A stretch of 64,000 nt of DNA from Fundicoccus culcitae. Its GTDB lineage: Bacteria; Bacillota; Bacilli; Lactobacillales; Aerococcaceae. The notes beneath the pieces were generated by a model. The model was not told where the DNA came from, ran no database searches, and worked only from the letters and a program-made list of their open reading frames with translations. The translations under genes were made by a program, and so were the position numbers. The stretch lies in NCBI RefSeq assembly GCF_024661895.1, contig NZ_CP102453.1, forward strand, positions 1,860,001 through 1,924,000. The letters are read 5' to 3'. Position 1 is the stretch's first letter. Every line of letters begins with the position of its first letter. Below, one piece after another: positions 1 through 64,000 of the stretch.

Positions 1-803
1 ATGCGACGCAAAAAGGCGTATACAAAATCAAAAATCGGTACAGCGTATAAGGTGACCGGAACAATCAACGAATAAAAACTAGCATTTTTTAAATTGGTCA
101 CGGTTAAGGTTGCATACATGAACCCAATAAACAACGCACCCGTATCGCCCAAATAAATTTTAGCTGGCGCCCAATTATGCGGTAAAAAACCTAAAATGGC
201 TGCTAGCAATAACAAAATCATAAAAAGAAAGGTCATTCGAATAGATAAACTAAAAAAATAAGTAATAATCGCTAACGATAGTAAGCTAGTAGCTGTAACA
301 CTACTAGCTAATCCATCTAAACCATCTAATAAGTTAATGGAATTTGTCACTAAATAAATCCACACAATGGTTGCAATATATGAAACAAGATTGAAAACGG
401 CTGGTGAGGCTACCGGTAATAAAGCTGAAGAGAATTCAACATCCGTAAAAAAATAAACAATATTGGCTGCTAGTAGAATGCCAAAGGTTTTTTTCAGTGG
501 ACTCAATTCATACACATCATCAATCAAACCTGTAATAACAATCACAATAGATGCTAGCAGTAAACTTAAATGTTCTGCCGAATAGAGTAAATTTGGAAAT
601 AAAACAAAAACACCTATCCAGAAACTTAAAAATATAGCAATTCCTCCAAAGCTAGGGATACGCAATTGACTATCCTTTATTTGATGCGGATCCTTGTCAA
701 ACCATTGATAACGATAAGCTAACTTTGTAATTATTAATGTAAATACATAGGATAAGATACTGGTTAGAAGTAAAACCGCAAAACTACGAGCATAAAACCC
801 CAT
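1..803 (-). CDS. Undecaprenyl-phosphate GlcNAc-1-phosphate transferase (WecA/TagO family), 3' end outside window
   Basis: Reading the minus strand from an ATG at 803 gives 267 codons of a multi-pass membrane protein with no stop before the window edge, so the C-terminus is missing. The MraY/WecA/TagO fold is visible: an early DKDPHQIK segment, the cytoplasmic GLIDDVYEL motif and the NLLDGLDGLA Mg-binding motif, followed by LGDTGALFIGF. The family transfers an amino-sugar phosphate from UDP-sugar to undecaprenyl phosphate at the inner face of the membrane, the first lipid-linked step for wall teichoic acid or polysaccharide. It lies 25 bp after nadE and may share its transcript. Whether it serves teichoic acid (TagO) or a capsule cannot be told here. 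Confidence 0.85.
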   Translation of the reverse strand, partial: MGFYARSFAVLLLTSILSYVFTLIITKLAYRYQWFDKDPHQIKDSQLRIPSFGGIAIFLSFWIGVFVLFPNLLYSAEHLSLLLASIVIVITGLIDDVYELSPLKKTFGILLAANIVYFFTDVEFSSALLPVASPAVFNLVSYIATIVWIYLVTNSINLLDGLDGLASSVTATSLLSLAIITYFFSLSIRMTFLFMILLLLAAILGFLPHNWAPAKIYLGDTGALFIGFMYATLTVTNLKNASFYSLIVPVTLYAVPIFDFVYAFLRR

Positions 804-828
804 TATTTATCTCACTTTCTATCTCATT

Positions 829-1656
829 TTACTCAAGCCAAAAGGTATCATATACGGTAATCGGTAAATGTCGTTTATGCCGTGTTTTTAAATACCAATC
901 TTCAATTTTTTGAGCCTCTAATTCATCAACTTCGTTCCCCGTTAAATAAGCATCAATACTTGCATAGGATACTCCTAGAGCTAGCTCGTCTGGTAATTGG
1001 GGTTTATCTTCTTCTAAATCAGCGGTAGGTGTTTTTAAATAGAGTTTTTCAGGAGCATTTAAAGCTTTTAATAATTCGGCCCCTTGGCTCTTGGTTAAAC
1101 GCCACAAAGGTATAACATCCGCCGCTCCATCGCCAAATTTAGTATAAAAACCCGTAACACTTTCAGCAGCATGATCGGTCCCAATCACAACACCAGCCGT
1201 TTGCCCTGCAATGGCATACTGAACAATCATCCGTTGGCGCGCCTTAATATTACCCTTATTATAATCACTAATGACTAATTGATTGCCTTCAACCGCTGCA
1301 ACCACCGCATCGGTGGCAGGTTTAATATCGACCGTATACGATTGATCAGGTTGAATAAAAGCCAAAGCCTCTTGAGCATCCGACTCATCTTTTTGTACCC
1401 CATACGGTAATCTCACTGCGATAAATTGATAATCAACCGCTGTTTCTTCACGCAATTCTTCGACAGCTAATTGAGCCAATCTACCTGCCAAGGTAGAGTC
1501 TTGACCCCCGCTTATCCCAAGCACCAGTGTTTTTAATCCTTGATGTTTTAATAAATATCCCTTTAAAAACTGAATGGAACGACGGATCTCTGCTTGAGGA
1601 TCGATTACGGGTAAAACTTTTAACGCTTCAATAATTTCTTTTTGCAAAGGTCGCAT
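829..1656 (-). CDS. nadE: Ammonia-dependent NAD(+) synthetase
   Basis: The 275-residue protein matches the short, ammonia-dependent NadE class that lacks a glutaminase domain. The ATP-pyrophosphatase P-loop SGGQDST is near residue 49, followed by [19 protein letters not shown], the deamido-NAD binding region, and a C-terminal KTRHKRHLP tail typical of the family. It adenylates deamido-NAD and amidates it to NAD+, the last step of NAD synthesis in the cytoplasm. It starts 16 bp after the pncB stop on the same strand, so nicotinate salvage and NAD completion are encoded together. Confidence 0.95.
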
Positions 1657-1672
1657 AAGTAGTTACCTCTCC

Positions 1673-3160
1673 CTAAAAATGATTATTTTCATTAACATCA
1701 ATATCATTTTGAATTTTGTCGCGGATTGATTTAATACTAGCCATTTTTTCATCATATAACCGTTGTGATAGATCGACTGGATACTGTTCTGGATTTAAAA
1801 TCCGTTTGTATTCATCCCATAAATCTTGAATAACCGTCGCCGTATAAGCTTTGATTGTCTTTAAATCGGGCTTATCATAGACTAGTTCTCCGTCTTTAAA
1901 AATATCCACCAGAATCGGTTTAGCCGTATAATCCGTCACCGTTTTATTAATATACGTATGGGTCGGGTGGAACATAAAGAGCGAATCTTGTAAATCGGGT
2001 CTTTCATCAGACAAGGCTACATAGTCACCTTCAGATTTCCCGTCTCGATTACGTGTAATACGCCAAACTTGTTTAACACCAGGGGTGGACATTTTAGACG
2101 CATTGCTCGAAATTTTCATCGTCGGGACCATTTCACCTTTACTATTTTCAATGCTGACTAATTTATACACGCCACCTAAAGATGCTTGGTCAAAGGCGGT
2201 TATAATTTTCGTACCCACGCCCCAATCATCAATTTTGGCCCCTTGCATAATCAAGTTTAAAATGGTTAGTTCATCCAAATCATTCGAAGCAATAATATGC
2301 GCCTCTGTAAAACCTGCTTCATCCAATTGTTCTCTAATTCGTTTAGATTGATAAGCCATATCCCCCGAATCAATGCGTACCCCAATAAAATTAATTTTAT
2401 CGCCCATTTCTTTGGCAACTCGAATCGCATTCGGTACTCCCGAGCGTAAAGTATCATAGGTATCAACTAAAAAGACCACATCTTTATGTGTTTCAGCATA
2501 GGCTTTAAAGGCTTGGTATTCATCGCGGTAAGCTTGTACTAATGAATGTGCATGGGTTCCACTGACTGGAATACCAAATAATTTACCTGCCCGCACATTG
2601 CTAGTCGAATCAAACCCACCAATATAAGCGGCACGTGTCCCCCAAATAGCCGCATCCATCTCTTGCGCACGACGTGAACCAAACTCGGATAATTTATCAT
2701 CCTTGCCAACCACTTGTCGCATGCGTGAGGCTTTGGTAGCAATTAATGTTTGATAATTGACGATATTAAGGATAGCTGTTTCAACAAGTTGACATTGCCC
2801 CAGCGGACCTTCCACTTGAATTAAAGGTTCATTAGCAAAACACAGTTCCCCTTCCACCATTGAACGAATCGAAGCCGTAAATTTGAAATGCTTCAAGTAA
2901 TCCAAAAATTCTTCTGAGTAAATATCCAACTCTCTAAGGTAAGCTAAATCGGTTTCTGTAAATCGAAAAGATTGGATATATTGGATAACGCGCTCTAAAC
3001 CAGCAAAAATTGCATAACCATTATTAAAAGGATTTTCTCTGAAGTAGACTTCAAACACCGCATTGCGATTATCAATCCCTTTCTCCCAATATGTCTTTAA
3101 CATATTAATTTGGTATAGATCGGTATGTAAAGATAGGCTATCGTCTGCATAATTGTACAT
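1673..3160 (-). CDS. pncB: Nicotinate phosphoribosyltransferase
   Basis: The 495-residue protein has the normal length of Gram-positive PncB. It opens with LHTDLYQINMLKTYW and holds EFGSRRAQEMDAAIWGTRAAYIGGFDSTSN, the signature around the active-site His/Arg, and later FIGVRIDSGDMAY and ASNDLDELTI. It couples nicotinate and PRPP, with ATP hydrolysis, to nicotinate mononucleotide. It leads a probable pncB-nadE-wecA transcript. An extended -10 (TGGTACAAT on the minus strand near 3215) and a GGAG ribosome site precede it; no NiaR-type operator was recognised. Start ATG at 3160. Confidence 0.95.
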   Translation of the reverse strand: MYNYADDSLSLHTDLYQINMLKTYWEKGIDNRNAVFEVYFRENPFNNGYAIFAGLERVIQYIQSFRFTETDLAYLRELDIYSEEFLDYLKHFKFTASIRSMVEGELCFANEPLIQVEGPLGQCQLVETAILNIVNYQTLIATKASRMRQVVGKDDKLSEFGSRRAQEMDAAIWGTRAAYIGGFDSTSNVRAGKLFGIPVSGTHAHSLVQAYRDEYQAFKAYAETHKDVVFLVDTYDTLRSGVPNAIRVAKEMGDKINFIGVRIDSGDMAYQSKRIREQLDEAGFTEAHIIASNDLDELTILNLIMQGAKIDDWGVGTKIITAFDQASLGGVYKLVSIENSKGEMVPTMKISSNASKMSTPGVKQVWRITRNRDGKSEGDYVALSDERPDLQDSLFMFHPTHTYINKTVTDYTAKPILVDIFKDGELVYDKPDLKTIKAYTATVIQDLWDEYKRILNPEQYPVDLSQRLYDEKMASIKSIRDKIQNDIDVNENNHF

Positions 3161-3273
3161 TGACTATTCTCCTTAAACATAAAATATTTAAATCCAGTTT
3201 TTAAGTTGCATTTATTGTACCATAAAACCGCTTAAAAGCCGTACTCTATCAGCAAAAAAATACTTAGTTAAAT

Positions 3274-3306
3274 AAAAAAACATTTGCTCCTAAGAACAAA
3301 TGTTTA
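3274..3306 (-). terminator. Intrinsic terminator after the secreted protein gene
   Basis: On the minus strand AAACATTTG and CAAATGTTT pair across a 10-nt loop and are followed by a run of T. It closes the transcript of the gene ending at 3334 and separates it from pncB. Confidence 0.8.
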
Positions 3307-3333
3307 TTAATTAATCCGATGTGTTTTGATGGA

Positions 3334-4314
3334 TTATTCTTGGGAACTCTCTTCAACGGATTCTTCAGGTATCAATGAATCAATGGCTTCTTGAGGAACA
3401 GAAATATCAAATTGTTCGCCAAAATTAGAGAAGTTGATTTCACCAGCCACAATGATTAATTGTGGTAATTGGCTAGCTGTAGAATTGCCTTCTTCATCGA
3501 CTAAATCTTCTTCAGGAATAAAATCAGCTAGATTAATATTAAATTCAAACGTAAAATTCGTTACGCGTAAAGTTTCTTTATCATAATGCACATCGACTAC
3601 TGGGTTTGTTTTTAGGATAGCATCCAAAGTTTCTGCACTATACATAGACTCAATTGTATCTAATGATGCTTGGTCAATCGCTTCGCCAGCTTCTGCTTCG
3701 GCTTGTGCAATGGCTTCATCCTTAAGGGCTTCTAAATCAACCACGTTATTAAGGTCAGCCCACAATTCTTCCGCATTAATATTTTCTTTTAGTGAAAAAA
3801 TATATTCTGTATCGGTCACTTCTAAGTCAGTATATTTAACATTTATATCAAGCATTGCTTGAGCTTCTTCAGAATCTGGTCCATTGGTAATTTCACCCAT
3901 GGCTTCCGAAAAGGCGTCTGAAATAGCTTGTTCTTCAGCTGAAAAATCACGTGCTTCCCATGCAGTGCCATCAAATAGATAAGCTACTCCATTATCATAA
4001 AAAACACCTAAATTCAATGCTTCACCAATAAAAGGCGATACTACTTCAGCTTTTGCATCCAATGCAAATTTCGGATCGATATTATAAGCAAAATCAAAAT
4101 TTAACTGTCCAAGATCAGCGCGTTGCTCATTACTTACCATAGAAAGGGATAAGAACCCCTCCCCACGCATAGAGATTACTTCGTTATTCGTCTGATTAAT
4201 TTCTTGTAGAATCGTTCTAGCATCATTTTCCTGAGCTCCAACCGCAGGTACAATTTGAATCGCTACTAAAATTGCAATTAGCAAACTACTGAAAGCTTTT
4301 AAACCTTTTTTCAT
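3334..4314 (-). CDS. Secreted protein of unknown function (LppX/LolA-like lipid-binding fold possible)
   Basis: The 326-residue protein starts best at the ATG at 4314, where AGAAGGGTG lies seven bases upstream; an in-frame GTG at 4323 has no site. A type I signal peptide (about residues 1-27, ending VGAQ) has no lipobox Cys. The mature part is acidic, with alternating beta-strand-like stretches (GEGFLSLSM, LNFDFAYNI, NFTFEFNINLADF, LIIVAGEINFSNFGEQFDI) and a Ser/Glu-rich tail. This pattern resembles DUF6612/LppX-like proteins that hold lipids, but I do not recognise the family with certainty. It stands alone between two terminators or gaps. Confidence 0.6.
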   Translation of the reverse strand: MKKGLKAFSSLLIAILVAIQIVPAVGAQENDARTILQEINQTNNEVISMRGEGFLSLSMVSNEQRADLGQLNFDFAYNIDPKFALDAKAEVVSPFIGEALNLGVFYDNGVAYLFDGTAWEARDFSAEEQAISDAFSEAMGEITNGPDSEEAQAMLDINVKYTDLEVTDTEYIFSLKENINAEELWADLNNVVDLEALKDEAIAQAEAEAGEAIDQASLDTIESMYSAETLDAILKTNPVVDVHYDKETLRVTNFTFEFNINLADFIPEEDLVDEEGNSTASQLPQLIIVAGEINFSNFGEQFDISVPQEAIDSLIPEESVEESSQE

Positions 4315-4520
4315 TTTAATCACCCTTCTTTATTGGATTAATTGCCTTTAGTATAGCATATGTTTTTTTTGCTTACTAATTTTAAGACTTCAATTTTTTC
4401 AAAAATTAACTACTTAAGTATATGCAAGTGTTTTTTACATTGAAAAGTAAGTCACTTTAATCAAATTTTCCTCTGCAACATTCTGATAGAAAACAATGAT
4501 ATTTATTTAAGGGGTTTGCT

Positions 4521-5915
4521 TTATTGAATAAGGGTGACTTTGTCTTGGTAGTCGCTCCAATCCGTTTGAACTTCTTGTTCAGGTTCTTCTACCCCGCGTG
4601 AACTAACTTTATCAAACAGGATTTTGACTGTTTGGAACAAAAGTTTGAAATCAAAGGATAATGAATAGTTTTTGATATAAAGCAAATCAAAATTTAATTT
4701 ACTATTAAAATCAGTGCTATATTTCCCGTAAACTTGGGCATAACCCGTAATTCCAGCACGTACATTATGACGCAAACTATAATATGGATTAGCTTCCTTA
4801 AATTGATTGACAAAAAATGGCCGTTCAGGTCGGGGACCCACTAATGACATGTCACCTTTTAAAACATTGAATAGTTGGGGTAATTCATCAATCCGAAGAC
4901 TACGTATGGTACGTCCTACTTTGGTCACCCGTGCATCATTAGAAGTAGCTAAAACGGGTCCGGAATCTTGTTCAGCCGTTACCTTCATTGATCTAAATTT
5001 TAATATATTAAATTCACGCTGGTTTTTCGTAATCCGTTCTTGTTTGTAAAAGATGGGTCCGGGTGAATCTAATTTAACAGCAACCATCGTGATTAACATA
5101 ATGGGTGAAGTGATTACGATTAAAGCAAGCGCAACGATGATGTCTATGGAGCGTTTGATTAATTCTTCTTCAGCTGAGATTTTAAAAGGTGATACTTCGA
5201 TAATGCTTTCATCTTCAAAATTCATAATATTGGGTTTTACCATCATCAAATTCTGAAAGTTTGGACTTAAAAACATTTTTTTGTTTTGAGCTGTTAAATA
5301 CTCATAAATTTTAACGCGCTCGGATTCTTCGATATTTCCAACGACATAGACAATATCAACTTCACTGGCATTTTCTCTAACATTATGGAAAAAATTAGAT
5401 AGGACGACATGCGTCACTTCGTGACGACGGTTTTTCATCAAATCAAAATTTCTTACAGCATTTAGAGCGCTTTGCTCCTCACCAACCACCAAAATCTTTT
5501 TCTTTCCGCGAATGCGATGGTAAGCCCAGTAGACCAACGAGTTGTAAATAAACATACCAAAGGTTCCTACAAAAAAATTGATTAAAATAACACTACGTGG
5601 GAACGTTAACCAACTACCAGCATACGTTAACGCCATCATATAAATAGTCAAAACTAATTGACTTAGCATCGTAAAATAAAACAAATCAAGCAGTGTTTTA
5701 TTATAAAAAATATAAGTTCCAAATAATATATTAATGACAATAAACCCAATAAATATCCACAAATAACTGTCTTCAAAAGCTCTAAAATTTCTTGCTGGAA
5801 TATCGCCAGCAAATTTTATATAGAACGATAGGTAGATACAGCCTAATGATACGATTGAACCAACAATAACAGCAATGAAACGTAATAAATTATTCCATTC
5901 ATAACGATTATTCAC
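4521..5915 (-). CDS. Polyprenyl-phosphate hexose-1-phosphate transferase (bacterial sugar transferase)
   Basis: This 464-residue protein has about four N-terminal membrane helices, a central nucleotide-sugar-like domain starting near IRGKKKILVVGEE, one more membrane helix (DIIVALALIVITSPIML) and a C-terminal PF02397 domain. That domain shows PIFYKQERITKNQREFNILKFRSM, LRIDELPQLFNVLKGDMSLVGPRPE and RAGITGYAQV, the standard CpsE/WbaP/EpsE signature. It loads the first sugar phosphate on undecaprenyl phosphate for exopolysaccharide or capsule. It starts at a GTG with AAGGAGG seven bases before. No other polysaccharide genes adjoin, so it is an isolated initiating transferase here. Confidence 0.88.
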   Translation of the reverse strand: MNNRYEWNNLLRFIAVIVGSIVSLGCIYLSFYIKFAGDIPARNFRAFEDSYLWIFIGFIVINILFGTYIFYNKTLLDLFYFTMLSQLVLTIYMMALTYAGSWLTFPRSVILINFFVGTFGMFIYNSLVYWAYHRIRGKKKILVVGEEQSALNAVRNFDLMKNRRHEVTHVVLSNFFHNVRENASEVDIVYVVGNIEESERVKIYEYLTAQNKKMFLSPNFQNLMMVKPNIMNFEDESIIEVSPFKISAEEELIKRSIDIIVALALIVITSPIMLITMVAVKLDSPGPIFYKQERITKNQREFNILKFRSMKVTAEQDSGPVLATSNDARVTKVGRTIRSLRIDELPQLFNVLKGDMSLVGPRPERPFFVNQFKEANPYYSLRHNVRAGITGYAQVYGKYSTDFNSKLNFDLLYIKNYSLSFDFKLLFQTVKILFDKVSSRGVEEPEQEVQTDWSDYQDKVTLIQ

Positions 5916-6022
5916 ATTTTATCCTCCTTTTCAAAAAAATTGAAAGGTTTTTTCACCTTATTATAACGAGAATGTCTCTGCATAGCTACAAAAAACAAAT
6001 ACCCAGCCAACAAACAACAATA

Positions 6023-6070
6023 TAAAAAAGCCAAGAAGCTTAGTATACATACTATTTAACTTCTTGGCTT
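6023..6070 (-). terminator. Intrinsic terminator after prs
   Basis: On the minus strand AAGCCAAGAAG pairs with CTTCTTGGCTT across a 21-nt loop and runs into TTTTTTAT. It ends the purR-glmU-prs transcript. Confidence 0.85.
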
Positions 6071-6094
6071 AGTCTATACTTTTAGCGAATAGTA

Positions 6095-7078
6095 TTATTC
6101 AATAATTGTAAATTTCTCATTAAATAATGGGCTTACTGAGCGGTTTTCATGAATCCGAATAATTGCTTCAGCCATCAATTGAGCAACAGACACGACTTCT
6201 AATTTATCCATTTGTTTACTTTCATCTAATAAAATTGAATCCGTCACGACAACTTTTTTAATTTGTGAATTTTCTAATCGTTCGATAGCCGGTCCAGAGA
6301 AGACAGCATGGGTACAGCAAGCATATACTTCTTTGGCACCTTTTTCTAATAAAGCTTCCGCGCCTAAGGTAATGGTCCCCGCTGTATCAATCATATCATC
6401 AATTAAAACACACGTTTTACCTTCAACTTCACCAATGATACTCATCACTTCAGCAACATTATCTTTTGGTCTACGCTTATCAATAATCGCAATCGGGGAT
6501 TTTAGAAATTCAGCTAATTTTCTTGCCCGGGTCACGCCACCATGATCAGGAGAGACCACAACAATATTATCTTTGTCTAAACCATGTTCGATAAAATAAT
6601 TAGCCAGCAATGGCGCACCCACTAAATGGTCTAATGGAATATCGAAGAAACCTTGTATTTGAGCGGCATGCAAATCAAGGGCTAAAACGCGAGTTGCGCC
6701 TGCTACGGTAATCATATTAGCAACTAGCTTAGCCGTAATTGGTTCACGTGAATTAGCTTTACGATCTTGGCGTGCATAGCCATAATAAGGAATAACCACA
6801 TTAATGGTTTTGGCACTGGCTCTTTTTAACGCATCTATTGTAATTAATAATTCAACTAGATTATTATTTACGGGATAGGAGGTTGATTGAACAATATAGA
6901 CATTATCTCCTCGAATACTTTCTTCAATGTTCACTTTAATTTCACCATCGGCAAAATGTGAAATTGAAATCTTTCCTAGTTCAACACCAACTTCTTCAGC
7001 AATTTTTGCCGCCAAAGGTTCATTTGAACGTAATGAAAAGATTTTTAAACTTGCGTCTTTATATAAATGATCACGCAC
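6095..7078 (-). CDS. prs: Ribose-phosphate pyrophosphokinase
   Basis: At 327 residues this is a standard PRPP synthetase. It has [24 protein letters not shown], the [14 protein letters not shown]-binding segment and the PRPP loop [12 protein letters not shown]. It makes PRPP from ribose 5-phosphate and ATP for purines, pyrimidines, His, Trp and NAD. The start is GTG at 7078 with AGGGGGT upstream. It follows glmU by 18 bp, the same glmU-prs pairing seen in Bacillus and relatives. Confidence 0.96.
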
Positions 7079-7096
7079 AGTGTTACCCCCTATATA

Positions 7097-8467
7097 TTAT
7101 TTATTTTGTAATTTTTTCCAGTAGTTTGCAATATTGCGTTGGTCTACACGTGAAATAGCTAAAGCTTCATCTTCTACATCTTTTGTCACGGTGGTACCCG
7201 CAGCAATAAAGGTGCGTTTGCCAATATTCACAGGTGATACAATATTAGCGTTGCAGCCGATAAAGGCTTGGTTTCCAACTGTCGAACGATGTTTATGTTT
7301 ACCATCATAATTGACAAATATCGTACCACAACCGACGTTAATATCTTCGCCTAAATCGGCATCACCAATATAGGTTAAATGTCCTGCCTTTGTATTTGCG
7401 CCTAATGTGCTATTTTTTACTTCGACAAAGTTTCCAATATGCACAGCTTCTCCAATAACTGATTTTGGTCTTAAATGAGCAAAAGGCCCAACGGTTGCGT
7501 GTTCATCGATGTGTGAATACTCTACGACCGATTGTTTAATTTCAACATTATCGCTAACGACACTTGAATCAATTTCAGAATTAGCTCCAATAAAACAATT
7601 AGATCCAATCGTCGTTTGCCCTTTAAGACTTACACCCGCTTCAATGATGGTATCCGAACCAATTTGAACATCCACTTCAATATACGTTGTTAAAGGGTTA
7701 ATCAAGGTTACGCCGTTACGCATATGTTCTTCATTAATTCTTCGCGTTAATGTTTGACCTGCTTTAGCTAAGGCCACCCGATCATTGACCCCAATGGCTT
7801 CTTCCATATCTTCTAAAATGTGTGCAGAAACTAAATTGCCATCATTTTTCATTATCTCTACCACATCAGGTAAATAATATTCCCCTTGTGCATTATTATT
7901 GGTGACACGTTCTAAGGCTGCAAACAGTTTTTGATTATCAAAGACATATGTGCCGGTATTAATTTCTCTGACGCTTAATTCCGTTTCACTCGCATCTTTT
8001 TGCTCAACAATTTTTACAACCGCTTGATTAGAATCCCTAATAACGCGCCCGTAACCTGTTGCATCATCAACGATTGCGGTTAAAATGGTTGCTGAAGATC
8101 CACTCTGTTCATGTGCTTCAAACAATTGGTTTAATGTCTTGCTCGTTAATAGTGGTGTGTCACCACAAATAACCAATGTACTGCCTGCTTTATTCCCTAA
8201 TAAATCCTTAGCTTGCAAAACAGCATGGCCTGTCCCTAATTGCTCGGCTTGATACGCATATGTCGAACGTTCACCTAAAACGGCTTCAACTTGTTCTGAA
8301 CCAAAACCAACAATTGACACAATATCTTCAACCTGGCTTTGTTGAACGGCTCTAATAACATGTTCCACCATAGATAATCCGTTAATAGCATGTAACATTT
8401 TTGGCAAACTCGATTTCATCCGAGTTCCCTTTCCAGCAGCTAACACGACAGCCAATCGCTTACCCAT
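7097..8467 (-). CDS. glmU: Bifunctional GlcNAc-1-phosphate uridyltransferase / glucosamine-1-phosphate acetyltransferase
   Basis: The N-terminal pyrophosphorylase has LAAGKGTRMKSSLPKMLH, and the C-terminal half is a left-handed beta-helix of hexapeptide repeats with the acetyl-CoA site (SVIGEAVHIGNFVEVKNS, GAGTTV-like end). It makes UDP-GlcNAc for peptidoglycan and wall polymers. The ATG at 8467 is preferred because AAGGGGTG lies just upstream and the protein then begins MGKRLAVVLAAGKG; an in-frame ATG at 8509 would add 14 residues without a site. 456 residues is the usual size. It follows purR and precedes prs. Confidence 0.95.
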   Translation of the reverse strand: MGKRLAVVLAAGKGTRMKSSLPKMLHAINGLSMVEHVIRAVQQSQVEDIVSIVGFGSEQVEAVLGERSTYAYQAEQLGTGHAVLQAKDLLGNKAGSTLVICGDTPLLTSKTLNQLFEAHEQSGSSATILTAIVDDATGYGRVIRDSNQAVVKIVEQKDASETELSVREINTGTYVFDNQKLFAALERVTNNNAQGEYYLPDVVEIMKNDGNLVSAHILEDMEEAIGVNDRVALAKAGQTLTRRINEEHMRNGVTLINPLTTYIEVDVQIGSDTIIEAGVSLKGQTTIGSNCFIGANSEIDSSVVSDNVEIKQSVVEYSHIDEHATVGPFAHLRPKSVIGEAVHIGNFVEVKNSTLGANTKAGHLTYIGDADLGEDINVGCGTIFVNYDGKHKHRSTVGNQAFIGCNANIVSPVNIGKRTFIAAGTTVTKDVEDEALAISRVDQRNIANYWKKLQNK

Positions 8468-8557
8468 CCAAACACCCCTTATGTGATTTAAATCATTTAT
8501 AGAATTCATCTATATTATAGTAGAAAACTAGTTATATTTAAACAGCCAGCGACTATT

Positions 8558-9394
8558 CTATGCAAAAATTGTTCCTTTTTCGACAGCAAGTTCAAATTTA
8601 CTATTTTCTTGATTATAAACAATCTCTACTTTAATGATTGATTGATACTCAGGCAAGTGAATTTGCTTCTCCGGAGAATTATCAACCAACACACAAATAC
8701 TATCCACATGGCTATCAAATTCATGTATCAAGGAAATTAAACCTTCCATCGTACCACCATTTCGCATAAAATCATCAACCACTAGCACATGACTATCTGC
8801 TTTTAAGCTGGATTTACTTAATTCCATTTTTTTTACCGTTCGATGAATACCCGAAACGTAATTAATTGATATAGTTGATCCTTCGGTGTCTTGCGAGTCG
8901 CGACGAACAATTAAATAATCCACATTTAAAAAGCGAGCAACCGCCGAAGCTAAGCCAATTCCTTTGGTTTCTATGGTGACAACAGCATCGATTTTCCTAT
9001 CTTGATAATGCGCAGCAATCAATTTGGCAATTGAATCTACTAATGAAGGTTGCTGTAAAATATCCGTTAAGTAAATATAATTACCTGGCAGGATTCGTTT
9101 ACCCGTTTTTAATTGTTGGATAAGTGTCTTAATCAGTTGTTGGATTTCTTTATCACCTAATTGAGGTTGATAAATTACACCACCAGTAACACCAGAAACT
9201 GTTTTAATGGTTCCCATTTGATTTTCCGCTAAAACCCCACGAATAAAATCCAAGTCTTCACTAATAGATGATTTAGCACAATTGAAATAATTAGCAAAAT
9301 AAGACAAGTGTACTAATTGATTAGGGCGTTCAGTTAAGTATTGCGTAATATATACTAGACGATGATTCCGCCTAACTTTAGTTGGTTGGTTCAT
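8558..9394 (-). CDS. purR: Purine operon regulator PurR
   Basis: The 278-residue protein has the Gram-positive PurR layout: an N-terminal winged helix (RRNHRLVYITQYLTERPNQLVHLSYFANYFNCAKSSISEDL) and a C-terminal phosphoribosyltransferase-like domain with the PRPP loop VLVVDDFMRNGGTMEG. In this family the second domain senses PRPP rather than catalysing transfer. PurR binds PurBoxes upstream of purine genes; in lactic acid bacteria it mostly activates. A PurBox at 9469-9481 lies about 75 bp upstream, suggesting self-control. The order purR-glmU-prs is a shortened form of the Bacillus arrangement. Confidence 0.93.
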   Translation of the reverse strand: MNQPTKVRRNHRLVYITQYLTERPNQLVHLSYFANYFNCAKSSISEDLDFIRGVLAENQMGTIKTVSGVTGGVIYQPQLGDKEIQQLIKTLIQQLKTGKRILPGNYIYLTDILQQPSLVDSIAKLIAAHYQDRKIDAVVTIETKGIGLASAVARFLNVDYLIVRRDSQDTEGSTISINYVSGIHRTVKKMELSKSSLKADSHVLVVDDFMRNGGTMEGLISLIHEFDSHVDSICVLVDNSPEKQIHLPEYQSIIKVEIVYNQENSKFELAVEKGTIFA

Positions 9395-9468
9395 TTAACT
9401 TGCTCCTTCCTATCAATTTCTATTCATATTATAGCAAATAGCTTAACAATTAGATATAAAATGATAGT

Positions 9469-9481
9469 AAAGTTCGGAAAT
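9469..9481 (-). promoter_or_regulatory. PurBox upstream of purR
   Basis: Minus-strand ATTTCCGAACTTT fits the PurBox consensus AWWWCCGAACWWT at every position. It lies about 75 bp before the purR start, with a TATAAT-like -10 at 9428-9433. Only one clear box was seen, whereas PurR usually binds a pair. Confidence 0.65.
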
Positions 9482-9520
9482 TGATAAATCATTTAAATAA
9501 ATTCCACTGCCACGACAACC

Positions 9521-9573
9521 AAAAAAGAGCTGAGCCTTTTTAAATAAAAATTTAAAAGCACTGAGCTCTTTTA
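9521..9573 (-). terminator. Intrinsic terminator after telA
   Basis: On the minus strand AAAAGAGCTCAG pairs with CTGAGCTCTTTT-like sequence (GGCTCAGCTCTTTTTT), with a second A/T-rich stem inside. It ends the VWA-XpaC-SBP-TelA operon. Confidence 0.8.
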
Positions 9574-9582
9574 GTTATTCTG

Positions 9583-10728
9583 TTAAAATTTAATGGTCTT
9601 CAATAAAGCGTCTTGTAAATCAGATTCTATTTTTTCTAATTCAATCGCGGCTTCAGCGCGAGCTTTTTTCGCATTTTCTTGAATTTCTAAACTTTCTTCA
9701 ATCGTTGTAATCAAATCTTCATTGACCTTTTTCAAGGTTTCAATATCGATGGTGCTTCGTTCAGACTCCTTGGTTACTTCTAAGGTATTTTGTTTCAAGC
9801 GTGCTGAGTTACGTTTAAGTAATTCATTCGTCGTATCCGAAACTTCTTTTTGCATTTCTAAGACACGACCTTGTTTTTCCATACCTAAAGCGATGACAAC
9901 TTGTGACTTCCATAATGGGATAGTATTATTAATTGCATCAGTTACTTTATCAACAAGTAGTTTGTCATTATTTTGAATTAACTTAATTTGTGGAGCTGTT
10001 TGAATTGCCATCGTTTTTGAGGTTTTTAAGTCATAAATTTTCTTTTCAAATCGATTAATTGTTTCATTAAAATCATTCACGACTTGAACAGCCATGGAAT
10101 CGCCACTGGCTTTTGCTTGTTCATATAATTTAGGTAACGTTTCGCCACGCATCTCAGCGATTTTCTCTTCACCTGCAACAATGTATAATTGCAATTCGTT
10201 AAAGTACTCAACATTTTTTTCGTATAGTTTATCAAACGTGCCAATATCTTTTAATAGTTCCATCCGCCCAGACTCTAAGGACGCTTGAATTTTGTCGATT
10301 TGACTTTCCATCACATCATATTTAGCTAAATACTTTTCAACGGAACGTTTTGCATTATTGAGAAAAGGAATTTTCGAAAGAAAGCCTCCTTCATCAATAT
10401 TGGCAATATCTAAATCACGGACTTTTAACATTAAATCCGACATCAGACTCCCTATCTCACCAACATCTTTGCTTCTGATTTCCGTCAAGATTTGATCGCT
10501 AAATTGGGCTAAGTTTTTTTGCGAATTACTGCCGTAAATACTTAACAATTGACTATCTTGCATATTTAACGACTGCTTAATTTCATCCACACGCATGCGT
10601 TCTTCGGGCGAAAGCGTTTCTACTTGGCGTTCCACTTCAGCAGTAATTTCTGTCGGGTCAATCTGGGCTTGGGCTTTTAGATTATTTTTCATTAAACTGT
10701 CCAGTGTAACTTCATTCTTTTCGCTCAT
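9583..10728 (-). CDS. telA: TelA-family toxic anion resistance protein
   Basis: The 381-residue, soluble, strongly helical protein matches the TelA/YaaN/KlaA family: long coiled segments (residues about 110-260), FLSKIPFLNNAKRSVEKYLAKYD, and a conserved middle with PLWKSQVVIALGMEKQGRVLEMQKEVSDTTNELLKRNS. The family is named for tellurite resistance, but its molecular role is not settled; an envelope-stress role has been inferred. It is the last gene of a four-gene operon. TelA next to XpaC is common in Firmicutes; the two binding-protein-like partners here are not. Confidence 0.85.
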   Translation of the reverse strand: MSEKNEVTLDSLMKNNLKAQAQIDPTEITAEVERQVETLSPEERMRVDEIKQSLNMQDSQLLSIYGSNSQKNLAQFSDQILTEIRSKDVGEIGSLMSDLMLKVRDLDIANIDEGGFLSKIPFLNNAKRSVEKYLAKYDVMESQIDKIQASLESGRMELLKDIGTFDKLYEKNVEYFNELQLYIVAGEEKIAEMRGETLPKLYEQAKASGDSMAVQVVNDFNETINRFEKKIYDLKTSKTMAIQTAPQIKLIQNNDKLLVDKVTDAINNTIPLWKSQVVIALGMEKQGRVLEMQKEVSDTTNELLKRNSARLKQNTLEVTKESERSTIDIETLKKVNEDLITTIEESLEIQENAKKARAEAAIELEKIESDLQDALLKTIKF

Positions 10729-10764
10729 CTGTGTCGTCTCCCTTTATAGTTATTCTAACCCTAT

Positions 10765-11823
10765 TTACTTAACGGCTTCCATTAACAACAACATCGTTTC
10801 TATATCCGGCATTGGCATTATTTGTGTTACCTCAGAAGCTAAGCCCGGAATATCATAATTGGATTCATTACTTGCCCCGGATACAACCGTTCTAAATCCA
10901 TGTTCACGCCAAGCCAAGTCTTGAACTTGTGGATCCAATAAAGCATCAATTAAAACTTCACTTTGATCGGTCAAGCCAATTAATACGTGCGAAGACCAAA
11001 CCGTTGGTTCAGGGTATAAAATAACAATTTGATCACGAACTTGTTCATAAACATCTGGCTGTATCTTAGAAAACTCTAGTAGTTGATTTTCATATCCAGC
11101 GATAATCGGATATGCGCCAACCCCTTGGCGTAAAAACTGATTAAACATATCAGACGAAGAAGTTTGCATAAAACCAATAGCTTGATAAATGTCTCGAATC
11201 TGCGGGAGAATGGCATCAACAGTTGATGTATTCACTACCTGATTATTATTTAGACTATTGGCTAATAGACCTAAGAACATATTCCCAGAGTTAGATGCAT
11301 TGGGGTCCGTTGTGTCTACTAGAACATTTCCATACAATTCCGGAATACCAATATCTGCCCAAGATGTTTCATTCGCTATCATTTCGGCTAACTTAACCAT
11401 ATTGACATAATGCACCCCGTCACGCACCGTTACGACACCCTCTTGTTCAAGTGCATCGGTCACTAAACGACGTGAATACAGGACAATCGGAGTGTTTAAA
11501 ACAATATCATCTTCGACTGAAGGGCGGTTTAACTGTTGGTAAAGCTCTAAAGCCAATTGACTTGATGGGAATAAATAATCTTGACCTTCAATGTCTCCTT
11601 GAACCATATCAAAGGAGCCATCGATACGATAATTTAACGTTATCCCATACTCATCTTTGATATAATCTTGAAACTCAGGGTTACTAAACAAACCTGATTT
11701 TTCACCGCCTAAAAAACCATTCAGTTCCACTTGAGTTGGCTGATTACCTTGAAAGACGGTATAAACGACGGCTGTTACAATTACTAAAGCTAAAACAATC
11801 AAGCCCCATAAACGTGTTTTCAT
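10765..11823 (-). CDS. Membrane-anchored extracellular solute-binding-like protein
   Basis: The 352-residue protein has one N-terminal hydrophobic helix (residues 5-24, no Cys) and an extracellular domain that looks like a type II periplasmic binding fold. The signs are an early GFLGGEKSGLFSNPEFQDYI, DTTDPNASNSGNMFLGLLAN, and a hinge region GAYPIIAGYENQLLEF. It overlaps the XpaC-like gene by ATGA, so the two are translationally coupled. No permease or ATPase of an ABC importer is nearby, so it probably senses or tethers rather than feeds a transporter. Ligand unknown. Confidence 0.6.
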   Translation of the reverse strand: MKTRLWGLIVLALVIVTAVVYTVFQGNQPTQVELNGFLGGEKSGLFSNPEFQDYIKDEYGITLNYRIDGSFDMVQGDIEGQDYLFPSSQLALELYQQLNRPSVEDDIVLNTPIVLYSRRLVTDALEQEGVVTVRDGVHYVNMVKLAEMIANETSWADIGIPELYGNVLVDTTDPNASNSGNMFLGLLANSLNNNQVVNTSTVDAILPQIRDIYQAIGFMQTSSSDMFNQFLRQGVGAYPIIAGYENQLLEFSKIQPDVYEQVRDQIVILYPEPTVWSSHVLIGLTDQSEVLIDALLDPQVQDLAWREHGFRTVVSGASNESNYDIPGLASEVTQIMPMPDIETMLLLMEAVK

Positions 11824-12434
11824 GAATTACCGCCTCCTAAACGAATCGTTTTTTCGAGTAATTCTGTTTCAACTTCTAAAGCCATCATTTGATCTTTGTA
11901 ATAATTATCGCGTTGTTGGGCAAAAACATGTGTGAGTAAATCCAGCGATTCTTCAGTCCGTTCGGTAATCAAATTAAATTTATCGGCAGACACATTAGCT
12001 TTTTTTAGATGCAAGTAATTGCTCATTATTTTATTGGCGGTAGGTAAATAATAACTTAGAAAATGTCGAGATGATGAAATATCTTTTGGTGCTCCTTCTA
12101 AGTAATTTAATATATCTTGAGCAATTCCGCTTAAAGCTTTTGATTTTTCCCCTATCGATGGGTTTTTAATTCCTTCAGCTAACTGTGTCATTTGCTTAAC
12201 CTCAGTCTCAGCTTCTTGGTAAATAGCGGCTAATTCTTGCCCATTTGCTAAACGTTCTAATTCAATGTCACCAATTTTCAATACCGGTTTAGTTATCATA
12301 AATACGCCTAAGAAAATGGCAACGGCCAAAACAATGGTTAAGATGAGAGGCCAATCTAAGACAAAAAACATGATTAAGAAGGCAGCAATCGAAATCACCA
12401 TGGCTAAAAAATTTTGTTTGGCTTGTCCTTTCAT
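11820..12434 (-). CDS. xpaC: XpaC-like membrane protein
   Basis: The 204-residue protein has two adjacent membrane helices (about residues 10-48) and then a helical cytoplasmic domain: LKIGDIELERLANGQELAAIYQEAETEVKQM and a C-terminal coiled stretch. This is the layout of XpaC/YceH-type proteins (the name refers to hydrolysis of 5-bromo-4-chloroindolyl phosphate; the biochemical role is unclear). It begins 2 bp after the VWA gene stop and ends by overlapping the next gene, within the telA operon. Confidence 0.7.
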   Translation of the reverse strand: MKGQAKQNFLAMVISIAAFLIMFFVLDWPLILTIVLAVAIFLGVFMITKPVLKIGDIELERLANGQELAAIYQEAETEVKQMTQLAEGIKNPSIGEKSKALSGIAQDILNYLEGAPKDISSSRHFLSYYLPTANKIMSNYLHLKKANVSADKFNLITERTEESLDLLTHVFAQQRDNYYKDQMMALEVETELLEKTIRLGGGNS

Positions 12435-12435
12435 A

Positions 12436-14061
12436 TTAGTTATATCCTTTCACTTGTTGGAATGCTTCAATCAAATTCGTGCGACCATCAAACACTCTAG
12501 CACGGGTCAACTGAGCGATTTGACTTAATTCACTATCTGAAGCTGAGCCAAACATGATTGAGAAAACAGGAACATCCATTCCAAAGGTATTGTATACTTC
12601 TTTCAAGTCATTAAACACTTTATTCCCATTGGGCATTCCATCCGTTAAAACGACAATCGCCGGATTATAGTCTTTTATACCTTCGGGGTAATAATCTTGA
12701 TTAATAATCGTTAAAGCTTCAATAATCCCTTCATACATATAGGTTGAAGATGATAATGGATAACCTTCTGCCTTTTTGTACAAAGCCTCAAGCTCATTTG
12801 AATTTCCAACGGCAGATTCTACCCCTAACACTTCATTTCCAAAAGGGATTATATATGTAAGATCATCTGCCGTTCCTAATAATAGGTTGGCTTGGGCATT
12901 TTCAGGAATTAATACTTCTTCTAAGGCTGCCATCATTTGATCGTAACCTTCCCCCGACATACTACCCGAGAAGTCCAAAACATATAGGGTTAGAGCGGGC
13001 TTTTTAAATTCCGCTTGATATAAGTTCAGTGCTTCCATAATCACATCTGATTGTGGCCATCTGATAGGGGCCAGGACGCGATCGATGTCGACACCCCAGT
13101 CAGATCGAAAGACCGTCTCGTTTTCAGGACGAATCGTTCCGTAAGCAGAGCGTTTCCCTGTTTTTTCAATTTCGTTTTGTGCTTCATCACTCAATAGATA
13201 AGTTTGAAAACTTAGAAAAGCTTCTTCCATTTCATCATCATTATGATCAACGTAAGCCAATGGAGAATCACTAATAGAAAGACCATCGACAGGATAAACC
13301 ATATATAAAGGTTCTTCATTTTGCTTTTCTAGCTCAATATTTGTTTGTATGATTAAAGTTTCATAGTTAACCATCGCATCATAGTCACCCGCTAAAAATA
13401 GATCCACCAGCCAGTTGGAACTCCCAGATGAACGGTTAACCCCTGATAATAAGGTTGTAATTTGTTCACGAACGTTTTCATCCGCTAAATCTTCTGAAGT
13501 AATTCCTTCCTCTTTTCCGGCGATTGCTGTTAAAAATCCAATATAAGCTGATGCACCTGAATTCGACTGCGTCGCTGATGTCATAGCAAAATTTAATTGA
13601 TCATTTTCAATTGCCTCAATAATATCGGCAATAGACACATCTTTATCTTTAAAGCCTAATTCTTCAGCCAATGACTCTTTTATTCCAAAAACAACTGGAG
13701 AAATAGAGGTTGTCTGTGAATGATTAAGCATTCTGTGCGTATCGCCCAATGTTAGCCAAATTGAACTAGCTGGCCAAACCGCATCATATTTAACTTCTCC
13801 ACTTTGTAGTAAACGCATAATATCAAGCGATCCTAAATACTCTATCGAAATATTTTGTTTGTTTTCATGAGCATAGGCTTCTATAATAGGTTCTAATTCA
13901 GCGTTTTCGGAACCTGCAACAATTGATAAGGTCGAGCCATTATATTGAGTGACTTCAAAATCACTACTTGAACTAGAAGGAGTCGTTACTTCTTCATCCC
14001 CGCAGGCAGCTAAAAACAAGATACTAACTAGTAACAACAGGACAGACCATTTCGCTTTCAT
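12436..14061 (-). CDS. Lipoprotein with solute-binding domain fused to a von Willebrand factor A domain
   Basis: The start is the ATG at 14061, six bases after AAGGAGG. A lipobox LAAC puts the lipid-anchored Cys at residue 20, followed by a Ser/Thr linker. Residues about 40-310 form a binding-protein-like domain (GSTLSIVAGSENAELEPIIEAY, SATQSNSGASAYIGFLTAI). Residues about 355-541 form a VWA domain with a complete MIDAS: DFSGS at 363-367 and TDG near 473. It should sit outside the membrane and bind a ligand and a protein partner through a divalent metal. It heads the operon with xpaC and telA. Ligand and partner are unknown. Confidence 0.8.
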   Translation of the reverse strand: MKAKWSVLLLLVSILFLAACGDEEVTTPSSSSSDFEVTQYNGSTLSIVAGSENAELEPIIEAYAHENKQNISIEYLGSLDIMRLLQSGEVKYDAVWPASSIWLTLGDTHRMLNHSQTTSISPVVFGIKESLAEELGFKDKDVSIADIIEAIENDQLNFAMTSATQSNSGASAYIGFLTAIAGKEEGITSEDLADENVREQITTLLSGVNRSSGSSNWLVDLFLAGDYDAMVNYETLIIQTNIELEKQNEEPLYMVYPVDGLSISDSPLAYVDHNDDEMEEAFLSFQTYLLSDEAQNEIEKTGKRSAYGTIRPENETVFRSDWGVDIDRVLAPIRWPQSDVIMEALNLYQAEFKKPALTLYVLDFSGSMSGEGYDQMMAALEEVLIPENAQANLLLGTADDLTYIIPFGNEVLGVESAVGNSNELEALYKKAEGYPLSSSTYMYEGIIEALTIINQDYYPEGIKDYNPAIVVLTDGMPNGNKVFNDLKEVYNTFGMDVPVFSIMFGSASDSELSQIAQLTRARVFDGRTNLIEAFQQVKGYN

Positions 14062-14094
14062 AAACATCCTCCTTACTCTATTTGGTCTAACTTA

Positions 14095-14134
14095 ATTATA
14101 CTTTTTCTAAATAATAATTGCGATGACAATCGCA
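14095..14134 (-). promoter_or_regulatory. Promoter region of the VWA-XpaC-TelA operon with a 6-4-6 palindrome
   Basis: A TATAAT -10 lies at 14095-14100 (minus). The sequence TGCGATGACAATCGCA at 14119-14134 is a perfect 6-4-6 palindrome covering the -35 position, where no good -35 hexamer is seen. A regulator bound here could help or block polymerase. Confidence 0.45.
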
Positions 14135-14266
14135 TCTTATAAGAAAAATCCAACTTGAGACCGAGATAATAACCATTATCAAAAAATTCTGTCTCTAAGA
14201 TAACTTTATCTTTTTTAACATTTAAAAAGCAAGTAAGATTGCTTATAGAATAATAATATTTATTAG

Positions 14267-14304
14267 AAAAGCCTAGCTACCTCAAAAAAGGTAACTAGGC
14301 TTTT
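14267..14304 (-). terminator. Intrinsic terminator after the zinc permease gene
   Basis: AAAAGCCTAG and CTAGGCTTTT pair, with ACC/GGT extending the stem around an A/T loop. It closes the adcA-adcC-adcB operon. Confidence 0.85.
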
Positions 14305-14307
14305 ACG

Positions 14308-15129
14308 TTATTCTTGTATGCGCGCTTTTGAAAAGATACGATTCAAAATTGAGACTAAAATAAAGATAAAAACAAAACAAAGTGTGATTGAAGCACCAGG
14401 AGGCGTATCGTAATAAAAGGATAAGGTAATCCCACTAAATATCCCAATTAAATTAATGACTATACCAATTAAAATAGTTTGCGTAAAACTTTTTGAAATC
14501 TTTATCGCTGTCGCTGAAGGTATGACAATAAGAGCGGAAATTAGTAAGGCACCAATAATCGGCATCATTATAGAAATCGCTACACCTGTTATAATTGAAA
14601 AAGTAATTGACATAAATCTTACTGGCAAACCACTAGTATGGGCAGTTGCTTCATCAAAACTCAAAACATACAAAGGTCTTCTAAAGATAATGTATAAGAC
14701 AAGAATAATGATGGCTAAAATCACTAACATCCACACTTCTTGTTCAGTTATCAAAATAATGGACCCAAACAAATATTGATCAATTTTAAAATTACTCGAA
14801 TCAGGACTAAAGCTCATTAGCACTAAAGCAACAGCCATTCCCGTTGCCATCATCAAAGCTACGGATATCTCTGAATAATTACGGTAGGAAATACGCAAGT
14901 ATTCAATGGCAATCGATGCAAAAATAACAACAATTAATGTTGTTATCGTCGGATTTGTGCCCAATAGCACACCTAAAGCGACGCCAGCTAAAGATATATG
15001 TGACAGTGTATCGGCTAAAAGGGATTGACGTCGTAAGATAAGCAATAATCCAATTATGGGCGTGATAAAAGAGATGGCTATCCCTGCAATTAACGCGCGT
15101 TGGATGAAGTCATACTGAAACATCTCCAA
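14308..15129 (-). CDS. znuB: Zinc/manganese-type ABC importer, permease
   Basis: The 273-residue protein has about eight membrane helices and the ABC-3 permease family pattern, including ADTLSHISLAGVALGVLLG and SFDEATAHTSGLPVRF. It starts at TTG (15129) with AGGAGGG seven bases before, and overlaps the 3' end of the ATPase gene by about 40 bp. With the binding protein and ATPase it makes a zinc uptake system (ZnuABC/AdcABC); the Zur box upstream of the operon favours zinc over manganese. Confidence 0.88.
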   Translation of the reverse strand: MEMFQYDFIQRALIAGIAISFITPIIGLLLILRRQSLLADTLSHISLAGVALGVLLGTNPTITTLIVVIFASIAIEYLRISYRNYSEISVALMMATGMAVALVLMSFSPDSSNFKIDQYLFGSIILITEQEVWMLVILAIIILVLYIIFRRPLYVLSFDEATAHTSGLPVRFMSITFSIITGVAISIMMPIIGALLISALIVIPSATAIKISKSFTQTILIGIVINLIGIFSGITLSFYYDTPPGASITLCFVFIFILVSILNRIFSKARIQE

Positions 15130-15782
15130 GGAGAACCCTCCTCTCTTATTAAACGAATCTCACGGTCATAGTAGCCTTCGATTTCTTTATCGGCATGCGT
15201 CACCATTAAAATCGTTTTCCCATGATGCTTGACACTATGTTTTAATAATTTATAAAATTTTGTTCGCGAACCAACATCCATTCCCGTTGTTGGTTCATCT
15301 AATACAAATAAATCAGGGTCTAGGGCAAAGACTCTCGCAAGACTAATCCGTTGTTTTTGTCCACCAGACAAATCACCAATTTTTTTGTGGCGAATCTCTG
15401 TCATGCCTACAGATGCTAAGGCGCGATCCACATGTTCATAATCTTCTGCATCCAATTTTCGAAACCAGCGGTTTTTACTATATCGACCGGACTCTACAAA
15501 CGTTTGTACAGTACTAGGAAAGCCCGCATTAAAAGAAGCCACATCTTGTTGGACATAACCAATCGATAAAGGCTCACCTAAATGATTAACCTTAGCAAGC
15601 TTTATTTCTCCAGTGGCTGGTTTCAATAAACCAATGATATTTTTAATGAGTGTTGATTTAGCCGCACCATTTTCACCGGTTAAAATGACGAACTCACCTG
15701 TATCAATACTAAAATTGATATTATTTAACACTTTTTCTTGTTCATAATAAAATGACAAGTTTTTCACTTCAATTAATGCGAT
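15090..15782 (-). CDS. znuC: Zinc-type ABC importer, ATP-binding protein; start codon uncertain
   Basis: Walker A GENGAAKST, signature LSGGQKQR and Walker B LFVLDEPTTGMD mark an ABC ATPase of the zinc/manganese class. The start is unclear. An ATG at 15848 would place a 10-bp hairpin (15809-15835) inside the coding region and has no ribosome site. AGAAGGTG ends near 15789, and six bases later an ATC (15780-15782) would give ALIEVKNLSFYYE right after the initiator, matching homologues. GTG at 15791 is the other choice. Coordinates follow the ATC reading. The product energises the permease below. Confidence 0.8.
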   Translation of the reverse strand: MALIEVKNLSFYYEQEKVLNNINFSIDTGEFVILTGENGAAKSTLIKNIIGLLKPATGEIKLAKVNHLGEPLSIGYVQQDVASFNAGFPSTVQTFVESGRYSKNRWFRKLDAEDYEHVDRALASVGMTEIRHKKIGDLSGGQKQRISLARVFALDPDLFVLDEPTTGMDVGSRTKFYKLLKHSVKHHGKTILMVTHADKEIEGYYDREIRLIREEGSPWRCFSMTSSNAR

Positions 15783-15808
15783 ATTATTCACCTTCTGTAT
15801 TCTTATAA

Positions 15809-15835
15809 ATATGAACTCATTCGTAGAGTTCATAT
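15809..15835 (-). promoter_or_regulatory. Hairpin between the zinc binding-protein and ATPase genes
   Basis: ATATGAACTC and GAGTTCATAT form a perfect 10-bp stem with a 7-nt loop. It is not followed by a T-run, so it is more likely an RNA-stability or processing element than a terminator. Such hairpins often sit after the highly expressed binding-protein gene. Confidence 0.55.
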
Positions 15836-15849
15836 TCACTATACGCAAT

Positions 15850-16926
15850 TTATTTAGCTAATTCAATTAAATTATCCCGCATAATATCAAAGTAGTTTAT
15901 TCCTTGAGCTAATTCATCGGCTGTAACACTTTCTAATGTCCGTAGTGGACGTAACTCCGCATTATTAGCTTGTGCAACCGTCTGAGCTATCGAACTGCTA
16001 CTGGTTGGATCAACATAAATAACTTTAACATCATTTTCAACAACGAAATCTTGCATGGTAGCTATTTCTTGTGCACTTGGTTCTTGAGTTGTTGATAATC
16101 CAGTAATAGCAACTTGTTCTAAATCATAAGCATTTGCAAGATAGCCAAAAGCGGCATGTTGTACCACAAAGCGACGATCTTCACGGTCAGCTAAGGCTGT
16201 ACGGTATTCTTCATCGATTAAAGTTAATTCATCTACCAATGCTTGATAATTATTTTGGTAACCTTCCGCATTCGCTGGATCTAATTCAACAAAAGCATTT
16301 AAAACATTTTCAGCCTGTTGTGCATAAAACATAGGGTCTACCCAGGTATGTGGATCATAATTATGACTATGACCATCTTCTTCAGCACCATGATCATGGG
16401 CATTATCGTCTTCTTCATGAGCATGATCATCTTCCTCGTGGTCATGGTCGTCTTCTTCATGGGCCCCCTCTTCGTGGTCGTGCTCATCCGCAGCTTCTTC
16501 ACCTTCATGGTCGTGATCATCCGCGGCTTCTTCACCTTCATGGTCGTGAGTATCTGAACCCGTCAATAAAGTTAAACCTTCAGTTGATTCAACGATTTTG
16601 GTATTCTCAGTATTAATAACTGCTAATAAATCCTGCACAAAATATTCCATTTCATCATCTTGGTAAATAAATAAATCGGCATTTTGCACTTCGGTGACAT
16701 CACTGGCACTTATTTCATAATCGTGGGCATCTTGATTAGCCTCTAATAGCATGCTTACATTAGCATAGTCTCCCCCAATTTGTTCAGCTAAGAAATAGAC
16801 TGGGTAAAAGGTTGTCTTTACTTCTAATTTTTCTTGCGCTTTAACGCTAACTCCCATATTAAATGCAGACATCCCTACTAACATCAATGACAATAAACTG
16901 AACAAAAATTTCTTTTTCATATTCAA
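15850..16926 (-). CDS. znuA: Zinc-binding protein of ABC importer with a long His/Asp/Glu-rich loop
   Basis: The 358-residue protein has a signal peptide ending VKAQ without a lipobox Cys, then a cluster A-I binding fold: TTFYPVYFLAEQIGGD, QDAHDYEIS, a metal loop of about 70 residues (residues ~125-190) made of HDHEGEEAADD-type repeats, and YDPHTWVDPMF. The histidine loop is a hallmark of zinc-specific ZnuA/AdcA; the extra C-terminal ZinT domain of streptococcal AdcA is absent. It is the first gene of the operon, under a Zur box. How it is held to the cell without lipidation is not evident. Confidence 0.9.
   Translation of the reverse strand: MNMKKKFLFSLLSLMLVGMSAFNMGVSVKAQEKLEVKTTFYPVYFLAEQIGGDYANVSMLLEANQDAHDYEISASDVTEVQNADLFIYQDDEMEYFVQDLLAVINTENTKIVESTEGLTLLTGSDTHDHEGEEAADDHDHEGEEAADEHDHEEGAHEEDDHDHEEDDHAHEEDDNAHDHGAEEDGHSHNYDPHTWVDPMFYAQQAENVLNAFVELDPANAEGYQNNYQALVDELTLIDEEYRTALADREDRRFVVQHAAFGYLANAYDLEQVAITGLSTTQEPSAQEIATMQDFVVENDVKVIYVDPTSSSSIAQTVAQANNAELRPLRTLESVTADELAQGINYFDIMRDNLIELAK
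16490..16553. repeat. 36-bp tandem repeat coding the His/Asp/Glu loop
   Basis: Nearly identical copies of a 36-bp unit (GCTTCTTCACCTTCATGGTC plus flanks) encode successive HDHEGEEAADD/E segments of the zinc-binding protein; a more degraded continuation runs to about 16380. Such repeats can vary in number between strains. Confidence 0.7.
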
Positions 16927-16938
16927 CTACCTTTCATA

Positions 16939-16990
16939 TAATAGTAATAATTACTATTTAGATATTACAGAGCATTATTCTTATTGTCAA
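16939..16990 (-). promoter_or_regulatory. Promoter with Zur box for the zinc uptake operon
   Basis: Minus strand: -35 TTGACA at 16985-16990, 17-bp spacer, -10 TAATAT at 16962-16967. Immediately downstream, AATAGTAAT-N-ATTACTATT at 16940-16958 is a perfect 9-1-9 palindrome very close to the Bacillus Zur consensus (AAATCGTAAT-N-ATTACGATTT). A zinc-loaded Fur-family repressor bound here would cover the transcription start. Confidence 0.8.
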
Positions 16991-17075
16991 GTCACAATTC
17001 TATTTTAAAAGATATTAGTCACCATTTTTATACAACTTACGCTTAATAAAGCATTAACTTACATAAGTCCACAAA

Positions 17076-17146
17076 CAAAAAAACCTTACGGTTTAATTGA
17101 TGTTGATGAAAAGAGGCCATCAGACATTCACATAAACCGTGAGGAA
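17076..17146 (-). terminator. Intrinsic terminator after the GTPase gene
   Basis: CCTCACGGTTTA pairs with TAAACCGTAAGG on the minus strand around a 37-nt loop and is followed by TTTTTTT. Confidence 0.75.
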
Positions 17147-17151
17147 AAATT

Positions 17152-18351
17152 TTATTTAAATTGATCTAGCCATTCAATAACTTGCCTAGGTGTATTTTTA
17201 GGTAGATGGTCTTTTAAATAATCCAATTGATTGCCTAAACTAAGATTCATAATAGATTGAATTTCTTTCAAACGTAAGTCTGTCCCATCAAGTTCAGCCA
17301 AAAGAATCCGGCGTAAAACTTCTGTATAGCTATGCGCTAAGGCAATAGTTAAAACGGCAGCCGTACTACCACTAATTAAACCTCCCGATACTGTTCCAAT
17401 TCCCGGAATTAATTTGAAGGCTGTACCGACAAAATACTTGCCAATCATTGTCGTTGTACCTGTGCCACCTATCCCCGCTAAAACACTCAGAATTTGAGCT
17501 TTATCTAAAGCTAGACCGAAAATAGCTGTTATATGTGCCAACATGGTAATTTGCATCGGAATTAATAAGGCTGCATCCGAAATGGGTACGGGCGTAAAGC
17601 CCACTCCAAAAGCAGTCGTCACATAGGATTTCGCCCAACGTTTAGCATTATCGACTTTACGTTGGATATCTATTTGTTGGGCATTGATAAAAGCCAAATG
17701 TTGTTCAGTCGGTAAAATTTCTAAGGTTTTATCAATCAATGTTTGTAAACCAAAGGCTTTTATCTGTTGATTGGCTTGAATTGAAAACGACTTAGCTAAA
17801 ACGGGTATAACCGCCTTTACCTCAATAGCTGGGGCTAATTGCTGAATATAAATCTCAAATGATTTATTTTCTGATCCGAGTGTTTGTGTTAGCACTAAAA
17901 TCACCGGTAGTTGTTGTGCTAAAGCCTGAATTAGATCTAATTCATACGGCTCTATGCGGGCCATGTTCGCATTTAAGCAATAGTAGACAATATGAATCGC
18001 TTCTTTGTCCCCCTTAGCCTTCTGTTGCTGAATTAAGTTGGATAAATCATTTACGACGGCCTGTTGCGATTCCGCTTGTAATTCCAAACCTTTTGTATCA
18101 TATAAAGTGAGTGGTATACCCTCTTTGGTTAATTTATCAACGGTTTGGGTAACAGGCATACCAACCCCTGTTGCAGCGATATTTTCTCGAAACAAAGCAT
18201 TAATTAAAGTACTCTTACCACTACCGGTTTTTCCAGCTACTAATATATTAATGGGTGGCATTTTTTCAATAGCCGTCTCTGTCTTCTTTAATAAATCGTC
18301 CGCCAATTGCTTATTTACATAATTTTTTTTGTTTTTACGCCAAAATTGCAT
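17152..18351 (-). CDS. Membrane-associated GTPase with C-terminal DUF697-like domain
   Basis: The ATG at 18351 (nine bases after GAGGGAG) is preferred over an upstream TTG at 18369 that overlaps the ribosome site. The 399-residue protein has a G domain with P-loop GKTGSGKSTLINALF and G3 DTKGLEL; the G4 position reads TQTLGS instead of NKxD, so guanine specificity is unproven. The C-terminal part (about 250-370) has hydrophobic segments with FTPVPISDAALLIPMQITML, GGTGTTTMIGKYF and KLIPGIGTVSGG, which fit DUF697. Role unknown; this class is linked to envelope functions. It follows the YugP-type protease gene by about 20 bp. Confidence 0.75.
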   Translation of the reverse strand: MQFWRKNKKNYVNKQLADDLLKKTETAIEKMPPINILVAGKTGSGKSTLINALFRENIAATGVGMPVTQTVDKLTKEGIPLTLYDTKGLELQAESQQAVVNDLSNLIQQQKAKGDKEAIHIVYYCLNANMARIEPYELDLIQALAQQLPVILVLTQTLGSENKSFEIYIQQLAPAIEVKAVIPVLAKSFSIQANQQIKAFGLQTLIDKTLEILPTEQHLAFINAQQIDIQRKVDNAKRWAKSYVTTAFGVGFTPVPISDAALLIPMQITMLAHITAIFGLALDKAQILSVLAGIGGTGTTTMIGKYFVGTAFKLIPGIGTVSGGLISGSTAAVLTIALAHSYTEVLRRILLAELDGTDLRLKEIQSIMNLSLGNQLDYLKDHLPKNTPRQVIEWLDQFK

Positions 18352-18372
18352 GGATGGGCACTCCCTCAAAAA

Positions 18373-19062
18373 TTAGTTACGGCGACGTGATATTAAAATA
18401 AAGCGTAGTAAGGTCAAAGCAGAGTTTAATGTTGCAGCGATATAAGTAAATGCTGCTGCATTTAATACTTTTTTAGCTGCTGGAAGTTCTTCTGCCGTCA
18501 CAAGTTGTTGATTTTCAAGCATCGTTAAGGCACGGCTGCTGGCATTGAATTCCACTGGCAAGGTTATTACTTGGAATAATAACACTAAGCCAAACGCAAT
18601 AATACCTAAATTCACTAATGAAAATATGTTTAACACCCAACCTAATAGCATCATAGGAACAGCTAATGACGAACCAATTTGTGCGGCTGGTGCAATTAAG
18701 CTTCTAAATTTCAAAAAGGCATAGCCTTCTTTATCTTGTAAGGCATGTCCTGTTTCATGGGCAGCAACCGCAATCGCAGCAATCGAGGTTTCATTGTAAG
18801 TTGATTGCGATAAACGTAAAACCTTGCTTCTTGGGTCATAGTGATCCGTTAAATGACCTGCCACCTGTTCAACAGCCACTTGATTTAAATCGGCTGATTG
18901 TAAAATTTGGCTCGCAGCTTGGCGTCCACTCATTCTGTTTTGAGATTCCATCTCATTGTATTTATTAAATGTTGATTGAACTTTGTATTGGGCATACATG
19001 ACAATAGCAGAACCAATTAAAACTAAAAATATTGTTGCGTCATATCCAAACATTAGGTTCAT
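18373..19062 (-). CDS. Neutral zinc metallopeptidase, YugP family
   Basis: The 229-residue membrane protein has an N-terminal helix, RMSGRQAASQILQSADL, the zinc motif HETGHALQ near residue 113 with a later conserved Glu/Asn-containing EFNASSRAL, and three more hydrophobic segments. This is the YugP (peptidase M-type, formerly DUF) pattern of membrane-embedded zinc proteases. Substrate unknown. It is the upstream partner of the DUF697-like GTPase gene. Confidence 0.85.
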   Translation of the reverse strand: MNLMFGYDATIFLVLIGSAIVMYAQYKVQSTFNKYNEMESQNRMSGRQAASQILQSADLNQVAVEQVAGHLTDHYDPRSKVLRLSQSTYNETSIAAIAVAAHETGHALQDKEGYAFLKFRSLIAPAAQIGSSLAVPMMLLGWVLNIFSLVNLGIIAFGLVLLFQVITLPVEFNASSRALTMLENQQLVTAEELPAAKKVLNAAAFTYIAATLNSALTLLRFILISRRRN

Positions 19063-19250
19063 ATATTTTCCTCCTATAAATCTTTGTCTTTTCTATTATA
19101 ACAGTTCTAGTGCCTCATTTACAAAAAAGCCACATTGAAAAATAAATATCTACGGTGAGCCTACTTGTATAGCGCGTTGCGACTGTGTATCTACTAAATT
19201 ATCACTTATTTGCTGTTAATTTGCACCCTACTTTAGACGGATACTTTTTC

Positions 19251-19305
19251 GCCTTAAAAGAACAACCCTCTTATCATACTGATAAAAGGGTTGTCCACTT
19301 AAGGC
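19251..19305 (-). terminator. Nested terminator after the ABC importer operon
   Basis: ACAACCCT and AGGGTTGT form the core hairpin (19262-19294), extended by TTATCA/TGATAA, and a second concentric pair GCCTTAA/TTAAGGC encloses it. A T-rich stretch follows on the minus strand. It ends the operon whose last gene ends at 19342. Confidence 0.75.
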
Positions 19306-19341
19306 AATGCAGTCGCAAACGTTTAATATTTATTTGATGGA

Positions 19342-20139
19342 TTAGGCTAATAACATGGCATCAGATGTAACATCTGATCCACTTTGTTGTTTAAACATTT
19401 CAATCAGTTCGACAACGGTGAGGTTTTTCTTTTCTTCTCCGCTAACATCAAGGATAATTTGCCCTTGGTGAAGCATGATTAAACGATTGCCGTAGCGGAT
19501 AGCGTCTGCCATATTGTGTGTAATCATTAAGGCGGTTAATTTTTCTTCGCCGATGATTTTTTCAGTTAACGCTAGGACCATTTCACTTGTTTTTGGATCT
19601 AGGGCTGCCGTGTGTTCATCGAGCAATAATAATTCGGGACGTAATAAGGTTGCCATTAATAAGGTCAAGGCTTGTCTTTGACCTCCAGAAAGATAAGCCA
19701 CTTCCATGGTCAAGCGATCTTCAAGCCCTAAGCCTAGTCGGGACAGTTGATCTCGCATCATTTGCAAATCATCTTTTTGAACACCCCGGCGTAAGGAGCG
19801 TTTGTGACCACGGCGGTTAGCAATGGCCATATTTTCTTTGATGGTTAAACGAGAGGCTGTTCCCATTTTAGGATCCTGGAAAACATAGGAAACCAGTCCG
19901 GCACGTTTACTATTTGACCAGTTAGTCACATCAATACCAGCAATCTCAACACTGCCGATATCTGGTTGTAGTGCCCCAGAAATACAGTTTAGTAAGGTAG
20001 ACTTACCCGCACCATTCCCTCCAATTAAAGTAACCACTTCGCCGGCTTCTAAATTTAGATTAATGCCTTTTAATACATGGTTTTCATTGACAGTTCCAGC
20101 CTCGAAGGTTTTATGAATGTTTTTCAATTGTAATTGCAT
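19342..20139 (-). CDS. ABC importer ATP-binding protein (amino-acid/aromatic type, TrpZ-like)
   Basis: The 265-residue ATPase has Walker A GGNGAGKST, a Q-loop with YVFQDPKMGT, signature YLSGGQRQAL and Walker B LLLLDEHTAALDP; the family has His after the catalytic Glu as here (DEHTAALD). It is the third part of a PF04392/PF02653-type importer with the permease and the two binding proteins upstream. In streptococci the matching system is linked to tryptophan. The leader peptide upstream points to tyrosine/phenylalanine here, which is inference. Confidence 0.88.
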   Translation of the reverse strand: MQLQLKNIHKTFEAGTVNENHVLKGINLNLEAGEVVTLIGGNGAGKSTLLNCISGALQPDIGSVEIAGIDVTNWSNSKRAGLVSYVFQDPKMGTASRLTIKENMAIANRRGHKRSLRRGVQKDDLQMMRDQLSRLGLGLEDRLTMEVAYLSGGQRQALTLLMATLLRPELLLLDEHTAALDPKTSEMVLALTEKIIGEEKLTALMITHNMADAIRYGNRLIMLHQGQIILDVSGEEKKNLTVVELIEMFKQQSGSDVTSDAMLLA

Positions 20140-21051
20140 TTATTTACCTCCACTCAGCTGACCGTTGCGACGGTATTTATTTAAATGTTTTTTCATCTCT
20201 GGTAAGTAAAGCACAAACCCTAGAAGAATGGCAGAGAACAGTTTGATATCATAAGGTTCCACTTTGAAAAAGCGTTGGTTTAGAATTAAATCAATAATAA
20301 TACGATAAATAAAACTACCTACAACAAGACTTGATAAACGAATACCTAGCGGCTGATTAGGGATAACCACTTCAGCAATAATTAAGGAGGACATTCCAAT
20401 AACCATGGTCCCTGTCCCCATTCCGATATCCGCAAAGCCATCTTTTTGGGCAATTAGGGAACCCGATAGGGCAATTAAACCATTCCCAATCATATAGGCG
20501 AGTGTTTTCATGTTATCGGTATTTATTCCGTTGGCTTGACTCATTTGTTCATTATCACCTGTCGAGCGTAAGGCCAAACCAATTTCAGTATGTAAAAAGG
20601 CATTTAACACAACCACGATTATCGCAACTATAATAAGTGAAACAATAATCACGGGGATATTTCTACCTAAATTTAAATAATCAGTTAACCCTTTAAAAAT
20701 GGTGTTAGATCCAATTAAGGCAATATTAGGTCTCCCCATTACATGCATATTAATCGTATACAAACCAGTTAGGACTAAAATCCCAGTGAGTAGTGGAGGT
20801 ATTTTCATCTTGGTGTGAATTAAGCCTGCTACCATCCCAGCCAGACTACCGGCAAAGAATGAGGCAACTGTCGCAATTAATGGATTTACGTCATTGGTAA
20901 TCATAATCGCACTAACGGCAGCTCCTAAAGGGAAAACTGCTTCGGCTGACATATCGGCTATATTCAGTAAACGATAGGTGATGTAAACGCCAATTGCCAT
21001 AATAGCCCAGACACAACCTTGGGCTAAACTTGAAATAATAATGTCTAACAT
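20140..21051 (-). CDS. ABC importer permease (TrpY-like)
   Basis: The 303-residue protein has eight or nine membrane helices and the branched-chain-amino-acid/ribose permease pattern (PF02653): GVYITYRLLNIADMSAEAVFPLGAAV, GLALRSTGDNEQMSQANGI with the EAA-like loop, and a basic C-terminus. It directly abuts the ATPase gene. Only one permease gene is present, so it must act as a homodimer. Confidence 0.88.
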   Translation of the reverse strand: MLDIIISSLAQGCVWAIMAIGVYITYRLLNIADMSAEAVFPLGAAVSAIMITNDVNPLIATVASFFAGSLAGMVAGLIHTKMKIPPLLTGILVLTGLYTINMHVMGRPNIALIGSNTIFKGLTDYLNLGRNIPVIIVSLIIVAIIVVVLNAFLHTEIGLALRSTGDNEQMSQANGINTDNMKTLAYMIGNGLIALSGSLIAQKDGFADIGMGTGTMVIGMSSLIIAEVVIPNQPLGIRLSSLVVGSFIYRIIIDLILNQRFFKVEPYDIKLFSAILLGFVLYLPEMKKHLNKYRRNGQLSGGK

Positions 21052-21083
21052 GATGAAAAAAAACCTCTTTCTATTTTTTACGA

Positions 21084-22067
21084 TTATTGAATCGATTCAG
21101 GATCAATGCCTAATGCTTCTGCAAAATCTGGGTTAACAATAACTTGATGGTTTTCAGCTAATTCAACGGGCATTTCAGCTGGATCAAGTTCTTCCGTTAA
21201 CATACGAATAACCATATTAGCGGTTTGAATACCGTAATCTTCGTATGAGTTAGACAAAGTAGCTAAACCATTTGTCATAACGACTGAATCAGACGAACCA
21301 ATTGTTGGAATACCTGCTTCTTTAGCCATGTCCCCAACCAGTGCAATCGAGCTATCAATGGTATTATCCGTTACCATGAACATAGCTTCCACTTGTGAAG
21401 TTAATGAATTCATTACTTGAGCAATGTCATTAGTGTTTGTTACTGTTCCGACATGCGTTGTTAAACCACGGGCTTCTAATTCTTCAACAGCCAGTTCAAC
21501 TAAAACAACGGAATTCACTTCACTAGAATTATATATCAAACCAACGTTTTCTACATCAGGAAAATTACGAATTAATAAATCGACTTGTTCTGCAATAGGA
21601 GCCATGTCACTTGTACCCGTCACATTGGTGTTTGGTTCTTCTAAAGATTCAACCAAACCAGCTTCAACCGGATCCGTTACCGCTGCAATAAATATCGGTT
21701 TTTCCGTTTCAACCACAGCTAAAGATTGAGCAGCGGGTGTTGCAATCGCAAATAAAATATCGTTGTCACGTGCTATTTTTTCAGAAATAGATTGTAAGTT
21801 GGCTTGGTCACCATTACCGTTTTGGATATCCCAAACAATGCGATCACCAAATTCAGAAGCATTTAAAGTATCTTCAAAGCCTTTTAAAACCGCATCTAAC
21901 GCTTCATGTTCAACATATTGTAGAACACCAATATGAATCGGTTCAGCTGAATCATCTTGTGCCAAAGTCGTAACAGGGCTAACTAAGGCTAATACTAATG
22001 ATAACACCATTGCAACGATAACATTAAATCGACTAATTGTTTTTTTCATAATTTTAATTCTCCTCAT
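21084..22067 (-). CDS. ABC transporter substrate-binding protein (second of a tandem pair)
   Basis: The 327-residue protein has a signal peptide ending TTLAQ with no lipobox Cys, and a PF04392 binding domain beginning IHIGVLQYVEHEALDAV. Internal motifs include LFAIATPAAQSLAV, AAVTDPVEAGLVESLEEPNTNVTGTSD and VGLIYNSSEVNS. It overlaps the upstream paralogue by 14 bp. Best start may be the third in-frame ATG (MKKTISRF) near 22049, which has GAGGAGAATTAAA before it. It should bind the solute outside the cell and deliver it to the permease. Confidence 0.87.
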   Translation of the reverse strand: MRRIKIMKKTISRFNVIVAMVLSLVLALVSPVTTLAQDDSAEPIHIGVLQYVEHEALDAVLKGFEDTLNASEFGDRIVWDIQNGNGDQANLQSISEKIARDNDILFAIATPAAQSLAVVETEKPIFIAAVTDPVEAGLVESLEEPNTNVTGTSDMAPIAEQVDLLIRNFPDVENVGLIYNSSEVNSVVLVELAVEELEARGLTTHVGTVTNTNDIAQVMNSLTSQVEAMFMVTDNTIDSSIALVGDMAKEAGIPTIGSSDSVVMTNGLATLSNSYEDYGIQTANMVIRMLTEELDPAEMPVELAENHQVIVNPDFAEALGIDPESIQ

Positions 22068-23055
22068 CTTTTATGTCTAATTGTAAATTTGCTGGGTCAA
22101 TGCCTAAAGCTTCAGCGACATCTTCATTAACAACTAACTCTAAATTCGCAGCTGACTCTACCGGGATTTCACTGGCAGTCACACCTTCTTCAATTTGGCG
22201 AGATAACATTCTAGCTGTTTGTTTACCTAATTCAAAATAATCTAAACCATAAGTGGCTAAACCATTTTCTAAAATCATATCTTTAGATCCACCAACTAAG
22301 GGTAAACCGGCTTCTTTAGCTAGATCACCAACTAGGGGCATAGCACTCGCAATCGTATTGTCTGTTACTAAGAAAACAGCATCTACTTGCGTAGCTAAAG
22401 CAGCCATCACTTGACTAATATCATTCGTAGACGTTACGGTATGGTGGCTAACTTCCACCCCTTTTTCAACTAAGACTGCTTCAGCACGTTCTGCTTCACT
22501 CACTGAGTTGGGTTCACCAGAATTATACAAAATACCTACGTTTTGAATATCTTCTTTAGTTTGTAACAATAACTCAACTTGTTCAGCAATCGGAGCCGCA
22601 TCAATTGTACCTGTCACATTTTGTTCTTTATCCACTAAATCATCTACCAATCCAGCACCAACTGGGTCTGTTACCGATGAAAAGTAGATAGGTGTGTCAA
22701 CCGCAGCATTTACCAGCGATTGCGCTACGGGTGTCGCAATACCAAAAACAAAATCACTTGAATTTAGTAAGTTCTCACTCATCGACTGTAAATTCGCATT
22801 ATCAGCTGCCGCATTTAAATAGTTAATCGTAAGGTTTTCACCTTCAATGTATCCTTCTTCTTCTAACCCTGCGATGAAGCCTTCACGGTTAGCATCTAAT
22901 GAATCATGCTCCACATATTGTAAAATTCCAACATTGATAGCTTCTTTTTCCTGAGCACTAACCGAGCCAGTAGATAAGACAACCGACGCTCCCAACAAGG
23001 GTAAAACCGCTAACGCAACACTCATTTTTTTCCAATATCGACCTATTTCATTCAT
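22054..23055 (-). CDS. ABC transporter substrate-binding protein (first of a tandem pair)
   Basis: This 333-residue paralogue has the same order of motifs (INVGILQYVEHDSLDANREGF, FVFGIATPVAQSLV, SVTDPVGAGLVDDL, VGILYNSGEPNS) and also lacks a lipobox Cys after its signal peptide (VSAQ). Two binding proteins for one permease usually widen or sharpen ligand range. It is the first structural gene, with a TAGGAGGATAAA ribosome site, and lies 340 bp after the transcription start of an attenuator-like leader. Confidence 0.88.
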   Translation of the reverse strand: MNEIGRYWKKMSVALAVLPLLGASVVLSTGSVSAQEKEAINVGILQYVEHDSLDANREGFIAGLEEEGYIEGENLTINYLNAAADNANLQSMSENLLNSSDFVFGIATPVAQSLVNAAVDTPIYFSSVTDPVGAGLVDDLVDKEQNVTGTIDAAPIAEQVELLLQTKEDIQNVGILYNSGEPNSVSEAERAEAVLVEKGVEVSHHTVTSTNDISQVMAALATQVDAVFLVTDNTIASAMPLVGDLAKEAGLPLVGGSKDMILENGLATYGLDYFELGKQTARMLSRQIEEGVTASEIPVESAANLELVVNEDVAEALGIDPANLQLDIKDEEN

Positions 23056-23105
23056 TATTTTATCCTCCTAAATTTAAATGCTTTTTTTCCAACAACTACC
23101 ATCAA

Positions 23106-23147
23106 ACAAAAAGACCGACTTAGATAAAAATCTAAATCGGTCTTTGT
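23106..23147 (-). terminator. Leader terminator of the ABC importer operon
   Basis: On the minus strand AAAGACCGA-TTTAGAT pairs with ATCTAAG-TCGGTCTTT around a short T-rich loop and is followed by TTTTTGTTT. It lies about 55 bp before the first gene. The 5' arm and loop (TAGATTTTTATC, 23123-23134) is an exact 12-nt complement of GATAAAAATCTA at 23200-23211, so formation of the terminator can compete with an upstream pairing. Confidence 0.85.
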
Positions 23148-23179
23148 ATATATAGCGCAAAAAAATTTACAATATGCGC

Positions 23180-23354
23180 GACTTTTACAAATCCTGCTAT
23201 AGATTTTTATCATCTATGCAGGCATGGTTAATTACACAGCTCTTCATAGATACAAACTTTCGTTTTGGTGTTTGTATCTAAGATTAAGACACAAACACTA
23301 TCTAAAATAGCTGTAAAAGTATCGTTTAGCTTGTAATAAATCATTTGTTCGCAT
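23180..23354 (-). promoter_or_regulatory. Peptide-leader attenuator with competing RNA pairings
   Basis: Minus-strand leader. GTGTTTGTGTC (23288-23298), which overlaps the leader-peptide stop, can pair with GATACAAACAC (23269-23279). The same segment can instead pair over 11 bp with GTTTGTATCTA (23247-23257). A third hairpin (CCTGC..GCAGG, 23193-23222) carries the 12-nt complement of the terminator. The Tyr-Phe-Tyr codon stretch ACTTTTACA (23312-23320) is also an exact complement of TGTAAAAGT at 23181-23189. Mutually exclusive stems plus an aromatic peptide fit ribosome-mediated attenuation. No T-box sequence was seen. Confidence 0.65.
23298..23354 (-). CDS. 18-residue Tyr/Phe-rich leader peptide
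   Basis: An ATG at 23354 has AAGGGG seven bases before it and opens MRTNDLLQAKRYFYSYFR followed by TAG. Five of the six residues between the two late arginines are Tyr or Phe. It lies about 40 nt after a predicted transcription start and before the competing hairpins, as expected for an attenuator peptide sensing charged tRNA-Tyr/tRNA-Phe. It is too short for ordinary gene finding, so the support is position, ribosome site and codon content. Confidence 0.65.
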   Translation of the reverse strand: MRTNDLLQAKRYFYSYFR

Positions 23355-23394
23355 ATCGGTTACCCCTTAAATAGGAATTATTTTTTATTCGATG

Positions 23395-23437
23395 TGTCTA
23401 TTCTAATTAAGAAAGAGAATTAAGTCAAGCGAAAATG
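23395..23437 (-). promoter_or_regulatory. Promoter of the attenuator-controlled ABC importer operon
   Basis: Minus-strand TTGACT, a 17-bp spacer and TAGAAT form a near-consensus vegetative promoter. The start should fall near 23395, giving a leader of about 340 nt. The remaining 23438-23511 stretch, before the SanA-like gene stop, shows nothing clear. Confidence 0.8.
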
Positions 23438-23511
23438 AGAAAATAATTTGAATTATTAGAATGATTTTCATTAAAGCTTGTTCTAAGCCATCATTTTCAG
23501 CCTTGTTAAGG

Positions 23512-24165
23512 TTAATCAAACGGCGTGCGGTAATCAAAATAGACAACCGCAAAATCTTTTACTCTGGCAAATACTTCACGACTTTCACGCTCAATACGAC
23601 CATAATCTACTTCATCGGCTGGCACACCAACGGCTTCCAGACCTAAGCGGTTCGCAATCATTAAAGCACGTGATAAATGATAACCCTGTGTACAAATAAT
23701 CACTTTATCCGTCTTCACTACCTGGCTCAGACGGTTAACACTTTCATACGTTGAATAGCCTTGGGGATCTAAAACAATATTGGCTTCATTAACCCCTTGT
23801 TCAATTAAATATTGCTGCATCACAGCCACTTCATTGTAATACTGATCCGTATGATCACCACTGACAATAATTTGTTTATTAGGAGCTGCTTCGTAAATTT
23901 CGATAGCCTTATCTAAGCGATTGGCCAAAATATTGGACGGTTCTTCATTATTAATAATGCCAGCCCCTAAAACCAATATGGGTACATCATCGGCCATCAT
24001 AGCGGTCTCACTCAATTCATTTACCGTATAAAAATTAGAATAGTTAGAGCCAATGACAAATAGATTAATGCCAGCGATAACGACAATGAATAAAACCACG
24101 CCTAACAGGACTAGTTTTATAGCCGCTATCAGCATTAGCCATACGACTCGAAAAATACGACGCAT
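23512..24165 (-). CDS. YdcF/SanA-type DUF218 membrane protein
   Basis: The ATG at 24165 has GGGAGAG six bases before it and gives a 217-residue protein; an upstream ATG at 24234 adds a Cys-rich stretch unlike the family. An N-terminal membrane helix is followed by a DUF218 domain: VPILVLGAGI, NILANRLDKAIEIYEAAPNKQIIVSGDH, LDPQGYSTYESVNRL and CTQGYHLSRALMIANRLGL. SanA-like members affect envelope permeability and vancomycin tolerance in enterobacteria; the biochemical role is not known. It lies downstream of the ABC exporter fragment. Confidence 0.8.
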   Translation of the reverse strand: MRRIFRVVWLMLIAAIKLVLLGVVLFIVVIAGINLFVIGSNYSNFYTVNELSETAMMADDVPILVLGAGIINNEEPSNILANRLDKAIEIYEAAPNKQIIVSGDHTDQYYNEVAVMQQYLIEQGVNEANIVLDPQGYSTYESVNRLSQVVKTDKVIICTQGYHLSRALMIANRLGLEAVGVPADEVDYGRIERESREVFARVKDFAVVYFDYRTPFD

Positions 24166-24309
24166 CTTCAACTCTCCCATGTTAGTAAATAAACCGTGAA
24201 ACATACAACATCCACAATTATAACAAGGCACCATTTGATTAACAAATCAAAATTAATAAAATTTTGTTAAAAATCAATAAAATCGGCGGTATTTATTAGG
24301 GATGAAGGG

Positions 24310-25315
24310 TTAAGCCATCATGAATTGGCTGTTGTACAGGTTAGCATAACGGCCACCCATTCGCATCAGTTCATCATGATTACCTTGCTCAACAATATCA
24401 CCGTGTTCCATGTATAGAATTAGATCAGCATTTCGAATCGTCGATAGACGGTGGGCGATAATAAAACTGGTACGGCCCTCCATCAAACGATCCATGGCTT
24501 CTTGAATTAAGATTTCGGTCCGTGTATCAACGGAACTCGTTGCTTCATCTAGGATGAGAATGGGGCGGTTGGCTAAAAGCGCACGTGCAATTGTTAAAAG
24601 TTGTTTTTGGCCTTGCGAAATATTCGTCGCTTCCTCATTTAAGATAAAATCGTAACCGCCTGGCAAGGAGGTAATGTAATGATGGACTCTAGCTGCTTTA
24701 GCCGCTTCAATAACTTCTGCGTCAGTCGCATCTAAGCGTCCATAACGGATATTCTCCCTTAGACTGCCGTTAAATAACCAGGTATCTTGCAAAACCATAG
24801 CCATGGCTTGTTGATAAGAAACACGACTATAGGCGGTTGCATCGACTTGATCAATCAAAATTTTACCACTGTTGACATCATAAAAACGCATCAATAGTTT
24901 CACGATGGTTGATTTTCCGGCACCCGTCGGTCCAACTAAAGCGACTTTTTGTCCAGGTTTAATTTCGGCACTAAACTGATGAATAACTGGTTGACTGGCT
25001 GTATAGCCGAATTTCAAATGATCAAACTCGACCTGTCCAATCACTTCATTAACATTTAAGGTTTCACCAGATAGTTGATCTTCTTCCTCCTCATCCAAAA
25101 ACTCATACACACGTTCGCCTGCCGCAGCCATTGATTGCATTAGGGTCACGATTTGTGCCATCTGCGTAATGGGTTGGGTAAAACGATTCACATATTGCGT
25201 AAAGGCTTGAATGTCCCCGACCGTAATTTGGCCAATGATCGCTAAGTAAGCCCCACTAATTACAACCGCGATATAGCCTAAATTCCCAATTAAACGCATT
25301 AAAGGGAACATAATC
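24310..25315 (-). pseudogene. 3' half of an ABC exporter half-transporter gene, cut by the transposon
   Basis: This part encodes the last membrane helices and the whole nucleotide-binding domain: Walker A GPTGAGKST, LSTIR-type H-loop and Walker B LLANRPILILDEATSSVDTR. The signature reads NISQGQKQL. The first in-frame ATG is internal to the family alignment, and the 5' half lies at 32211-33098 beyond the inserted element. Joining the halves after removal of the element and one 7-bp duplication gives 1887 bp, an uninterrupted 628-codon ORF. As it stands the ATPase domain has no promoter or proper start, so the gene is very probably inactive. Confidence 0.92.
25309..25315. repeat. Target-site duplication, left copy
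   Basis: CATAATC lies directly outside the left transposon tip and is repeated at 32211-32217 outside the right tip. Confidence 0.92.
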
Positions 25316-25366
25316 TGTAAATTGTAATTTTATTTTGCATTAAATTTAAGGGGTGCTTTGCACTAA
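25316..25366 (+). repeat. Left terminal inverted repeat of the transposon
   Basis: Reading inward: TGTAAATTGTAATTTTATTT then TGCATTAAATTTAAG, matching the right end with few differences over 35 bp. GCATTAA starts 21 bases and GCACTAA 44 bases from the tip, likely paired transposase binding sites. Confidence 0.88.
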
Positions 25367-25367
25367 T

Positions 25368-25416
25368 AAATCGAGTAGGAGACTAGCCATTAATTGACTA
25401 GTCTCCTACTCGATTT
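25368..25416. repeat. 19-bp perfect inverted repeat inside the left end
   Basis: AAATCGAGTAGGAGACTAG and its exact complement are separated by 11 nt. It follows the CDF gene (minus) and could be a strong transcription terminator or barrier that keeps cargo and target-gene transcription apart. No T-run follows on the minus strand. Confidence 0.6.
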
Positions 25417-25447
25417 AAAATAGTCCTTTTTTCAATATATAAATACT

Positions 25448-26371
25448 TTAACTGCCATAAGCATACCCTTTTTCCAGTTCGTCTTTACTTGTAGTTATTT
25501 CTATTGTGATATGATCCTTTACACCCGATGTATGGGCAAGCTCTGCAATTTCTTCTTTGATTTCCCTAGTCTTGTTTATATCGGAAGAGTCTATAAGAAC
25601 CGTAACGATAAGGGCATTTTCTTCTCCGTCCAGTGACCAAATGTGAAAATGAGAGAGGTCCTTTACAGCAGGAATATTGTTAATGGAGTTCGCCAGGTTC
25701 TCTACGTTTACATTTTCCGGCGAACCGTTCAATAAAATTTTCATTGTACTGAAAAATTCAGGTACAGTTTTATAGAGGATATAGAGTGCTATCAAAATCG
25801 ATAAGATTGGATCCAATCGATAAGCCTCGGTAAAGTTCATTACGATACTCACAACCAAGACCCCAATCCACCCTAATACATCTTCTAGCATATGCAGGTT
25901 CAACATGCCTTCGTTTTTAGATGACCCTTTGCTTAGAATCCAAGCCGCATATCCATTCAATCCAATAGCCACGAGTGAAAGCCAAAACATGCCACTGTAA
26001 TTAACCGGTTGCGGATCAATCAAACGTGGGATACTTCGGTAAATCATAAAAAATGAGCCGCCGATCAGTACTACTCCAGTTATCAACGCCCCTAATAATG
26101 AAAAGCGGTTATAACCAAAAGTGAACTGTTCATCTTGCTGCTTTTCTGAGTACCCCTGGAAAAACCAAGCGAATCCAATAGAAATGGAATCTCCTAAATC
26201 ATGAACGGCGTCGGACATAATTGACACACTATTGAAAAGAGACCCAAAGAAAAATTCAATCATGGAAAAAATAAAGTTGATGAAAAAAGCAATTTTAATA
26301 TTCTTATTCGGTTGATTTTGGTGCGAGTGATTTTCTTGTTTCTCTGACTTTGAGATTTTAAAAACCTCCAT
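25448..26371 (-). CDS. Cation diffusion facilitator (CzcD/ZitB-type zinc efflux)
   Basis: The 307-residue protein has a short polar N-terminus, six membrane helices and a cytoplasmic C-terminal domain. Zinc-site motifs are present in helix 2 (DAVHDLGDS, HxxxD) and helix 5 (NLHMLEDVLGW, HxxxD), which is the pattern of Zn-type CDF proteins. It exports Zn (possibly Co/Cd) in exchange for protons. It lies 23 bp after the repressor gene on the same strand, so both share a transcript inside the transposon. Confidence 0.88.
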   Translation of the reverse strand: MEVFKISKSEKQENHSHQNQPNKNIKIAFFINFIFSMIEFFFGSLFNSVSIMSDAVHDLGDSISIGFAWFFQGYSEKQQDEQFTFGYNRFSLLGALITGVVLIGGSFFMIYRSIPRLIDPQPVNYSGMFWLSLVAIGLNGYAAWILSKGSSKNEGMLNLHMLEDVLGWIGVLVVSIVMNFTEAYRLDPILSILIALYILYKTVPEFFSTMKILLNGSPENVNVENLANSINNIPAVKDLSHFHIWSLDGEENALIVTVLIDSSDINKTREIKEEIAELAHTSGVKDHITIEITTSKDELEKGYAYGS

Positions 26372-26394
26372 TTAGTTTTATACCTTATTAGCTT

Positions 26395-26709
26395 TTATTG
26401 TTCTTGTTCATTGATATGAGTTAAGACTTGTTCGAGAATACTGAAAACATGAAGATCATCAAGACTGTAAACCATGCTTTTCCCTTCTCTTCTTGCCTTC
26501 ACTAAACGTGAATCTTTCAATATTTTTAGTTGGTGTGAAATCGCGGACTGTTCCATATCCAATGCAAGCACAATGTTTCCAACACTGAGCTCTTCTTTCT
26601 GTAAAAGAAAGAGAATTGACAAGCGTGTAGGGTCACTAATCACTTTGAATACTTTGCTTATTGATTGGATCTTCTCTTTATTGATTGGCGAAGTTGTTGA
26701 TGTATCCAT
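26395..26709 (-). CDS. SmtB/CzrA-type zinc-sensing repressor
   Basis: The 104-residue ArsR-family protein has a winged helix (LSVGNIVLALDMEQSAISHQLKILKDSRLVKARREGKSMVYSL). Its last helix reads DLHVFSILEQVLTHINE, which keeps the alpha-5 metal site spacing D-x-H-x10-H-x2-E, the same ligand set as SmtB; it lacks the Cys ligands of CadC/ArsR. It should release DNA when zinc or cobalt binds. It is divergent from the P1B-4 ATPase gene, with an 8-8-8 palindrome between them as likely operator. Confidence 0.88.
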   Translation of the reverse strand: MDTSTTSPINKEKIQSISKVFKVISDPTRLSILFLLQKEELSVGNIVLALDMEQSAISHQLKILKDSRLVKARREGKSMVYSLDDLHVFSILEQVLTHINEQEQ

Positions 26710-26850
26710 ATGCTCTTATTCCTCTCACATGATTTTCCATTCATATATATAATACCACATGAGTAAAACGATGCTAGTTTTTTGTTTATAGACAAAATTA
26801 AGACTTTTGTATCAGCAATAGTAGTCCATTTGAATAAGAAGCATCTTGTC

Positions 26851-26913
26851 TTGACAAAACTCATACAGTGAGTTAATATGATTTTGTAAACATATGATTT
26901 GTTATTCATATGT
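26851..26913 (+). promoter_or_regulatory. Promoter and SmtB-type operator of the metal ATPase gene
   Basis: -35 TTGACA at 26851-26856, 17-bp spacer and -10 TAATAT at 26874-26879. Just downstream, ACATATGA-N8-TCATATGT at 26890-26913 is a perfect palindrome like SmtB/CzrA operators (ATATGA..TCATAT). A further half-like ACATATG lies near 26936, and CATTCATATATATAAT in the divergent repressor's own promoter near 26742. Intergenic 26710-27067 holds this and a possible 4-codon ORF. Confidence 0.75.
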
Positions 26914-27067
26914 AAAACGTAAAGATTCCGATTTACATATGGGACAACTGAAAGGAGTCAGAGACAATGGAAATTACATGAATACTTCTCTTCTTTTAGT
27001 GGGAATTTGTGTGATTTAATAAGTAAATGAATGGAAATCAAAGGAATTATATAGGAAGGTGATAAAA

Positions 27068-29011
27068 ATGGAAACTATCGAAGAACAACAATCTCAAGAA
27101 AAACATAATCACAACCACGACCATGACCATGAACACGGAAAAATGCCAATCGTTTTATACTTTATTGGTTTAGCCTTAGCGGTGATCGCTTTATTTTTGA
27201 ATGAAGATTATCAGTTAATGCGAAATATTTTATTCTCAATCGCTACAATCAGTGCAGGATATCATGTCATTATTCTTGAAGGCCTTGGAGAAACAATCGA
27301 GAACTCCAAAGTTCAAAAAAAGTTCATGCCCAACTCTCACATTTTGATGGGATTAGCGGCCATTGGCGCTTCTTTAATGGGGAATTTTTGGGAAGGTACA
27401 TTATTGATTCTTATTTTTTCTGGTGCACATTTTTTGGAAGATTATGCAGAAGGAAGAAGTAAACGAGAAATCACGAAATTACTCGAAATGAATCCAACGA
27501 CTGCCCGGTTAATCCAGCCTGATGGCAGTACAAAAAATGTTGACGTCAGTGAATTAAAAGTGGGAGATCAACTTCAAGTATTGAATGGCGATCAAGTCCC
27601 CATTGATGGCGTCATTTTGTCAGGCTCTACGTCCATTGATGAGTCATCTATTAATGGAGAAAGTATCCCAAAAGAGAAGTCCAAAGGAGACGACGTTTTC
27701 GGAAGTACAATCAATGGAACAGGTACTTTCACAATGGAAGTCACTAAAGAAAATAAAGATACAGTATTTTCAAAAATTTTACAGTTAGTAAACCAGAACC
27801 AAGACAACCAAACAAAAGCTGCGAGTATAATCCAAAAATTTGAACCGAAATACGTTACAGTTGTTTTAATTGCCATTCCGTTATTCATGTTATTGGCTCC
27901 TTTTCTCCTAGACTGGACATGGTCACAAAGTATCTATAGAGGATTGGTCCTTTTAGTGGCAGCTTCACCCTGTGCTTTAGCAGCGGCTACTGTATCGGTA
28001 ACTTTATCGACGACTTCTAACTTGGCCAAAAAAGGCGTCCTTTCAAAAGGTAGTTCTTACCTGTCTCAATTAGCCGATACTCAAGCCATTGCATTTGACA
28101 AGACAGGAACCTTGACTAAAGGAAAACCTGAAGTAACCAATTACTATTTTGCTGATTCCGTGAACGAAGAAAACATGATTGATATCGTAGTAGCTCTTGA
28201 AAAAGAATCCAATCACCCTTTAGCAGATGCTATTCTAAGAAAGTTTGAGCAAAAAAATAAACTAACTATCGAAGTAGAAAACCAGATCGGCAAAGGATTG
28301 ACAGGAGATTACAAAGGGAGAAATTATCGTATAGGAAAACCGACTTCGTTTGACGATGTTTCAGATGAATATAGTCGTTTAAATAATGAATGGTCGTCAG
28401 AAGGTAAGACGGTCGTATACGTAGCAGTAGATGAGGCTGTTATAGGTCTTATTGCCCTCATGGATGTTCCGAGTGAGCATGCAAAAGAAACCATTGATTA
28501 TTTCAGAGAACAAGGCATACACACCACATTAATTACTGGTGACTCAGAAATGACGGGTAAAGCAGTCGCTAAACAATTAGGAATAGATGAAGTGATTGCG
28601 AATGTCATGCCGGAAGACAAATCCAGAATTATAGACGAACAAAAAGAAAAATACGGTGTAGTTACCATGGTTGGAGACGGAGTGAATGATGCCCCCGCTC
28701 TCGTAAACGCAGATGTGGGAATCGCTATGGGAGATGGGACCGATGTGGCAGTAGAGGTATCGGATTTAGTTTTAATGCAAAACGATTTATCCAAATTGGT
28801 ACAATCTCATAATATATCTACGAAAATGAATCGTGTCATTTGGCAGAATGTTATTTTTTCAATGGCCGTTGTTGCCTTTTTAGTTGTCGTTAGTTTCTTA
28901 GGCTTAACGGATATTGCAATCAGTGTCATTATTCATGAAGGAAGTACATTGGTTGTTATTCTGAATGGGCTTCGATTGTTAAGGTCTAATTCTAAGCCTA
29001 TCAAAAATTAA
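27068..29011 (+). CDS. P1B-4-type heavy-metal exporting ATPase
   Basis: The ATG at 27068 has AGGAAGG eight bases upstream; an in-frame GTG at 27059 overlaps that site. The 647-residue protein has a His-rich N-terminus (HNHNHDHDHEHG) in place of a Cys metal domain, few N-terminal helices, the membrane metal motif SPC (300-302), phosphorylation site DKTGTLTKG (D344), TGDSEMTG and GDGVNDAPAL, and a late HEGSTLVVILNGLRLL. SPC with HEG-S-T marks the P1B-4 group (CoaT, PfeT/ZosA), which exports Co, Fe(II) or Zn. The repressor and CDF partner point to Zn/Co. Confidence 0.9.
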   Translation: METIEEQQSQEKHNHNHDHDHEHGKMPIVLYFIGLALAVIALFLNEDYQLMRNILFSIATISAGYHVIILEGLGETIENSKVQKKFMPNSHILMGLAAIGASLMGNFWEGTLLILIFSGAHFLEDYAEGRSKREITKLLEMNPTTARLIQPDGSTKNVDVSELKVGDQLQVLNGDQVPIDGVILSGSTSIDESSINGESIPKEKSKGDDVFGSTINGTGTFTMEVTKENKDTVFSKILQLVNQNQDNQTKAASIIQKFEPKYVTVVLIAIPLFMLLAPFLLDWTWSQSIYRGLVLLVAASPCALAAATVSVTLSTTSNLAKKGVLSKGSSYLSQLADTQAIAFDKTGTLTKGKPEVTNYYFADSVNEENMIDIVVALEKESNHPLADAILRKFEQKNKLTIEVENQIGKGLTGDYKGRNYRIGKPTSFDDVSDEYSRLNNEWSSEGKTVVYVAVDEAVIGLIALMDVPSEHAKETIDYFREQGIHTTLITGDSEMTGKAVAKQLGIDEVIANVMPEDKSRIIDEQKEKYGVVTMVGDGVNDAPALVNADVGIAMGDGTDVAVEVSDLVLMQNDLSKLVQSHNISTKMNRVIWQNVIFSMAVVAFLVVVSFLGLTDIAISVIIHEGSTLVVILNGLRLLRSNSKPIKN

Positions 29012-29046
29012 TAACCTGTTTCAAATATTAACTAATTCTCGTTTTC

Positions 29047-29088
29047 ATATGCCTCTGAAGTTTTGGAAACTTTAGAGGCATATTTTTA
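29047..29088 (+). terminator. Intrinsic terminator after the P1B-4 ATPase gene
   Basis: ATATGCCTCT and AGAGGCATAT pair, extended by AAGTTT/AAACTT, followed by TTTTTAT. The rest of 29089-29256 should hold the resolution (res) site of the resolvase, but I could not define its subsites by eye. Confidence 0.8.
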
Positions 29089-29256
29089 TAAATCAGTTAG
29101 TATCAAAAACAATCGATTATGGGACGATTTTAAATAACAACTTTTATAGACTAGAAGAAGGGTTTTTTAGTGCCAAAACTTTGCTCTTTATCTACGTATC
29201 TTTACCCACCCTTTATGATACAATTGAGAAAATCAAAATAGAGAAGGAAGAGGATT

Positions 29257-29811
29257 ATGAGTGGGTATATATATGGGTATGCAAGGGTAAGTACACGATC
29301 ACAAGAATTGTCTCGTCAGTTGGATTTGCTCAATGAACATAACTGCAACGAAATACTGACCGAAAAAATGACGGGAACCAAAGCTAACCGTCCGCAATTA
29401 AATCGGCTGAAAGATAAATTGCGTCCAGATGATACAGTTATCGTGGAAAGCTTCTCTCGTTTGGGGCGCAGCACAAAAGATTTAATTGATCTTGTAAATT
29501 ACTTTGAAGAACATAATGTAAAGTTGATCAGCTTAAAAGAGAATTTTGATACGGTCACTCCCCAAGGGCGACTTATGATGACTGTGTTTCAAGCATTTAG
29601 TCAATTTGAACGAGATTTGATTGTTGAACGCACAAAAGAAGGTTTAAAAAGTGCTCGAGCTAGAGGGCGAAAAGGCGGGCGTCCTCCTGTGAACCAACGA
29701 GATATTGAACGAGCAATAAAATTGTACAAAAGTGAGGAATATAGTGTGAAAGAAATTGTTGAGATGACAGGAATCAGCAAGTCAACGCTTTATCGTTACT
29801 TGGATAAATAA
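29257..29811 (+). CDS. tnpR: Serine resolvase of the transposon
   Basis: The 184-residue protein has the resolvase/invertase N-domain with the catalytic Ser at about residue 12 (YARVSTRSQ), LDLLNEHNCNEILTEKMTGT, ESFSRLGRSTKDL and FSQFERDLIVERTKEGL, and a C-terminal helix-turn-helix (YSVKEIVEMTGISKSTLYRYL). It resolves cointegrates made during replicative transposition. It is the first of the three transposition genes, 46 bp before the transposase gene. Confidence 0.93.
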   Translation: MSGYIYGYARVSTRSQELSRQLDLLNEHNCNEILTEKMTGTKANRPQLNRLKDKLRPDDTVIVESFSRLGRSTKDLIDLVNYFEEHNVKLISLKENFDTVTPQGRLMMTVFQAFSQFERDLIVERTKEGLKSARARGRKGGRPPVNQRDIERAIKLYKSEEYSVKEIVEMTGISKSTLYRYLDK

Positions 29812-29856
29812 AAATTGACGATTAATTTTATTTAATCGTGGGAAAGAGGTGTTCTC

Positions 29857-31305
29857 ATGAACCAAGAACTTCCTCCATTAACTTCATATTCAGAAGAACT
29901 ACGACAAAATGCGATGGATAAATATCAAGTGATTGCCCCTTATCTTAAGCATGAAGAAAGTTTGAGTAATATTGCTGAAGAATCAGGGGTTCCAAAAAGA
30001 ACTTTATACCATTGGGTAAATCAATATCAACAATCAGGGTTGAAAGGATTGATCCGAAGAAAGCGCTCGGATTCAGGAAGCTTTAAAGTAGAAGAAAATG
30101 TACAAGAAGAAATTAAAAAGCTTATATTTGAAAACAAAAAAAACACCTTAACTTCTATTCATCGGAAAGTCTGTAAAATTTGTAAAAAGAAAAATTGGGC
30201 CCCGCCTAGTTACAATCAAGTATATGCGATTGCTAAAAATCTGTCGCCACAATTAAAGGAACTTGCTCATAAAGGAAAAAAAGAATATCAAAATAATTAT
30301 GATTTGGTTTATCGTCGTGAGTCTTATTATCCCAATGAAATATGGCAGGCTGACCACACTCCCTTGGATATCCTTGTTTTAAACGAAAAAGGAAAGCCTG
30401 AGAGGCCATGGTTAACAATTATTTTAGATGATTATAGCCGAGCAGTTGCAGGGTATTTCCTTAGTTTTCAAGCTCCTTCTGCTATTCAAACTTCTTTAGT
30501 TTTACACCAAGCAATATGGAAAAAAAGCAACTCTGATTGGCAAATATGTGGTATACCTGAAACTTTCTATACCGATCACGGAAGTGATTTCACTTCAAAT
30601 CATTTGGAGCAAGTCGCAATTGATTTAAAAATCAATCTTATTTTTTCTACGGTAGGTATGCCAAGAGGACGGGGGAAAATAGAACGTTTCTTTTTAACAA
30701 TTAATCAGTTGTTTTTGCAAGATTTACCAGGTTACTTTGGGAATCAAAATACCTCAAATCTTCTTACGATAAAAGAGATTGATGAGAAATTAGCGCGTTT
30801 CATTATATATGATTATCACCATAGAATTCATGCCACAACAAAACAAGAGCCTATAAAAATGTGGAATAATTCAGGATTTCTTCCTAATCTACCAGATAGT
30901 CTAGAAAGTTTAGATTTATTGTTATTAAATGTTGCAAAATCAAGAAAAGTTCATTCTGACGGCATTCACTTCCAAGGGTTAAGATATATTGACACCAATT
31001 TAGCAGCTTATGTAGGTGAAACTGTTATCATTAGATATGATCCAAGAGATATTGCTGAGATCCGTGTATTTTACAAAGACCAATATTTATGCACGGCAAT
31101 TTCTCCTGAAATTTCTGATTACGAAGTCGATTTAAAAGAGATTGTTGCGGCACGTAATAAGGCACGAAAAAACCTTGAAAATCAGCTCCATTCTGGAAAT
31201 AATATTGCGGAAGAACTTATTTCAACTAAGCAAAAAGAGTTAGACAACCCTGTAATCAAAAAAGATTCTAAGAAGTCAAAAATTAAGAGGTATTACAATG
31301 ATTAA
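29857..31305 (+). CDS. DDE transposase of Tn552/Tn5053 type (p480, TniA-like)
   Basis: The 482-residue protein has N-terminal helix-turn-helix segments (LSNIAEESGVPKRTLYHWVNQY), an rve/retroviral-integrase core and a Mu-transposase-like C-terminal barrel. Catalytic residues are D166 (QADHTP), D240 (YTDHGSDF) and E276 (GRGKIERFF); D240 and E276 are 35 residues apart, as in the D-D(35)-E class. It cuts and joins the element ends, with the AAA ATPase choosing the target. The stop overlaps the next gene start, so the two are coupled. Confidence 0.93.
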   Translation: MNQELPPLTSYSEELRQNAMDKYQVIAPYLKHEESLSNIAEESGVPKRTLYHWVNQYQQSGLKGLIRRKRSDSGSFKVEENVQEEIKKLIFENKKNTLTSIHRKVCKICKKKNWAPPSYNQVYAIAKNLSPQLKELAHKGKKEYQNNYDLVYRRESYYPNEIWQADHTPLDILVLNEKGKPERPWLTIILDDYSRAVAGYFLSFQAPSAIQTSLVLHQAIWKKSNSDWQICGIPETFYTDHGSDFTSNHLEQVAIDLKINLIFSTVGMPRGRGKIERFFLTINQLFLQDLPGYFGNQNTSNLLTIKEIDEKLARFIIYDYHHRIHATTKQEPIKMWNNSGFLPNLPDSLESLDLLLLNVAKSRKVHSDGIHFQGLRYIDTNLAAYVGETVIIRYDPRDIAEIRVFYKDQYLCTAISPEISDYEVDLKEIVAARNKARKNLENQLHSGNNIAEELISTKQKELDNPVIKKDSKKSKIKRYYND

Positions 31306-32110
31306 AACACCCTACTTTATTGAAACAAAAGAATATAAACGCTTTGTAGAATTTTGTCAGGCATGTATCAAATACAAATATATCGGAATTTGTTATGGAT
31401 TACCCGGAGTTGGGAAAACTTTATCCGCTAAGCAATATTCAAATTGGAATTGGGTCGAAAAACAAATTGATTACAAAAAATCGGAAGAAATCGGAATGAA
31501 TGCAGATGAAAAAATCCTTGAAGCGAAAACAATATTTTACACCGCTCCAGCCATACGGGCGACTAAAATGACGAATGAAATCGATATGATCGGTGGTAAA
31601 ATGGGTATGGTTAAAAGTATGTATAGAGTTCTTCAGTTAGGAGCAGAAGAAAAATACTCAACGAATGTGTATGAAGAAATTGATCTCATTATTATTGATG
31701 AAATAGATCGATTAAAAGTACAGCATTTAGAACAATTAAGAGATATTTATGACCAAAAAGATGTGGCTATGATCTTTATTGGAATGCCGGGTATAGAAAA
31801 GCGATTGGCTCGTTATCCTCAACTCTACTCGAGAATAGGTTTTGCCCATGAATTTGACAGATTGAGTAAAGACGAGATCCACCATATTCTGGAATACAAA
31901 TGGGAAGAGTTAGGATTATCTGTCCAACTGGAAGATTTTGCTAATTATGAAGCTGTCACTAGTATTATTAAAATTACCAGTGGAAACTTTCGACTTATCC
32001 AAAGACTTTTCACCCAAATCGAAAGAATATTAGAAATCAATAACCTTGAAACTATCACGACAGAAGTAGTGGAAGCTGCACGAGATAGTTTAGTCATTGG
32101 AGTAAAATAA
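31298..32110 (+). CDS. AAA ATPase for transposition target choice (p271, TniB/TnsC-like)
   Basis: The 270-residue protein has Walker A GLPGVGKT at 34-41, Walker B LIIIDEIDRL near 131-140 and a C-terminal lid. TniB/TnsC/MuB-type ATPases bind target DNA and recruit the transposase, and give target immunity. The overlap with the transposase gene and the size match the Tn552 p271 partner. A hairpin terminator follows before the right end. Confidence 0.92.
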   Translation: MIKTPYFIETKEYKRFVEFCQACIKYKYIGICYGLPGVGKTLSAKQYSNWNWVEKQIDYKKSEEIGMNADEKILEAKTIFYTAPAIRATKMTNEIDMIGGKMGMVKSMYRVLQLGAEEKYSTNVYEEIDLIIIDEIDRLKVQHLEQLRDIYDQKDVAMIFIGMPGIEKRLARYPQLYSRIGFAHEFDRLSKDEIHHILEYKWEELGLSVQLEDFANYEAVTSIIKITSGNFRLIQRLFTQIERILEINNLETITTEVVEAARDSLVIGVK

Positions 32111-32120
32111 GTAATAAAAA

Positions 32121-32153
32121 GGACTATTTCATTTAGCGAAATAGTCTTTTTTT
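32121..32153 (+). terminator. Terminator after the transposon AAA ATPase gene
   Basis: GGACTATTTC and GAAATAGTC pair across a 7-nt loop and run into TTTTTTTTG. Confidence 0.85.
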
Positions 32154-32159
32154 GTTCTA

Positions 32160-32210
32160 TTAGTGCAACATAGCGCTTGAAGTTAGTGCGAAATAAAACC
32201 ATAATTTACA
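32160..32210 (-). repeat. Right terminal inverted repeat of the transposon
   Basis: Read inward on the minus strand: TGTAAATTATGGTTTTATTT then CGCACTAACTTCAAG. GCACTAA repeats lie 21 and 44 bases from the tip, exactly mirroring the left end. Confidence 0.88.
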
Positions 32211-32217
32211 CATAATC
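32211..32217. repeat. Target-site duplication, right copy
   Basis: CATAATC, identical to 25309-25315. Confidence 0.92.
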
Positions 32218-33098
32218 CCTGAGAAAAATTGTGACTTCCAAGCTGAATCTTTCAGTTCATCATTTTCTTTCGTAAAAATTTCTAACGTTTTTTCTTCTTG
32301 GTTGAAAGCTTTAACGATGTTTTGTCCTGCAAAGACTTCTTCGATTTGACCATTAATAATCCCTAACGATCTTTGTTGCCTTTGGAAGAACTTTTGTGAG
32401 CGTTTCATTAGAAAACGAATCAAAAATATACTAACCGGTAGAACGACTAACACAATCAAGGCCATCAAAACATTGATGCTAAACATCATATAAGTAATTC
32501 CAAGCATGGTTAAGACCGAGGTTAAAATTTGCGTGATACTTTGACTCAAGCCACCGCCTAAGGTATCGATGTCGTTAGTTATCCGCGATAAAACTTCCCC
32601 ATAGGGACGGGATTCAAAATATTTCATTGGCATACGATTAATTTTAGCAAGCAGTCTTTGTCTCAAGCTGTAGGTAACATTTTCCGTTACGGTCGTCATA
32701 ATATAGCCTTCTAAGGCCGAAAATAGCGCACTTATGAAATAGATAGCTAATACGAACAGTAAAATATTACCGATTCGCGAAAAATCAATCCTACCTGTTC
32801 CTTGTAATTGTGCAACAACACCATTAAACAATTCGGTTGTTGCCTGTCCTAAAATACGCGGTCCCATCGTACTTAAAATAACTGAGATGACGGATGAAAT
32901 CAAAACCACTGACATCAACCATTTTTGTTGAAGGATTTCCTTAACAATTCGGCTAATGCTCCCCATAAAATCGTCAGGTTTTTCAGCAGCAGCCAAGGGT
33001 GTCCCACCACCGATCGGTCGTTTGACGACTTTCTTCGTCTTATTATCCGTCACTTCTGAATTTACTTCTTTGTTGGTGTTATTTTCAGACAAGTCCAC
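32211..33098 (-). pseudogene. 5' half of the ABC exporter half-transporter gene, cut by the transposon
   Basis: This part encodes a basic polar N-terminus, membrane helices and the coupling-helix region (SLRQRLLAKINRMPMKYFESRPYGEVLSRITNDIDTLGGGLSQ). The reading frame runs into the transposon end and gains a short foreign tail that stops in the second GCACTAA repeat at 32160. The missing half, including the ATPase domain, is at 24310-25315. It overlaps the 3' end of the partner gene (14 bp), showing that the two encoded a heterodimeric exporter of the LmrCD/YheHI kind. Confidence 0.93.
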
Positions 33099-35271
33099 TC
33101 GCCTCCTCTAAACGTTCTCGATTGATGCTTTCTTTTTGACGGTCAATTTCTGTTTGTGATAATTGGGAACTGGCAATTTCCCGGTAAACTTGCGAGGATT
33201 CCATTAATTCTAAATGATCACCTTTACCCACAATACGTCCTTCTTCTAAGACGATAATTTGATCAGCATTTAAAACCGTACTAATTCGTTGCGCGACAAT
33301 AATTACCGTTGCGTCTTGAATTTTTTCAGCTAAAGCTTTACGCAAGGAAGCATCTGTTCGATAATCCAAGGCAGAAAAACTATCATCAAATAAGAAAATC
33401 TTTGGTTGTTTGGCAATCGCACGCGCTATTGACAAGCGTTGTTTTTGACCACCAGAGACATTGCTACCACCTTGGGCAATCGTTGACTGATAACCCTCCG
33501 CTTTCTCATCAATAAATTCCGTCGCATGCGCTATGTCAGCCGCTTCTTCCATCTTATCAACACTTAAATCGCTATCCCCATACGCCACATTACTTTGAAT
33601 GGTCCCTGAGAATAAAACCCCTTTTTGTGGAACAAATCCGATTAAATCACGTAATTGTTTTAAGCTCATCTCACGTATATCCACACCATCGATGGCAATA
33701 CTTCCTTTAGAAACATCATAAAAGCGTAAAAGAAGATGTAATAAAGTCGATTTACCACTCCCCGTACTGCCTATAATGGCGGTTGTTTTACCCGGTTCAG
33801 CGGTAAAAGTAATCCCTTCTAAAATATTTTCGTCCGCCCCCTCATATCTAAAGGCTACATTTTCAAAATGAACGAGGCCTTTTGGTTCTTCTAATAGCAC
33901 TGGCTCTGCTTGATCATGAATCGAAATTTCGGCATCCAATACTTCATACACACGATCAGAAGCAACAATCGAACGTGGAATTTGCATACCCATCATTGAG
34001 AACATTAAAAACGAAAAGATAATTTGCATCGTATAATTTATATAGGCCGTTAACTCCCCCACTTGCATGTTTCCATCTGCAATATGATGCCCTCCAACCC
34101 AAATAATCAAGACCGAGATTCCATTCATAATTAACAACATAATCGGCATCATTAAAGACATAATCCGTCCGACATACAAATAAGTATCCCGCAATTTCAC
34201 ATTAGCTGAATCAAAGCGTTCTCCTTCAAAATCTTGACGACCAAAGGCTCGAATAACTTGCAAGCCCGTCAAAATTTCACGCGCAATCAAATTCACACGG
34301 TCAATTAATTCCTGTAATTGCTTAAAGCGCGGCATCGTTAAATACAACAAGAGCCCTACCATTAATACAACTAGCGTAACGGCTAAGCCAACAATCCATG
34401 ACATGGACGCGCCGGTACGAATGACATGCAAGATACCTCCTATGGCCATAACCGGTGAAAACAAAATAACGCGTAAAAACAAAGTCATAACTAATTGAAT
34501 TTGTTGAATATCATTGGTGCTACGTGTTATCAGTGATGCCGTAGAGAATCGATCCACTTCCTTTTGCGAAAACTGCAGTACCTTTGCAAAAATATTTTCT
34601 CGCAAACGATGGCCAATTGCCGCACCGACAGTTGCTGAAAAATAATGCGATACTAAAGCGAAAACAACCGATAAGAGCGATACAAACACCATCATACTGC
34701 CCTCTCTTAATAAATACCGCTGCTGATACTGATTGGTATCGATATTCGTCGCTTGATGTTGACTAGCGACCGCCTGCATCGCAGCATTATGTATCGTAGA
34801 ATCACCTAAAGAAGCCAATTGTTCTGAAAGTTGATCGCGTATAGTTTCAATATCGAGTGAAGCAAAGTCCACTTGATTCGTCATCGTATTAATTTGTTCT
34901 TGACTCATCTCTTGGCTTATTTGATAAATAGCTAAAGGCAATTCTAAATGTGAGCCGATGAAAGACATTTGATCGGGTTGTTCGATTATGTCACTCTCTA
35001 AACGGTAATGACCTTCCTCATCGAGATGGTAATAGGTTTCTAATACGTCACTTTCTTCAGGCAAAGTAATTTGCATTAATAGATTGTACATCTGCGAAGT
35101 CATTGCTAGAGGAGCTGCCTCACTAAAACCCTGATTTTGAATTCCAACGTCAATAAGTTTGGAAGTATATTCAGGTAATAGTAAAATAGTATAAGCATGA
35201 AAAATATGGAAAATAATGATTATGATAATAGCCCTCCAATGAGGCTGTAACTGACGAAATAAATTTTTCAT
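33085..35271 (-). CDS. ABC exporter half-transporter with large extracellular insert
   Basis: The 728-residue protein is longer than usual (about 580). An insert of about 140 residues (roughly 45-185), acidic and Gln-rich, sits between helix 1 and helix 2, where an outside loop is expected. Then come the other helices, coupling helix (RSTNDIQQIQLVMT) and an ATPase domain with GSTGSGKST, VSGGQKQRLSIARAIA and IFLFDDSFSALDYR. The Walker B acidic residue is followed by Asp instead of Glu (FDDS), the degenerate site expected in heterodimeric exporters. Its partner gene is disrupted, so this subunit may be idle. Confidence 0.88.
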   Translation of the reverse strand: MKNLFRQLQPHWRAIIIIIIFHIFHAYTILLLPEYTSKLIDVGIQNQGFSEAAPLAMTSQMYNLLMQITLPEESDVLETYYHLDEEGHYRLESDIIEQPDQMSFIGSHLELPLAIYQISQEMSQEQINTMTNQVDFASLDIETIRDQLSEQLASLGDSTIHNAAMQAVASQHQATNIDTNQYQQRYLLREGSMMVFVSLLSVVFALVSHYFSATVGAAIGHRLRENIFAKVLQFSQKEVDRFSTASLITRSTNDIQQIQLVMTLFLRVILFSPVMAIGGILHVIRTGASMSWIVGLAVTLVVLMVGLLLYLTMPRFKQLQELIDRVNLIAREILTGLQVIRAFGRQDFEGERFDSANVKLRDTYLYVGRIMSLMMPIMLLIMNGISVLIIWVGGHHIADGNMQVGELTAYINYTMQIIFSFLMFSMMGMQIPRSIVASDRVYEVLDAEISIHDQAEPVLLEEPKGLVHFENVAFRYEGADENILEGITFTAEPGKTTAIIGSTGSGKSTLLHLLLRFYDVSKGSIAIDGVDIREMSLKQLRDLIGFVPQKGVLFSGTIQSNVAYGDSDLSVDKMEEAADIAHATEFIDEKAEGYQSTIAQGGSNVSGGQKQRLSIARAIAKQPKIFLFDDSFSALDYRTDASLRKALAEKIQDATVIIVAQRISTVLNADQIIVLEEGRIVGKGDHLELMESSQVYREIASSQLSQTEIDRQKESINRERLEEASGLV

Positions 35272-35756
35272 TCTCTAACTCCTTCTAACGATTCATTTGA
35301 CTGACTCAGCGAATCTTGATAAATGTCTTGCATAGCATCGATGATTTGATTCCCTACCATAATATAATGTTCTAAATCTTTATCCTGAATCCTCTGATAC
35401 ACTTGCAACATAAAATCCATTAATTTACGTTTCATTTTGCCATATTCTTGTTCACCCTTGGGTGTCAAACTTAAATAGCTAGCACGCCGATCATCTGCAT
35501 CTTCCGTACGCACAACCCATTCTTTATCAACCAGCGCTTTCACTGTTCGCGAAATAGCCGGTGCCGTTAGTTTTAATTCTTTAGCCAGTTGGGTGACATT
35601 CAAAGCAACCGATTCATCCTTGATTTTCTCTAAACGATGCAAGATAACATACTCACTATGTGGCATTTCTTTAATTAAATCATAATATTTAACTCGTAAA
35701 TTATGCATTTTATGATTCATTTGTTGGATTTGTTCACCATATTCTTCATATTTCAA
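35268..35756 (-). CDS. MarR-family repressor of the ABC exporter operon
   Basis: The protein has a MarR winged helix: SEYVILHRLEKIKDESVALNVTQLAKELKLTAPAISRTVKALVDKEWVVRTEDADDRRASYLSLTPKGE. The TTG at 35756, after GTAGGTGA, is preferred; an ATG at 35789 has no ribosome site and lies inside the operator. This start gives 162 residues. The gene overlaps the ABC exporter gene by 4 bp, so all three form one operon under autocontrol, responding to a toxic ligand that the exporter would remove. Confidence 0.85.
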   Translation of the reverse strand: MKYEEYGEQIQQMNHKMHNLRVKYYDLIKEMPHSEYVILHRLEKIKDESVALNVTQLAKELKLTAPAISRTVKALVDKEWVVRTEDADDRRASYLSLTPKGEQEYGKMKRKLMDFMLQVYQRIQDKDLEHYIMVGNQIIDAMQDIYQDSLSQSNESLEGVRE

Positions 35757-35782
35757 TGTTTCACCTACTTTATTATATATAC

Positions 35783-35839
35783 TTAACATTGTTAATATTT
35801 AACTTTGTTAATTATACAAAGTGCTATCTCTTATCGCAA
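35783..35839 (-). promoter_or_regulatory. Promoter and MarR operator of the exporter operon
   Basis: Minus-strand -35 TTGCGA (35834-35839), 17-bp spacer, -10 TATAAT (35811-35816). Two near-palindromic boxes, TTAACAAAGTTAA and TTAACAATGTTAA, at 35799-35811 and 35783-35795, follow with 3 bp between them and cover the transcription start. Confidence 0.8.
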
Positions 35840-35950
35840 GCAACTTGCTCCAATCGCTGCTGAAATTTGTCATTATCCTGTTATGGTATTTTTAGTCAAT
35901 TTTGGTTATGCTTATTGTTACTTATTATTTTAGAAAGGATATAAATACTT

Positions 35951-36676
35951 ATGCGTAAATCTCGTTTTAGTCGGTTCTTAACTATTTTATTTATTTTAGT
36001 CCTTGCTGGTGCTTTGCTTATCATAATTAATTATTACAATAATTCGACCAATCAATCTCAAGAAAGCATTGAATCAACCCGTTCATTGTTGACTTCTTCG
36101 CAAGAAGACGAAGCCCTTAGCGAAACATTGGAAACAGAAATGAGTTCAATTGAAGAAGACGTTCGTTCAACCGCAGAAGAAACAGAAGAGGTTGTTGAAT
36201 CCGGTCCGTTATTTGATGAATCGGTCCTAGGTGACTCTGATTTTCCACCCTCCTCCATTCCCAATGATGTTAACAAAGCCGATTTACAGACTGCCATGGA
36301 TGAATACTATGCCACTCAATATACGGCACAAGAAAAAACGAATACACAATCTCGCATTTCAGATGAGCAACTAACCGCGATTCAAACAACAATTGATAAC
36401 AACGAAGCCTTAGCACCTCTAAATGCTAGTGTTGATCAGATTCAAATGTCATTGGATAACGACACCGTTTATGTTGCACGCATTATTGTTCCTTTAACCT
36501 ACACCCAAGCGAACAATACGGCTGAAAATAACGATATTGATTTTCTAACCATCGCTCTGACCGAATTAGGTAACCGTCTGGTTATGATTACCTATTACAA
36601 TGAAAATTCACAAGAGCTCATTCCCTATCATTTAACCAATAGTACCAAGCCGATATTCACTTATACCAACAACTAA
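35951..36676 (+). CDS. Membrane-anchored extracellular protein of unknown function
   Basis: The 241-residue protein has a basic N-terminus, one hydrophobic helix (about residues 9-28), an acidic Ser/Glu-rich linker (30-85), and a C-terminal globular part from about residue 90 that ends with beta-strand-like segments (VYVARIIVPLTY, FLTIALTELGNRLVMITYYN). I do not recognise a family. It is transcribed away from the marR promoter, with AAAGGAT upstream, and ends at a bidirectional terminator. Confidence 0.6.
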   Translation: MRKSRFSRFLTILFILVLAGALLIIINYYNNSTNQSQESIESTRSLLTSSQEDEALSETLETEMSSIEEDVRSTAEETEEVVESGPLFDESVLGDSDFPPSSIPNDVNKADLQTAMDEYYATQYTAQEKTNTQSRISDEQLTAIQTTIDNNEALAPLNASVDQIQMSLDNDTVYVARIIVPLTYTQANNTAENNDIDFLTIALTELGNRLVMITYYNENSQELIPYHLTNSTKPIFTYTNN

Positions 36677-36691
36677 CCCAAACAATTTCGC

Positions 36692-36740
36692 AAAAAAGGT
36701 CAGAAAGCATTGATTTTACAATCAATCTTTCTGACCTTTT
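36692..36740. terminator. Bidirectional terminator between the secreted protein gene and rpoN
   Basis: AAAAAAGGTCAGAAAG and CTTTCTGACCTTTT pair, with ATTGATT/AATCAAT inside. A-run and T-run flank it, serving both converging genes. Confidence 0.85.
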
Positions 36741-36745
36741 ATATA

Positions 36746-38041
36746 TCACAATTGTTTACGATAATTATTAATTAAACGTTCGCTAATAATCACTTTTTGC
36801 TTAGCAAGTTCATCAACAACTTCATGATCCGTCATGGTAGCGGGGGCATCTTTTAAGAAATCCAGAATAATTTCCTTAATCTTCTTGGCTGTTAAACCAC
36901 CGCGACCTTCATGCGTGGCTACGTTAATAAAATCGGTTAAGGGCATAACTGTTTGATTAAATTGTATATTTTTATTCGTAACAATCAACTTAATAATCGG
37001 TTCAGATAAACGCGTTGATGTCGCTAAATCTTTTATCATTAAAGGTTTCTTTTCCGTTTCCCCTTTAAAAAAGAAATCACTTTGATGAAGGATGATTTCT
37101 TTAACGACTTCTAGAATTAAATGCTCACGTTTACGTAAGTTATTAGTCAAATCCAAATAAGCCGTTTTTTTAGGTTCGATATACGCCTTCAAAGTCACAT
37201 CAGGTTCCCTTTGCATCTCTTCATAGTATGTTTGATTAAAGGTAATCTTCGGATAATATTGACGATTATAGCGCAAAGCCAACTGATCATTTTTAACCTG
37301 TAAAGTCACATCAGGGATTAAATTGATTTTGGCTTGTCTGTCAAATAAGGTGGCTGGGGCAGGACGCAAGGTATGATAATAATTCACCGATTGTTTTATT
37401 TCATCTAACGTAATATCTGACTTTTGTTGAATCTCTACATAATCTTTTTCAGTAATTTCATTATAAAATTCCTCTAATAAATAATACGCCACATCCGGTG
37501 CGTGTAAATCACGCTCTGTTTGTAACATTAGACTTTCTTGTAGATCATATGCACCAACACCTGCAGGCTCTAAACTTTTAATTAGAGTCATTGCATCCAG
37601 GACAACCATTTCAGATGAAGCTTCAATTTCTTTGGCTAATTCTTGGTAGGTATAGGGCAAATAACCATTATCATCAAGATAGTCAACGAGCCGTACCATC
37701 ACATCTCTTATTTCTGTTTGACGAAACATCATTATTTGCTCAAATAAAAAGACCGATAAACTTTGAGGTGATGTAGGCAGTTGGGATTCAACGCCTCTAA
37801 TATTAGGTTCTGGAATAGATTGGGCATTTTTTCCCAAGAATGATTCGAGCGCATAATCTAAATCAATGAATGGATTATCTAAGATGGCATCTTCCAAATA
37901 ATACGTTAATTGCTCGGCATTTAAATCTAAAATATCCAATAATTGCTCATTGACAGCAATATCCAATTGAGATAATCCTTCAAAAATTTTTACATCTTTG
38001 TCTTCAAGCACAATGTTGTGTTCTTGATCTGAATTTGTCAT
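36746..38041 (-). CDS. rpoN: RNA polymerase sigma-54 factor with divergent RpoN box
   Basis: The 431-residue protein aligns along the RpoN plan. Region I (LSQLDIAVNEQLLDILDLNAEQLTYYLEDAILDNPFIDLDY) lacks the usual Gln-richness. Core-binding repeats follow (LQESLMLQTERDLHAPDVAYYLLEEFYNEIT), then IKDLATSTRLSEPIIKLIVTNKNI. The RpoN box, normally ARRTVAKYR, reads SERLINNYR. In Gram-positives sigma-54 serves PTS and other operons through enhancer-binding activators; none is in this window. It lies after a terminator and has its own upstream region. Confidence 0.85.
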   Translation of the reverse strand: MTNSDQEHNIVLEDKDVKIFEGLSQLDIAVNEQLLDILDLNAEQLTYYLEDAILDNPFIDLDYALESFLGKNAQSIPEPNIRGVESQLPTSPQSLSVFLFEQIMMFRQTEIRDVMVRLVDYLDDNGYLPYTYQELAKEIEASSEMVVLDAMTLIKSLEPAGVGAYDLQESLMLQTERDLHAPDVAYYLLEEFYNEITEKDYVEIQQKSDITLDEIKQSVNYYHTLRPAPATLFDRQAKINLIPDVTLQVKNDQLALRYNRQYYPKITFNQTYYEEMQREPDVTLKAYIEPKKTAYLDLTNNLRKREHLILEVVKEIILHQSDFFFKGETEKKPLMIKDLATSTRLSEPIIKLIVTNKNIQFNQTVMPLTDFINVATHEGRGGLTAKKIKEIILDFLKDAPATMTDHEVVDELAKQKVIISERLINNYRKQL

Positions 38042-38161
38042 TTGTTAACCTCCTTACTAAATTTACTCTACTTAATCTATTATAAAAGATACAACTTTAT
38101 TCGTCCACACCCATAGGCAATTATCATCAGACTCTTAACTGATTGGCAAAGATATTTATTT

Positions 38162-38207
38162 AAAAAAAAAGAAAACTCCAGGAAGTGGCGGGGCCAACTC
38201 TTGGAGT
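38162..38207 (-). terminator. Intrinsic terminator after the YpfJ-type protease gene
   Basis: ACTCCA and TGGAGT form the outer stem, with a GC-rich inner part, followed by TTTTCTTTTTTTT on the minus strand. Confidence 0.75.
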
Positions 38208-38214
38208 GATGCAA

Positions 38215-39177
38215 TTAAATATCGATGGAACCACTAAAGGTATCTGAATGTTCAAAATCGCCGTACTCAAACCCACGATAAAACCAATTTTGCCGTTGTT
38301 GCGATGTGCCATGTGTAAAGCTATCCGGTACAACCCGACCATAGGCAGCTTCTTGTAGGGTATCGTCACCGACTGCATAAGCGGCTTGCATGGCTTCTTC
38401 CAAATCACCGATTTCAAGCAAACCATGGTCTTGCACATAGTTAGCCCACGCACCTGCGAAATAATCTGCTTGAAGTTCTAGGCGAACATTCAGTTCATTA
38501 GCGGTGTTTTCCGAAGCACCCCGGCGTGCACTGTTATACTCATCCATTATTCCCGTTAAATTTTGGACATGATGGCCCACTTCATGGGCAAGGACATAAG
38601 CCATAGCAAAATCGCCTGGTGCTTGGTAACGGGTGGCCAATTGATGATAGAAATCCATATCAATATAGATTGTTTGATCAGCCGGACAATAAAACGGGCC
38701 AGCAGCACTGTCTCCATAGCCACAACCACCGGTTGGGGTGCCAGCTGTATAAACAACTAAAGACGTTGGTTCATAGACCATATCGTAGTTTTCAAATGTT
38801 TGCGTCCAATAATCTTCCGTAAAACCTAATACGGCAGCTAAAAAATCAAGTTCTTCATCAGAGGCTAAATCATCTGTATTAACGGTCTGTTGGTTAGTCG
38901 TTGTTTGTATGACTTGATTATTCGATGACTGATCTAAAACACCATCAAACAATCCAAAACCACCACCAAACAATCCTAAAGCCAGAATAATGATTAAGAT
39001 CCATTTCCCACCACCACTTGACATCAGTAGAGGGAGCAGCAGATTAAGTAAACCACCTGATGAGCGGTTGGTTCCTCCACCTCTACCCCTCGGATTTGAA
39101 CTTGTGCGACCTGATTGATTATTTTGTCCACGTCGATCTTGTACATTTTTACTGCGTCGTAAATCTTCCCATTTCAT
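38215..39177 (-). CDS. YpfJ-type neutral zinc metallopeptidase
   Basis: The 320-residue protein begins MKWEDLRRSKNVQDRRG, then a Gly/Arg-rich linker, one membrane helix (about 60-80) and an extracellular domain with zinc motif HEVGHHVQN and a later ELQADYFAGAWANY. This is the YpfJ (KPN_02809/PF04228) pattern. Substrate unknown. The product should act at the outer membrane face. It is a single gene between rpoN and cls. Confidence 0.9.
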   Translation of the reverse strand: MKWEDLRRSKNVQDRRGQNNQSGRTSSNPRGRGGGTNRSSGGLLNLLLPLLMSSGGGKWILIIILALGLFGGGFGLFDGVLDQSSNNQVIQTTTNQQTVNTDDLASDEELDFLAAVLGFTEDYWTQTFENYDMVYEPTSLVVYTAGTPTGGCGYGDSAAGPFYCPADQTIYIDMDFYHQLATRYQAPGDFAMAYVLAHEVGHHVQNLTGIMDEYNSARRGASENTANELNVRLELQADYFAGAWANYVQDHGLLEIGDLEEAMQAAYAVGDDTLQEAAYGRVVPDSFTHGTSQQRQNWFYRGFEYGDFEHSDTFSGSIDI

Positions 39178-39216
39178 AAAAATTCCTCCAAATGATTCGG
39201 ATTAACTTATATTCTT

Positions 39217-40782
39217 TTAAACAAAGGGTGCTACTAAACGTAAGATGGCATCCCAAAGTGCTCCAATAGAAGTTGTTTTAATATCAGTTAATTGAATTTG
39301 TTTGGAAACACTTTGCGACTCCAAGAAGTCTGCTTTAATGTCCTTAATAACTGGATGGTAATATAACATGGTCCCTGTTTCAAAATGTAAATATAATGAA
39401 CGATAATCCAGATTAATGGTACCAATATTAACGATTTTATCGTCAACAATAAAAGTCTTTGCGTGTAAAAAGCCTGGTGTATATTCATAGATTTTAACCC
39501 CACCCTCAAGTAAAGGACGGTAATGCGACCGGGTCATCCGGTACACAATCGGTTTATCAGGTATGCCGGGTGTCATCAAGCGTACATCAACACCTCTTTT
39601 AGCAGCTAGTGTCATCGCTGTTTGCAATTCATAAGAGACGACTAAATAAGGGGTATAAATATAAACATAATCTTTTGCCGCATTCAGCATATCACGATAA
39701 ACATTTTCCCCTAATACCTCGTCATCTAAGGGAGAGTCGCCAAACGATTGCACAAAGCCGGTAGCACTAATATTCTCATCGTTTGCCATCAAATCAAATG
39801 TTTCATCCATTTTTTCAATTGGCTTAAACGGAACATATGAATCATCGGTTGGGTAAAAAGCATTCCACATATTCAGAAAAAGAACCGTTAAATTCCATGT
39901 GGCTGGGCCATCCATCCGAATCATATTATCTTTCCAATAACCAAAACGCTCGACATGATTAATATATTCATCAGCAATATTCAAACCACCCGTATAGCCA
40001 ATTTCACGGTCAATCAGAATCATTTTTCGGTGATCCCGCGTATTATAAACTAACGAGAGAATAGGCATAACTGGATTAAATTTTAAGGTTTTAATGCCTT
40101 CGGCTTCCATCTGTTTATCAAAGTCAGAAGGTAAACGCAGGAGGCAACCAAAATCATCATAAATAAGGCGAACATCTACCCCTTCTTTAGCTTTCTTTTT
40201 TAAAACATCAAAAATTTGTGACATCATTAACCCATCTTCAATAATAAAAAACTCAATGAAAATATGTTCTTTTGCCTCTTCTAAATCCTTAAGTAACGTA
40301 TCCATCATCGTTTCACCAGCAGGAAAGTACGTCACACCTGTATTGGTATAGACAGGGCTGTCCCCATAGTCATGAATATATTGACTCATGGAACCCAGGC
40401 GCTGGTCCTTTTGAAATAACAACTTTTTGGCTGAAGGAACGGTCTCCATCTCATGCATATGCAATTTTGACTGATTATTCAATAACCGTGTCATACTTTT
40501 TTGAGGCCTTTTATTCCCCATTGCTGCATATAATAAGCCACCAAAAATTGGCATTAAAGAAATAACAATAATCCAACTAATTCGATAGGCAGGACTTTCA
40601 TCTTTACTGACCAGATATAAAATCATAAAAACGGAAAAAAGCGTTAAAATAGCATTTATCAAAGCAGAATGACTGATAATGTTGGTAAAAAATACGTACC
40701 ACCAAGCAATTTGAATGATGATTAAAATCAGATAAATGAACAGTCGAATGAATGTCGAATTATTTAATAATTTTTTTAGCAA
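39217..40782 (-). CDS. cls: Cardiolipin synthase
   Basis: The 521-residue protein has two N-terminal membrane helices and two phospholipase D motifs: HRKMILIDREIGYTGGLNIADEY and HAKTFIVDDKIVNIGTINLDYRS. It joins two phosphatidylglycerol molecules to cardiolipin and glycerol. The length matches Gram-positive Cls. It lies 35 bp before the protease gene on the same strand and may share a transcript. Confidence 0.94.
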   Translation of the reverse strand: MLKKLLNNSTFIRLFIYLILIIIQIAWWYVFFTNIISHSALINAILTLFSVFMILYLVSKDESPAYRISWIIVISLMPIFGGLLYAAMGNKRPQKSMTRLLNNQSKLHMHEMETVPSAKKLLFQKDQRLGSMSQYIHDYGDSPVYTNTGVTYFPAGETMMDTLLKDLEEAKEHIFIEFFIIEDGLMMSQIFDVLKKKAKEGVDVRLIYDDFGCLLRLPSDFDKQMEAEGIKTLKFNPVMPILSLVYNTRDHRKMILIDREIGYTGGLNIADEYINHVERFGYWKDNMIRMDGPATWNLTVLFLNMWNAFYPTDDSYVPFKPIEKMDETFDLMANDENISATGFVQSFGDSPLDDEVLGENVYRDMLNAAKDYVYIYTPYLVVSYELQTAMTLAAKRGVDVRLMTPGIPDKPIVYRMTRSHYRPLLEGGVKIYEYTPGFLHAKTFIVDDKIVNIGTINLDYRSLYLHFETGTMLYYHPVIKDIKADFLESQSVSKQIQLTDIKTTSIGALWDAILRLVAPFV

Positions 40783-40935
40783 AAATTAGCACCTCCAATG
40801 CATTAAGGTAAACATCGCTTGCTTTACCTTATTTTCTTTTTTCACTTCCTAAACTCTAAGTAATTTTATTATAGCTACTAAATTGCATTGCGACAACTAA
40901 AAGCATACGGGTCTAGGTAAAAAGAAAGAAAAAAC

Positions 40936-40992
40936 ATAAAAATCCGAACGTTTAATAATAGTGATGACACACTAAAATTAAACGTTCGGATA
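40936..40992 (-). terminator. Intrinsic terminator after tkt
   Basis: ATCCGAACGTTTAAT-type arms pair (AATCCGAACGTTTA with TAAACGTTCGGAT) and TTTTTATG follows on the minus strand. Confidence 0.85.
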
Positions 40993-41031
40993 TTCAGCTA
41001 ATTAATTTTTCAAGAAAGAAAAATGAAGGTG

Positions 41032-43035
41032 TTATTTATTAAAAGCTTTTTTATATTCTGAAACAATATTATCCACCGTAAAGCCGAAGTACTCAACAAC
41101 TTCCTCGCCTTTACCAGACGCACCAAATCGATCAATACCTAATGATAATCCATCAAGACCGACATATTTGCCCCATCCAAATGTTGCGCCCATTTCGATT
41201 GACATACGATGACGAACGGCTGATGGTAGGACACTTTCTTTATATTCAGCTGATTGCTCATCGAAAATATTTTGGGCTGGCATTGAAACAACGGACACAT
41301 CAATACCTTCTTCTTTCAGAGCCGCTTGAGCTTGAACCGCTAAGGATACTTCAGATCCAGTCGCAATTAAAATACCTTCTGCTTGGTCAGCTGTAGCTGG
41401 AGAAACCACGTATGCCCCTTTACGAACACCTTCTTCTGCAAGGTCAAAGGTTGTTTCAATAACAGGTAAATCTTGGCGTGACAAGGCTAACATGGTTGGA
41501 CGATCAGTTGACTCTAAGGCTATTTTCCAGGCGGCAAATGTTTCATTGGCGTCTGCTGGACGAATTAAATTCAAGTTTGGAACAGCTCTAAAAGCAGCTA
41601 ATTGCTCAATCGGTTCATGTGTTGGTCCATCTTCACCAACGGCCACTGAATCATGTGTCATAACGTAAATCACGGGTAACTGTGATAGGGCAGCTAATCT
41701 AACCGCTGCTTTCAAGTAGTCGGTAAAGATAAAGAAGGTTCCACCATAAATCTTAGTTCCACCATGGAGCATAACACCATTTAGGATACCTGCCATAGCA
41801 AACTCTCTGACACCAAACCAAATATTGCGACCCGCACGGTTATCAGGCATAAAATCTTCTGATGATTCGTTCATGGTTTTGTTTGAACTCGATAAATCCG
41901 CAGCACCACCCCAAAGTTGAGGCACGCCTTTAGCCAAGACTTGGATGGCTTTACCACTTGAAGCACGCGTTGCTGAAGCCTTTGTCCCTGCTGGTTGATA
42001 GTCTAATTCTTTAGCATAATCTTCTGGAAGTTCGCCAGCAAACGCTTTAAGCATGTTAGCGGCTAATTCTGGGTTAGCTTGTTGGTAGTCAGCAAATAAT
42101 GCTTCCCATGCTGTATAGGCTTCTTTTCCTCTTTGTTGAACTTTTACTTTAAAGAGCTTTTGAGCTTCTTCTGGGACAGTGAAGGCTTCATAATCCCAAC
42201 CATATTTAACTTTTGTTTGTTCCCAATCTTCTGAACCCAATGGACTACCATGAACTTTATGTGTGCCTTCATTGACTGAACCAAAACCAATAATGGTTTT
42301 CACTTCAATAATTGTCGGCTGATTGGTGTTCGCTTTAGCTGTAGCAATCGCTTGTTCAATGCTGTTTAAATCATTACCATCATTAACAAGCAAATATTGC
42401 CAGCCAATCGCTTCAAAACGGCCTTTAATATCTTCAACAAAGGCTTTATTTAAATCGCCGTCTAAAGAAATATCATTACTATCATACAAGAAAATTAATT
42501 TGCCTAGCTCTTGTTTTCCAGCAAATGATGTCGCTTCATAAGCAATACCTTCCATTAAATCGCCATCACTAACAATCGCATAGGTATAATGGTCAATCAC
42601 TTTATGATCATCCGTATTATATAATGCAGCCGTATGTGTTTCAGCTATAGCCATCCCAACGGCTTGAGCAACCCCTTGTCCTAATGGACCGGTTGTTGCT
42701 TCAACACCTTCTGTATGTTTAACCTCTGGGTGTCCAGGCGTTTTGCTGTTCAATTGACGGAAATTTTTCAAATCATCCATCGTTACATCAAAACCAGCTG
42801 TATGTAACAAACTATACAATAATGCCGAACCATGTCCCGCAGATAAAACAAAGCGATCACGGTTAATCCAATCCGCATTTTCTGCCGTCACATTTAAATG
42901 CCCTGCCCATAAAGCATAGGCCATTGGCGCTGCTCCCATAGGTAAGCCAGGGTGACCTGAATTGGCTTTTTCAACTTGATCTACACTTAAGGCACGTAGG
43001 GTATTAACGGCTATCGTATCATTTTCAGTAAACAT
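41032..43035 (-). CDS. tkt: Transketolase
   Basis: The ATG at 43035 has GGAGG six bases upstream; an in-frame ATG further up lacks a site. The 667-residue protein has SVDQVEKANSGHPGLPMGAAPMAYALW, thiamine-diphosphate motif GDGDLMEG-type (VSDGDLMEGIAYEA), and the C-terminal transketolase domain. It moves two-carbon units between sugar phosphates in the pentose phosphate pathway, in the cytoplasm. It is a single gene with its own terminator. Confidence 0.96.
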   Translation of the reverse strand: MFTENDTIAVNTLRALSVDQVEKANSGHPGLPMGAAPMAYALWAGHLNVTAENADWINRDRFVLSAGHGSALLYSLLHTAGFDVTMDDLKNFRQLNSKTPGHPEVKHTEGVEATTGPLGQGVAQAVGMAIAETHTAALYNTDDHKVIDHYTYAIVSDGDLMEGIAYEATSFAGKQELGKLIFLYDSNDISLDGDLNKAFVEDIKGRFEAIGWQYLLVNDGNDLNSIEQAIATAKANTNQPTIIEVKTIIGFGSVNEGTHKVHGSPLGSEDWEQTKVKYGWDYEAFTVPEEAQKLFKVKVQQRGKEAYTAWEALFADYQQANPELAANMLKAFAGELPEDYAKELDYQPAGTKASATRASSGKAIQVLAKGVPQLWGGAADLSSSNKTMNESSEDFMPDNRAGRNIWFGVREFAMAGILNGVMLHGGTKIYGGTFFIFTDYLKAAVRLAALSQLPVIYVMTHDSVAVGEDGPTHEPIEQLAAFRAVPNLNLIRPADANETFAAWKIALESTDRPTMLALSRQDLPVIETTFDLAEEGVRKGAYVVSPATADQAEGILIATGSEVSLAVQAQAALKEEGIDVSVVSMPAQNIFDEQSAEYKESVLPSAVRHRMSIEMGATFGWGKYVGLDGLSLGIDRFGASGKGEEVVEYFGFTVDNIVSEYKKAFNK

Positions 43036-43216
43036 AAACATCCTCCAATATTTTATTGTATTAGCTAACTGACAAGCAACATAACTTTTCGATGATGAAA
43101 CTGTATTTATAAACAATTGTAATGGAGCAATGACATCTTTTCAAGTTTTCTTCTCAAAAGATAAATAAATTTCATTGCTTTTCAGGAGCATCCTTACTTA
43201 ATTCTAATTTAACCGC

Positions 43217-44041
43217 TTAATCTTCTTGCCGATATTTTTTCATCATAGTGGCAAATATCTCGGCTGATGAAGGGGGTGTATAGGTAATTGAATTAGCGCC
43301 TGCAGCAATGGTCGCCAAAATCGTTTCTCCTGACGGCCCACCCGTAGCGATAATGGGAATCGTTTGACTATAATTTTTGCGAATATAACTCACTACTTCA
43401 GCGGTATTGGGTCCGGCAGAGACATTTAGTATATCGGCTCCCGCCTCAATTTTACCGGCCATATCATCTTTCATACTAGAAATAGTTGCCACTAAAGGTA
43501 TATCGATAATGCGATGGATTTTCTTAATATCCTTGTTGGACATGGGTCCATTAACAACGACCCCATAAGCCCCTAATTGTTCGGTTTGAAAAGCAAGGTT
43601 AACACTGCGTTTACCCGCGGTTGTTCCGCCACCAACCCCCGCAAAAACAGGGACGGAAGCAACGTCTATAATTGATTGCGTAATGCTAATGAGTGGGGTG
43701 AATGGATAAACCGCAAAAACAGCATGGGCATTTGAATTACGAATGATGGCAACATCCGTCGAAAAAAGTAGCGACTTAATCCGCGAACCAAACACTTTGA
43801 TCCCTGAAGCCTCATAAATTTCTTCGGGCATAACCACGATTCTTCCCCGTAACTGCGAATTATACTCGGGAACAGCGCGTTTTTCAGCCGCTGATCGTTC
43901 TTTAATAACAACAACAGGGACGGCATGATCATCTAATTCGGTAGTTACTGTCTCATAATTTCCTACAATAACTTGTTCCGTTTGCGATAAAACTTTTTTT
44001 ACTTCGGGCTTTTTAGCTTCCGATTCGTTTTTTTCGGGCAA
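43217..44041 (-). CDS. TIM-barrel protein of unknown function
   Basis: The 274-residue protein starts at TTG with GAGGAG nine bases upstream. A lysine-rich N-terminus precedes a barrel-like pattern of alternating strands and glycine loops: SVPVFAGVGGGTTAGKRSVNLAFQTEQLGAYGVVVNGPM, ADILNVSAGPNTAEVV and PIIATGGPSGETILATIAAGANSITYTPPS. The last two loops look like a phosphate-binding gripper, as in IMPDH-like or ThiG-like barrels. Lactic acid bacteria carry similar proteins annotated only as hydrolase; the reaction is not known. Confidence 0.65.
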   Translation of the reverse strand: MPEKNESEAKKPEVKKVLSQTEQVIVGNYETVTTELDDHAVPVVVIKERSAAEKRAVPEYNSQLRGRIVVMPEEIYEASGIKVFGSRIKSLLFSTDVAIIRNSNAHAVFAVYPFTPLISITQSIIDVASVPVFAGVGGGTTAGKRSVNLAFQTEQLGAYGVVVNGPMSNKDIKKIHRIIDIPLVATISSMKDDMAGKIEAGADILNVSAGPNTAEVVSYIRKNYSQTIPIIATGGPSGETILATIAAGANSITYTPPSSAEIFATMMKKYRQED

Positions 44042-44166
44042 ATCAATACACTCCTCTATAAAAATAATTACATTTGTATTTTATAACAGTTTTTTCACTA
44101 TAGAAAACAAAAGCACCAAACTTAATAAAAAATTCTTCAAATGTTTCAAGTATTTAACTATCGAAA

Positions 44167-44263
44167 AACCGCGTAATTATTCAATACTTGTCTCTGATAA
44201 TAACAGCTACTCTCAAACTAGAGTGCCAGACCTTATCCACAATTATTGCATAATTACGCGGTT
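44167..44263 (-). other. Structured 97-nt element closed by a 14-bp perfect stem
   Basis: AACCGCGTAATTAT and ATAATTACGCGGTT enclose 69 nt that hold a second stem (CTCTCAAACTAGAG) and CAAT/ATTG pairs. On the minus strand it ends in TTTTTCG, so it may be the terminator of the downstream ArsR-type gene, but the loop is far larger than usual. It could also be a small RNA or a miniature repeat. Confidence 0.5.
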
Positions 44264-44295
44264 CTTCTATATGACAACACACTTAGTTAACACCA

Positions 44296-44685
44296 TTAAG
44301 CATTGCTAGCTAATTGGTCAGCTTTATCACACTTTAACTTTAAACCATTGGCTGTCTCAAATAAGATAGAAATCTTTTCATTTTCTAACGAATAGATGAC
44401 ACGTTTACCTATTTTTTCAGACGTAATAATATTGTTTTTTCTTAAAGTGATTAAATGATGTGAAGTTGTAGCCACCGATGCTCCGATGAATTGAGAAATT
44501 TCATAGACACATAATCGATCATAATTCATCAATAATTCAACGATTTTCACACGATTTAAATCACCTAAAACCTTAAAAATATTCGCTTTTTGTTCAACCA
44601 ATTGGTTATCGAGGACTAAATCAACCTCAACACGCTGCTCCTCTATTTGTTCATCATTTAAACATTCATATTCTGTCATTCTCAA
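44296..44685 (-). CDS. CadC-like ArsR-family repressor, orphan
   Basis: The 129-residue protein has a winged helix (LCVYEISQFIGASVATTSHHLITLRKNNIITSEKIGKRVIYSL) that resembles CadC. CadC senses metal through Cys residues in its N-terminus and an LCVCDI motif. Here C8 and C59 are kept, but the second Cys of the motif is Tyr (LCVYEI), and the C-terminal helix lacks the D-x-H set. The metal site is thus partial. No efflux gene adjoins; TCAAA-N5-TTTGA at 44791-44805, cadO-like, lies in its upstream region. Confidence 0.78.
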   Translation of the reverse strand: MRMTEYECLNDEQIEEQRVEVDLVLDNQLVEQKANIFKVLGDLNRVKIVELLMNYDRLCVYEISQFIGASVATTSHHLITLRKNNIITSEKIGKRVIYSLENEKISILFETANGLKLKCDKADQLASNA

Positions 44686-44790
44686 CGACTCCTTTTAATT
44701 ATTCCTGGTCTCATCTAGTCAATGATTTTTCATTCAAATCATCCTAATAATAAAAGTATATCAAAAAACTAATAGAAAAGACAGACATAA

Positions 44791-44808
44791 TCAAACTTAA
44801 TTTGAATG
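44791..44808 (-). promoter_or_regulatory. Possible cad-type operator upstream of the orphan repressor
   Basis: TCAAACTTAATTTGA is an inverted repeat near the staphylococcal cadO form (TCAAATA..TATTTGA). ATTTGAATG at 44800-44808 is also matched by CATTCAAAT at 44731-44739, 60 bp away, flanking a TATACT -10. Confidence 0.45.
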
Positions 44809-44826
44809 TTATAAACCATCAGACAA

Positions 44827-45843
44827 TTATTGTGCAGACTCTTCCGCATTTTCCAATGCACTAAACAATTCCAAGCCGATCATTTCATTAAATGCGTCTG
44901 CGGTTATAACTTGATCATCCGTTGGCTGTGCGATAGCTAATTGATTGAGTCCGATAAAATATTCTACGGCATGTGTTTCGTCATCATTAATCATACTTAA
45001 AGACAATGAAGCGGTATCCATCGAAATGGCGATGGAGCCTGTAAACGGTTGGCTAAAGAATTCAAATACGCCTTCTAACCCATCATTATTCGCTTCGTCT
45101 TGTCCATCAAGTAAGAGCGCTTGAAAAGCATCGCGATTTTCTTGGGTTACATCATAATAATAAATTTCACCCACCTCGGTTTCAACCGTTGAAAAATCAA
45201 CACCCTCTGTTTGGAAATAGTCAAAGAGGCGTGTGAGGAAGTAATCATCGACGGCACGTATTTCATCATACATTAGCTGATGCTCTGCTGTTGCGTATTC
45301 ATTATCAATCATCAAACCGCTAATTTCATCACTATTAAGCTGTGCATATTGATAAAACGCTTCTACCGTTGTGCCTGCATATAAATCAGGATAATTATTT
45401 AAACCTTCCGCCATCGCGGCCATTAAATCATCACTCGGGATTAAAGAACGTTGAAACTCGCCCTGGTTTGTTTCAATCAAAACACTCGAATTAATGGTTG
45501 AAGGGGCACTGTGCATTAAGTAATATAAATCCCCGTCACGTACATACCGCAACGAACGCACTGCAAATTCATCAGCATTAACCGCCTCTAAATAATTAAA
45601 CCCATTTGAGACATAACGCGGTTGCGACTGTAACGCTTCAATCACACTTAGAGGATTGCCTTCTTCAAGCTGAACCTCATTAAGTGCCAACAAATCAATG
45701 GCTTCTTCAGCATTTTCTTCAACCGAGACAGCTTGTGATTCTACCACTGATTCACTGTCATCTTGAGCATAAATAGCGTTTTGATTAAATTGCAATAAAA
45801 AACTAGTCAGTAAACTTAAATAAACAATTGTCTTTTTTTTCAT
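44827..45843 (-). CDS. Secreted acidic protein of unknown function
   Basis: The 338-residue protein has a signal peptide ending IYAQ without a lipobox, then an acidic linker and a globular domain with beta-like stretches (SLRYVRDGDLYYLMHSAPSTINSSVLIETNQGEF, TGSIAISMDTASLSLSMIND). It looks similar in plan to the secreted protein at 3334-4314 but I cannot show homology by eye. RBS AAAGGAT and ATG fit. It follows the HAD gene by 24 bp, so both may be co-transcribed. Confidence 0.6.
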   Translation of the reverse strand: MKKKTIVYLSLLTSFLLQFNQNAIYAQDDSESVVESQAVSVEENAEEAIDLLALNEVQLEEGNPLSVIEALQSQPRYVSNGFNYLEAVNADEFAVRSLRYVRDGDLYYLMHSAPSTINSSVLIETNQGEFQRSLIPSDDLMAAMAEGLNNYPDLYAGTTVEAFYQYAQLNSDEISGLMIDNEYATAEHQLMYDEIRAVDDYFLTRLFDYFQTEGVDFSTVETEVGEIYYYDVTQENRDAFQALLLDGQDEANNDGLEGVFEFFSQPFTGSIAISMDTASLSLSMINDDETHAVEYFIGLNQLAIAQPTDDQVITADAFNEMIGLELFSALENAEESAQ

Positions 45844-45867
45844 AATAATCCTTTCATCTTGTCGGTT

Positions 45868-46578
45868 TTAATTGAGTTCATTAAGCTTGGAAAGCAGTGG
45901 AATAAGTTCTGTAAATGAGCGTATAATATAATCTGCTTCCTTTAAGTGATCAAGGTGCTCATCTTCTAAGGCTAAGCCAATAGCAGCCTTTGTTTTCGCA
46001 CCAAATTCCATATCCACACTCGAATCGCCCACATAAACGAGTTCATGTGGCGGAATCCCATGATTAGCATGAATAACATCAAAAGCACTTGATTCTGGTT
46101 TGCTCCCATATTGATCGGCATTACCAATAAAATCAAAATAAGAAATGAGTCCAGCGCGCGTTAACATCATATCCGTCAATTTTTGATTGTCATTTGTAAC
46201 AACCCCTAGAAAATAACCTTGATCTTTCAATGTTTCTAGAGATTCAACGACCCCATCAATGACTGGAATGGGATCTTGGCGTCCTTTAAAGTAATCCATA
46301 AAATAACTTTCTATTCGTTCACTAATCTCTGCCACTGATAAAGGTAAAACTAAACTTATGGCTTTGGCCTGATCCTCAATACTCCCAGCGGCAACCGTCG
46401 AGTTGCTTAGAATAGCTGTGTCAGTTACACCAATGGATAATTTAAATGCTTTTTTTTCATTTTCAGTTAAGTCAGTTTCTTCTAATAAAATATTCACTAC
46501 TTCAATGGTTGGTTGATCCCAACTATTACCCAATTCAACTAAGGTTCCATCCTTATCAAAAATAATACCTTTTAACAT
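45868..46578 (-). CDS. HAD-superfamily phosphatase (PpaX/Gph-like)
   Basis: The 236-residue protein has HAD motif I FDKDGTL, a helical cap, motif II VTNDN, a Lys in GSKPESSAF and motif IV YVGDSSVDMEFGAKTKAAIGLA. It is a small-molecule phosphatase, possibly phosphoglycolate- or pyrophosphate-like; the substrate is not evident. GTGAGGG lies before the ATG. Confidence 0.85.
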   Translation of the reverse strand: MLKGIIFDKDGTLVELGNSWDQPTIEVVNILLEETDLTENEKKAFKLSIGVTDTAILSNSTVAAGSIEDQAKAISLVLPLSVAEISERIESYFMDYFKGRQDPIPVIDGVVESLETLKDQGYFLGVVTNDNQKLTDMMLTRAGLISYFDFIGNADQYGSKPESSAFDVIHANHGIPPHELVYVGDSSVDMEFGAKTKAAIGLALEDEHLDHLKEADYIIRSFTELIPLLSKLNELN

Positions 46579-46634
46579 ATAACCCTCACTTTTATTATTT
46601 TTTTAAAGCATAGGCATCTAAAAAAGATGAACTT

Positions 46635-46678
46635 CCAATGATAGTGATTGAAACTATTGACATTTCCACTATCATTGA
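46635..46678 (-). terminator. Hairpin between the Ser-rich secreted gene and the HAD gene
   Basis: CAATGATAGTG and CACTATCATTG form an 11-bp perfect stem around about 20 nt. A T-run comes only 10 nt later on the minus strand, so it may be a terminator or an RNA-stabilising stem. Confidence 0.55.
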
Positions 46679-46735
46679 AAGTTTAATTTTTAAATCATTC
46701 ACATTTTTTAAAGCCAATGGCTGCAATAAGTTCAT

Positions 46736-47401
46736 TTAGTTAAACATATTCGTAATTAGATAGACACTTGTTAGAAGCATTAAGTGATATTTATTTGACA
46801 GAATATTAACCGGTAGGTTACTGACTGAATGGTTACTTATTATGTCGATTGTATCAGAATTGATTAAATCCATAAACCAATTAGTTATTGACATACTATT
46901 ATTATACAATCGGTTAACCATTAAGGTAAAAGCCATAGTAAATGTTCTGGTTGGCTTTTGAACGAGTGATGATGTTACAGCGTTATGTTGTTGCTGGGTT
47001 GGCCTTTGAGGATTTTCATTATTTGGTTCGGATTGGACGGGTGATATTTGAGGCTCCGTCGCTTCACTGGACGATTCGATTGGTTTGGGTTCACTACTCG
47101 CCTCAGTTTCACTACTTGCCGCTTGTGATTCAGACGTTTCATCCACATCACTTTCTGGAGGAAGCTGGCTCTCGACGGATTCAAATGAACCAGGCGGCTC
47201 AGGATTAATGACACTACTGGTTTGTTCTTCACCATTGGAATATGTTTCTTCATATTCATCACGATTATTACTTTCGGCTGTAGGTTGACTGGTCGCTTGA
47301 CTTTGTGCATAAACAGGCGTTTGGATATAGGGTAAAGCAGACACATTAATTAAAAGCATAGCAAAAAAGGCCATGACACCTTTCAAATAACATTTTTTCA
47401 T
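46736..47401 (-). CDS. Secreted Ser/Glu/Pro-rich protein with hydrophobic C-terminus
   Basis: The 221-residue protein has a signal peptide (VYAQ), then about 110 low-complexity residues rich in Ser, Glu, Gln and Pro, as in wall-spanning regions, and a non-repetitive C-terminus (RTFTMAFTLMVNRLYNNSMSITNWFMDLINS) with a hydrophobic end and no LPXTG sorting signal. Family not recognised. It could be a truncated surface protein or a small anchored one. AT-rich 5' region and terminator-like hairpin flank it. Confidence 0.5.
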   Translation of the reverse strand: MKKCYLKGVMAFFAMLLINVSALPYIQTPVYAQSQATSQPTAESNNRDEYEETYSNGEEQTSSVINPEPPGSFESVESQLPPESDVDETSESQAASSETEASSEPKPIESSSEATEPQISPVQSEPNNENPQRPTQQQHNAVTSSLVQKPTRTFTMAFTLMVNRLYNNSMSITNWFMDLINSDTIDIISNHSVSNLPVNILSNKYHLMLLTSVYLITNMFN

Positions 47402-47550
47402 TGTCTTCCTCCTTTGCCTGATTGCTTTAATTTTAGCACAAGAAGAACCAGAATATTTTTATGTCATCATTTTGTATTATAAATATAACTTTGCTTAACA
47501 TTCGGTGAAATATTTGCTATATATTTTAATTTAATTTTAAAGCATAGTGA

Positions 47551-48723
47551 CTACATCGCTTTAGGTTCCATACACGCTTGTAATATATTTACAACATCAT
47601 TTTTGTTTAACGGCACATAGGCATTTTCTAAGCGTGAAGCCGCTGCCGTAGCCATTTCATCAAAGAATTCATCCGACGTAATTCCCACTTCCGGTAAGGT
47701 CATCGGTAAGCCTGCATCCAAGAAAAACTGGTAAGTTTTATCAATTGCTAAACGAGCCGCAGCATAAGGATCCCCAGCGCTAGGAATATTCCATACCTTT
47801 TCGGCATACATAGCAAATCGCTCAACCGTTTGATCATTTAAGATATACGCCATCCAACGCGGTGTTAAAATCGCTAATCCGACCGCATGTGTAATATCAT
47901 AATAAGCTGACAAAACATGTTCAATTGGATGACACGTCCAAGGTCCACCTTTTCCAAAACTCGTTAAACCATTCAAGGCTAAAGTTGATGCCCACATGAG
48001 ATTCGCACGCGCGTCATAATTTTCTGGTTCTTGTAAAGCGATAGGTAAATAATGAATGCACGCATTTAAAATCCCTTCAGCTAAACGATCCTGTATAAAG
48101 ACCTCTTCCTCATGACTAAAATATATTTCGAACGTATGGGACATAATATCGGCAGTTCCTGCTGCTGTTTGATGCTTGGAAACACTAAAAGTGTAAGTGG
48201 GATCACAAATTGAAGCATAAGGATACATATGGTAGCTTCTCGTACCTATTTTTTCTTTGGTTGCAAAATTAGTAATAACACCGCTAGCATTCATTTCTGT
48301 TCCCGTTGCCGAAAGGGTTAAGACATCGATTAAGGGCAATGCATCTTGGATTAAGTCCGGTTGCTTGACTAGTTCCCATGGATCGCCATCAAATTTAGCT
48401 GCCGCAGCCATTACCTTTGAAGCGTCAATGGTTGAGCCACCTCCAACAGCCAAGACGACATCTATATCATGTGTTTTACAGAGTTCGGCGCCTTTTCTGA
48501 CCGTTTCAATCCGTGGGTTAGGCTCAATTCCAGCTAATTCAATCATTTCACACTCGGGCAATAAGGCAAGAATGGTATCATATAGACCATTGCGTTTGAT
48601 ACTACCCCCACCATAAGTTAATAAGACCTTCTTACCAAACTCATTAATCAAATTGGGCAAATGCTCTATTTGATTTTTGCCAAAATATAATTTTGTAGGA
48701 ATATCATAAATAAAATTTTTCAT
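47551..48723 (-). CDS. Iron-containing alcohol dehydrogenase (YugJ/BdhA-like)
   Basis: The 390-residue protein shows type III alcohol dehydrogenase motifs: GGGSTIDASKVMAAA for NAD(P), and metal ligands in ADIMSHTFEIYF, HPIEHVLSAYYDITHAVGLAIL. N-terminus FIYDIPTKLYFGKNQIEHLP is typical of NADPH-dependent butanol/aldehyde dehydrogenases. It reduces aldehydes to alcohols during fermentation. AAAGGAG upstream. The divergent AraC gene may control it. Confidence 0.92.
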   Translation of the reverse strand: MKNFIYDIPTKLYFGKNQIEHLPNLINEFGKKVLLTYGGGSIKRNGLYDTILALLPECEMIELAGIEPNPRIETVRKGAELCKTHDIDVVLAVGGGSTIDASKVMAAAAKFDGDPWELVKQPDLIQDALPLIDVLTLSATGTEMNASGVITNFATKEKIGTRSYHMYPYASICDPTYTFSVSKHQTAAGTADIMSHTFEIYFSHEEEVFIQDRLAEGILNACIHYLPIALQEPENYDARANLMWASTLALNGLTSFGKGGPWTCHPIEHVLSAYYDITHAVGLAILTPRWMAYILNDQTVERFAMYAEKVWNIPSAGDPYAAARLAIDKTYQFFLDAGLPMTLPEVGITSDEFFDEMATAAASRLENAYVPLNKNDVVNILQACMEPKAM

Positions 48724-48997
48724 CCTTTTTCTCCTTTATCGTTATAGGTTATTTTTCAAAAAGTAAAGCAATATTTTAGACTTTTCTCCTCTTAAATTTA
48801 TTAAACATATCCATAACTTAAAAATATTATGCTTGAATGATTAAAATAAAAACAATTCAATTAATCCATAGACTTTAAATCTAAGACTATTTATGTTAGG
48901 CTTTCATTATTCAGAGATAATAATAATTTTTTAGTTTCAATTTTTGTTAATTTTTAATAAATTTTGATAATTTACTTTTATTTATAGAAGAATTGTT

Positions 48998-49012
48998 GTA
49001 ATATAGTATTAC
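48998..49012. promoter_or_regulatory. Palindrome near the araC-type promoter
   Basis: GTAATATAGTATTAC is a perfect 6-3-6 palindrome at the expected start-site region of the AraC-type gene. The rest of the 313-bp divergent region (48724-49036) is very AT-rich, and I see no further defined site. Confidence 0.4.
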
Positions 49013-49036
49013 TGTAAATTGAAAGGAGTTGAAATT

Positions 49037-49855
49037 TTGTATATATCAAACGTTAATTCAGCATCCATAAAACTAAAATCGATTGTTCAAGAAAATATCC
49101 CTATTGGACAAGATTTAACCCTTTTATCTGAGGATGAATTGATCATCATTTATATACATAAAGGGTCTGCCACCTACCGACACAATGGCGAAGAAGGAGA
49201 AATTAAAAAACGTGATTTAATTATTTTAAATCCACATCACCAACTTGATTTATCACCCATTCGTAAAATTGAATGGATTAAAGTATCATTGAGTGGTGTT
49301 TTATTCACCTCTTCATTGGAAGCAAATTCACAGGAACAATTATTTATTGTCAGTGACAAAGGACAGTCTATTAAGCATTATTTAGATTTAACTTTAATGG
49401 AAATGGAAAATCCATTTCGCGGATCTGAAATCATCATGAAAAAACTATTGGAATGTGTCATGGTTCATGTTTTAAGAAATAACGAGCTCTCAATCAAAGA
49501 TTCAACCACGCAAATCAAACACAATGAGATTGAAATTATCCAAGCTTATATACGTGAAAACTATTCTAAAAAGATTACCCTTGATGAACTTTCAGATTTA
49601 GTAGGCATTAATAAGTATTATCTCATTCGTCTATTCAAACAACAAACAGGCTTATCACCGATTGATTATTTAATTCACGTTCGGTTAGAAGAGGCTGAAA
49701 AACTATTATCTCAGTCAAATGTAACTATTTCAAAAATTTCTGATATCGTTGGTTTTCACTCCCCTTCGCATTTTTCGAAAACATTTAAGGAAAGCAATCA
49801 TATGACACCTTCAAGTTATCGAAAAAAATATTCCGCTGACCATGTAACTACCTAA
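49037..49855 (+). CDS. AraC-family transcription regulator
   Basis: The preferred start is TTG at 49037, seven bases after AAAGGAG, giving 272 residues. A cupin-like N-terminal ligand domain (VYIHKGSATYRHNGEEGEIKKRDLIILNPHHQ) precedes two helix-turn-helices: ITLDELSDLVGINKYYLIRLFKQQTGLSPIDYL and TISKISDIVGFHSPSHFSKTFKESNHMTPSSYR. This is the sugar- or metabolite-sensing AraC layout. It is divergent from the alcohol dehydrogenase gene, a likely target. Confidence 0.9.
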   Translation: MYISNVNSASIKLKSIVQENIPIGQDLTLLSEDELIIIYIHKGSATYRHNGEEGEIKKRDLIILNPHHQLDLSPIRKIEWIKVSLSGVLFTSSLEANSQEQLFIVSDKGQSIKHYLDLTLMEMENPFRGSEIIMKKLLECVMVHVLRNNELSIKDSTTQIKHNEIEIIQAYIRENYSKKITLDELSDLVGINKYYLIRLFKQQTGLSPIDYLIHVRLEEAEKLLSQSNVTISKISDIVGFHSPSHFSKTFKESNHMTPSSYRKKYSADHVTT

Positions 49856-49874
49856 TTAAAGTGGTGTCTATCCG

Positions 49875-49911
49875 GCTAAGATTCCGTCTTTGGAATCTTA
49901 GCCCTTTTTTT
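49875..49911 (+). terminator. Terminator after the araC-type gene, overlapping the rlmA stop end
   Basis: GCTAAGATTCC and GGAATCTTAGC pair around GTCTTT with CCTTTTTTT after. Its sequence also encodes the last residues of RlmA on the other strand. Confidence 0.85.
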
Positions 49912-50787
49912 ATGCCCAATTAAGATTCCCATATTCAGATGAATATGTGAGGGTAAAATAGCTTTAAGTTTCGCCAAATTATCAGCCTTTAAATGCCATG
50001 TTAAAGGTGTCATTTGTAACAAACGCTCAAGCTCTTCCATCGTTAATTCCACTACTTCATTGATTTGATAGTAGGAATTTTCTGGAAAAGCCTCTTGAAA
50101 TTTTTCGATAATAGGTTGATTATCATACTTCTCTTGAATCGCAAAACCTAATTGAATTAAAGCTTGACGAATTTCAATCAAATAATCCTTTTCTGCAATG
50201 ACTTTCACTATTTGTCCATCATCTTTTAAAACTCGTTTAAATTCGGTATAGTTTGCCGGTGATAATATTGACAAGATGATATCTATGCGCTGATTTTGAA
50301 GTGGAAGTTGAGCTAAATCGGCAACTAATGAAAGCATCTCACCATTATAGGAAGTCGCTAACTGAATGCCATCTTTAGCCAAATCTACCCCAATAAGACT
50401 TAAAGCTTTATCGCTTGATGCATGTAAAACATGCAAATAACTGCCTTCACCACTCCCAGCATCAAGCACCACATCCCCGTTAGAGAGCTGTGTATTTAAA
50501 TAACGCATCAAAGGGACCAGTAACGGACGGTAAAAAGCTGATTCGGTAATAATATACCGCCGATGTTGAAAGAGGGTTTTATCATAGTCTGTTTGTTGCG
50601 TTGCTTGTTTAGATAGGTAGAAATAACCTTGCTTTGCGCTATCAAAACGATGATTATTGCTACAGACCAGGCTGTTCCCTTGCCTCTTTAAAGGAGCATG
50701 ACAGTGGATACATTGAAACACCTCTGGATGGTTGTCTAACCAGTCTAAACTTTGTGCGAGTTTTGTTTTTTTCATTAATTCAGCCAT
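49876..50787 (-). CDS. rlmA: 23S rRNA (guanine) methyltransferase RlmA family
   Basis: The ATG at 50787 after AAGGAG gives 303 residues; further upstream codons read through a hairpin. A zinc-binding N-terminus (Cys26, Cys29, Cys42, His46) precedes a SAM methyltransferase domain (VVLDAGSGEGSYLHVL, ILSILSPANYTEF). RlmA(I) methylates G745 and RlmA(II), the Gram-positive TlrB-like form, G748 of 23S rRNA. It is convergent with the AraC gene; its C-terminus is written in that gene's terminator. Confidence 0.92.
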   Translation of the reverse strand: MAELMKKTKLAQSLDWLDNHPEVFQCIHCHAPLKRQGNSLVCSNNHRFDSAKQGYFYLSKQATQQTDYDKTLFQHRRYIITESAFYRPLLVPLMRYLNTQLSNGDVVLDAGSGEGSYLHVLHASSDKALSLIGVDLAKDGIQLATSYNGEMLSLVADLAQLPLQNQRIDIILSILSPANYTEFKRVLKDDGQIVKVIAEKDYLIEIRQALIQLGFAIQEKYDNQPIIEKFQEAFPENSYYQINEVVELTMEELERLLQMTPLTWHLKADNLAKLKAILPSHIHLNMGILIGHKKRAKIPKTES

Positions 50788-50799
50788 AGGCACTCCTTC

Positions 50800-50862
50800 A
50801 AAAAAGATAAAAACCCATAAATGGATCGTTAGTTGCCCTAATCGTCTATCCATTTATGGGTT
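50800..50862 (-). terminator. Terminator after glmM
   Basis: AACCCATAAATGGAT and ATCCATTTATGGGTT form a 15-bp perfect stem with a 21-nt loop, followed by TTTTTATCTTTTTT on the minus strand. Confidence 0.88.
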
Positions 50863-50873
50863 ATTTGCTTTGC

Positions 50874-52232
50874 TTAATCTTCTAACCCGCGTTCGCGACG
50901 GATAACATCAGCAATTTTATTGACATATTGATTCACTTTCTCATCGGTTGATGCTTCAGCCATCACACGTAGTAAAGGCTCTGTCCCACTAGGCCGGACT
51001 AAAATGCGACCATCACCATTCATTTCGGCTTCGACTTCTTCAATCACCGCTTTAACGGCTGGAACATCCATCACAGTATGCTTGTCTTTGACACGGATAT
51101 TCACCAGTTTTTGAGGGAAGATTTGTACTTCACTAGCTAATTCAGATAAAGATTTGCCGGTTTCTTTCATCACATTTAATAATTGGATGGCCGTTAACAA
51201 ACCATCACCTGTCGTATTATGATTTAATAAAACGATATGACCGGATTGCTCGCCCCCTAAAGTATAACCTCCACGGCGCATTTCTTCGACAACATAACGA
51301 TCGCCGACTTGAGTCTTTAAAGCCGTCATCCCATTATTTTCAACCGCTTTATGGAATCCAATGTTGCTCATTACAGTTGATACAATGGTATTTTCAGCTA
51401 ATTGACCTTTTTCTTTTAGGTTTTTACCTATAATATACATAATTTTATCGCCATCGACAATTTGACCTTGTTCATCGCAAGCAATTAAACGATCGCCATC
51501 ACCATCAAAAGCTAGACCCACCATGGCTTTTTTCTCTAAAACAAAGGCTTGAAGTTTCTCAGGATGCGTCGACCCGACACCATCATTAATATTAATCCCA
51601 TTGGGTCTGTCACCCATGGTATAGAAATCTGTTTCTAAATCAGCAAATAATTGATTAATAATCGGAGCCGTTGCGCCATTAGCTGCATCAATACAAACAG
51701 TAATGCCTTCTAAGTCAGATGGGATGGTCGATTGTAAAAATTGACTATATTTGATTAAACCTTCAGGAAATTCATCCACCACGCCTAAACCTTCTGCGCT
51801 TGGGCGAGGCAAATTATCCTCTTTTAATTCTAGTAAAGCTTCAATTTCTAGCTCTTGATCATCGGATAATTTAAATCCATCCGCTCCAAAAAATTTGATA
51901 CCGTTATCCTCAGCTGGATTGTGCGAAGCGCTAATCATAACACCAGCCACAGCTCCTTGAGTACGTGTTAAATAGGCAACCGCCGGTGTTGAAATCACGC
52001 CTAACTGCATCACTTCAATTCCCACCGATAACAAACCCGCTGTTAAAGCATTTTCTAATAAATACCCCGAAATACGGGTATCACGTGCAACTAAAACGCG
52101 TGGATGTTCAATATCAGGTGCGTGTTGTTGCAACACATACCCTCCAAATCGACCTAATTTAAACGCTAATTCTGGGGTAAGTTCTTTGTTGGCTACACCT
52201 CTTACTCCATCTGTACCAAAATATTTGCCCAT
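50874..52232 (-). CDS. glmM: Phosphoglucosamine mutase
   Basis: The 452-residue protein has [15 protein letters not shown], the catalytic serine loop [13 protein letters not shown], metal loop DGDGDR and sugar loop GGEQSGH, plus RPSGTEP at the end. It converts glucosamine 6-phosphate to 1-phosphate for GlmU. It lies downstream of cdaA and cdaR, the conserved c-di-AMP block in which CdaA, CdaR and GlmM interact. Confidence 0.97.
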
Positions 52233-52274
52233 TTATTTGTCTCCTAACTTTGATAAATTACTATCCTCTTTAAC

Positions 52275-53387
52275 TTATGAGGGTTCGTCTGATGATACTT
52301 GTGATTCATTTGATTCATTAGTAGTTAGATCTTCTGCTTGACTATGACTTTCTTCAACACTTTCATCTGTAGCACTACTATTCTCACTACTATTGACTTG
52401 TTGAATAGGTGTAATCCGCTCACCTAATATTTGTTGTATGTCTACTTCAATAGCTACTTCACTTTGACTAATACTTCGGATATTCTCAGGGACATTAATC
52501 ACCCCAGTGACAATGGCTGTTTCCGTTAAACCCGAAACATCCACCACAACATCTAGAACACCTAATTGATTAACCAAATCGGGTTCAGCTACTATTTCTA
52601 CTTGGTTAGCGTCAGCAAAGGAATAATTGTAACTAAATGTTTGTAAGTTTTCACCACGCGGACTTATCCTTAAAGGTATATTGACCCTTTGCGGAACAAC
52701 TTCAATATCAACTTGGATTTCGCCGGTTGATGTATTAACGTCTAATAGATTATCATCTTCATCTAATATTTGTAATCTAAATTGAGCAGAAAAACTTTCT
52801 GACATAGGCTCTTCAGAAACGATACGAATGATAGCCTGCTTAACATTTTCAATTTTAGCACTATCTCCTGTTAATTCCACTTCACTCGGATCCATAGTCA
52901 CATGGGATACTTCATAACCTTCAGCAATCGTTCCATCAACGATTTCATACTCCACAGGCACTGTAATGGTGGCTTTACGCGAAAGTCTTACAATCACTTG
53001 AGAAGGCGAAATTTCATAATTAATATCTTCTGGTAACCCAACGGCTAACAAGCGGATGGCACGTGAGCCAGTTGGTAAGTTAGTTAAATCTTCTGTCTCC
53101 ACGCGGAAGTTATCAATGGATAGCTGACTAATTAAATTACGAGGACCTGTTAGTCGAATAGCCACCGTATCTGGTAACCCACTAATATACAAGTCATCAT
53201 CATGTTCGCCTAAAAAGACGGGAACATTCGAAATCGTCTCACTAGAGTCAACACTAGCAAATTGTTGATTGCTTGCGCTTTGGAATTGTTGATTATTCCC
53301 ACTGGTGACAAAGACATAGAGTAATAAAGTAAATAAAAGAGCGACACCTCTCACTACCCAAACATTGTCAAAGGATGGTTTTTTCAT
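52275..53387 (-). CDS. cdaR: YbbR-domain regulator of diadenylate cyclase
   Basis: The 370-residue protein has one N-terminal membrane helix (VALLFTLLLYVFVTSG) and about three to four extracellular YbbR repeats (for example VPVFLGEHDDDLYISGLPDTVAIRLTGPRNLISQL). The C-terminus is a Ser/Glu-rich tail. It modulates CdaA from outside. It overlaps cdaA by 4 bp and precedes glmM by 42 bp. Confidence 0.92.
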   Translation of the reverse strand: MKKPSFDNVWVVRGVALLFTLLLYVFVTSGNNQQFQSASNQQFASVDSSETISNVPVFLGEHDDDLYISGLPDTVAIRLTGPRNLISQLSIDNFRVETEDLTNLPTGSRAIRLLAVGLPEDINYEISPSQVIVRLSRKATITVPVEYEIVDGTIAEGYEVSHVTMDPSEVELTGDSAKIENVKQAIIRIVSEEPMSESFSAQFRLQILDEDDNLLDVNTSTGEIQVDIEVVPQRVNIPLRISPRGENLQTFSYNYSFADANQVEIVAEPDLVNQLGVLDVVVDVSGLTETAIVTGVINVPENIRSISQSEVAIEVDIQQILGERITPIQQVNSSENSSATDESVEESHSQAEDLTTNESNESQVSSDEPS

Positions 53388-54235
53388 TGGTCATCCCCCC
53401 TTTGTTTAAAGTTGGTATTTAAATAACTACGTATGTTCTGTATCAACCCTTGATCTCTTAGTACGTCTTCTTCTTCAAAGAGGTATTTATTTAAAAGAGT
53501 TTCTAAATCTGCTTGGGATAAATCCCGATGGAATTCACCTTTTTTAACAATACTGATTGCGCCAGTTTCTTCTGAAATAACCAAGGTCATGGCATCTGAT
53601 ACTTCGCTTAAGCCAATGGCTGCGCGGTGTCTGGTCCCTAATTCTTTAGGAATTTGATCGCTCTCCGACAGCGGTAAATAGCCTGCTGCTACGGCAATCC
53701 GATAATCTGAAATAATAACGGCGCCATCATGTAGTGGCGTATTAGGAATAAATATATTAATTAAAAGTTGGCTGCTTATTTGTGAATCCAATGAGATTCC
53801 CGTTTGAATGTACTCATCCAAGCGGTCTTCACCTTCAATGCTAATCAGTGCTCCGATTTTTCGTTTCGACATGTAATTGGCTGAAACAATCAAATCTTGA
53901 ATCAAATCTTGGCTTGGGTTATTCGGGGCAGGTCGATTTCTAAATAAGTTGCGTCCTAAAGTCTCTAGCGCTTTACGTAATTCTGGCTGAAAGACAATCA
54001 TCGTCCCAACAACACCCCAAGAAATAACTTGATCTAAAATCCAATCAATGGTTTGCAGTTGCAAAACGGAACTGACGAATTTTGCAAAGATGATGATGGC
54101 TACACCTTTTAGTACATTAATCGCTCGCGTCCCTCTAACATACATCAAAAGCTTATAGATGATGTACCATACAATAGCAATATCAATTAATTGAATTATC
54201 GGGCGATTATTTAAAAATTGTGTTAACCAATCCAT
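53384..54235 (-). CDS. cdaA: Membrane diadenylate cyclase CdaA
   Basis: The start MDWLTQF at 54235 follows AAAGGATGG; an in-frame ATG at 54262 lacks a site. The 283-residue protein has three membrane helices and a DisA_N domain with LHDGAVIISD and GTRHRAAIG, the catalytic motifs. It makes c-di-AMP from two ATP. c-di-AMP controls potassium transport and wall homeostasis. It starts the cdaA-cdaR-glmM operon. Confidence 0.96.
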   Translation of the reverse strand: MDWLTQFLNNRPIIQLIDIAIVWYIIYKLLMYVRGTRAINVLKGVAIIIFAKFVSSVLQLQTIDWILDQVISWGVVGTMIVFQPELRKALETLGRNLFRNRPAPNNPSQDLIQDLIVSANYMSKRKIGALISIEGEDRLDEYIQTGISLDSQISSQLLINIFIPNTPLHDGAVIISDYRIAVAAGYLPLSESDQIPKELGTRHRAAIGLSEVSDAMTLVISEETGAISIVKKGEFHRDLSQADLETLLNKYLFEEEDVLRDQGLIQNIRSYLNTNFKQRGDDQ

Positions 54236-54327
54236 CAGATTACACCATCCTTTCTGTTCCACTAATTTATTATATCATAATTGACCTCAAGTCTAAAAAC
54301 GGTAAATGGGTTACTTTTATAAAAAAT

Positions 54328-54573
54328 TTAATGTTCATGGTGATTGCGACTTAACGTAAAGTGATCCGGCACCGGATCAAAGCCGCCTTTAACAAACGGA
54401 TTACACCGCAAAATACGTGCGACACCCATTGTAAATCCTTTTAGGGCACCATGTCGTTCTAAGGCAGTGACCATATAGGATGAACACGTTGGCGAATACC
54501 GACAACTAGGCGGAAAAAATGGTGAAATCGCTTTTTGATAAAATTGAACGATTTTAATTAAAATAAATTTCAT
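54328..54573 (-). CDS. yidD: Membrane protein insertion efficiency factor YidD
   Basis: The 81-residue protein has the YidD hallmark [19 protein letters not shown] and [19 protein letters not shown]. It helps YidC-type insertion. It follows the TVP38-like gene by 13 bp. Confidence 0.93.
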
Positions 54574-54586
54574 TGAGGCTCCTTTT

Positions 54587-55195
54587 CTAATTAATCAACA
54601 AATCGGCGAAAAATTTAATCACATTAGAACTTAAAAAGGTAAACACAAAAAGTGAAAGCGGTCGGTAAAGGGCGACTAGCATAAAGAATTTATTGAACAT
54701 CATATTAGACATACCAGCAATCATACAAAAGATATCATCAGGAAAAATGGGTAAAACAAAACCTATTTTTAACAATCTGGTGAAGCCTGGTCCATCATTC
54801 ATTTTACCAATATATTTGTCATACTGTTCATCAGAAATAAAGGCTTTAACAAAACCCTCACCAAAGCGACGGCCTAAGTAGAAGTTAATACTAGAACCAA
54901 TTAACATCCCGATACAATTATAAATAAAACCCCACCCATGTCCAAAAACTAAATCACCGACAACGTTCGTTAAACCAAATGGAATGATTGGGTAAATAAT
55001 TTGACTGATTTGAACGGTTATAAAAATAATCGGCGCCCAAATCCCTAAACGAATTAATAAATCACTAAAACCGCCACCCGGTCTAAAATAAGAAGATCTA
55101 GCAATATAAATTGAACCGACAATGGTTAGTATAATTCCAAATATTGTTGTCAGTCGTATTATCTGACGCTTTTTTTCTATCGAAATATCCCACAT
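54587..55195 (-). CDS. TVP38/TMEM64 (DedA-like) membrane protein
   Basis: The ATG at 55195 has AAGGAG seven bases before. The 202-residue protein has five to six membrane segments with the SNARE_assoc motif: [45 protein letters not shown] and [18 protein letters not shown]. The family is tied to lipid scrambling or undecaprenyl phosphate movement; the role here is not certain. It likely shares a transcript with yidD. Confidence 0.85.
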
Positions 55196-55363
55196 AATAG
55201 ATCTCCTTAGAGTTTTTTTCCTCAATCATAGCGATATTTTCTTTCTTTGACATGCGACGAAAGTCTCAAACTAAACGAAGCTGTTTTATCTTCTCTTCAT
55301 TCTATACTATAATAGAATGACTAACAAATAAATAAATAAATTTTTAAACAGAGGAGCAAGCTT

Positions 55364-56461
55364 ATGTATTCTAAAAAAATCCACCAACTTCAAGCAAAAA
55401 TGCGTGAACATGGGATTAGTAACCAATTAATCAGCGACCCATCTAGTATTAATTATTTTACGGGTTATTTCACACAGCCCGGCGAAAGAATGTTACTTTT
55501 AGTTATTCATGCCGAAGGCAATCAGCATCAATTGTATTTGAATCGTCTCTTCCCATCAGCCAATCTATCAGAAATACAAGATCATGTCATTGAAGTTATT
55601 GTCTATAATGATGGTGAACCTATCTTAAATCAGGTCGCTGCTTCGCTTGCAGAGGGACCAAGTAGCATTGATAAATATTGGCCAAGTCATTTTCTACTCG
55701 ATTTATTAGCCATTGATTCTAATATTCAAGCGGTTAATCAATCGCATTTAGTGGATGATTTACGAGCCATTAAATCACCTGAAGAGCAGGCTTTAATGGC
55801 ACAAGCCTCTCATTATAACGATCAAGCCATGGAACAACTGATCCCCTTAATTGCACAAGGTTTATCTGAGAATGAATTAAAAAATCATTTGGGCGAAATC
55901 TATCTTGCATTGAGTGGGAATAGTTTTTCATTCCCACCAATCATCGCATTTGGGGCAAATGGGGCTGACCCACATCATGAAACAGACGATTCTAAACCAA
56001 CATTAGGCAACTCTGTAGTTATTGATATTGGTAGTAGCTATCAAGGCTATTGCTCTGATATGACGCGGACGGTCTTTTATGGTCAGCCGAGTGCGAAAGC
56101 TTTGGAAATTTATGCGGTTGTGAAACAAGCCAACGAAGCTGCGATTGCTGCTATTAAACCTGGGGTCCCATTTAGTCACATCGATGCGATTGCGAGAGAT
56201 ATTATTACGCAGGCTGGCTATGGAGACTATTTTACCCACCGTTTAGGCCACTTTATCGGTCGCGATGTTCATGAAGCGGGTGATGTGAGTGCCTTTAATC
56301 ATCAATTGATTGAAGAAGGCCATACTTTTTCTATCGAACCAGGTATTTATTTGCCAGGAGAATTAGGTGTTCGTATTGAAGATTTAGTCATCGCAACTGC
56401 AGATGGTTGTAAAGTTTTGAATCATGTAACGAAAGAACCGATTATATTAGATGTGCCATAA
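55364..56461 (+). CDS. Xaa-Pro dipeptidase/aminopeptidase (M24)
   Basis: The 365-residue protein has a creatinase-like N-domain and an M24 pita-bread domain. Metal ligands are visible in VVIDIGSSYQGYCSDMTRT (two Asp), HRLGHFIGRDVHEAG (His) and FSIEPGIYLPGELGVRIED (two Glu). It cleaves X-Pro peptides in the cytoplasm, supporting peptide use. RBS AGAGGAG upstream. A bidirectional terminator follows. Confidence 0.92.
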   Translation: MYSKKIHQLQAKMREHGISNQLISDPSSINYFTGYFTQPGERMLLLVIHAEGNQHQLYLNRLFPSANLSEIQDHVIEVIVYNDGEPILNQVAASLAEGPSSIDKYWPSHFLLDLLAIDSNIQAVNQSHLVDDLRAIKSPEEQALMAQASHYNDQAMEQLIPLIAQGLSENELKNHLGEIYLALSGNSFSFPPIIAFGANGADPHHETDDSKPTLGNSVVIDIGSSYQGYCSDMTRTVFYGQPSAKALEIYAVVKQANEAAIAAIKPGVPFSHIDAIARDIITQAGYGDYFTHRLGHFIGRDVHEAGDVSAFNHQLIEEGHTFSIEPGIYLPGELGVRIEDLVIATADGCKVLNHVTKEPIILDVP

Positions 56462-56487
56462 AGTTTAACTCTATAGCAGGCAAAAAG

Positions 56488-56534
56488 TGAACTTTCAAAG
56501 ATAGCGACAAAATCGCTTTAATTGAAAGTTCACC
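56488..56534. terminator. Bidirectional terminator between peptidase and amidase genes
   Basis: GTGAACTTTCAA and TTGAAAGTTCAC pair with an inner AGCGA/TCGCT stem. It serves two converging genes. Confidence 0.8.
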
Positions 56535-56600
56535 TATTTTAAGCTATTAACGCTTGTCTGATACATTTACCGCGCCTTCAATGAAACTTGTGTGGATACC

Positions 56601-58103
56601 TTATTTCACTACTTCAACCGCATTGCCATCAAGATAACCCGCATCCTCCAGTTGTTGCCCCAACTGAAATAAAAGATATTCTTGACCAATTTTAGCGGTA
56701 AAATGCGCTCCTATCGGCAACTGCCCGGCCTCGGCTTTAATCGGCAAACTAATCGCTGGATGGCCTGTTAAATTTTGCAGTTGCGTAAACGGGGTTAAAC
56801 TTAAACTGGAACGAAACATTTCTAAAATGAGCTTTTGTTGATCATCGCCATCAAAGGCATCCATATGACTTAAATCCTTTGCCATGGCTGGTGTCACATC
56901 TAATTGATGATGTAAAGGAGCAACCCCATTGTTCGTTGGCGTTAACCATAGATCAAACTGATTATCCACAAAGAAAGCTTCCAAATCCACACGTAATTGA
57001 TCCCATAAACTAAGAATTTTAGAGTAATCTGTCGCTGGCACTTTAATCCCTGAACGATAAATTGCCCAGGTTACTAATTCAACATCATCAAGCGTAATCG
57101 GACGTCCCAAAGCCGCTTCAATCGCCTCCATCATCACGACCGTCTCAACACCATTAACCTTATAATATGCTTGAATAGCTTCAATCCCATCGTATTCAAA
57201 TCCTACAGGAACCACCTCATGCCCCAACTCTTTTAAATACATCGCTGTGCGTTCCACCAAGGTTTCTGCTTGAGGATCCAATGGACTCAGATTGGGTACA
57301 CGCATAGAGTAGGCAATTCTCAACGGCCGATCTAAAGGAACTAGCTCTGTTTCAGTCATTTTCGGTAAATGAAACGGGCTGGTTAGTTGCATGGTATGAA
57401 TGGCTTTAAATAACTCAAAGGTATCCCGAACCGATTTACTAACGGCAAAATTAACCGAGGCACCTTGCCAACCCCGGTAATTACCAGGACCCACAGGAAT
57501 TCTACCTCGCGAGGGTTTCAAACCAACTAAACCCGTAAAACTCGCAGGAATACGAATCGATCCACCTCCGTCACTAGCCGCGGCAATGGGAACCATACCC
57601 GCTTTAACAGCTGCAGCTGAACCGCCACTAGACCCTCCTGCATTACGGCTTAAATCATGCGGATTATTCACCGCCCCAAACAATTCTGAATCACTAATAT
57701 TTTTATAGCCTAATTCCGGTACATTACTACGTCCCACAACAATAAAACCTGCATCTAAGATTGCTTGTACAAAGTTATCGTTGGCTTCTGCTTTAGCCTC
57801 TTTCAATAATTTTGAACCACCTGCAGAAATATGTCCCTTATGACTTTGGCCCAAATCCTTCAGTAGAATCGGTACACCAAAGAAGGTCGGTAAACGGTCA
57901 ATCTGTAAATCTGTCAGCGTTCTAAAATATTGATCATACTGTTTTGCCGTTGCGATAGCTTCCTCAGCATGAACTACCGTAACCGCATTCAAAATAGGGT
58001 TAACTTTTTCAATCTGTTTTAAAGCTTTTTCTACTAACGCTTCCGCCGTCACTTGCTTAGTTTTAATTTGCTCTGCATAATATACAGCATCTTGGTCGAA
58101 CAC
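56601..58103 (-). CDS. Amidase-signature family amidase
   Basis: The GTG at 58103 lies eight bases after AAAGGAG and is the preferred start, giving 500 residues. The Ser-cisSer-Lys signature is visible: catalytic Lys in [19 protein letters not shown], and the [46 protein letters not shown] block. It hydrolyses an amide in the cytoplasm; substrate unknown. It does not sit with gatB or gatC, so it is not GatA. It is divergent from birA. Confidence 0.88.
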
Positions 58104-58128
58104 TTTACACACTCCTTTTAATATTTGC

Positions 58129-58155
58129 GTCAACCAATTATATGCTTTGGTTGAC
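58129..58155. promoter_or_regulatory. Possible BirA operator between amidase and birA genes
   Basis: GTCAACCAA and TTGGTTGAC are perfect inverted half-sites. GTCAACC-N13-GGTTGAC is close to the BirA consensus (TTGTAAACC-N14/15-GGTTTACAA). It lies about 55 bp before the birA start. Confidence 0.6.
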
Positions 58156-58209
58156 CAACACGCAACTTTATGTTATTTTCAGTATAACTGAATTGTAAGG
58201 AGTAAACCA

Positions 58210-59208
58210 ATGATTGAAGCTCAAATTCTATCCCTTTTATATAACCATCTAAATCAACCCCTATCAGGCCAAATTATTGCTGACCAGTTAGGTATTAGTC
58301 GTAACGCTGTCTGGAAAACCATTGAACATTTACGCTTATTGGGTTATAAGATTAGCACGCATCATAAAAAGGGTTATCAATTAGATGACGCGATTGGGAC
58401 ATTACACGATAGTCAATTACAAGCTCTTTTGCATCATCAAATACCTAACATAAAGATAAACATACTTGATGAAGCTACTTCCACTAACGACTTAGCCAAA
58501 CAAGCCATTAGCCAGAACCGCACAACGCAATTATTTATTACGCAAAAGCAAACACAGGGGCGTGGGCGTTTAGGTAAACATTTTTATTCTGATTTGGATC
58601 ATGGGCTTTATTTTAGCTTGGCTTTTAAACCTAATCCAAAACATCAAGAATTTATTCCCTTATATACTTTGGCGACAGCTGCTGCCTTGGTTCAAACGCT
58701 TGAAACGTATGTCAATGAAGCTATTGGTATCAAATGGGTCAACGACCTTTTTTATCAAGGCAAAAAGATTGCCGGCATTCTTTCTGAGGCATCCACTAAT
58801 TTAGAAAACGGCGAAGTTGCGTATATTATTATTGGGGTAGGGATTAATTTAGCAGGCAATTTCCAAACGGCTCAAGCAGATGTTCAAAATGTTGCCGGCA
58901 CTTTATTTGGCGAGCAATTACCAAAAGATTTCAACTACAATCAATTTCTAGCAGACAGCCTCATACGCCTTTATCACTACCATCTACAGCTCGATCAAAA
59001 GACCTTTTTACCTTTCTATAATCAACGCTTACTCGGAAGAAACCAAAGGGTCTCTTTTCAAGAAGCTGATCAATCGATGTCAACCGCAATCATTCGATCC
59101 ATTAATGACTCCGGGCACTTAATTGTTGAACAAAACGGCAAAGAAAGAGCTCTAATTAGTCAGCAAATTTCCTTGTCCAGTCATCAGTTTACGCAAAAAA
59201 GGATGTGA
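58210..59208 (+). CDS. birA: Biotin protein ligase / biotin repressor
   Basis: The 332-residue protein has an N-terminal winged helix (SGQIIADQLGISRNAVWKTIEHLRLLGYKI) and the ligase core (EATSTNDLAK, GRGRLGKHFYS, GIKWVNDLFYQGKKIAGIL), then a C-domain. It attaches biotin to acetyl-CoA carboxylase and represses biotin genes when loaded with biotinyl-AMP. AAGGAG upstream. bioY follows 3 bp later. Confidence 0.95.
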   Translation: MIEAQILSLLYNHLNQPLSGQIIADQLGISRNAVWKTIEHLRLLGYKISTHHKKGYQLDDAIGTLHDSQLQALLHHQIPNIKINILDEATSTNDLAKQAISQNRTTQLFITQKQTQGRGRLGKHFYSDLDHGLYFSLAFKPNPKHQEFIPLYTLATAAALVQTLETYVNEAIGIKWVNDLFYQGKKIAGILSEASTNLENGEVAYIIIGVGINLAGNFQTAQADVQNVAGTLFGEQLPKDFNYNQFLADSLIRLYHYHLQLDQKTFLPFYNQRLLGRNQRVSFQEADQSMSTAIIRSINDSGHLIVEQNGKERALISQQISLSSHQFTQKRM

Positions 59209-59211
59209 CAC

Positions 59212-59763
59212 ATGAAAACAAAATCCATGAGCCTCATCCCATTACTAACCGTCTTATTGATTATTTGTTCCTGGATAACCATCCCCATTGGTCCAGTTCC
59301 CATTACCTTGCAAACCTTTGGTGTCTTTTTAATCGCTTTTATTGCGCCGGCTACGATTGCATTAGGCAGTAGTTTGCTATACTTAATCCTTGGTTTAATT
59401 GGCTTTCCTGTCTTCGCTGGGGGTGTAGGCGGACTGGCTACGATTGCTTCACCCACCTTTGGTTTTGCTTTATCCTTTCCAATTGTGATGTATTTTATCG
59501 CTCGTTTTACACAAAATCATCGTTTAAAAACTTTTCCGCAATTTTTTTCATTAGGGGTTCTTGCTAGTATATTTATCTATTTGATTGGCATTCCTTACAT
59601 GATCCTTGCACTACGGATCGTATCATCGATACACATAACGCTAGGCGAAGCTTTAGCCATTGGGATGTTCCCTTTTCTGATGGGTGACACCCTCAAAATC
59701 GCTTTTGCAGCTGCCCTCGCTGTCCGTTTGAGACCCATTTTAAACAAGATGTTAACGCGCTAA
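59212..59763 (+). CDS. bioY: Biotin transporter S component BioY
   Basis: The 183-residue protein has six membrane helices with the BioY pattern: IPIGPVPITLQTFGVFLIAFIAPATIALGSSLLYLILGLIGFPVFAGGVGG and GMFPFLMGDTLKIAFAAALA. It is the biotin-binding part of an ECF importer; the energising module is not in this window. It shares a transcript with birA and so likely is repressed by biotin. It overlaps the ThiZ-like gene end by 12 bp on opposite strands. Confidence 0.94.
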   Translation: MKTKSMSLIPLLTVLLIICSWITIPIGPVPITLQTFGVFLIAFIAPATIALGSSLLYLILGLIGFPVFAGGVGGLATIASPTFGFALSFPIVMYFIARFTQNHRLKTFPQFFSLGVLASIFIYLIGIPYMILALRIVSSIHITLGEALAIGMFPFLMGDTLKIAFAAALAVRLRPILNKMLTR

Positions 59764-60489
59764 AAGCGTTAACATCAGTTTTTTATAGGCCAAAAATTGA
59801 GGTAAAAAAATCAATTCGTCAAAATCATCTTTATCCAAATCAATCGGTATTTCAGCAACGATTTCACCTGGTTGTCCCTTTAAAATAAATATCTTATCAC
59901 ATAAGATGATTGCTTCATCAACGTCATGCGTGATTAATAAGGTGGAAGCCTTGATATGCTGACGATAATCGATAAACCAATGGTGCATCTGTCTGCGCGT
60001 GATAGCATCCAAGGCACTGAATGCTTCATCCAACAACAACCAATCCCGACCAAAAGCTGTTGTACGAATAAAGGCAATCCGCTGACGCATCCCACCACTT
60101 AAAGCTTTAGGATAATAATTCGCCCATTGTTCTAATCCAAACTGCTTCAATAGTTGCATGGCCTCTGACTTAGCTTGTTTTGGCGGCTTACCTTGAATAA
60201 TCATCGGCAGCATCACATTTTCAATAATGGATTTGTGAGCTAGTAACATATCGCGTTGTAGCATATAAGAAACCTTCCCTTGAAGATCTTGACTACCTTC
60301 AATCTCAATCCTGCCTTTTTGTAAAGGTAAGATACCTGCAATCAAATTAAACAACGTCGTTTTACCAACACCACTTGTTCCTAAAATACCAACAGTCTGA
60401 CCTAGGCTAGCTTTTAGAGATATATCTTTTAAGACGGGATACCCTTCATATTGGTAACTAACATTCTCAATGGCTAACAAATTAATCAC
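59752..60489 (-). CDS. thiZ: Thiamine-precursor ABC importer, ATPase (ThiZ-like)
   Basis: The 245-residue ATPase has Walker A GTSGVGKTT, signature ALSGGMRQRIAF and Walker B WLLLDEAFSALDA, the SsuB/TauB/ThiZ class. It ends the operon of DUF77 protein, permease and NMT1-type binding protein under a TPP riboswitch. This points to import of a thiamine pyrimidine precursor. Confidence 0.85.
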   Translation of the reverse strand: MINLLAIENVSYQYEGYPVLKDISLKASLGQTVGILGTSGVGKTTLFNLIAGILPLQKGRIEIEGSQDLQGKVSYMLQRDMLLAHKSIIENVMLPMIIQGKPPKQAKSEAMQLLKQFGLEQWANYYPKALSGGMRQRIAFIRTTAFGRDWLLLDEAFSALDAITRRQMHHWFIDYRQHIKASTLLITHDVDEAIILCDKIFILKGQPGEIVAEIPIDLDKDDFDELIFLPQFLAYKKLMLTLLAR

Positions 60490-61474
60490 CTAAATAGTCA
60501 TTCGTAAAATGGATAGCCTGAGATAGGTCTACGTCAATTAAGTTGTTAGCATACAGCCATTGATAAAAAGCATTCCACCGTTCTTCCTCAATGACCCCCC
60601 ATTGTTGCGGATTACTCGTGTATTGTTCACTCATCCAAATTTGTGAAGCGATCACCATCTCACGTTGATCAGTTAGTTCTGGTGCGTAAGTCATTAATAT
60701 TCCTGCAGCTGCTTGAGGGTTTTCGATGGCATACTGATAACCTCGTTTAATGGCTTGAATTACAAGTGCTGCTTCTTCACCATTTTCCGCTAAATAATCA
60801 TTATTAGCGATGATTACGGGCGAATAGAAATCAAGTTCTTCAGCATAATCTCTAAAATAGAAAAAATTAGTAGGGACTTCCTGGTACTCTGCCATAATAC
60901 CATCCCAACCATAGTAAACCCACGCCGAATCAAACATATTGTTGGCTAAACCAATAATTGAATTATCAGCTTGATTAGGGACTAATTGAACATCATCAAA
61001 ATCGACTTCTTCAAAGGCTAAAATGTGCTCCAACATACCTAATTCAATCGTATCATTCCAAGTACCATAAGTGTATCCCACCATTTTACTTGGCTCTGTA
61101 ATACCTGCATCCTCATTTGATATAATTCCAGACGTATTATGTTCAATAATAGTCGCCACAGCTGTTACGGGTAAGCCAGCAGCTAGCCGGTAGGCTAACG
61201 TATCTTGAAAACTAATCCCAAAAGGCGCTTGACCTAAGCCGATTAATTCAGTCGTACTTCCTTGAGGTGGACGTCTTATGGCTACCTCTACACCCGCTTC
61301 CTCGAAATAGCCTTGATCAAGGGCTACATATAGTCCTGTATGATTCGTATTAGGCACCCAATCTAAAATAATATCGATGGTTCCCTCTGCATAAACGGTA
61401 TTAGGCACTGACAACATAAGGAATAGTGATGCGATTAAAAACCATTTACATTTAGTTATTTCACATTTAAACAT
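60482..61474 (-). CDS. thiY: NMT1/THI5-type substrate-binding protein (ThiY-like)
   Basis: The 330-residue protein has a signal peptide ending VYAEG with no lipobox Cys, then IDIILDWVPNTNHTGLYVALDQGYFEEAGVEVAI, the NMT1 signature. Such proteins bind formylaminopyrimidine or HMP. It overlaps both neighbouring genes by 8 bp. Confidence 0.87.
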   Translation of the reverse strand: MFKCEITKCKWFLIASLFLMLSVPNTVYAEGTIDIILDWVPNTNHTGLYVALDQGYFEEAGVEVAIRRPPQGSTTELIGLGQAPFGISFQDTLAYRLAAGLPVTAVATIIEHNTSGIISNEDAGITEPSKMVGYTYGTWNDTIELGMLEHILAFEEVDFDDVQLVPNQADNSIIGLANNMFDSAWVYYGWDGIMAEYQEVPTNFFYFRDYAEELDFYSPVIIANNDYLAENGEEAALVIQAIKRGYQYAIENPQAAAGILMTYAPELTDQREMVIASQIWMSEQYTSNPQQWGVIEEERWNAFYQWLYANNLIDVDLSQAIHFTNDYLGD

Positions 61475-62264
61475 CTAATTGCCTCCATAAACTTTCTTTT
61501 TTATCTCGATATAACCAAGGAATCGATAAACGTTGAATCAAGTTCGTTACCCACATAAAAAACAAACTAATAGCTGAGATGACAACAATAACGCCAAACA
61601 TACGGTCATAACGAAAAGCATTTTTCATTTGAATCATATAGACACCTAATCCCTCAAAGCCGCCTAACCATTCGGCGACTACTGAACCGACAAAGGCATA
61701 GGAAACACTTACTTTTAAACCACTAAAAAAATACGTCATCGAATTAGGTAATTTAACATGATAAAGAATTTGCCAATGGTTGGCGCCCATTAATTTCAAA
61801 AGCTGAATGGCTTCTTGATCACTATTAGCAAACCCATTTAAAATTGAAATCACCATTGGAAATACGGTGGTTAAAACAACTAAGACAATTTTAGGTGTCA
61901 TATCATACCCCAGCCATAAAACTAAAATGGGTGCAATAGCTACTGTCGGTATGGTTTGAGTAATGATTAGCCAAGGATAGATTGCTCGTCGAATCCATTC
62001 AAACATATCCATCAATATCGCAAAGACAAAAGCTAAAACAATCCCTATAGTTAAACCTAAAAAGGCTTGTGTTAGTGTAATCCGACTATGAAAAAGTAAA
62101 TTTTCCCAATCGTCAATTAATGATCGTCCAATCATTGTTGGTGTGGGTATGATAAATCGGGGCAACCACCCAAGTTTCCCCGCTAACTCCCACAACAAAA
62201 TCAAAGCGACAGCAAAAATTAAGCCAGCATATTGATTAGCGATATTTATTAGTTTTTGCTTCAC
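61467..62264 (-). CDS. thiX: Thiamine-precursor ABC importer, permease (ThiX-like)
   Basis: The 265-residue protein has about six membrane helices and the binding-protein-dependent permease (EAA) loop: LKLMGANHWQILYHVKLPNSMTYFFSGLKVSVSYAFVGSVVAEW. It overlaps the DUF77 gene and the ThiY gene, so the operon is translationally coupled. Confidence 0.87.
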   Translation of the reverse strand: MKQKLINIANQYAGLIFAVALILLWELAGKLGWLPRFIIPTPTMIGRSLIDDWENLLFHSRITLTQAFLGLTIGIVLAFVFAILMDMFEWIRRAIYPWLIITQTIPTVAIAPILVLWLGYDMTPKIVLVVLTTVFPMVISILNGFANSDQEAIQLLKLMGANHWQILYHVKLPNSMTYFFSGLKVSVSYAFVGSVVAEWLGGFEGLGVYMIQMKNAFRYDRMFGVIVVISAISLFFMWVTNLIQRLSIPWLYRDKKESLWRQLDV

Positions 62265-62556
62265 TACTTAGCATCTGCCCTTCTTTGTGATAACGAATTT
62301 TCGTGTTAACAAAAATATTTTCGCCATCTTGACCGGCGACTTCTATCACCCGCGTCAACAAATCCATCAGTTCATGAAAATCTCCTTCAATAGTGGTTTC
62401 AAACGGGCTGACCACAACATGATCCGCTTGCTGGCGAATCATATCAATCACCCGTTCGATAGCCGCTAAACTTCGTGCTTGGTCATCATACAAAGGTAAA
62501 ATCTGTACGGCTAGACTGGCTTTTGGCATAAAAAATAACCTCCCTTTTTTGCACAA
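62236..62556 (-). CDS. Thiamine-binding DUF77 protein (YkoF/MTH1187-like)
   Basis: The 106-residue protein has the small ferredoxin-like DUF77 plan: ASLAVQILPLYDD, HVVVSPFETTIEGDFHELMDLL. YkoF-type proteins bind thiamine or HMP. The RBS GGGAGG is within an RNA stem that should be opened or closed by the TPP riboswitch. ATG at 62529 (MPKASLAVQ) fits that site better than the upstream in-frame start at 62556. Confidence 0.85.
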   Translation of the reverse strand: MCKKGRLFFMPKASLAVQILPLYDDQARSLAAIERVIDMIRQQADHVVVSPFETTIEGDFHELMDLLTRVIEVAGQDGENIFVNTKIRYHKEGQMLSSEAKTNKYR

Positions 62557-62577
62557 AGCGTACGCAAATAAGGCAGG
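62539..62577 (-). promoter_or_regulatory. Ribosome-site-masking hairpin of the thiamine operon
   Basis: On the minus strand CCTGCCTTATTTGC pairs with GCAAAAAAGGGAGG (12 of 14 positions). It buries the GGGAGG ribosome site of the first gene. CTTTTTTGC at about 62589-62597 is also a 9-nt exact complement of the same region. Confidence 0.65.
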
Positions 62578-62613
62578 TCAAACAAGCAAAAAAGCTTGAT
62601 TGATACTATTCCA

Positions 62614-62691
62614 CCCACATCCCTACGTAAGTCCTAACTTAATCAGGTTTAAAGAGTCCGGTTTCCCATCTCAGCCTATTGGCACCCCTTG
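62614..62691 (-). ncRNA. TPP riboswitch (THI element)
   Basis: Minus strand shows all conserved blocks in order: GGGGTGCC, AGGCTGAGATGGG, AACCTGATTAAG and ACGTAGGGA. These are the thiamine pyrophosphate riboswitch signatures. It lies about 85 nt before a hairpin that masks the ribosome site, so control is likely at translation. Confidence 0.94.
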
Positions 62692-62758
62692 TGTGTAAAT
62701 ATATCATATCAAATAAGTACAACGATTACAAACCCCAAAGCACTCCAAATGTCTCTTT

Positions 62759-63682
62759 TTACCCATTATAAGTGTCAACCGTCACATGAGACACTAAAGT
62801 GTTAATTTCATCGATATCGGCTAATCCAGTTGAGAAAGCGGTCGCACTTCCTGCGGCTGTTGCATACCCAAGACTGCTGGAATAGTCTTGGGTGTCAACG
62901 TAAGCTTTTATAAAGCCTGCAATCATGGCGTCTCCTGCACCAACTGCATTAATTACTTCACCTTTAGGTACTTTACTCATAAGAATCTGACCTTCTTCAG
63001 TGACTAAAATCGCACCGTCTGCCCCTCGTGACACTAAGACATTTCTCGCTCCACGTTCCTGGAGTTTCTTGGCATACTGAATAATCTCCTCCACGGTTTT
63101 AATGTCAATTTCGAAGATATCACTTAATTCTTTTAAATTCGGTTTGATTAGAAAAGGGTGGTAAGCCAAACATTCAATTAAGTAGGGTTTATTAATATCT
63201 AGAACTAAATGTGTTTCATTGTGTAAACACAAAGTTGCTAATTTATGAAAGAATTCACTATCGATTCCCGGAGCGACATCCCCAGCTATAAATACGGTAT
63301 CGTCACGGGTTACATGACCACTTAAGTATTCAATCAGCTCTTGAACGGCTTCAGGGGGAATTTCAGGTCCTTTAGTATTTAAATCGGTGATTTCTTCCGC
63401 TTGAATCGTGACATTTACACGAGTTAAATCATCAATTGAAATAAAGAGGGTTTCAATGCCTTCTTTATTCAACGTTTCGATAATATAATCTCCTGTGAAA
63501 CCTCCCAAAAAGCCTGTTGCAATATTGCGTTGGCCCATCCGATTCAATATCCGCGAAATATTAATACCTTTGCCGCCGGTTAAATATTCCTCTTGATCAA
63601 TACGATTCAATTGTCCTAATTGAATCGATGAACTTTCCAGAACTAAATCAATCGCTGGATTCAGTGTTATGGTGTAAATCAT
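62759..63682 (-). CDS. PfkB-family sugar-phosphate kinase (1-phosphofructokinase/LacC type)
   Basis: The ATG at 63682 after AAGGAG gives 307 residues that begin MIYTITLNPAIDLVLE, the hallmark of FruK/LacC enzymes. TGGKGINISRILNRMG, KPNLKEL and GAVGAGDAMIAGF (anion hole and catalytic Asp) follow. It phosphorylates fructose 1-phosphate or tagatose 6-phosphate. No PTS gene is in view, so the substrate is open. It follows an epimerase gene by about 65 bp. Confidence 0.88.
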   Translation of the reverse strand: MIYTITLNPAIDLVLESSSIQLGQLNRIDQEEYLTGGKGINISRILNRMGQRNIATGFLGGFTGDYIIETLNKEGIETLFISIDDLTRVNVTIQAEEITDLNTKGPEIPPEAVQELIEYLSGHVTRDDTVFIAGDVAPGIDSEFFHKLATLCLHNETHLVLDINKPYLIECLAYHPFLIKPNLKELSDIFEIDIKTVEEIIQYAKKLQERGARNVLVSRGADGAILVTEEGQILMSKVPKGEVINAVGAGDAMIAGFIKAYVDTQDYSSSLGYATAAGSATAFSTGLADIDEINTLVSHVTVDTYNG

Positions 63683-63747
63683 GGTTATACTCCTTTTTAA
63701 CTTATACATGGGTAATTGCCCTCAGATATTCAACGGTTCTTCAAATT

Positions 63748-64000
63748 CTACTGACTCACATCTAAATATTCACTAAAGGCATCATAGCTAGGTTGGTAAT
63801 TAACTAATTGACGCGCTGTTTCTAAATCTAATCGGGGTATGGCGTGGTTAGAAATACCATTAATAACAATTGCAGGTTCCTGTATTTGAGCCGTTAGGCA
63901 ACAATCAATTAAATGATTGAAATCCTTATAATCAAGAATTTCAGCCAGTTGACTTACTTGATGCTTCCATTCGATCGTTTCGTCTTCACCTACATAATTA
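63748..64000 (-). CDS. C-terminal end of an NAD(P)-dependent epimerase/dehydrogenase, 5' end outside window
   Basis: 84 codons are read up to a TAG at 63748-63750. The end, IVINGISNHAIPRLDLETARQLVNYQPSYDAFSEYL, is the C-terminal pattern of extended short-chain dehydrogenases (uronate dehydrogenase or sugar epimerase). It lies just upstream of the PfkB kinase gene on the same strand. Substrate unknown. Confidence 0.65.
   Translation of the reverse strand, partial: NYVGEDETIEWKHQVSQLAEILDYKDFNHLIDCCLTAQIQEPAIVINGISNHAIPRLDLETARQLVNYQPSYDAFSEYLDVSQ

Follow-up and report, generated by a model that had tools for sequence, protein, structure and literature searches.

In the window, a stretch of 64,000 nucleotides from Fundicoccus culcitae (contig NZ_CP102453.1, positions 1,860,001–1,924,000), an operon of four co-directional genes lies on the minus strand at 9583–14061, encoding an SBP-VWA lipoprotein, an XpaC-like protein, a second binding protein (SBP2) and TelA (Table 1). 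The genes had been described in the original prediction as tightly coupled by an ATGA overlap and a 2-bp gap; the overlap was found between genes 2 and 3, whereas genes 1 and 2 are separated by 1 base, not two, and genes 3 and 4 are 36 bases apart. Since AAGGAGG is located six bases 5′ of ATG 14061, this codon, at which the earlier reader had also ended the gene, is probably the true start of gene 1. Terminator-like hairpins were found on both sides of the operon. A complete znuABC-type transporter lies ~240 bases upstream, beyond the upstream hairpin and outside the conserved set, and the claim that no ABC permease or ATPase is present is true of the operon itself. By eye and by a search for inverted repeats, no upstream operator common to the relatives compared was found, and the AAGATAAagTTATCTT repeat upstream in the window was not kept in relatives. 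Base composition gave no signal of recent foreign origin (GC 0.372 for the cassette, 0.373 for the window).

Table 1. Coordinates of the cassette genes, domains and flanking hairpins in the window
Feature	Position	Strand	Basis or remark
Terminator-like hairpin, boundary between znuABC-type operon and cassette	14267..14304	-	17-bp stem, -25.6 kcal/mol, z=-6.3
Gene 1, SBP-VWA lipoprotein	12436..14061	-	541 aa from ATG 14061; 543-aa ORF from ATG 14067
Lipobox cysteine, C22 of 543-aa ORF	14002..14004	-	identical in 39/39 homologues
Type II SBP domain of gene 1, aa 44-338	13054..13938	-	PF13531 E=3.9e-19, fold comparison
VWA domain of gene 1, aa 356-543	12439..13002	-	PF00092; complete MIDAS
Gene 2, XpaC-like PF10112 protein	11820..12434	-	Pfam match, hydropathy
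Gene 3, SBP2, signal-anchored second binding protein	10765..11823	-	hhalign, model, fold comparison
SBP2 SNSG pocket motif, aa 177-180	11284..11295	-	43/43 identical
Gene 4, TelA, 381 aa, cytoplasmic, cassette-type clade	9583..10728	-	PF05816 match, tree
Terminator-like hairpin 3′ of telA	9510..9582	-	-25.1 kcal/mol, z=-5.2

The product of gene 1 matched the Pfam families SBP_bac_11 and VWA (E = 7.9e-6 for the latter). Its SBP domain showed VIA Z values of 24–26 to sulfate- and thiamine-binding proteins (5um2: VIA Z 26.3, rmsd 3.7, 287 aligned), as expected of a type II SBP, and its pocket motifs GSE, GS, PAS, SNSG, SSGSS and NYE were near-invariant among homologues. In the VWA domain, the MIDAS residues D365, S367, S369, T442 and D476, which are predicted to bind metal, were each identical in 39/39 homologues, and the C-terminus carries a conserved GYN (KGYN or RGYN in 70/72). 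The best structural match of this domain was the VWA of inter-alpha-inhibitor heavy chain (Z 23).

Gene 2 matched PF10112 (Halogen_Hydrol, E = 6e-24), as did 24/24 cassette homologues, and hydropathy predicted two N-terminal membrane helices followed by a helical cytoplasmic part. SBP2 of the window matched no Pfam family and its profile matched none of the PDB sequences, so that its place among known structures was given by fold comparison only: the model (pLDDT 91.5) showed VIA Z values of 23–24 to type II SBPs (2qry: VIA Z 23.9, rmsd 2.8, 269 aligned), indicating the SBP fold. Over its full extent, SBP2 is homologous to the gene 1 SBP domain (hhalign 98.9%, E = 1e-17), and in both paralogues the pocket motifs show almost no variation. 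One N-terminal membrane helix was found in SBP2 by hydropathy, and a lipobox in 0/79 homologues. TelA matched PF05816 almost end to end (E = 3.4e-110, profile 1–331/332) and has no membrane helix. The four gene products anticipated in the original prediction, namely a lipoprotein with a binding domain and a complete MIDAS VWA, an XpaC-like membrane protein, a second anchored binding-like protein and a cytoplasmic TelA, were therefore all recovered. In the predicted topology, both SBPs are outside, held by a lipid or by a single-helix anchor, XpaC is a membrane hairpin and TelA is inside.

Conservation was surveyed in 80 loci drawn by SBP2 alone, 76 of which had enough upstream sequence and were uncut by contig ends. 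The order SBP-VWA, XpaC, SBP2 was kept in 76/76 assessable loci, with overlaps or near-zero gaps and no inserted gene, showing that the two binding-like genes co-occur with xpaC, and in most loci with telA; the lack of such co-occurrence, which would have refuted the original prediction, was not observed. The cassette is found again, as one piece, in Aerococcaceae, Peptoniphilaceae, Lachnospiraceae, Oscillospiraceae and Paenibacillus-like bacteria, and a chance arrangement is excluded because gene order is kept from 50% to ~27% protein identity. Pairwise distances of the four proteins were also correlated (rho 0.71–0.91; Mantel 0/200). The four genes are one inherited unit and, since they travel together in many Gram-positive bacteria, they probably constitute one uncharacterised machine that reads an outside signal and acts at the membrane. 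A conserved fifth gene was rejected, as the flanking genes vary between lineages. In the literature searched, we found no account of the four-gene set, or of an SBP/VWA protein with TelA or XpaC, though an earlier description may exist.

TelA was the least fixed part of the otherwise conserved four-gene unit: it was located 3′ in 57 of the 80 loci, 5′ in 2 and absent beside ~20, and its presence changed at least 8 times on the tree. The tight core of the cassette is therefore SBP-VWA/XpaC/SBP2. Among 15 genomes checked that have a TelA-less cassette, 3 were without a TelA match anywhere in the genome, indicating that output through TelA cannot be universal. The idea that TelA had merely been relocated from TelA-less cassettes was rejected, since the TelAs elsewhere in those genomes fell outside the cassette clade. 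Divergent forms were also observed: a four-gene form in the loci L046 and L047, and, in Paenibacillus-like genomes, a triad of a two-helix membrane hairpin protein, SBP-VWA and TelA. Neither the membrane protein of L046 nor that of the triad matched PF10112, and the triad follows the logic of the cassette but employs another membrane protein.

TelA and XpaC occur widely as envelope-stress proteins. The genome of the window has a household XpaC-TelA pair as well (contig position ~3.139 Mb), and among 76 Aerococcaceae a second TelA was present in exactly the 9 cassette genomes. Household pairs (B. subtilis xpaC-yaaN, L. lactis llmg_1115/1116, Listeria lmo1966/1967) likewise place a PF10112 protein beside a PF05816 TelA, but are without binding proteins or VWA, and their TelA lies in another clade than the cassette TelAs, which form a separate clade of their own. 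The household pair belongs to the core sigma-W regulon in B. subtilis (PMC3498285) and to that of CesSR in L. lactis; in the latter species, loss of llmg_1115/1116 leads to poorer growth during membrane-protein overload (PMC3139573). A Listeria telA mutant had 4-fold higher nisin sensitivity, as cited in PMC12791056, and according to a published proposal TelA forms submembrane structures (PMC7824862).

On this basis, we give an even chance to the reading that the cassette is a sensor-equipped, extracellular-ligand-sensing version of the XpaC-TelA envelope-stress pair. A small ligand would close the SBP clefts; it probably bears an anionic group, because the Ser/Gly-rich SNSG helix cap is as in sulfate- and ferric-binding SBPs. 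The VWA metal site might hold on to SBP2, to XpaC or to a partner outside the cell, and the closed complex would alter the state of XpaC via transmembrane contact with SBP2; as SBP2 has only few intracellular residues, we propose that the membrane relay must use helix contacts. XpaC could in turn recruit or release TelA, which would form or remodel a submembrane structure, making the membrane more resistant to damage by antimicrobials or ions, and in cassettes without telA the household TelA may serve instead. The trans-envelope system of the original prediction is supported in part, in that the predicted outside, membrane and inside placement fits it and its stress component agrees with the regulation of household xpaC-telA. 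More tentatively, and with rather less confidence than doubt, the cassette may represent a distinct class of machine for transmembrane signalling or effector action, free of kinase, ABC transporter and ATPase, in which paired extracellular SBPs, one with a MIDAS VWA, influence a cytoplasmic TelA layer by way of a membrane hairpin, using membrane proteins without detectable mutual sequence relation.

Other functions were weighed against this sensing reading. A structural or adhesive envelope complex, in which MIDAS and SBPs hold a polymer of the wall, surface or host and link it with the submembrane XpaC-TelA layer without sensing, would suit VWA domains with complete MIDAS, which are typically protein- or matrix-binding, as well as the resemblance to inter-alpha-inhibitor heavy chain, the lipid and transmembrane anchoring of the two SBPs and the submembrane structures proposed for TelA (PMC7824862); we regard it as unlikely, however, as near-invariant SBP pockets in both paralogues suit small-molecule binding better than a pure scaffold. 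Orphan uptake, with both SBPs supplying ABC permeases encoded elsewhere and XpaC and TelA as accessories, seems quite unlikely: as type II SBPs the two resemble sulfate-, thiamine- and ferric-binding proteins, and a znuABC-type importer adjoins the cassette in this genome, but that importer lies beyond a strong hairpin and has not been conserved alongside the cassette, a permease or ATPase is absent from the operon and inserted in 0/80 cassettes, and an ABC ATPase signature occurred within 3 kb in only 5/80 loci.

The patchy presence and horizontal spread of the cassette would be compatible with a module that excludes or defends against phage, plasmids or bacteriocins, a role suggested for Ter systems, whose proteins have been linked with phage exclusion (PMC7824862). 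Nevertheless, a single weak PADLOC match (OloB, E = 0.006), variable flanks and no defence-island context in the flanks inspected make this very improbable. We give least credence to a toxic-oxyanion trap, where SBPs would bind tellurite-like oxyanions outside and TelA would confer resistance inside, which is suggested by the Pfam name of TelA and by the SNSG helix cap together with a sulfate-binding protein among the top structural matches; the tellurite name is historical, nothing links the SBP pocket with tellurite, and the published TelA effects found (PMC12791056) were larger for nisin than for tellurite.

Ter-type systems (TerB/TerC/TerD/TerF, TelA) likewise combine TelA with a membrane-located VWA protein (PMC7824862), whereas in the cassette the VWA is predicted to be extracellular and is SBP-fused, and TerB, TerC and TerD were absent from the operon and the neighbouring window genes scanned. 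A precedent for a transport-free SBP sensor is HptA of the S. aureus HptASR system, an extracellular SBP-like protein that signals to a membrane partner and does not feed a transporter (PMC8774646). HptASR has a histidine kinase, but neither this nor a response regulator was found in the four genes and the adjacent window genes scanned, and the cassette has instead two SBPs and a VWA domain. If the sensing reading is true, it adds transport-free and kinase-free SBP use for Gram-positive bacteria, and its dedicated binding domains offer a handle, as the SBP ligand would show the trigger and open the role of TelA to testing. Eukaryotic alpha2delta subunits contain VWA and small-molecule-binding Cache domains. 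As an analogy only, they resemble the proposed sensor in having an anchored extracellular MIDAS VWA joined to a ligand-binding domain that acts on a membrane partner, but they have Cache instead of the SBP fold and their partners are unrelated. The VWA of gene 1 gave a sequence match to alpha2delta (E ~6e-6), reflecting the common VWA fold.

The four-gene cassette of Fundicoccus culcitae, encoding SBP-VWA, an XpaC-like protein, SBP2 and TelA, is inherited as a unit; computation also defines which domains it contains, how its proteins are predicted to lie in the envelope, and that its binding pockets and metal site are invariant. A search of 84,980 species genomes in which SBP2 was the only query yielded 350 relatives, of which the best 80 were fetched; being the closest matches to the query, these under-sample distant forms. 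The order SBP-VWA > XpaC > SBP2 > TelA was found in 53 of the best 80 loci, bearing out the expected co-occurrence of the binding-protein genes with xpaC-telA elsewhere, whose failure had been set beforehand as the refutation of the original prediction. One further locus had this order with the first gene split, TelA was placed first in 2, an adjacent TelA was absent in 20, and 4 ended upstream at a contig edge. No inserted genes were found within the cassettes of any of the best 80 loci, the XpaC-SBP2 junction was an ATGA overlap in 48/77 loci, and an ABC signature lay within 3 kb of the cassette in only 5 of the best 80. Nine more hits from whole-genome searches agreed with the cassette order over the sequence available. 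The flanking genes varied from lineage to lineage, and inter-locus distances of all four proteins correlated (rho 0.71–0.91, Mantel 0/200).

The host genome (3.22 Mb, one contig, with the window at 1,860,001-1,924,000) has Aerococcaceae as its relatives in genome searches. In its cassette, genes 1 and 2 are separated by 1 base, genes 2 and 3 are joined by an ATGA overlap and genes 3 and 4 lie 36 bases apart. Since a well-spaced AAGGAGG precedes the gene 1 ATG at 14061, the cassette boundary first placed there is probably right. Strong predicted hairpins lie on both sides of the cassette, one (z = −6.3) separating it from the upstream znuABC-type operon and the other (z = −5.2) downstream of telA, which makes it look like a transcription unit of its own. 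The ZnuA of that operon has a long His/Asp/Glu-rich insert.

Locations of the cassette, its neighbours (window positions) and the Paenibacillus-like sets (positions in the fetched locus)
Feature	Location	Strand	Basis
Cassette, four closely spaced genes	9583-14061	minus	gene calls and Pfam
Codons of the near-invariant C-terminal GYN of SBP-VWA	12439-12447		
znuABC-type metal ABC transporter, directly upstream of the cassette	14308-16926		
GTPase gene with DUF697-like C-terminal region	17152-18369		
Putative neutral zinc metallopeptidase gene, adjoining the GTPase gene	18373-19062		
Triad (two-helix protein, SBP-VWA, TelA)	L195:6523-10121		
Triad	L196:6979-10600		
Triad	L198:7409-11027		
SBP-VWA and TelA, two-helix gene not called	L197:7046-9902		

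Gene 1 encodes a lipoprotein in which Pfam detects SBP_bac_11 towards the N-terminus and VWA towards the C-terminus; Pfam identified gene 2 as a PF10112 (XpaC-like) protein and gene 4 as TelA, and matched no family to gene 3. In the SBP-VWA structure model (pLDDT 90.3), residues 41–358 matched type II SBPs, with 287 residues aligned to the sulfate-binding 5um2 at Z 26.3 and rmsd 3.7, and a Z of 24.9 to the thiamine-binding 2qry. Residues 355–543 matched VWA domains, with 178 residues aligned to 6fpz, an inter-alpha-inhibitor heavy chain, at Z 23.2 and rmsd 2.0. None of 39 homologues differed at the lipobox Cys or at any of the five MIDAS residues, and the C-terminus, a possible docking tail, was KGYN or RGYN in 70/72. 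The SBP2 model (pLDDT 91.5) shares this SBP fold (269 residues aligned to 2qry at Z 23.9 and rmsd 2.8), and profile-profile alignment paired it with the SBP region of gene 1 (98.9%, E = 1e-17). Pocket motifs common to both (GSE/GGEK, GS, PAS/PSS, SNSG, SS, YE) were near-invariant across 39 SBP-VWA and 43 SBP2 sequences. A single N-terminal membrane helix was predicted in 78/79 SBP2 homologues and a lipobox was never found in these 79; SBP2 is therefore predicted to be a signal-anchored external domain. By simple hydropathy, 51/75 XpaC homologues have two clear membrane helices and the rest one; none was predicted in TelA.

The cassette is rare in Bacilli, occurring in 9/76 Aerococcaceae genomes, 4/398 genomes sampled across the phylum and 5/291 in the class of one Oscillospiraceae carrier (that carrier counted). 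In a concatenated tree of three cassette proteins, Aerococcaceae interleave with Peptoniphilaceae/Tissierellia in one starred clade, which suggests horizontal transfer of the cassette as one unit. TelA was found in 67/76 Aerococcaceae genomes; two copies occurred in the 9 that carry the cassette and in no others. Cassette TelAs group in a single clade (SH-aLRT 90) separate from household TelAs, those encoded elsewhere without binding proteins, nearly all of which adjoin XpaC among the Aerococcaceae ones fetched. The presence of TelA beside the cassette calls for at least 8 changes on the tree. Cassettes lacking an adjacent telA are those of L071, L073 and about 18 other loci; TelA occurred elsewhere in 12/15 such genomes, outside the cassette clade where it could be placed, and no match was found anywhere in the genomes of L071, L073 and L083. 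One Oscillibacter genome (G690) has two cassette copies, L188 and L193, each without adjacent TelA.

The single protein families are already known; no description of the four-gene system was found in an open-literature search that did not include the central paper on TelA neighbourhoods. The household pair belongs to the core sigma-W set in B. subtilis (xpaC-yaaN; PMC3498285) and to the CesSR regulon in L. lactis (llmg_1115/1116), where its deletion partly impaired growth under membrane-protein overload (PMC3139573). In Listeria, according to work cited in PMC12791056, a telA mutant is 4-fold more sensitive to nisin and 2-fold more sensitive to tellurite. One proposal is that TelA builds structures beneath the membrane (PMC7824862). 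We regard the cassette as a variant form of the XpaC-TelA pair that brings its own module for sensing or adhesion outside the cell. In a scheme to which we give an even chance, ligand would close both SBPs, the VWA domain would grip a partner in a MIDAS-dependent manner, helix contacts between SBP2 and XpaC would relay the signal and TelA would act at the membrane. HptA (PMC8774646), an SBP able to pass a signal to its membrane partner without serving transport, is a precedent for what is proposed here. An anionic ligand might be guessed from the SNSG helix cap and from the match to a sulfate-binding fold; scores close to that match were also obtained with ferric-, thiamine-, polyamine- and sugar-phosphate-binding SBPs.

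Two kinds of distant set show that SBP-VWA outside the cell, a hairpin in the membrane and TelA recur together with different membrane parts. Two divergent genomes (L046 and L047) keep the cassette gene order at 26–32% (SBP-VWA), 28–29% (SBP2) and 23–26% (TelA) identity; their small membrane protein had no BLAST match to XpaC, and a Pfam search of that of L046 matched nothing. Weak VWA matches in Paenibacillus-like genomes proved to belong to a further, N-terminally anchored SBP-VWA family (SBP_bac_11 E = 7e-15, VWA E = 1e-17). Its gene comes after that of a two-helix protein of 245–250 aa without a Pfam family, and a gene for a divergent TelA begins within about 20–35 bases of its end. Genome G448 has both the four-gene cassette and the Paenibacillus-like form (SBP-VWA and TelA at least).

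Follow-up and report, generated by a model that had tools for sequence, protein, structure and literature searches.

Upstream of an ABC importer operon in the window, as we call the whole 64-kb stretch of DNA analysed here, lies a minus-strand leader of 338 nt that extends from a promoter at 23428-23400 to the importer's first gene (start 23055), and the question raised by this locus is which signal the leader reads and how it conveys that signal to the operon. A preliminary description of the sequence had put the leader at ~340 nt and interpreted it as a Tyr/Phe leader-peptide attenuator, a reading that is supported by the retention of the open reading frame (ORF), its Shine-Dalgarno (SD) site, the sensor codons, and the alternative helices across many genera. 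We conclude that the leader is very probably a ribosome-mediated transcription attenuator that senses a shortage of charged tRNA-Tyr/Phe and switches on an aromatic amino-acid ABC importer. The preliminary description missed the wider scale of the system: the leader belongs to a class found throughout the order, in which Trp and Ile/Leu/Val versions also occur.

Architecture of the leader and its operon

The features of the leader and the operon, all on the minus strand, are as follows.

23400-23428 (-): sigma-70 promoter TTGACT-17-TAGAAT, 10/12 consensus matches
23363-23368 (-): SD site AAGGGG of the leader ORF, from sequence
23298-23354 (-): leader peptide ORF of 18 codons, MRTNDLLQAKRYFYSYFR; ATG at 23354, stop TAG at 23300-23298; contains the sensor codons Tyr12, Phe13, Tyr14, (Ser15), Tyr16, and Phe17
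23299-23315 (-): codon arm TACAGCTATTTTAGATA, forming P1 with C plus the adjoining 3' flank if no ribosome covers the arm (covariation, swap test)
23285-23298 (-): arm A, overlapping the stop codon; partner B (masked folding, swap test)
23267-23280 (-): arm B TAGATACAAACACC; partner A or C (masked folding, swap test)
23236-23257 (-): arm C, with the near-invariant core GTTTGTATCTATG and an AGCTGT flank; alternative partners the codons/stop, B, or D5
23208-23222 (-): arm D5 CCTGCATAGATGATA; partner D3, or C as the first antiterminator step (masked folding, swap test)
23193-23206 (-): arm D3 AAATCTATAGCAGG; partner D5, or the terminator 5' arm as the antiterminator relay (masked folding, swap test)
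23110-23145 (-): intrinsic terminator hairpin, then a U-run (terminator search)
22054-23055 (-): ABC substrate-binding protein, PF04392, TrpX-like (296 bits, under the TrpX equivalog cut-off of 390)
21084-22067 (-): second PF04392 substrate-binding protein of the operon (profile search)
20140-21051 (-): ABC permease, PF02653 (profile search)
19342-20139 (-): ABC ATPase, PF00005 (profile search)

The near-consensus promoter, the 18-codon ORF with its AAGGGG site and RYFYSYFR C-terminus, and the terminator hairpin following the alternative helices (23145-23110) were found as first described, as was the exact 12-nt complement between an upstream hairpin (23211-23200) and the terminator (23134-23123). 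The proposal that a segment overlapping the stop codon competes with C for B was borne out for both A:B and B:C, the latter involving the C core (23257-23247), with the position of B needing a correction of one base. The antiterminator had been ascribed to this 12-nt complement, but a conserved step had been overlooked in which C (23257-23245) pairs with D5 (23222-23208) and thereby frees D3 to pair with the terminator 5' arm. Overall, the leader folds with a z of -8.7 against dinucleotide shuffles.

The absence of a T-box, also part of the preliminary description, was upheld. No Rfam family, T-box included, matched the leader at gathering score, and T-boxes were absent both from the gathering-score matches of the whole window and from the matches to the leader with E values as high as 10, on which grounds a T-box or known riboswitch at this position was rejected. 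The sole gathering-score match in the window was a TPP riboswitch at 62603-62699 (-).

Against the TrpX model (NF041285), the PF04392 proteins of the window score 296 and 283 bits and do not reach the cut-off of 390 bits, which a PF04392 protein behind a Trp leader at a sibling locus exceeds with 452 bits.

Distribution and the match of sensor codons to genes

Blast recovered relatives of the leader elsewhere in its own genome, and a recurring layout was seen upstream of the relatives' PF04392 genes: a short ORF with an aromatic run at its end, Ser mid-run, and Arg last, followed by GTTTGTATCTATG, a CATAGAT hairpin, and a terminator. A covariance model (R1) made four strong matches in the window's genome. 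Of the 395 genomes sampled from the order, it detected the element in 276, representing 63 of 80 genera with at most 7 copies per genome; in a sample of the class, the element was nearly confined to the order Lactobacillales. Named carriers include Streptococcus suis, S. oralis, S. parasanguinis, Trichococcus, Desemzia, Alkalibacterium, and Lapidilactobacillus. When searched against the 64-kb window, a held-out model (R2) made from 25 leaders of other bacterial families, with no sequence of the window's family (Aerococcaceae), scored the leader at 79.7 bits with an E value of 9.7e-16, against 0.29 for the match ranked second.

Class analysis was performed on 187 distinct elements, leaving out two weak lone matches with a doubtful link to the class (L202, a Na/Pi symporter, and L223). 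A leader ORF is present in 169 of the 187 (167 with ATG), and 159 of these 169 combine an ATG start with an SD match of at least 4; a few weak matches (L195, L198, L216) have no convincing leader ORF. A QLNN-like stretch, often encoded by CTG AAT AAT, stands ahead of the sensor codons in both Phe/Tyr and Trp leaders from more than one family (e.g., L079, L110, L164) and may represent shared ancestry or an RNA feature.

Leaders were labelled as Trp, Phe/Tyr, or Ile/Leu/Val by a simple residue count near the peptide end. The Phe/Tyr leaders precede aroE, aroF (DAHP synthase), pheA (prephenate dehydratase), class I aminotransferases, aromatic importers, SBP_bac_3 importers, and a fusion of an MFS transporter with chorismate mutase; Trp leaders (WQ.W.R) precede trpB and TrpX; and Ile/Leu/Val leaders (IIISIIIR) precede livJ and branched-chain importers, ilvA (threonine ammonia-lyase), ilvB, and ilvE. 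Codon class equalled pathway in all 36 genes of clear pathway (0 of 100,000 permutations): aroE had Phe/Tyr leaders in 16 of 16 cases, livJ/ilvA/ilvB/ilvE had Ile/Leu/Val leaders in 11 of 11, and trpB had Trp leaders in 3 of 3. The four copies in the window's genome comprise Phe/Tyr leaders ahead of the present PF04392 importer and an SBP_bac_3 importer (L003), a Leu/Ile leader ahead of a LivJ-type importer (L002), and a Trp leader ahead of a third PF04392 protein (L037, MFNFTLTLGRWQSWHR).

The PF04392 importers have either Phe/Tyr or Trp leaders, and the protein tree is split almost perfectly between them: over 117 proteins, 2 changes between Trp and Phe/Tyr leaders were observed versus 34.5 expected by shuffling, one of the 2 falling on a misidentified row, L149, whose protein is in fact a permease. 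We infer that Phe/Tyr are the substrates of those PF04392 importers that stand behind Phe/Tyr leaders. Leader codons would accordingly be predictors of substrate, as many TrpX-like importers have Phe/Tyr leaders and probably import Phe/Tyr. In S. suis, trpXYZ is under T-box control (PMC9382623), and genomes of this species bear a Phe/Tyr leader ahead of a PF04392 protein.

The following genes also stand behind Phe or Phe/Tyr leaders. The unusual fusion of an MFS transporter with a type II chorismate mutase domain (L213, L215, L218; gene L213:431-1897), with leader YYFGFYYFR, perhaps moves an aromatic precursor; a D-lactate-dehydrogenase-like 2-hydroxyacid dehydrogenase (L071:403-1398, -) behind FFNSNFR, a Phe leader, may have phenylpyruvate as its substrate; and a DASS-type anion symporter (L187:928-2412, -) behind the leader VYFSYFR may have an aromatic pathway acid as its substrate.

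Alternative helices and the position of the ribosome

The helices were evaluated with a swap test in which the arms of seven helices were exchanged among leaders of the same class, with 300 permutations for each. Across all leaders, native pairs beat every permutation for P1 (z -11), A:B (-17), B:C (-14), C:D5 (-8.6), D5:D3 (-23), D3:T5 (-22), and T5:T3; within the Trp class, P1 was without support beyond TAGATA:TATCTA (50 of 300 permutations as good). Changes in the codons are compensated in the opposing arm, with TTT accompanied by GCTAAA or GCTAGA, TAC by GCTGTN, and ATC by GAT, and with AGC:GCT (99) varying to GGC:GCC (6). The covariation-based alignment of relatives' leaders that the preliminary description had proposed likewise supported the helices: in the held-out alignment, 96.5% of pair cells were standard, and covariation by all measures exceeded that of all 500 shuffles and of all slid versions. 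The outcome that would have refuted the preliminary reading, an ORF or Tyr/Phe codons without conservation and a known riboswitch or T-box matching the site, was not obtained: ORF and codons are conserved among relatives, and neither a riboswitch nor a T-box family scores above threshold there.

The classes differ in their 3' portions. In the Trp class, 35 of 48 leaders have a T-run immediately after hairpin D, which is therefore itself a terminator there, and a separate terminator stands after D in most Phe/Tyr leaders and all Ile/Leu/Val leaders.

The preliminary description had also pointed to the Tyr-Phe-Tyr codons as an exact 9-nt complement of 23189-23181. This complement exists in the sequence but is not conserved (23 of 300 permutations as good among 109 Phe/Tyr leaders), so it is due to chance or is local, and we rejected it as a functional helix. 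The codons pair instead with the stretch immediately 3' of C.

In equilibrium folding of the complete transcript of the window leader, the terminator is always favoured, which makes full-length folding uninformative and implies that the switch must be kinetic; we therefore folded truncated transcripts with the ribosome footprint masked, a procedure that yields equilibria on prefixes and not kinetics. With the ribosome absent, the codons pair with C (P1). When the A-site is placed on Tyr12, Phe13, or Tyr14, A pairs with B, C takes D5 once D5 has been transcribed (~10 expected pairs), and D3 then pairs with the terminator 5' arm once this is transcribed, most strongly for the stall at Tyr14; if the prefix stops immediately 3' of D3, hairpin D is a strong competitor of C:D5. 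With the A-site on Arg18 or the stop codon, B:C is formed, D is closed, and the terminator is free. These three states recur over the 169 leaders and three footprint sizes (+9 to +15). The stall positions that switch the fold lie ~-8 to -3 codons before the stop, overlapping with the positions of the cognate residues (-7 to -2), which peak where stalls switch.

Comparison and folding together establish the leader ORF, the codon-gene match, the helices, and their mutual exclusivity. Three marks of an attenuator are found here: a short ORF with its own SD site, codons for the downstream pathway, and antiterminator and terminator helices that exclude one another and have cross-species support; a fourth, a translation-dependent rise in expression under amino-acid scarcity, is predicted. 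Ribosome stalling and the response to starvation enter the proposed mechanism as its predicted steps. In a ribosome-free leader, the Tyr/Phe codon region and stop would pair with C, D and the terminator would fold, and the operon would be off. When aromatic amino acids are plentiful, the ribosome would reach the stop codon and cover A, B would pair with C, and D and the terminator would again fold, keeping the operon off. A ribosome stalled on the aromatic codons would cover the codon arm and leave A free, so A would pair with B and C would be freed; C would then capture D5, releasing D3 to pair with the terminator 5' arm and turn the operon on. In the Trp version, where hairpin D is usually the terminator itself, the switch would operate with no relay.

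Catalogued RNAs and known attenuators

Two catalogued RNAs overlap with the element. The window leader scores 23.8 bits against RF04312 (gathering cut-off 59) and 44.7 bits against RF02863 (E 3.6e-6; gathering cut-off 61), under the cut-off in both cases, but a second copy in the window's genome passes that of RF02863 with 70.0 bits, and Trp-leader siblings elsewhere pass that of RF04312 at the same sites. Searches of 40 genomes with both families gave matches largely at element sites, RF04312 mostly on Trp leaders and RF02863 on Phe/Tyr and some Ile/Leu/Val leaders. RF04312 also matched where R1 found nothing (G038:C1:617212-617324; G108:C1:1970194 and 1344006), and these sites are candidates for further Trp-type elements or a divergent subtype. 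Judged by these matches, RF04312 appears to be the Trp form of the element and RF02863 its Phe/Tyr or Ile/Leu/Val form.

RF04312 is the trpB motif (SRC-39-1), for which Narunsky et al. 2024 collected >900 examples, located ahead of trpB and of an uncharacterised ABC transporter for amino acids; they proposed it as a strong candidate for a riboswitch of unknown ligand, a classic attenuator being left open (PMC11109978). Like the element, the motif spans B, C, D, and the terminator, with an antiterminator in C; the accessible portion of its description contains no leader peptide, codon switch, codon P1, or Phe/Tyr or Ile/Leu/Val forms (PMC11109978). A metabolite-binding riboswitch, in which a ligand stabilises P1 and sets the terminator, would be in keeping with the covarying hairpins, antiterminator, and downstream amino-acid genes reported for the motif in that portion (PMC11109978) and with the Trp-type siblings above the RF04312 threshold. 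However, it leaves a conserved ORF with gene-matched codons unexplained, the most conserved bases are those of the three alternative pairings rather than of a pocket, and aroE, trpB, and livJ cannot share one ligand; we consider this explanation highly improbable. Equally hard to credit is a nascent-peptide arrest leader of the erm or cat kind, in which an antibiotic or metabolite would be the inducer and YFSYFR would arrest the ribosome. The C-terminal Phe/Tyr-Ser-Tyr-Phe-Arg is strongly conserved in one class, yet the same scaffold bears WQNWRR or IIISIIIR depending on the gene, the downstream genes serve amino-acid synthesis and uptake and not resistance, and part of the conservation is accounted for by the base pairs that the AGC and AGA codons form in the RNA.

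RF02863 is sRNA_2410 of Enterococcus faecium, reported as a 195-nt transcript, with two transcripts on a Northern blot (Sinel et al. 2017, PMC5593968), and classed as a small RNA, for which the accessible part of that report gives neither a leader peptide nor attenuation. That the locus encodes a free-standing trans-acting small RNA, as the Rfam class, the reported E. faecium transcript of a related locus (PMC5593968), and the window's 44.7 bits might suggest, is the least probable explanation, because the strong matches examined sit on the same strand upstream of an amino-acid gene with an ORF and a terminator, though the terminated product could possibly also act in trans. In the open-access literature, we found no mention of the peptide endings and no follow-up of the trpB motif, on which later subscription papers are possible.

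For the leader-peptide attenuator as a class, we think it likely that one ancestral leader, which senses the ribosome through exchangeable codons and so forms a translated counterpart to the T-box, is a main regulator of how bacteria of this order take up and make aromatic and branched-chain amino acids. It would distinguish an absent, a stalled, and a finished ribosome, would use a two-hairpin relay in its Phe/Tyr and Ile/Leu/Val forms, and would resolve both the trpB motif and sRNA_2410. The main gain is the identity of these two catalogued RNAs, joined as one element, by which a published orphan riboswitch candidate and a catalogued small RNA would acquire a definite, testable mechanism. 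Bacteria usually regarded as T-box users would also use a modular attenuator, its specificity changed by a codon swap in a fixed slot. Like the T-box in the same bacteria, the element serves different amino-acid operons from a single scaffold in which codon-like triplets set the specificity; unlike the T-box, of which it shows no match, it would sense via a translated ORF.

Leader-peptide attenuation itself is already known. In the classical attenuators of the enterobacterial trp, phe, his, and ilv operons, a ribosome stalled at regulatory codons selects the antiterminator among alternative helices ahead of an intrinsic terminator, and the element would resemble them in all of these respects. 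It differs in that one scaffold is common to Phe/Tyr, Trp, and Ile/Leu/Val operons, in that the sensor codons themselves pair with C as a ribosome-free off switch, and in its second-hairpin relay; the scaffold, the codon swapping, the ribosome-free off state, and the relay are what is new.
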